NCBI GenBank assembly: GCA_023132135.1
Contig: JAGLYR010000131.1
Location: 1 to 13,779, forward strand
Reading direction: 5' to 3'
DNA: 13,779 nucleotides
Source of the DNA: Candidatus Eiseniibacteriota bacterium
GTDB lineage: Bacteria > Arandabacterota > Arandabacteria > JAGLYR01
This document shows, in pieces, positions 1 to 13,779 of this stretch. The number at the start of each line of letters is the position of its first letter. The first letter of the stretch is position 1. The position numbers and the translations under genes are program-made. The notes beneath the pieces are model-generated. The model was not told the DNA's origin. It was given only the letters and a program-made list of their open reading frames with translations, and searched no databases.

Positions 1-166
1 GGCGGCTCAATGTTAGCCCCGGGTGAAGCGAAGCGGAACCCGGGGGGAAGGAGAAGAGGAAGGGAAGATCATAGTGGTATGAGGTCGTCTTCTTGTCCCA
101 CGGTTCCGCTCCGCTCCACCGTGGGCTAAGTTGAGTCGCCCCCCATCCGGGGGGCTTACCGGCAAG
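1..166. repeat. Palindromic repeat cluster, copy A (plus-oriented unit, spacer, minus-oriented unit)
   Basis: Positions 1-47 are the 3' part of a plus-oriented unit, cut by the window edge. It contains a hairpin with arms CCCCGGGT / ACCCGGGG around a GAAGCGAAGCGGA-type loop. Positions 97-157 are a second unit in the opposite orientation, with arms CCCACGGT / ACCGTGGG, followed by a second hairpin with GGGGGG / CCCCCC arms. Read on its own strand, the second unit has the same order as the first: C-run hairpin, CTCAA, TTAGCCC, GAGCGGAGCGGA-type loop. Positions 67-157 match 13542-13632 with one mismatch. The short linker CTTACCGGCAAG (155-166) runs into the last codons of the neighbouring gene. 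No coding sequence of its own is credible here. Confidence 0.85.
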
Positions 167-1898
167 CGGGGGCGATTCGCCCGAAGGCCAAGTCTTCCAC
201 AGTCTTCTTGAACCTGGAGCATGAGTTGGACAGCCTCACGAAGTCCCGCTCGCGCCGCCCTCCCTTCGCCCGGATCAATCGAGCCAGAGCAGCTTTCTCG
301 CGGACCGTCCACTCCTGAAGGTCCGGGAACGTGGCCACCAGCGGCGCGAGCCGCTCAAGACCGGTGATCTCGTCACGAGACCACCGTCTCCAGCCTTTGA
401 TGTTCAGAGTCCGGGCAACGTGCTTCACGGATTCCCGGATGGCCTCATCCCGCCTGCCGCCAAACCTGTCGGCGATGTACTTCGTGACAATGCGGCCAAT
501 CTTCTCCACCGGCAATTCTTCATAGCCATCCATTCTGTCGGGGTCGATGTGAAAGAAGACGTCGCTTTTCGACAAGCGTTTCAACATCCTCATCGGGGTA
601 CGGTAGGAGGAATCGGCCCGAACTCTCTCGAATTCCTCCTCGGCGAGTCTGCGGACCCGTTTCTTGACCGGCCGAAAGCCCAGCTTGTAGTAGAACCAGA
701 AGGAGCCGGATTCGAGCGCTTCCGTATTGTCATCCCCTATCTGGTAGCTCCGCACCAGCAGCAGCCGCGCACCGAAATGATGGCAAAACAGCCGGAAGAA
801 CTCCTGGACAGTGAAGGGTGATTCGCCCCCGCGGTACGCAGGAAACACGTTGATGGCAACTTCGGCCCGCTCGAAGAGCATGGACCCTATGCCGTAGCCC
901 ACGGGCATCCCGTTTCGGACAAGCATGGCTCCCAGGTTGGATTCCAGCGGCAGACGAATGTCCATCTGGTTTCCCAGAATGGCAAGCTGCACTCCCCTGC
1001 CGGGTTCATACAGGTACACCTCGGCCGGATTGGAGTGGATGAGCGGATGCAGCTCACGCACCCGGACGCCGAGGACCTCCTTGATATGCCGAACGTAGGC
1101 CTCTCCCTGCTTGGGTGTCAGGAGGGTCAAAGGCGAAGGTGTTTTCGCAAGTTCCGCTCTGAGATCCTTCGTCCGGCCCGCCAACGGTTGTCTCTGGAAG
1201 AACACCTTCTTCCATGGTACACGTTTCAACGTCCTGGAAGCAGGGCAATCGGTTAACGTCCACCGGATCGGTATCTCGGCGGACTCAAAGAGATGCCTTT
1301 GGAGCATCGAGCCGAGGCCCGACCCGGAGAAGATCTTCAACAGAGCACCCAGATTCGATGGATCTCCGGGGCCGCGAGCGTACTCCAGCCACTCGGCGAC
1401 ATCGAGTGTCGACTCGTTGTCGAGGGTGTCGTTCTCCTGCCAGGCAACCAGAATCGACAGGAAATCCGCGATCGGATCGGTTTCCCGCTCGTCGTACTGC
1501 TCCCGGTCGATCTCCACGAGTTCCCCGAACCATTCGGACAGAGCAGCCGTCAATTCGTGGCTGAACTCGTGGAGAACCACGGTGTTCACGATTCCCGTAT
1601 CCATGAGCTCCCTGACCCGGCGGTTGCGGGAGACGGCTTGGTAGAGATCGACCCTGGATCCGAAACCCCGCAGCTCCTTCTCGACCCGCTTCAGCACAAG
1701 CGAAGAATCCGGGTAGGTCCGCATGAAGCAGAGCGTATCGTGGTAGGTCTCGAGAGTATCCGCATCCTTGATCTCTCTGGTGGAGAGTTTCTCCAGGACG
1801 GCAATCTTGGCTCCTGTTGACTTCTGATCGAAGCGAGTCTTCAACTCCTCCAGCAGTTCAACCAGGGTTCCCGTCCGCTTCTTCCAGTACAGTCCCAT
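156..1898 (-). CDS. Cytoplasmic protein of unknown family with GNAT-like acyltransferase segment
   Basis: 580 residues, no signal peptide or membrane segment, rich in Arg, Glu and Leu. I do not recognise the full-length family. Residues about 320-412 look like a GNAT N-acyltransferase core: a strand with GYGIG, then VFPAYRGGES (350-360, resembling the acyl-CoA pyrophosphate loop), a helix, a strand LLLVRSY, and N391 leading to FWFYYKLGF (400-408, the usual GNAT end motif). Residues 110-114 read HEFSH, an HExxH pattern within VVLHEFSHEL; this may be a zincin site or chance. The ATG at 1898 is chosen because AGGAAGG lies 11 bases upstream; an in-frame TTG at 1937 has no good ribosome site. The stop codon lies in repeat copy A. 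The gene is divergent from the peptidase cluster and has its own promoter. An acyltransferase role for the middle segment is an inference from pattern only. Confidence 0.75.
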   Translation of the reverse strand: MGLYWKKRTGTLVELLEELKTRFDQKSTGAKIAVLEKLSTREIKDADTLETYHDTLCFMRTYPDSSLVLKRVEKELRGFGSRVDLYQAVSRNRRVRELMDTGIVNTVVLHEFSHELTAALSEWFGELVEIDREQYDERETDPIADFLSILVAWQENDTLDNESTLDVAEWLEYARGPGDPSNLGALLKIFSGSGLGSMLQRHLFESAEIPIRWTLTDCPASRTLKRVPWKKVFFQRQPLAGRTKDLRAELAKTPSPLTLLTPKQGEAYVRHIKEVLGVRVRELHPLIHSNPAEVYLYEPGRGVQLAILGNQMDIRLPLESNLGAMLVRNGMPVGYGIGSMLFERAEVAINVFPAYRGGESPFTVQEFFRLFCHHFGARLLLVRSYQIGDDNTEALESGSFWFYYKLGFRPVKKRVRRLAEEEFERVRADSSYRTPMRMLKRLSKSDVFFHIDPDRMDGYEELPVEKIGRIVTKYIADRFGGRRDEAIRESVKHVARTLNIKGWRRWSRDEITGLERLAPLVATFPDLQEWTVREKAALARLIRAKGGRRERDFVRLSNSCSRFKKTVEDLAFGRIAPACR

Positions 1899-1955
1899 GA
1901 ATCGCACGGCCTTCCTCAGAAAACACAGGGAAACCAATCCACCGGATTGCCCCGG

Positions 1956-1983
1956 ATCTTACGCCAAAGAGCCGGGGAGTCAA
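1956..1983 (-). promoter_or_regulatory. Putative sigma70-type promoter for the GNAT-like gene
   Basis: On the minus strand, TTGACT (1983-1978) and TAAGAT (1961-1956) are separated by 16 bases. The expected transcript start near 1948 gives a leader of about 50 bases before the ATG at 1898. The spacer includes part of a CCCCGG / CCGGGG dyad. This is a match by eye to the -35/-10 consensus (5/6 and 4/6). Confidence 0.45.
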
Positions 1984-2054
1984 GAGGATAGCCTCTGAAC
2001 AGGTCTATGCTCTGACCAGCTCAGAACCGAGAGAACAGCGCGGCCAGACTTCTC

Positions 2055-2083
2055 TGGAGAAATCTGACCAAATATGGTATAAT
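2055..2083 (+). promoter_or_regulatory. Extended -10 promoter for the C25 peptidase cluster
   Basis: A perfect TATAAT lies at 2078-2083, preceded by TGG (extended -10 TGn). A weaker TGGAGA (4/6 to TTGACA) lies at 2055-2060 with 17-base spacing. The transcript would start near 2090, about 64 bases before the ATG at 2154. The sequence around the -10 (TATGGTATAATTGTAG) closely resembles that of the promoter at 9623-9651. Confidence 0.6.
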
Positions 2084-2140
2084 TGTAGCCAGCGAAGTGG
2101 AAATCCGAGGTAACCGTGGGAAGAGGCCCGAGCCTATCCA

Positions 2141-2146
2141 AAGGAG
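2141..2146 (+). promoter_or_regulatory. Ribosome binding site fixing the C25 peptidase start
   Basis: AAGGAG with a 7-base spacer to the ATG at 2154. It rules out the in-frame GTG at 2097, which would add 19 charged residues ahead of the signal peptide. Confidence 0.8.
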
Positions 2147-2153
2147 TCGTCTC

Positions 2154-5100
2154 ATGAGAATCGCTCTATGCGTAGTCACCGGTCTGCTGTTCGCGGCCAC
2201 CGTTTGCCAGGCCGGAACAGTCGTTTTCGAAGAGAACCTCGAGACAGCCGGACTCACTATCGACCGGATGACGGACTCGTTTGTGGAAATCACCTATCGA
2301 CTTGACCGCGTGGACATCGAAGACTTCGACCTGGGCGACCGGGTGATGCAGCAGGTTTCCATCCCGGGAATTTTCCTCCCGAACGACGAGGGCGCGCCCA
2401 ACCTCCCCGGGATCGGGCGTCTTTTGGCGGTCCCCGAGGGCGCCACCGTTCAGTTGGATATCCTGTCGACCAGCACGCAGATCGTCGAGAACATTGACGT
2501 TCTCCCTGCACCGCCTATCCCCAGAGAAGACGACGATTCCCCCCTGACCTACGAGGAAGATCCTGCGATCTACTCGGTCGACGCTCTCTATCCGGTTCAG
2601 GCGGCACGAATCTCGGAAATCAAGAACATGCGGGGCGTGGATGTGGTCACCCTCGGCATCATGCCATTTCAGTACAATCCCGTCAGGCGGGAGCTCACCA
2701 TCTATTCGGAGATCAGCGTGCGGGTGAGCTTCCAGGGAGGAGCGGGTCGGTTTGGCGAAGACCATCTGCGCTCCCGCCACTGGGAACCCATCCTCCAGGC
2801 AAACCTCTTGAACTACGAATCGCTATCAGAGATGGATTTCCCAACGCCCGACTCCAGAGACAACGAATACGAGTACGTCATCATCGTGCCGGACGATCCC
2901 CTATACACCGCATGGGCCGACAGCATCAAGCAATGGCGGACCCTCCAGGGAATCGACACGGGTGTCTTCACCCTCACCGAGACAGGGGCCACCTACGGCG
3001 AAATCGAGAGCTGGGTCAACAACGCCTATGGAACATGGAGCACGCCGCCCGTGGCCATCCTGCTCCTGGCCGACTACGTCACCAATGGCGGGACGACCGG
3101 GATCACATCGCCTCTCTATAACTCCTACTGTGTATCCGACAACATTTACGGCGATGTTGACGGCGATCACCTTCCCGACATCGTGATGGCCCGGATGACG
3201 GCCACTCCCTCTACGATCGAGCGGCTCGTGACCAAGGCCATCAACTACGAACGGAACCCTCCGACGAATCCCGATTTCTACCAGAACCCCATCATGGCCT
3301 GCGGATGGCAGACGGAGCGATGGTTTACCATGTGCACCGAGATCATCTACGGCTTCCTGGCCAACGTGCACGGGAAAACACCCGTTCGCGAGTATGCGAT
3401 CTACGACGGGTATCCCGGCACCGTCTGGTCCACGAATTCCAATACCTACATGCTGCTGAACTACTTCGGACCCAGCGGACTCGGGTACATCCCGGCGACG
3501 CCCGAGCATCTGGACGACTGGGGCGGAAACGCCACGAGACTGAACAACGACATCAACTCCGGGGCCTTCATCCTCCAGCACCGGGACCACGGGGGCACGA
3601 CCGGCTGGGGCGAGCCGGACTATGATATCTATGATCTCGGGGGTCTCACGAACAACGACTTGCCTTTCGTCTTCTCCATCAACTGCCTGACGGGAATGTA
3701 CAACATGGGCGGCGACTGTTTTGTCGAGGCATTCCACAGGATGGAGCATGGCGCGCTGGGGCTCATCGGGGCCTCCGAGTCATCCTATTCTTTCGTGAAC
3801 GATACCTTCGTGTTCGGCACCTACGACTGCATGTGGCCGGAGTTCGACCCGGGCTACCCGACCGAGGGCCTGGCCACCGACGGCAGTCTGAGACCCGCCT
3901 TCGGAAATACCTCGGGCAAGTACTACCTCTCGACGTCCAGCTGGCCATCCAACCCCGACCGCAAGACCCTCACCTATCACCTTTTTCACGCGCACACCGA
4001 CGCGTTCCAGACTCTCTACTCCGAGGTGCCTCAGAACCTGACCGTGGATCACATGGAGGTCCTCCCCATCGGCGTGCCGAGCTTCGAGGTGACGGCGAAC
4101 CTGGGTTCTGTAGTCGCTCTGACCATTGACGGCGAGATCATCGGAGTCGGCGAGGGAACGGGGGGGCCGGTCGACATCCCCATCACTCCGGTGATGTTGC
4201 CGGGGGTCATGAGAGTGACCGTGACCAAGGCCAATTACTACCGGTACTCGCAGGATGTGCAGGTGATTGTGCCCGAGGGACCATTCCTGCTTCTCGATCA
4301 TAATGCGATGGACGATTCGGGCGGCGACGCCGACGGGATCGTGGACGTCGGCGAGCCGGTGGAGCTGGTCACGTTCCTCGAAAACCTTGGCTATGATCAG
4401 TCCACCAACACCGTCGGGGTACTGGAGAGTACCGGCGATGTGGTGTTCAGCGACGATACAGAGACATGGGGTGTGATCCCCTCGAACGAGACCCAGCCCT
4501 GTGACGACTCGTTCAAGTTCAATGTTGCACCCGGCACTCCGGACCAGACAGAGATCGAGTTCACCCTCAACGTGACCTGCGACGAGACAACCTTCGTCCA
4601 GGAATTCAGCTACGTTGTCGAGGCGCCCATCGTGGCCATGGTGAACTGGTGGGTCAACGATGATGCCGGTGGAGACGGGGACGGCCGGGCCGAGCCCGGG
4701 GAAACCGTGGATCTTGCCTTCCGCTTGAGCAACACGGGGCACGAGGATGCGGTGAACGTGACGGGCGTGCTCCAGTCATACTCCCATATGATCACTATCG
4801 ATCAGAACACGGCGTTTGTCTCCGCGGTGCTGGAATCGTGGGAAGCCGATCTCACCGGTTACACCGTGACGATCGATCCCGATTGCCCCGAGGAAACGAC
4901 CATAAACCTCCGCCTGAACATTTCCGCGAACTTCGGGTACCAGATCACGTTGCAATCGCCTCTCCCGGTCTCGCCTTTCTTTGACGAGTTCGAGGAGTTC
5001 CTGGGCTGGACCACCAGCGGCACGGCATCCACAGGCGACTGGTTGCAGGCGGACCCGGAGGGAACCATCTACAACAATGAGCCTTGCCAGCCGGAGGACG

Positions 5101-5846
5101 ACCACTCCCCGGCGCCCGGACGGCACTGCATGGTCACGGGACCCATGGCGGGTACCAGCGCCGGCACGTACGACGTGGATAACGGCAGCACCATTCTCAC
5201 CTCTCCGGTCTTCGACCTCTCGGGAGCGATCGGGGCAACGCTCGAATACTGGCGCTGGTACACCAACGACCTCGGTGAAGCGCCCGGCCAGGACTGGTGG
5301 ACGGTCGAGGTCTCCAGCGACGACGGCGCGAGCTGGACTCATTTGGAGCACACCCAGGAGAGCGCCAACTACTGGCAGAAGTTATCGTTCCAGCTGGAGG
5401 ACTACATCGGATTGACCGACCTGGTCCGCGTCCGCTTTACCGCCGCGGACGACGGCTCCCCTTCTCTGGTCGAAGCAGCTGTCGACGACATCCTTTTGTT
5501 CGCCATACGGGAGGATCCGACGGACGTTTCCGAAGAGGGGGACGTGGCCCGGGCGAGCCACGAGCTCATGCTCGCGCAGAACCGCCCGAACCCCTTCAAC
5601 CCTGTGACGGAGATCACGTACGGAATCCCCGCGGGATCCGCTCCTGCCCGGGTCGTGATGCATGTCTACGATCTGAGCGGCCGGAAGGTCACAACCCTTG
5701 TCGATACCAACCGGGGACCCGGAACACATCACGTGACCTGGGACGGGAGGGATCACAAGGGGGCCGAGGTCGCCAGCGGGGTCTACTTCTACCGGATTAC
5801 GTGGAACGGGGAGAGCGAGACCAGGCGAATGGTGCTGCTGAAGTAG
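2154..5846 (+). CDS. Secreted C25 (gingipain-type) cysteine peptidase with C-terminal sorting module
   Basis: 1230 residues. Residues 1-20 are a signal peptide (MRIALCVVTGLLFAATVCQA). Residues about 25-225 resemble the C25 propeptide. The catalytic domain spans about 238-620: DVDGDHLPDIVMAR (334-347) is the family's Asp-rich segment, QHRDHGG supplies His479, and SINCLTG supplies Cys511, 32 residues on as in gingipains. Residues about 625-705 fit the C25-associated Ig domain. Two similar Ig-like repeats follow, each starting with a DDxGGDxDG-type motif (719-820 and 836-935). Residues about 940-1118 form a jelly-roll/MAM-like module. Residues 1140-1230 are a FlgD-Ig/Por-type domain ending RRMVLLK. 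It is probably an exported, cell-surface or released endopeptidase, synthesised as a zymogen. Substrate preference cannot be read from sequence. It is the first gene of the cluster, 18 bases before the CapA-like gene. Confidence 0.93.
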   Translation: MRIALCVVTGLLFAATVCQAGTVVFEENLETAGLTIDRMTDSFVEITYRLDRVDIEDFDLGDRVMQQVSIPGIFLPNDEGAPNLPGIGRLLAVPEGATVQLDILSTSTQIVENIDVLPAPPIPREDDDSPLTYEEDPAIYSVDALYPVQAARISEIKNMRGVDVVTLGIMPFQYNPVRRELTIYSEISVRVSFQGGAGRFGEDHLRSRHWEPILQANLLNYESLSEMDFPTPDSRDNEYEYVIIVPDDPLYTAWADSIKQWRTLQGIDTGVFTLTETGATYGEIESWVNNAYGTWSTPPVAILLLADYVTNGGTTGITSPLYNSYCVSDNIYGDVDGDHLPDIVMARMTATPSTIERLVTKAINYERNPPTNPDFYQNPIMACGWQTERWFTMCTEIIYGFLANVHGKTPVREYAIYDGYPGTVWSTNSNTYMLLNYFGPSGLGYIPATPEHLDDWGGNATRLNNDINSGAFILQHRDHGGTTGWGEPDYDIYDLGGLTNNDLPFVFSINCLTGMYNMGGDCFVEAFHRMEHGALGLIGASESSYSFVNDTFVFGTYDCMWPEFDPGYPTEGLATDGSLRPAFGNTSGKYYLSTSSWPSNPDRKTLTYHLFHAHTDAFQTLYSEVPQNLTVDHMEVLPIGVPSFEVTANLGSVVALTIDGEIIGVGEGTGGPVDIPITPVMLPGVMRVTVTKANYYRYSQDVQVIVPEGPFLLLDHNAMDDSGGDADGIVDVGEPVELVTFLENLGYDQSTNTVGVLESTGDVVFSDDTETWGVIPSNETQPCDDSFKFNVAPGTPDQTEIEFTLNVTCDETTFVQEFSYVVEAPIVAMVNWWVNDDAGGDGDGRAEPGETVDLAFRLSNTGHEDAVNVTGVLQSYSHMITIDQNTAFVSAVLESWEADLTGYTVTIDPDCPEETTINLRLNISANFGYQITLQSPLPVSPFFDEFEEFLGWTTSGTASTGDWLQADPEGTIYNNEPCQPEDDHSPAPGRHCMVTGPMAGTSAGTYDVDNGSTILTSPVFDLSGAIGATLEYWRWYTNDLGEAPGQDWWTVEVSSDDGASWTHLEHTQESANYWQKLSFQLEDYIGLTDLVRVRFTAADDGSPSLVEAAVDDILLFAIREDPTDVSEEGDVARASHELMLAQNRPNPFNPVTEITYGIPAGSAPARVVMHVYDLSGRKVTTLVDTNRGPGTHHVTWDGRDHKGAEVASGVYFYRITWNGESETRRMVLLK

Positions 5847-5864
5847 GGGCGGCGGAGAATGGAC

Positions 5865-8800
5865 ATGGGCAGTCCAACCCAGGCTCGTCGGACCTTCGTG
5901 ATTCTGGTTCTGGGTGTTCTGTGGACCCTTCCGCCGAGTCCTGCCGGAGCGGACTTCGCACCTGGCGGCAAAGGCGTTGTGATCGAGGACTTCGAGTCGG
6001 GCGGTGTTACGCTCGGCGGATATCCCGACCAGAACCAGCAACCCGACGATTGGGAGGTGACCGGCGCCAACGTCTACGAGGGCGCCTATGCCCTGCGCAT
6101 CTACGGCAACTGCTGGAAGACACAGGAGATTAATCCCTGCACAATCGATGCTGAAACCGTCTGGCAGGTCGCCGTCCATGTTGAGGACAGGGGCGAAATG
6201 AGCGCCTTCGGCGTGAGCGACGGGGCCAACGAGCTGTTCTACGTTGTTGCCGGCACCGAGCTGCCGGCGCCCGCGAAATGGTGGACGGTCTACCAGGGGA
6301 GCTATCCCCTCTACGAATGGCATGCGTACCATCTGCCCATCGGGGAGGACTGGTACGCCACGTACGGCTACTATCCTGTCATCAGCAACCTGATCTACGT
6401 CAACGATGACGATGCCGCCCAAGCGGTCGTCACCCTCTTCGATGCCATCCTGGACATCACCGGGGATCTGCCCGTAGCGCCCGTGGTCACGGCCGGCTAC
6501 AGCATCATCGAAATCCAGAAGATCAAGAGCGATCTCTACCGGGCGGATATCCAGTTCTACGGCGACGTGGTCGATCCCGATTCCGATAGTCACGACTTCC
6601 TCTGGGATTTCGGCGACAGCTCCTTCAGCATCGAACAGAACCCCAGGCATGAGTTCCTCGTACATGCCGACTACACCTACGCCGTGGGCTTCCATGCCGT
6701 CGACCCCGACGGCATGGTGGGTGTCGACACCTGCCATGTGAGCGTCGAGTCGGGGCCGGGTGAGTTGCCCATTACGGTCAACTTCGTCGGCGACGTGATG
6801 ACGGCCCGTACGTACGAGAATCCGGGCGGCATCATAGAGACCTACGGTGTGGAGTACATCTTCACTCCCACGCTGCCGATTCTTGGGCAGGCAGCCGACG
6901 TGAGTGTGGCCAATCTTGAGTGTACGTACACAGACCAGGGCACGCCCCACCCCACCAAGTTCTACACCTTCCGCAGCCGGCCCGAGAACATAGCGGGTGC
7001 GGCCTACGCCGGCATCGACATCGTCACCCTCGCCAACAATCACATCCTGGACTACGGCCTGGAGGGGATGCTGCAGACCGAGTCCGTGCTCGACGCGGCG
7101 GGGATCCTGCACTCGGGATGCGGCATGAACAACACCTGCGCGCTCTTGCCCACATTCTGGACGGAACGCGGGTTGCGAATCGCGTTCCTCGGCCAGTGCA
7201 ACTTCACTGAGCGCGAGTGGAACCACCAACCTTTCCCGGACGCGGGCGCCAACAAACCCGGGTTCGCCTACTTGATACCGAAGAACCTCGAGAAGGCCAT
7301 CACCGCAACCCGTTCCCAGGCCGATGTGGTCATCCTGCAGCTGCACAGCGGCATCGAGTACGAGCCCGAACCGCCGCCGGGCAAACCGGGCGACGGCCGG
7401 CCCGCCGTGGAGGCAGCCGAGCTCGGGACCGCGAACCCTGTTTCCCGCTTCAAGAACGAGCCGACCTTGAGCGAGCGCGAGCTCCGGCGCCTGGCCCTGG
7501 ACCTGGGAGCCGACATAGTCATCAATCATCATCCCCACGTATTGCAGGGTTTCGAATCGCACGGGGGCAAGCTAATCGCCCACAGCCTCGGCAACTTCAT
7601 CATGGATCTGTCCTACGTCGAGACACTGCCCACGATGGTCCTGACTCTCGAGATCGACGCGGGCGGGATCAGCGGATACTACATCGTGCCGGCCTGGATC
7701 GACGACTACATCACGCAGCCCGCCACGGGCCGCCTGGGCCGCGAGATCCTGGACCGTATGGCCGACTACTCGCGGCCCATGGGCGCTCTGGTGGCGGTGG
7801 ATCCGACAGCCATGACGGCAAGAGTCTATCCGGACCCTGCAGCTGCCGCGCCCGAGCAGAACCGGTATGGAATATCGGCCTCCATGCGGGTGGAGGATGG
7901 CTATGCCATCAGCGAACCGGTGGAGCTGGTTGGTCCCGGAACCCTGTCCCGGATCATCTCGGTAACGGGAGATGGCCTGGGCGCCTACGAGATCTGCTGG
8001 GGATGCGAGATCCTGTGGCACGGTGATTTCGAGGCGGAGGGTGCCACCCTCTGGGATACGAACACGAGCGACGAGTGGCTGGATGATACCGAGGCGTACT
8101 CCGGGCAGCGGTCGCTGGCGCTGCGGCGTGACGAGTACGATACGCAGGATGTGGGCACGGATCTGGAGAAACATCTGCCCTCCGATCCGGGCAAACGGCA
8201 CTCCTTCACAGGGTACATGAAGGGGAACAACGCGGCGGGGGCCAACATCCTGGGCCGGTTCTACTCATCGCGCTACGGTGGGACCGTGCTCGGGGACACG
8301 GAGATCGGGCCGGAGCTCCACGGCACGAGCGACTGGTATGGCCAGTGGCAGAACATGGACACCCCCGCCAACGGATACTACTTCGAGGTGCGTTGCACTC
8401 TGTCCCCGCCGACCTCCGGTGAGGGAAGAGCATGGTTCGACAACCTCAGGTTCATAGAGTGGGAAACCTGGCAGAGCGGCGCGCCGGGGCTCCAGATCGA
8501 TCACCCCAACAACTACCGTTTCGTGCAAATCCGGACCCCCGACACCGGTGTGACCACGATTGATGTTACCTACGAGGAGACAAGCTACAGCACCTTGACC
8601 GCTACCGTGCCGGATCGGCCGCGGGAAGAAGCGCGGGGATGCCTGCGACAGAATTATCCGAACCCGTTCAATCCCACCACGACCATAGTCCTGGACGCGC
8701 CGGCTGGGGACGGTATGGTACGCGCCAGCTTGACCCTCTATGATGTGCGAGGCCGCAAGGTCGTGACCCTGTTCGCTGGAGCCCTGCCCTGCGGCAGCCA

Positions 8801-8921
8801 AAGGGAGTTCGTCTGGGACGGCACCGACAGCAAGGGCGCGGCTGTAGCGAGCGGAGTCTACTTCTGCCGGTTCACATGGAACGACCGGAGCGAGACCAGG
8901 CGGATGGTGCTGCTGAAATAA
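5865..8921 (+). CDS. Secreted CapA-like metallophosphoesterase with PKD, jelly-roll and C-terminal sorting modules
   Basis: 1018 residues. A signal peptide ends near residue 29 (PSPAGA). Residues about 38-200 look like a beta-sandwich binding module. Residues 215-295 are a PKD domain (DFLWDFGD at 244-251). Residues about 303-640 are a CapA/PgsA-type calcineurin-fold domain with the expected metal and phosphate motifs: GDVM (309-312), NLE (350-352), NNH (391-393), LHSG with His494, HHPH (555-558) and HSLGNF (573-578). An extra Pro/Gly-rich stretch (501-535) lies between the His494 and HHPH motifs. Residues about 715-865 form a jelly-roll module; 925-1018 are a FlgD-Ig/Por-type domain. CapA proteins act in poly-gamma-glutamate capsule assembly in Gram-positives; an exported, modular version is more likely a surface enzyme of unknown substrate. 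The ATG at 5865 is preferred because GGAG sits 7 bases upstream; the ATG at 5859 is only 1 base from it. Confidence 0.9.
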   Translation: MGSPTQARRTFVILVLGVLWTLPPSPAGADFAPGGKGVVIEDFESGGVTLGGYPDQNQQPDDWEVTGANVYEGAYALRIYGNCWKTQEINPCTIDAETVWQVAVHVEDRGEMSAFGVSDGANELFYVVAGTELPAPAKWWTVYQGSYPLYEWHAYHLPIGEDWYATYGYYPVISNLIYVNDDDAAQAVVTLFDAILDITGDLPVAPVVTAGYSIIEIQKIKSDLYRADIQFYGDVVDPDSDSHDFLWDFGDSSFSIEQNPRHEFLVHADYTYAVGFHAVDPDGMVGVDTCHVSVESGPGELPITVNFVGDVMTARTYENPGGIIETYGVEYIFTPTLPILGQAADVSVANLECTYTDQGTPHPTKFYTFRSRPENIAGAAYAGIDIVTLANNHILDYGLEGMLQTESVLDAAGILHSGCGMNNTCALLPTFWTERGLRIAFLGQCNFTEREWNHQPFPDAGANKPGFAYLIPKNLEKAITATRSQADVVILQLHSGIEYEPEPPPGKPGDGRPAVEAAELGTANPVSRFKNEPTLSERELRRLALDLGADIVINHHPHVLQGFESHGGKLIAHSLGNFIMDLSYVETLPTMVLTLEIDAGGISGYYIVPAWIDDYITQPATGRLGREILDRMADYSRPMGALVAVDPTAMTARVYPDPAAAAPEQNRYGISASMRVEDGYAISEPVELVGPGTLSRIISVTGDGLGAYEICWGCEILWHGDFEAEGATLWDTNTSDEWLDDTEAYSGQRSLALRRDEYDTQDVGTDLEKHLPSDPGKRHSFTGYMKGNNAAGANILGRFYSSRYGGTVLGDTEIGPELHGTSDWYGQWQNMDTPANGYYFEVRCTLSPPTSGEGRAWFDNLRFIEWETWQSGAPGLQIDHPNNYRFVQIRTPDTGVTTIDVTYEETSYSTLTATVPDRPREEARGCLRQNYPNPFNPTTTIVLDAPAGDGMVRASLTLYDVRGRKVVTLFAGALPCGSQREFVWDGTDSKGAAVASGVYFCRFTWNDRSETRRMVLLK

Positions 8922-8928
8922 GGGCCAA

Positions 8929-9540
8929 ATGCAAACCAGGTTCTTCCGATGCCCTTTTCCAGAAGCCCGGGGGATGGGAATCGAAGCTCTTAACAAAGAG
9001 ATCCGAACCTGCATCAGGTGCAGACTGGCCGAGACCCGCGGGAAGGCTCTCTGCGGGGAGGGCAATCTGCAGGCGAGGCTCATTCTCATCGCCCAGGCAC
9101 CGGGAGAAAACGAGGACCGCGAGGGGAGGATGTTCATCGGCCCTTCGGGAAAAGTGCTGGACGAGCTGCTGAGACGGGTGGGTGTGGATCGCGGCGAAGT
9201 CTACATGACGAATCTCGTGAAGTGCTTTCTTCCCAGGTACAGGAAACCCAAGAGGGACGAGATTGAGAGTTGCAGCCGGTACCTGGATCGGGAGATCGAA
9301 CTGATCGGCCCCAAGGCTCTTGCCCCGCTGGGCTATCACGCCACGCGGTACATCCTGGAGAAACACGGCCTTCCCATTCCGCCGAAAGCGGATTTCCGAA
9401 GTGTTTATGGCAAGGTGTTCGAGGGCGACGAAAGGCAAATCCTTCCTCTCCAGCATCCCGCCGCTGCCCTCTATGATCCGTCGATCATGAACGTGATGGT
9501 CGAGAACTACGCCAGAATAAAGGTATGGATTCGGCAATAG
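8929..9540 (+). CDS. Family-4 (Fe-S) uracil-DNA glycosylase
   Basis: 203 residues, cytoplasmic. The enzyme class excises uracil from DNA as the first step of base excision repair. The four cluster cysteines are C28, C31, C99 and C115 (C-x2-C, x67, C, x15, C), matching the family-4 spacing. The water-activating/uracil motif reads AQAPGENED (55-63) where GEAPG or GEGPG is usual, so Gln56 replaces the usual Glu. GRMFIGPSGKVLD (67-79), MTNLVKC (93-99) and HPAAALYDP (176-184) are the other hallmark segments. The start is uncertain: the ATG at 8929 has AGGG 4 bases upstream, while the ATG at 8974 (giving 188 residues) fits the usual family N terminus better but has only a G-run directly in front. 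It starts 7 bases after the CapA-like gene and so is probably co-transcribed with it. Confidence 0.93.
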   Translation: MQTRFFRCPFPEARGMGIEALNKEIRTCIRCRLAETRGKALCGEGNLQARLILIAQAPGENEDREGRMFIGPSGKVLDELLRRVGVDRGEVYMTNLVKCFLPRYRKPKRDEIESCSRYLDREIELIGPKALAPLGYHATRYILEKHGLPIPPKADFRSVYGKVFEGDERQILPLQHPAAALYDPSIMNVMVENYARIKVWIRQ

Positions 9541-9560
9541 TCGGAGCCAAGAGACTGATA

Positions 9561-9597
9561 CCCGCACCGGCTTCCGGCCGCTGGTGGGAAATGCGGG
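9561..9597 (+). other. Inverted repeat after the glycosylase gene
   Basis: Outer arms CCCGCA (9561-9566) and TGCGGG (9592-9597) pair perfectly, and an inner CACCGGC / GCTGGTG pairing is possible with one G-T. There is no T-run behind it, so it may end or protect the upstream message rather than act as a standard intrinsic terminator. Confidence 0.3.
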
Positions 9598-9622
9598 CTA
9601 GGTTCATCAAGGGCGACAAGGC

Positions 9623-9651
9623 TTGACTCAGCGGCCGGGCTATGATAATAT
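9623..9651 (+). promoter_or_regulatory. Promoter of the 295-residue secreted protein gene
   Basis: TTGACT (9623-9628) is 17 bases from TAATAT (9646-9651). An alternative -10, GATAAT, at 9644-9649 would leave 15 bases. The -10 context TATGATAATATTGTAG matches the context at 2073-2088 at most positions, including the shared TTGTAG. The expected start is near 9658, leaving a leader of about 74 bases. Confidence 0.55.
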
Positions 9652-9671
9652 TGTAGGAGTGGACTGGGATT

Positions 9672-9711
9672 TCGTGTGACACGAGTGTTGCGCGCCCATA
9701 CATGGGCGCGC
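9672..9711 (+). promoter_or_regulatory. Two dyads in the leader of the secreted protein gene
   Basis: The first dyad is TCGTGT-G-ACACGA (9672-9684). The second is GCGCGCCCAT-AC-ATGGGCGCGC (9690-9711), perfect over 10-bp arms; with a 2-base bulge it can extend to GTTG / CAAC (9687-9716). Both lie downstream of the predicted transcript start and the second ends 10 bases before the GGAGG ribosome site. They could be an operator plus an mRNA hairpin that affects stability or translation. Confidence 0.5.
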
Positions 9712-9721
9712 TCAACAAAAG

Positions 9722-9726
9722 GGAGG
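9722..9726 (+). promoter_or_regulatory. Ribosome binding site for the secreted 295-residue protein
   Basis: GGAGG with 5 bases to the ATG at 9732. It selects that start over the in-frame ATG at 9702, which lies inside the leader dyad. Confidence 0.8.
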
Positions 9727-9731
9727 TATCT

Positions 9732-10619
9732 ATGTATCGTCTTGCTACTGTTGCAGTTATCGCTCTCGGTCTGTTAGTCGGCTCGGTGCCTGCCGCCGCT
9801 ATCACCTACACGACCACGATCAATGGCACCGCGACGCTCGGCTACGATGCCGATCCTAACGGCATCTACCCGGATCCCGCTGGCTACGGTGAGTTCGGCC
9901 TCCTTGAGGGAGACTACGTTGTGACGACGGAGGGATTCCCCCCACCGGAAGCCGGCTACTTTAACTGGTACGTCGATCCTACCCTCTACGCATACGGAAC
10001 ACTGCTCGGGCCAGTTAGGGATGTCAACGCTAACGGGAAAAACACCAGGGGGTATGCGGTCGAGCTCGTAGTCAACGATCTGGGTATTGTCCTGATGATC
10101 GACGGCGGGATTGTCGGCGGGGCAAGCTGGGAGGATCTGGGATACGTCTACGTTGCCGGCAAGGGCATCTACATGACCACGATGATCACGCCCGATAGCT
10201 TCTTCCCGCCCGATCCAGACCGGCTCTGCGGCCTGTACGAGGGCGACTATGAGCCCGACGGGCAGTACGATTTTGTCCTCGAGATCACGGGAAGCGGAGG
10301 CGCCCACCACTTCATAATGAACCTTTACCGGTCGGCGACCTGGATGGGGATGCAGGGAACCGGTGTCCCCTCACGCTTCGCGGACTGGCTGGCAATCGTG
10401 CTGCCAGGCATTCCCGAGGACCTGCTGGATCAGCTGAGGATCGTGGACCTGACTCCCCTCATCGGTCTCGAGGCCATCATCGGCGATCTCGGCGGGCCGA
10501 TCCCGGGGAACGACCTGGAGATGCAGGGAACGTTCGGGTTCACAATCCTGGCGGAGTGCACGGGCGCAAGCGCCGTGGACGCCACGACCTGGACGCGGGT
10601 AAAGGCACTCTATCACTAG
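9732..10619 (+). CDS. Secreted protein of unknown function with TWxRVKxLY tail
   Basis: 295 residues. Residues 1-23 are a signal peptide (MYRLATVAVIALGLLVGSVP, then AAA). The mature part is acidic, rich in Gly, Tyr and Asp, and reads as mostly beta strands: ITYTTTINGTATLGYD, a DPNGIYPDP turn, and YAVELVVNDLGIVLMIDGG. I do not recognise a family, and no catalytic motif stands out; there are only two cysteines, at about 176 and 277. It ends TTWTRVKALYH. I recall similar short TWGxIKxLYR-type ends on secreted proteins of FCB-related metagenome genomes, which would suggest a terminal sorting signal different from the RRMVLLK end of its neighbours, but that is memory and not verified. It has its own promoter, a structured leader and an intrinsic terminator, so it is a single-gene unit. 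Confidence 0.85.
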   Translation: MYRLATVAVIALGLLVGSVPAAAITYTTTINGTATLGYDADPNGIYPDPAGYGEFGLLEGDYVVTTEGFPPPEAGYFNWYVDPTLYAYGTLLGPVRDVNANGKNTRGYAVELVVNDLGIVLMIDGGIVGGASWEDLGYVYVAGKGIYMTTMITPDSFFPPDPDRLCGLYEGDYEPDGQYDFVLEITGSGGAHHFIMNLYRSATWMGMQGTGVPSRFADWLAIVLPGIPEDLLDQLRIVDLTPLIGLEAIIGDLGGPIPGNDLEMQGTFGFTILAECTGASAVDATTWTRVKALYH

Positions 10620-10648
10620 TCTGCACTGTGTGCAAACTATCCCAGATT

Positions 10649-10687
10649 CGGGGCGGGGTACGGACCCGCCCCGATTGCTTTTCCCTT
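10649..10687 (+). terminator. Intrinsic terminator of the secreted 295-residue protein gene
   Basis: A perfect 9-bp stem, CGGGGCGGG (10649-10657) with CCCGCCCCG (10665-10673), encloses a 7-base loop and is followed by a T-rich stretch (ATTGCTTTTCCCTT). It lies 29 bases after the stop codon. Confidence 0.85.
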
Positions 10688-10706
10688 TCGTGTTCCCGGA
10701 TAGAGG

Positions 10707-10796
10707 CTTGCCGGCGAGTGAAAGCAGTGGGGGGTTGAAGCCCCCGGAGGGGGCGGCTCAATGTTAGCCCCGGGTGGAGCGAAGCGGAACCCGGGG
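10707..10796 (+). repeat. Palindromic repeat, copy B (single plus-oriented unit)
   Basis: It begins with the linker CTTGCCGGCGAG and a TGAAAGCAG stretch, as in copy C. The two-hairpin unit follows at 10738-10796: GCCCCC-GGA-GGGGGC, CTCAATGTTAGC, then CCCCGGGT / ACCCGGGG arms around an AGCGAAGCGGA loop. Unlike copies A and C there is no inverted partner within the following 100 bases. It sits in the 320-base convergent gap between two genes. Confidence 0.85.
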
Positions 10797-10885
10797 AACA
10801 GGGAAGCGAGACCACCCCCGAGATCGCCCCTCCCCAAAGATGCCTCCGGCGGCAGGGTCATAAGACCATTCCACAGATCAGGCGT

Positions 10886-10917
10886 TTTCGGGGACGCAGC
10901 CATCTGCGTCCCCGAAA
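10886..10917. terminator. Perfect 14-bp hairpin between convergent genes
   Basis: TTTCGGGGACGCAG (10886-10899) pairs fully with CTGCGTCCCCGAAA (10904-10917) around a 4-base CCAT loop. It lies 23 bases beyond the stop codon of the minus-strand propeller gene and 213 bases after the first terminator. Neither strand has a long T-run directly after it, though the stem itself begins and ends with T/A runs. It may be a two-way transcript end or a second repeat family. Confidence 0.5.
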
Positions 10918-10939
10918 CTCCCTTTCCCCTCCGTCCAGT

Positions 10940-13321
10940 CTACCTGACTCTCACGATTTTCCCGCTATAGACGCGCGCTCCAGCCTCCGCGCGGTAGAAG
11001 TACATCCCCGGCGCGGGCTCGCAACCGCCTGCAAGCTTCCCGCTCCACCGGACAGTCCACGTTCCGCCGGACGTTGCGCGTCCCTCGGACGTCCACACCC
11101 GCCGTCCCAGCAGATTGTAGACACTGAGTGTAACGGGAACCTCGCCGTCCAGGCCATCGAAGCTGAAGGCCACTCCCTCACGCCACGGGTTGGGCCAGGC
11201 ATCACACCGGATTCCTGCAACCCTCGGCTCGGGCGCGGTGGCCGTGACCTCCAGCAGCATGCATTCGTACAGACCGCCCTCCGTGCAGGCGAAAATGGCG
11301 AGCGTGTAGATGTAGGGATCGTAGCGCATCCGGTGGATCGTCCGGCTCGGCAGCCCGGTGTTGAGAGTACCGGTGATTGTGCCGTCCTCGCGCGCGCGGT
11401 AGATCCCGTCCATCATGGTGCCAATGAACAGGAAAACTCCATGACCATCTGCCGTGTAGTCCTGGAGAAGATCCGTCGGAAGGAATATCGTGCTGAGCCG
11501 CATCCAGCTCGCACCGAGATCGTCCGACCGGTACAGGCCGTCCGAGAATGTCCCCATCCCCTCGACAAGGTAAACGAAGGGCGTGTTCGACGGACCTGCC
11601 TGCGGCCACATGGATTCGATGTCCCTCACCGGGAGCTCCGGCACATCCACCGCCAATCCCCAGTGCATCCCGGCGTCGGTCGTCCGATACAGCCCGCGGT
11701 CCGTTCCTACCATCAGGATATTGGTGTCTGACGGATGGAACCATATGCAGCGCACCGTGTCCGGAAGGATCCACGAGCCCAGCTCAAACCAGTCCGTCAT
11801 GTTGTCCGACGCAAACAACCCGTCATGGTTGCCACAGAAAAAGAGATCCGGGACCAAGGGGTGTTCCTCGATAAAGAAGGGCCTCGCGCACCACCAGCTG
11901 GCAACCCATTCCTGGGACTCGTCGCGCCAGTGGTAGATGCCGTCGGACTCGCACTGCCCGGAACCTTCCGAGTACGCGCAGTAGAGATCGCCGAGGTCAT
12001 TCTCGTACCAGGTCACGGTACCCTCGATACGCGCCGTGGCGACCACGTCCACGTCGCCGTCGTTGTCGAGGTCGCCCGTAGTGATACCCATCGAGCCGCC
12101 GGCCGCATCATCGATCACATGCTTCTGCCAGCTGAGGCCGGACTCCCCGCGCGCCTTGTACCAGGCAACCACCCCGGCCGCCCTCCCGGCCGCAACGATG
12201 TCGGTCCGGCCGTCGCCGTCAAGATCTCCGGCGGAGATCGGGCAGGCTTCTTCCAGGTTACTGTCTATCACGACGCGCGTCCACATGCCTCCCACCTCGT
12301 CGGGCGGCAGGTAGACGACGACCCAACCGGCTTCCTTGGCCGTGACGGCAACCTCAGCCATCCCGTCGCCCACAAGGTCCCCGCACCACACGTTGACGGG
12401 CCCATCGATGTCGTCATCGATGAAGTGCTTTGTCCATGACATCGGATCTCCCGGAGCTCCTTGCTCGTACCACACGACATGGTCCGCGTCGCGACCGGCG
12501 GCAACGATGTCCAGGTCGCCATCCCCATCCACATCGTACGCGAAGACCCCCTTGACTCCCTCGAGGCTGTCGTCAACGCAGTACCCGGCCCACAAACCGC
12601 CGGGAATGGGAGGCGCCTCGTACCACATCACGGTGTTGACGTCCATTCCCCCGGCAACGATGTCCGGGCGGTCGTCGTCGTTGATGTCTGCAATGAAGAC
12701 ACCCCGCGGGCCGCCCAGGAAACCAACGTGATGCCTGATCCAGGAGATCGGCTGGCTGAAGGGCACATTCTCGTACCACACGATTTCGCTCTCGTCGCGG
12801 ATCGCAACGGCAAGGTCCCGGTGGCCGTCTCCGTTCAGATCGCCTATCGCTACCTCCCGGGCGCCTGCCACGGGCGATTCAACTTCCCACCGGTTCCAGA
12901 ACGGACTCACAGTCTCAGGCAGCGGATTCTCATACCAGACAACACAGTGGCCGGGATCCATGGCCGTCACTACAATGTCGGCATAGCCACTGTGATCCAG
13001 ATCGCCGACGGCCACACCGGTGGCTCCCCCCAGGAGCAACTGATTGACGGGATGCTTCACCCATCCCGATCCCTCGAGGTTCAGGATGGAGTAGGCCCCA
13101 AGGCCGGGGTATTCCAACCCCATGCCTTGCCACCCGGCGGGGCCGTAGCCGCGGAAGACCCCCACCTCGGTTCCGGCGTATCCGGTTTCACCATCGAACC
13201 GGATCTCGTACGTGGGGTGGTCCGTTGTATCAATCGGGACATGATACCATTCGTAGGCAACAGAAGTGGAGACGGGCAGGAGCAGCAGCGCCAGGCCAGT
13301 GACAAGAGGCAGGATTCTCAT
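10940..13321 (-). CDS. Secreted FG-GAP beta-propeller / BNR-repeat protein with C-terminal sorting module
   Basis: 793 residues. Residues 1-22 are a signal peptide (MRILPLVTGLALLLLPVSTS, then VA). Seven FG-GAP/VCBS repeats with a period of 51-54 residues start at about 106, 160, 211, 262, 314, 365 and 416; each has a GDxxxDGxxDIVV-type calcium-loop motif, and all but one are followed by a WYE-like strand. Blade 5 (GDLVGDGMAEVAV) lacks several of the acidic ligands. This count fits one closed seven-bladed propeller. Residues about 480-690 carry BNR/Ycf48-like motifs (GLYRTTDAGMHW 543-554, GLYRSDDLGASW 595-606), suggesting a second propeller. Residues about 705-793 are a FlgD-Ig-like domain (AWPNPW, YNLLGRRVW, GMYFYRA) ending KIVRVR. 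It is probably a surface or released binding protein; the ligand is unknown. The start at 13321 is set by GGAGGT 6 bases upstream; upstream in-frame starts at 13339 and 13405 would bury the signal peptide. Confidence 0.9.
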   Translation of the reverse strand: MRILPLVTGLALLLLPVSTSVAYEWYHVPIDTTDHPTYEIRFDGETGYAGTEVGVFRGYGPAGWQGMGLEYPGLGAYSILNLEGSGWVKHPVNQLLLGGATGVAVGDLDHSGYADIVVTAMDPGHCVVWYENPLPETVSPFWNRWEVESPVAGAREVAIGDLNGDGHRDLAVAIRDESEIVWYENVPFSQPISWIRHHVGFLGGPRGVFIADINDDDRPDIVAGGMDVNTVMWYEAPPIPGGLWAGYCVDDSLEGVKGVFAYDVDGDGDLDIVAAGRDADHVVWYEQGAPGDPMSWTKHFIDDDIDGPVNVWCGDLVGDGMAEVAVTAKEAGWVVVYLPPDEVGGMWTRVVIDSNLEEACPISAGDLDGDGRTDIVAAGRAAGVVAWYKARGESGLSWQKHVIDDAAGGSMGITTGDLDNDGDVDVVATARIEGTVTWYENDLGDLYCAYSEGSGQCESDGIYHWRDESQEWVASWWCARPFFIEEHPLVPDLFFCGNHDGLFASDNMTDWFELGSWILPDTVRCIWFHPSDTNILMVGTDRGLYRTTDAGMHWGLAVDVPELPVRDIESMWPQAGPSNTPFVYLVEGMGTFSDGLYRSDDLGASWMRLSTIFLPTDLLQDYTADGHGVFLFIGTMMDGIYRAREDGTITGTLNTGLPSRTIHRMRYDPYIYTLAIFACTEGGLYECMLLEVTATAPEPRVAGIRCDAWPNPWREGVAFSFDGLDGEVPVTLSVYNLLGRRVWTSEGRATSGGTWTVRWSGKLAGGCEPAPGMYFYRAEAGARVYSGKIVRVR

Positions 13322-13327
13322 GAGAAC

Positions 13328-13333
13328 ACCTCC
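13328..13333 (-). promoter_or_regulatory. Ribosome binding site of the propeller gene
   Basis: GGAGGT on the minus strand with a 6-base spacer to the ATG at 13321. This decides the start against an in-frame extension of 28 residues from 13405, whose own AGGAG abuts the start codon directly. Confidence 0.8.
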
Positions 13334-13482
13334 GTTCATCTTGGGGCGGTTGTTGTACGGGTTTCGATCCATTACATCATGCAGCAATGGAGTCCCTTGC
13401 ATCACCTCCTCTCAGATAGCACAGCTCTACGCGGGAGCGAAACGCACTCTCCCCCTTATTCAGATTTCGCAGCGGGCGGCAA

Positions 13483-13491
13483 AATCTAACA
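13483..13491 (-). promoter_or_regulatory. Weak candidate extended -10 of the propeller gene
   Basis: On the minus strand, TGT followed by TAGATT (13488-13483) lies in a TATGTTAGATTTTG context. That resembles the TATGnTAnAnTTG context of the two plus-strand promoters. No convincing -35 is visible 16-18 bases upstream. The predicted leader would be about 155 bases. Confidence 0.3.
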
Positions 13492-13507
13492 TACTTTCTC
13501 GTCTATT

Positions 13508-13720
13508 TGCGGGAACCCGCGGAAGAAGAAGGGGAAGGGGAGATCATAATGGTATGAGGTCGTCTTCTTGTCCCACGGTTCCGCTCCGCTCCACCGTGGG
13601 CTAAGTTGAGTCGCCCCCCATCCGGGGGGCTTGCGGGCAAGTGAAAGCAGTGTGGGTTAAAGCCCCCGGAGGGGGCGGCTCAATGCTAGCCCCGCGTGGA
13701 ACGAAGTGGAACCCGGGGGG
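13508..13720. repeat. Palindromic repeat cluster, copy C (truncated unit, spacer, minus unit, linker, plus unit)
   Basis: 13508-13521 (GCGGGAACCCGCGG) looks like the last bases of a plus-oriented unit. The purine-rich spacer and a minus-oriented unit follow; 13542-13632 equals 67-157 with one mismatch (A at 13549 against G at 74). The linker CTTGCGGGCAAG plus GTGAAAGCAG parallels copy B. A plus-oriented unit lies at 13660-13718, with some loop and arm changes (CCCCGCGT / ACCCGGGG). Copies A and C therefore show overlapping registers of one longer repeating pattern. The cluster begins about 187 bases upstream of the propeller gene. Confidence 0.85.
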
Positions 13721-13765
13721 AAGAGCGACAACGCCCATTCCACTCTCGCACTCTCGCCCGTCGTC

Positions 13766-13779
13766 CCCGCGAACGCGGG
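13766..13779. repeat. Inverted repeat at the window edge
   Basis: CCCGCG-AA-CGCGGG, preceded by TCGTC, runs to the last base. The form resembles the widespread dispersed CCCGCG…CGCGGG palindromes of many bacterial genomes, but it is cut off here. Positions 13721-13765 show nothing recognisable. Confidence 0.35.

Follow-up and report, generated by a model that had tools for sequence, protein, structure and literature searches.

The repeat units of the window

The DNA analyzed here (hereafter the window, at its full length of 13,779 nt) is the entire contig C37 of a 3.4-Mb MAG (G000) of 345 contigs, and the five two-hairpin units announced in a preliminary description of this stretch are all present in it at the places claimed. 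We scored the units with R1, a covariance model of the linker plus hairpin 2, to which part the model was limited because a first full-unit alignment had misaligned hairpin 1 between the two subtypes, A and B. The features are the following:

1–45, plus strand: A-type unit truncated by the contig start (R1 match 2–45, 75.5 bits), with the end of hairpin 1, the linker GGCTCAATGTTAG and hairpin 2 (17–45), mini-hairpin GCGAAGC at 28–34
46–96: 51-nt A-B spacer between the stems, 95% conserved in its counterpart at 13521–13571
97–155, minus strand: B-type unit, with hairpin 2 (97–125), linker and hairpin 1 (138–155), mini-hairpin GCGGAGC at 108–114, minus strand
10740–10796, plus strand: lone A-type unit between convergent genes, with hairpin 1 (10740–10754, GGA loop), linker and hairpin 2 (10768–10796), mini-hairpin GCGAAGC at 10779–10785
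13512–13571: probable remnant, the 3' half of an A unit (GGAACCCG..., 13512–13522), followed by the conserved A-B spacer
13572–13630, minus strand: B-type unit, with hairpin 2 (13572–13600) and hairpin 1 (13613–13630)
13631–13661: B-to-A connector (GGGCAAGTGAAAGCA...), also found at C50 and related to 10705–10739
13662–13718, plus strand: A-type unit, with hairpin 1 (13662–13676) and hairpin 2 (13690–13718)

Position 1 of the contig falls within the right arm of the first hairpin of the unit at 1–45, an edge to be expected there because repeats break assemblies, so that the unit formerly drawn at 1–47 does exist, albeit incomplete. The order and orientation of the units were confirmed, with the amendment that the unit at 97–157 lies on the minus strand like that at 13572–13632, both being of subtype B (arms CCCACGGT/ACCGTGGG); the other three units of the window are of subtype A (arms CCCCGGGT/ACCCGGGG). 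The B unit at 97–155 adjoins the stop codon of the minus-strand ORF 156–1937. The head-to-head spacer, for its part, is indeed conserved, but measures 51 nt instead of the 30 proposed; and since positions 46–166 and 13521–13641 are copies with 95% identity, the conservation of the spacer is wider than those 30 nt. The loop, which had been described as always of the AGCGnAGCGGA type, is typically so, the unit at 13662–13718 being the exception in that it carries the mini-hairpin ACGAAGT (with an A-T pair, versus GCGAAGC), along with one C-C mismatch in stem 2.

The consensus of the A type reads GCCCCCGGAGGGGGC-GGCTCAATGTTAG-CCCCGGGT-GRA-GCGAAGC-GGA-ACCCGGGG, and that of the B type GCCCCCCGGATGGGGGGC-GACTCAACTTAG-CCCACGGT-GGA-GCGGAGC-GGA-ACCGTGGG, with a hairpin 1 loop of GGA in A and GGAT in B. 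An Rfam scan of the window gave 0 matches. As a separate observation, the window also encodes large proteins (2097–5846, 5859–8921 and 10940–13405) with a similar FlgD/T9SS-like C-terminal motif (NPFNPxTxI...GVYFYRxxW), in the tails of two of which there is a common 113-nt repeat at 79%.

Abundance and structure of the units in the MAG

With a 70-nt A copy as the query we obtained 40 matches in the MAG (best E 1e-30), with a query of the A-B spacer plus the B unit 9 strong matches, one of them partial, and with R1 35 matches at E <= 0.01, which amounts to some 35 units plus fragments; the units are thus not few, and their recurrence far exceeds chance. Nor are they confined to assembly joints, 17 of 30 examined matches of the 70-nt query being located more than 200 nt from any contig end. 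Among the eight genomes of the phylum compared, the units occur in this MAG only, the other seven having 0 R1 matches. Inverted A-B pairs with the conserved 51-nt spacer are present at C37, C50, C52 and C186, and such a pair can fold as a whole into one long hairpin. Thirteen of 16 sampled units were clearly intergenic, of which loci 5 lie between convergent, 5 between codirectional and 3 between divergent genes.

Half-units resembling the remnant at 13512–13522 occur elsewhere in the MAG as well: at C135, C68 and C79 A units are truncated, with nothing left but the 3' arm from about GGAACCC on, and at C301 and C204 all the hairpins of a unit are deleted, which forms may reflect cleavage or slippage at a hairpin. 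A uniform breakpoint rule for the 3' halves starting with GGAACCC was discarded, as C79 differs. Beside many units (L004, L005, L009, L010, L018, L019, L062) stand short tandem arrays with a period of about 7 nt (AGTCCCTAGTCCGTAGTCC, GTGCTTCGTGCTTCGTGC, CTCGCACTCGCC), to which heptamer-like arrays the units are joined by the connector CAAGGAxAAGGGCATTxGA, and which we take to resemble the cyanobacterial STRR heptamers.

The preliminary description had noticed that the arms of stem 2 differ and yet stay complementary, and the compensatory change proves genuine, present both within the MAG and across phyla. In a MAFFT alignment of 17 units from the MAG, 97.6% of the cells pair and three of the ten pairs change on both sides, the covariation score being attained by none of 500 shuffles; moreover, a one-sided intermediate persists, with C99 and C198 carrying the arms CCCACGGT/ACCGGGGG, and C104 the arms CCCCCGGT/ACCGGGGG of the completed second change. 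In the alignment across seven genomes (A4, 74 distinct rows, which were themselves fitted to the model), changes on both sides affect 7 of the 10 pairs, and pairing holds in 99.3% of the cells, compared with only 25–58% for slid structures used as a control.

In the "AGCGnAGCGGA" loop we recognize d(GCGNAGC), a DNA mini-hairpin of great stability. Its middle base N differs between genomes, all four bases being represented; the forms GCGAAGC, GCGGAGC and ACGAAGT each close a GNA triloop with a stem of two base pairs, and the change from GCGAAGC to ACGAAGT is likewise compensatory. The GRA and GGA between the mini-hairpin and the outer stem constitute a 3x3 internal loop of purines. When folded with DNA parameters, the unit strand came out slightly more favorable in energy than the complementary strand; standard parameters probably omit the special stability of GNA and GNNA caps. 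Such mini-hairpins and their GNNA-looped relatives are extraordinarily stable in DNA, with a Tm of 78 C for GCGAAGC (PMC4686876), and the loop sequence of the units was not found in the literature that we searched.

Units and Y1 transposase genes in other phyla

A scan of 84,980 species genomes with the pattern TWAGCCCNNGGTGRAGCGRAGCGGAACC matched an unclassified MAG, bin.378 (many copies), one Planctomycetota MAG, two Acidobacteriota, one Hydrogenedentota and one Chlamydiae MAG. These six genomes (G008, G009, G010, G011, G012 and G013, with 62, 9, 16, 82, 14 and 67 R1 units, respectively) follow a common plan of a C-run/G-run hairpin, a linker, TTAGCCC, a capped hairpin 2 and often a third hairpin; and inverted pairs of units also occur in G011, G012 and G013. 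Because the six were chosen by a pattern containing the loop, the conservation of the loop in this R1 set is partly built in, from which selection the gene-anchored tests described below are free. The foot of the units reads TTAG or CTAG, rarely GTAG, and because it departs from GT[AG]G we did not class the units as canonical GTAG REPs.

All six genomes possess full-length Y1_Tnp genes. R1 units of at least 24 bits were found at 12 of 30 Y1 loci, for which the genome density predicts about 0.5 (P about 1e-14), and were mostly in plus orientation upstream and in minus orientation downstream. In G009, G010, G011 and G013 a Y1 gene is flanked by the units of its own genome, as is one in G008 with a variant loop. 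Where readable, the flanked proteins have the HUH motif DH[VI]H, WQ and Y-x3-Q-x2-HH (YIxxQxxHH); at L144 no ORF bearing the motifs was recovered. Across 20 aligned proteins both HUH histidines, WQ, the Tyr, the Gln and HH are invariant. The subclass 1.2 of TnpAY1 is defined by DH[IV]H, WQ and Y---Q--HH, is listed as having no REP, is generally without typical IS ends and comes mostly from Cyanobacteria and Bacteroidetes (Quentin et al., 2018; PMC6006769). By these motifs the flanked genes appear to be subclass-1.2-like, and their products, of about 148–150 aa, have the length of that subclass. The NCBIfam label for them is IS200/IS605 family transposase, and their nearest solved structures are TnpAs of the IS608 and ISDra2 types, of which the IS608 TnpA is without WQ and HH. 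The recovered subclass 1.2 paralogues are mostly 35–48% identical to the first one aligned, and near-identical tnpA copies, by which an IS200/IS605 element would be recognized, were found for L132 and L147 only.

In the contigs of our MAG (96% complete) neither PF01797 nor the profile of the 20 proteins detected a subclass 1.2 gene, the one stray match having an E of 0.14, and none was found in the seven other genomes of the phylum; the partner is therefore deduced from other phyla. The search for a RAYT in the same genome, which the preliminary description had recommended, was accordingly answered in part: no such gene is flanked by units in this assembly, whereas RAYT-type Y1 genes are so flanked in other genomes. 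Overlooked in that description were the d(GCGNAGC) mini-hairpin, the spread across phyla and the candidate partner, an enzyme of the IS200-like subclass 1.2 instead of the classical RAYT of GTAG REPs.

The MAG does contain other Y1 sequences. At C86 (L033 751–1740; L075) there is a class 2.4-like RAYT gene with two inverted copies of a REP, GTAGGGGCGACCC-GGT-GGGTCGCCC, lying in frame between the HUH and Tyr motifs, and with further copies around the gene, which is a second, GTAG-type REP system in the same MAG. In addition, C145 (L031 1384–1653) and C157 (L032 867–1232) hold damaged pieces, very similar in sequence, of one class 2 RAYT type (HVTQRG), of which no intact copy was found in the MAG. 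These remnants were considered as the partner and dropped, since elsewhere the R1 units sit at subclass 1.2 genes.

The tests anchored on the genes gave the following picture. Inverted repeats scoring above every shuffle, with a median of 101, bracket 28 of 29 subclass 1.2 genes; class 2 genes have inverted flanks too, although weaker (median 45). When loops of 3–4 nt on stems of at least 5 bp were counted in flanks oriented toward the gene, those of subclass 1.2 genes contained 81 of the GNA/GNNA form against 1 of the TNC/TNNC form, the corresponding counts in the controls being 4 versus 4 for class 2 flanks and 7 versus 9 for distant DNA. In a replication set of 27 evenly drawn Planctomycetota genomes, selected by the protein profile alone, 23 of 27 genes were within inverted repeats, and the loops numbered 70 versus 9 (distant DNA, 9 versus 15). 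On a Persicobacter (Bacteroidota) plasmid, the gene is accompanied on each side by three hairpins, which have TAG feet and GTTA/GAAA caps; a more divergent copy in Bernardetia fits the triple-hairpin plan poorly.

The flanks are also strand-polar, AG preceding the long stems on the 5' side in 45 of 118 cases on the unit strand versus 8 of 118 on the other. Toward the start codon one usually meets hairpin 1 about 90 nt away, then hairpin 2, with its NTAG foot, about 60 nt away and hairpin 3 about 20 nt away, and the downstream side mirrors this arrangement. The gene flanks usually have three hairpins, versus the two of the dispersed units of the MAG. Several outer hairpins of the subclass 1.2 arrays (L120–L149) have a CNGA foot, which is the foot reported for class 3 TnpA, and a shared ancestry of subclass 1.2 and class 3 is possible.

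A REP-like family with a candidate enzyme

We thus observe a multi-copy, covarying and strand-polar family in inverted pairs, which in other genomes is located at subclass 1.2 genes. The REP/BIME-like reading of the preliminary description is supported by the copy number, the inverted pairs, the covariation and the Y1 partner elsewhere; and we hold with good confidence that the units are REP/BIME-type, REPIN-like repeats mobilized as single-stranded DNA by a TnpAY1 enzyme of subclass 1.2, repeat and transposase probably forming an unrecognized mobile or domesticated system. Because no Y1 gene is flanked by them in this MAG, we class the units as REP-like only.

We infer the binding and movement of the units by the enzyme, the role of the foot and the past or unassembled gene of the MAG, and would envisage them, on the model of IS608 and RAYT biochemistry (PMC8266576), as follows. 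The recognition signal would be a folded single strand composed of hairpin 1 and of hairpin 2 with its d(GCGNAGC) cap, joined by a short linker that has (T/C)TAG at its end, two inverted units making up a miniature non-autonomous element. The subclass 1.2 TnpA would bind the folded unit on one strand of single-stranded DNA, either the lagging-strand template or an excised strand, and, with the NTAG foot as a guide like those of IS608 and the RAYTs, would cleave and rejoin beside the unit, whereby pairs of units could move or amplify during the single-stranded phase; the capped loop may keep the unit folded and shield it from nucleases. By this analogy the units would be mobile; no pair of insertion and empty site was observed, the MAG being the sole genome of its genus, family and order compared. 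As to the MAG itself, either the gene was lost, in which event the repeats are orphaned, or it falls into a gap of the assembly, a plausible fate for a 0.5-kb gene enclosed by inverted repeats.

Alternatively, the units might be MITEs of an ordinary IS200-like IS, that is, leftover end hairpins instead of the REPs of a domesticated transposase. Subclass 1.2 is indeed closest to the class 1.1 TnpA of IS200/IS605, and a gene with flanking hairpins can be read as an IS; but the units far outnumber the genes (e.g., 67 R1 matches in G013 versus 8 Y1 matches of all classes), and the recovered genes, as noted above, are mostly divergent paralogues. The ends are moreover inverted here, unlike those of IS608, which are not known to be inverted repeats. 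Quentin et al. found no IS behavior in subclass 1.2, and altogether we regard this explanation as unlikely.

Quite unlikely, in turn, is the proposal that the units are RNA elements—terminators, stabilizers of mRNA 3' ends or attenuators—that spread passively, with an incidental link to the transposase. REPs can, as a class, function as RNA elements (PMC3733652), and most units are intergenic, 97–155 being at a stop codon and 10740–10796 between convergent genes. Nevertheless, hairpin 2 is followed by GGAAGG, GGACAG or AACAGG instead of a T-run, the intergenic loci include divergent and codirectional as well as convergent gene pairs, the C(GNA)G caps are familiar chiefly as a fold of DNA, and no Rfam family matched; nor does this proposal explain why inverted units surround genes for a single-strand-DNA transposase.

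That the MAG's own class 2 RAYTs, whose genes or remnants at C145, C157 and C86 are the only Y1 sequences found there, are the enzymes acting on the units is very unlikely, since C145 and C157 are short, damaged, of one gene type and without units nearby, C86 has its own, different GTAG-type REP, and the R1 units of the other six genomes are at subclass 1.2 genes, with a single weak match (L191, 22 bits) among the class 2 loci.

A system of REP units with a subclass 1.2 enzyme would resemble the REP/BIME and REPIN of E. coli, Pseudomonas and Stenotrophomonas in its short, intergenic, many-copied palindromes with a TAG-ending foot and a Y1 HUH partner, as well as in the inverted pairs, the conserved head-to-head spacers and the subtypes within a genome (A/B like Y/Z). 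From those GTAG REPs, whose RAYT groups 2 and 3 correspond to TnpAY1 2.2 and 2.5, it differs in the NTAG foot, the two or three hairpins per unit, the class 1 partner, the spread across phyla and the GNA/GNNA mini-hairpin caps with a purine 3x3 internal loop. The flanked genes agree with subclass 1.2 in its motifs and its length of about 150 aa, and depart from what is reported for it in standing inside inverted hairpin arrays in Planctomycetota, Acidobacteriota, Hydrogenedentota, Chlamydiae and the unclassified MAG. Class 3 TnpAY1, with atypical structures, a CnGA foot and about 600 copies in Solibacter, is similar in that, in Planctomycetes and Acidobacteria, its Y1 gene likewise stands among non-GTAG structures, and a CNGA foot recurs here on some outer hairpins; it is set apart by the protein motif, YV[VI]xEQ versus the YIxxQxxHH of our partner. 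With IS200/IS605 (class 1.1; IS608, ISDra2) the system would share a homologous enzyme fold and strand-specific subterminal hairpins; it differs in the WQ and Y---Q--HH motifs, the inverted multi-hairpin flanks and the few divergent genes versus many units.

We consider it likely that subclass 1.2 provides the enzyme for a REP system of its own, which is widespread, occurs in at least five bacterial phyla and has left behind orphan repeats such as those of the window; in this system the inverted arrays of 2–3 hairpins with strand-specific GNA/GNNA caps would be a conserved recognition shape while the stem sequences vary freely. In the literature searched we found no report of REPs for subclass 1.2; many tyrosine transposases with flanking repeats have been described in R. 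baltica, which were not classified as subclass 1.2 (Di Nocera et al.; PMC3733652). The units would accordingly be a candidate substrate for a class of single-strand-DNA enzymes that had none, whose function could be tested with small synthetic oligonucleotides. They also suggest that natural selection has found a use for the d(GCGNAGC) mini-hairpin, so far mostly a subject of oligonucleotide chemistry, and that recognition in mobile DNA can follow a code based on shape and not on sequence, of which code the GNA/GNNA signature may offer a simple rule for spotting such REPs in uncultivated phyla.
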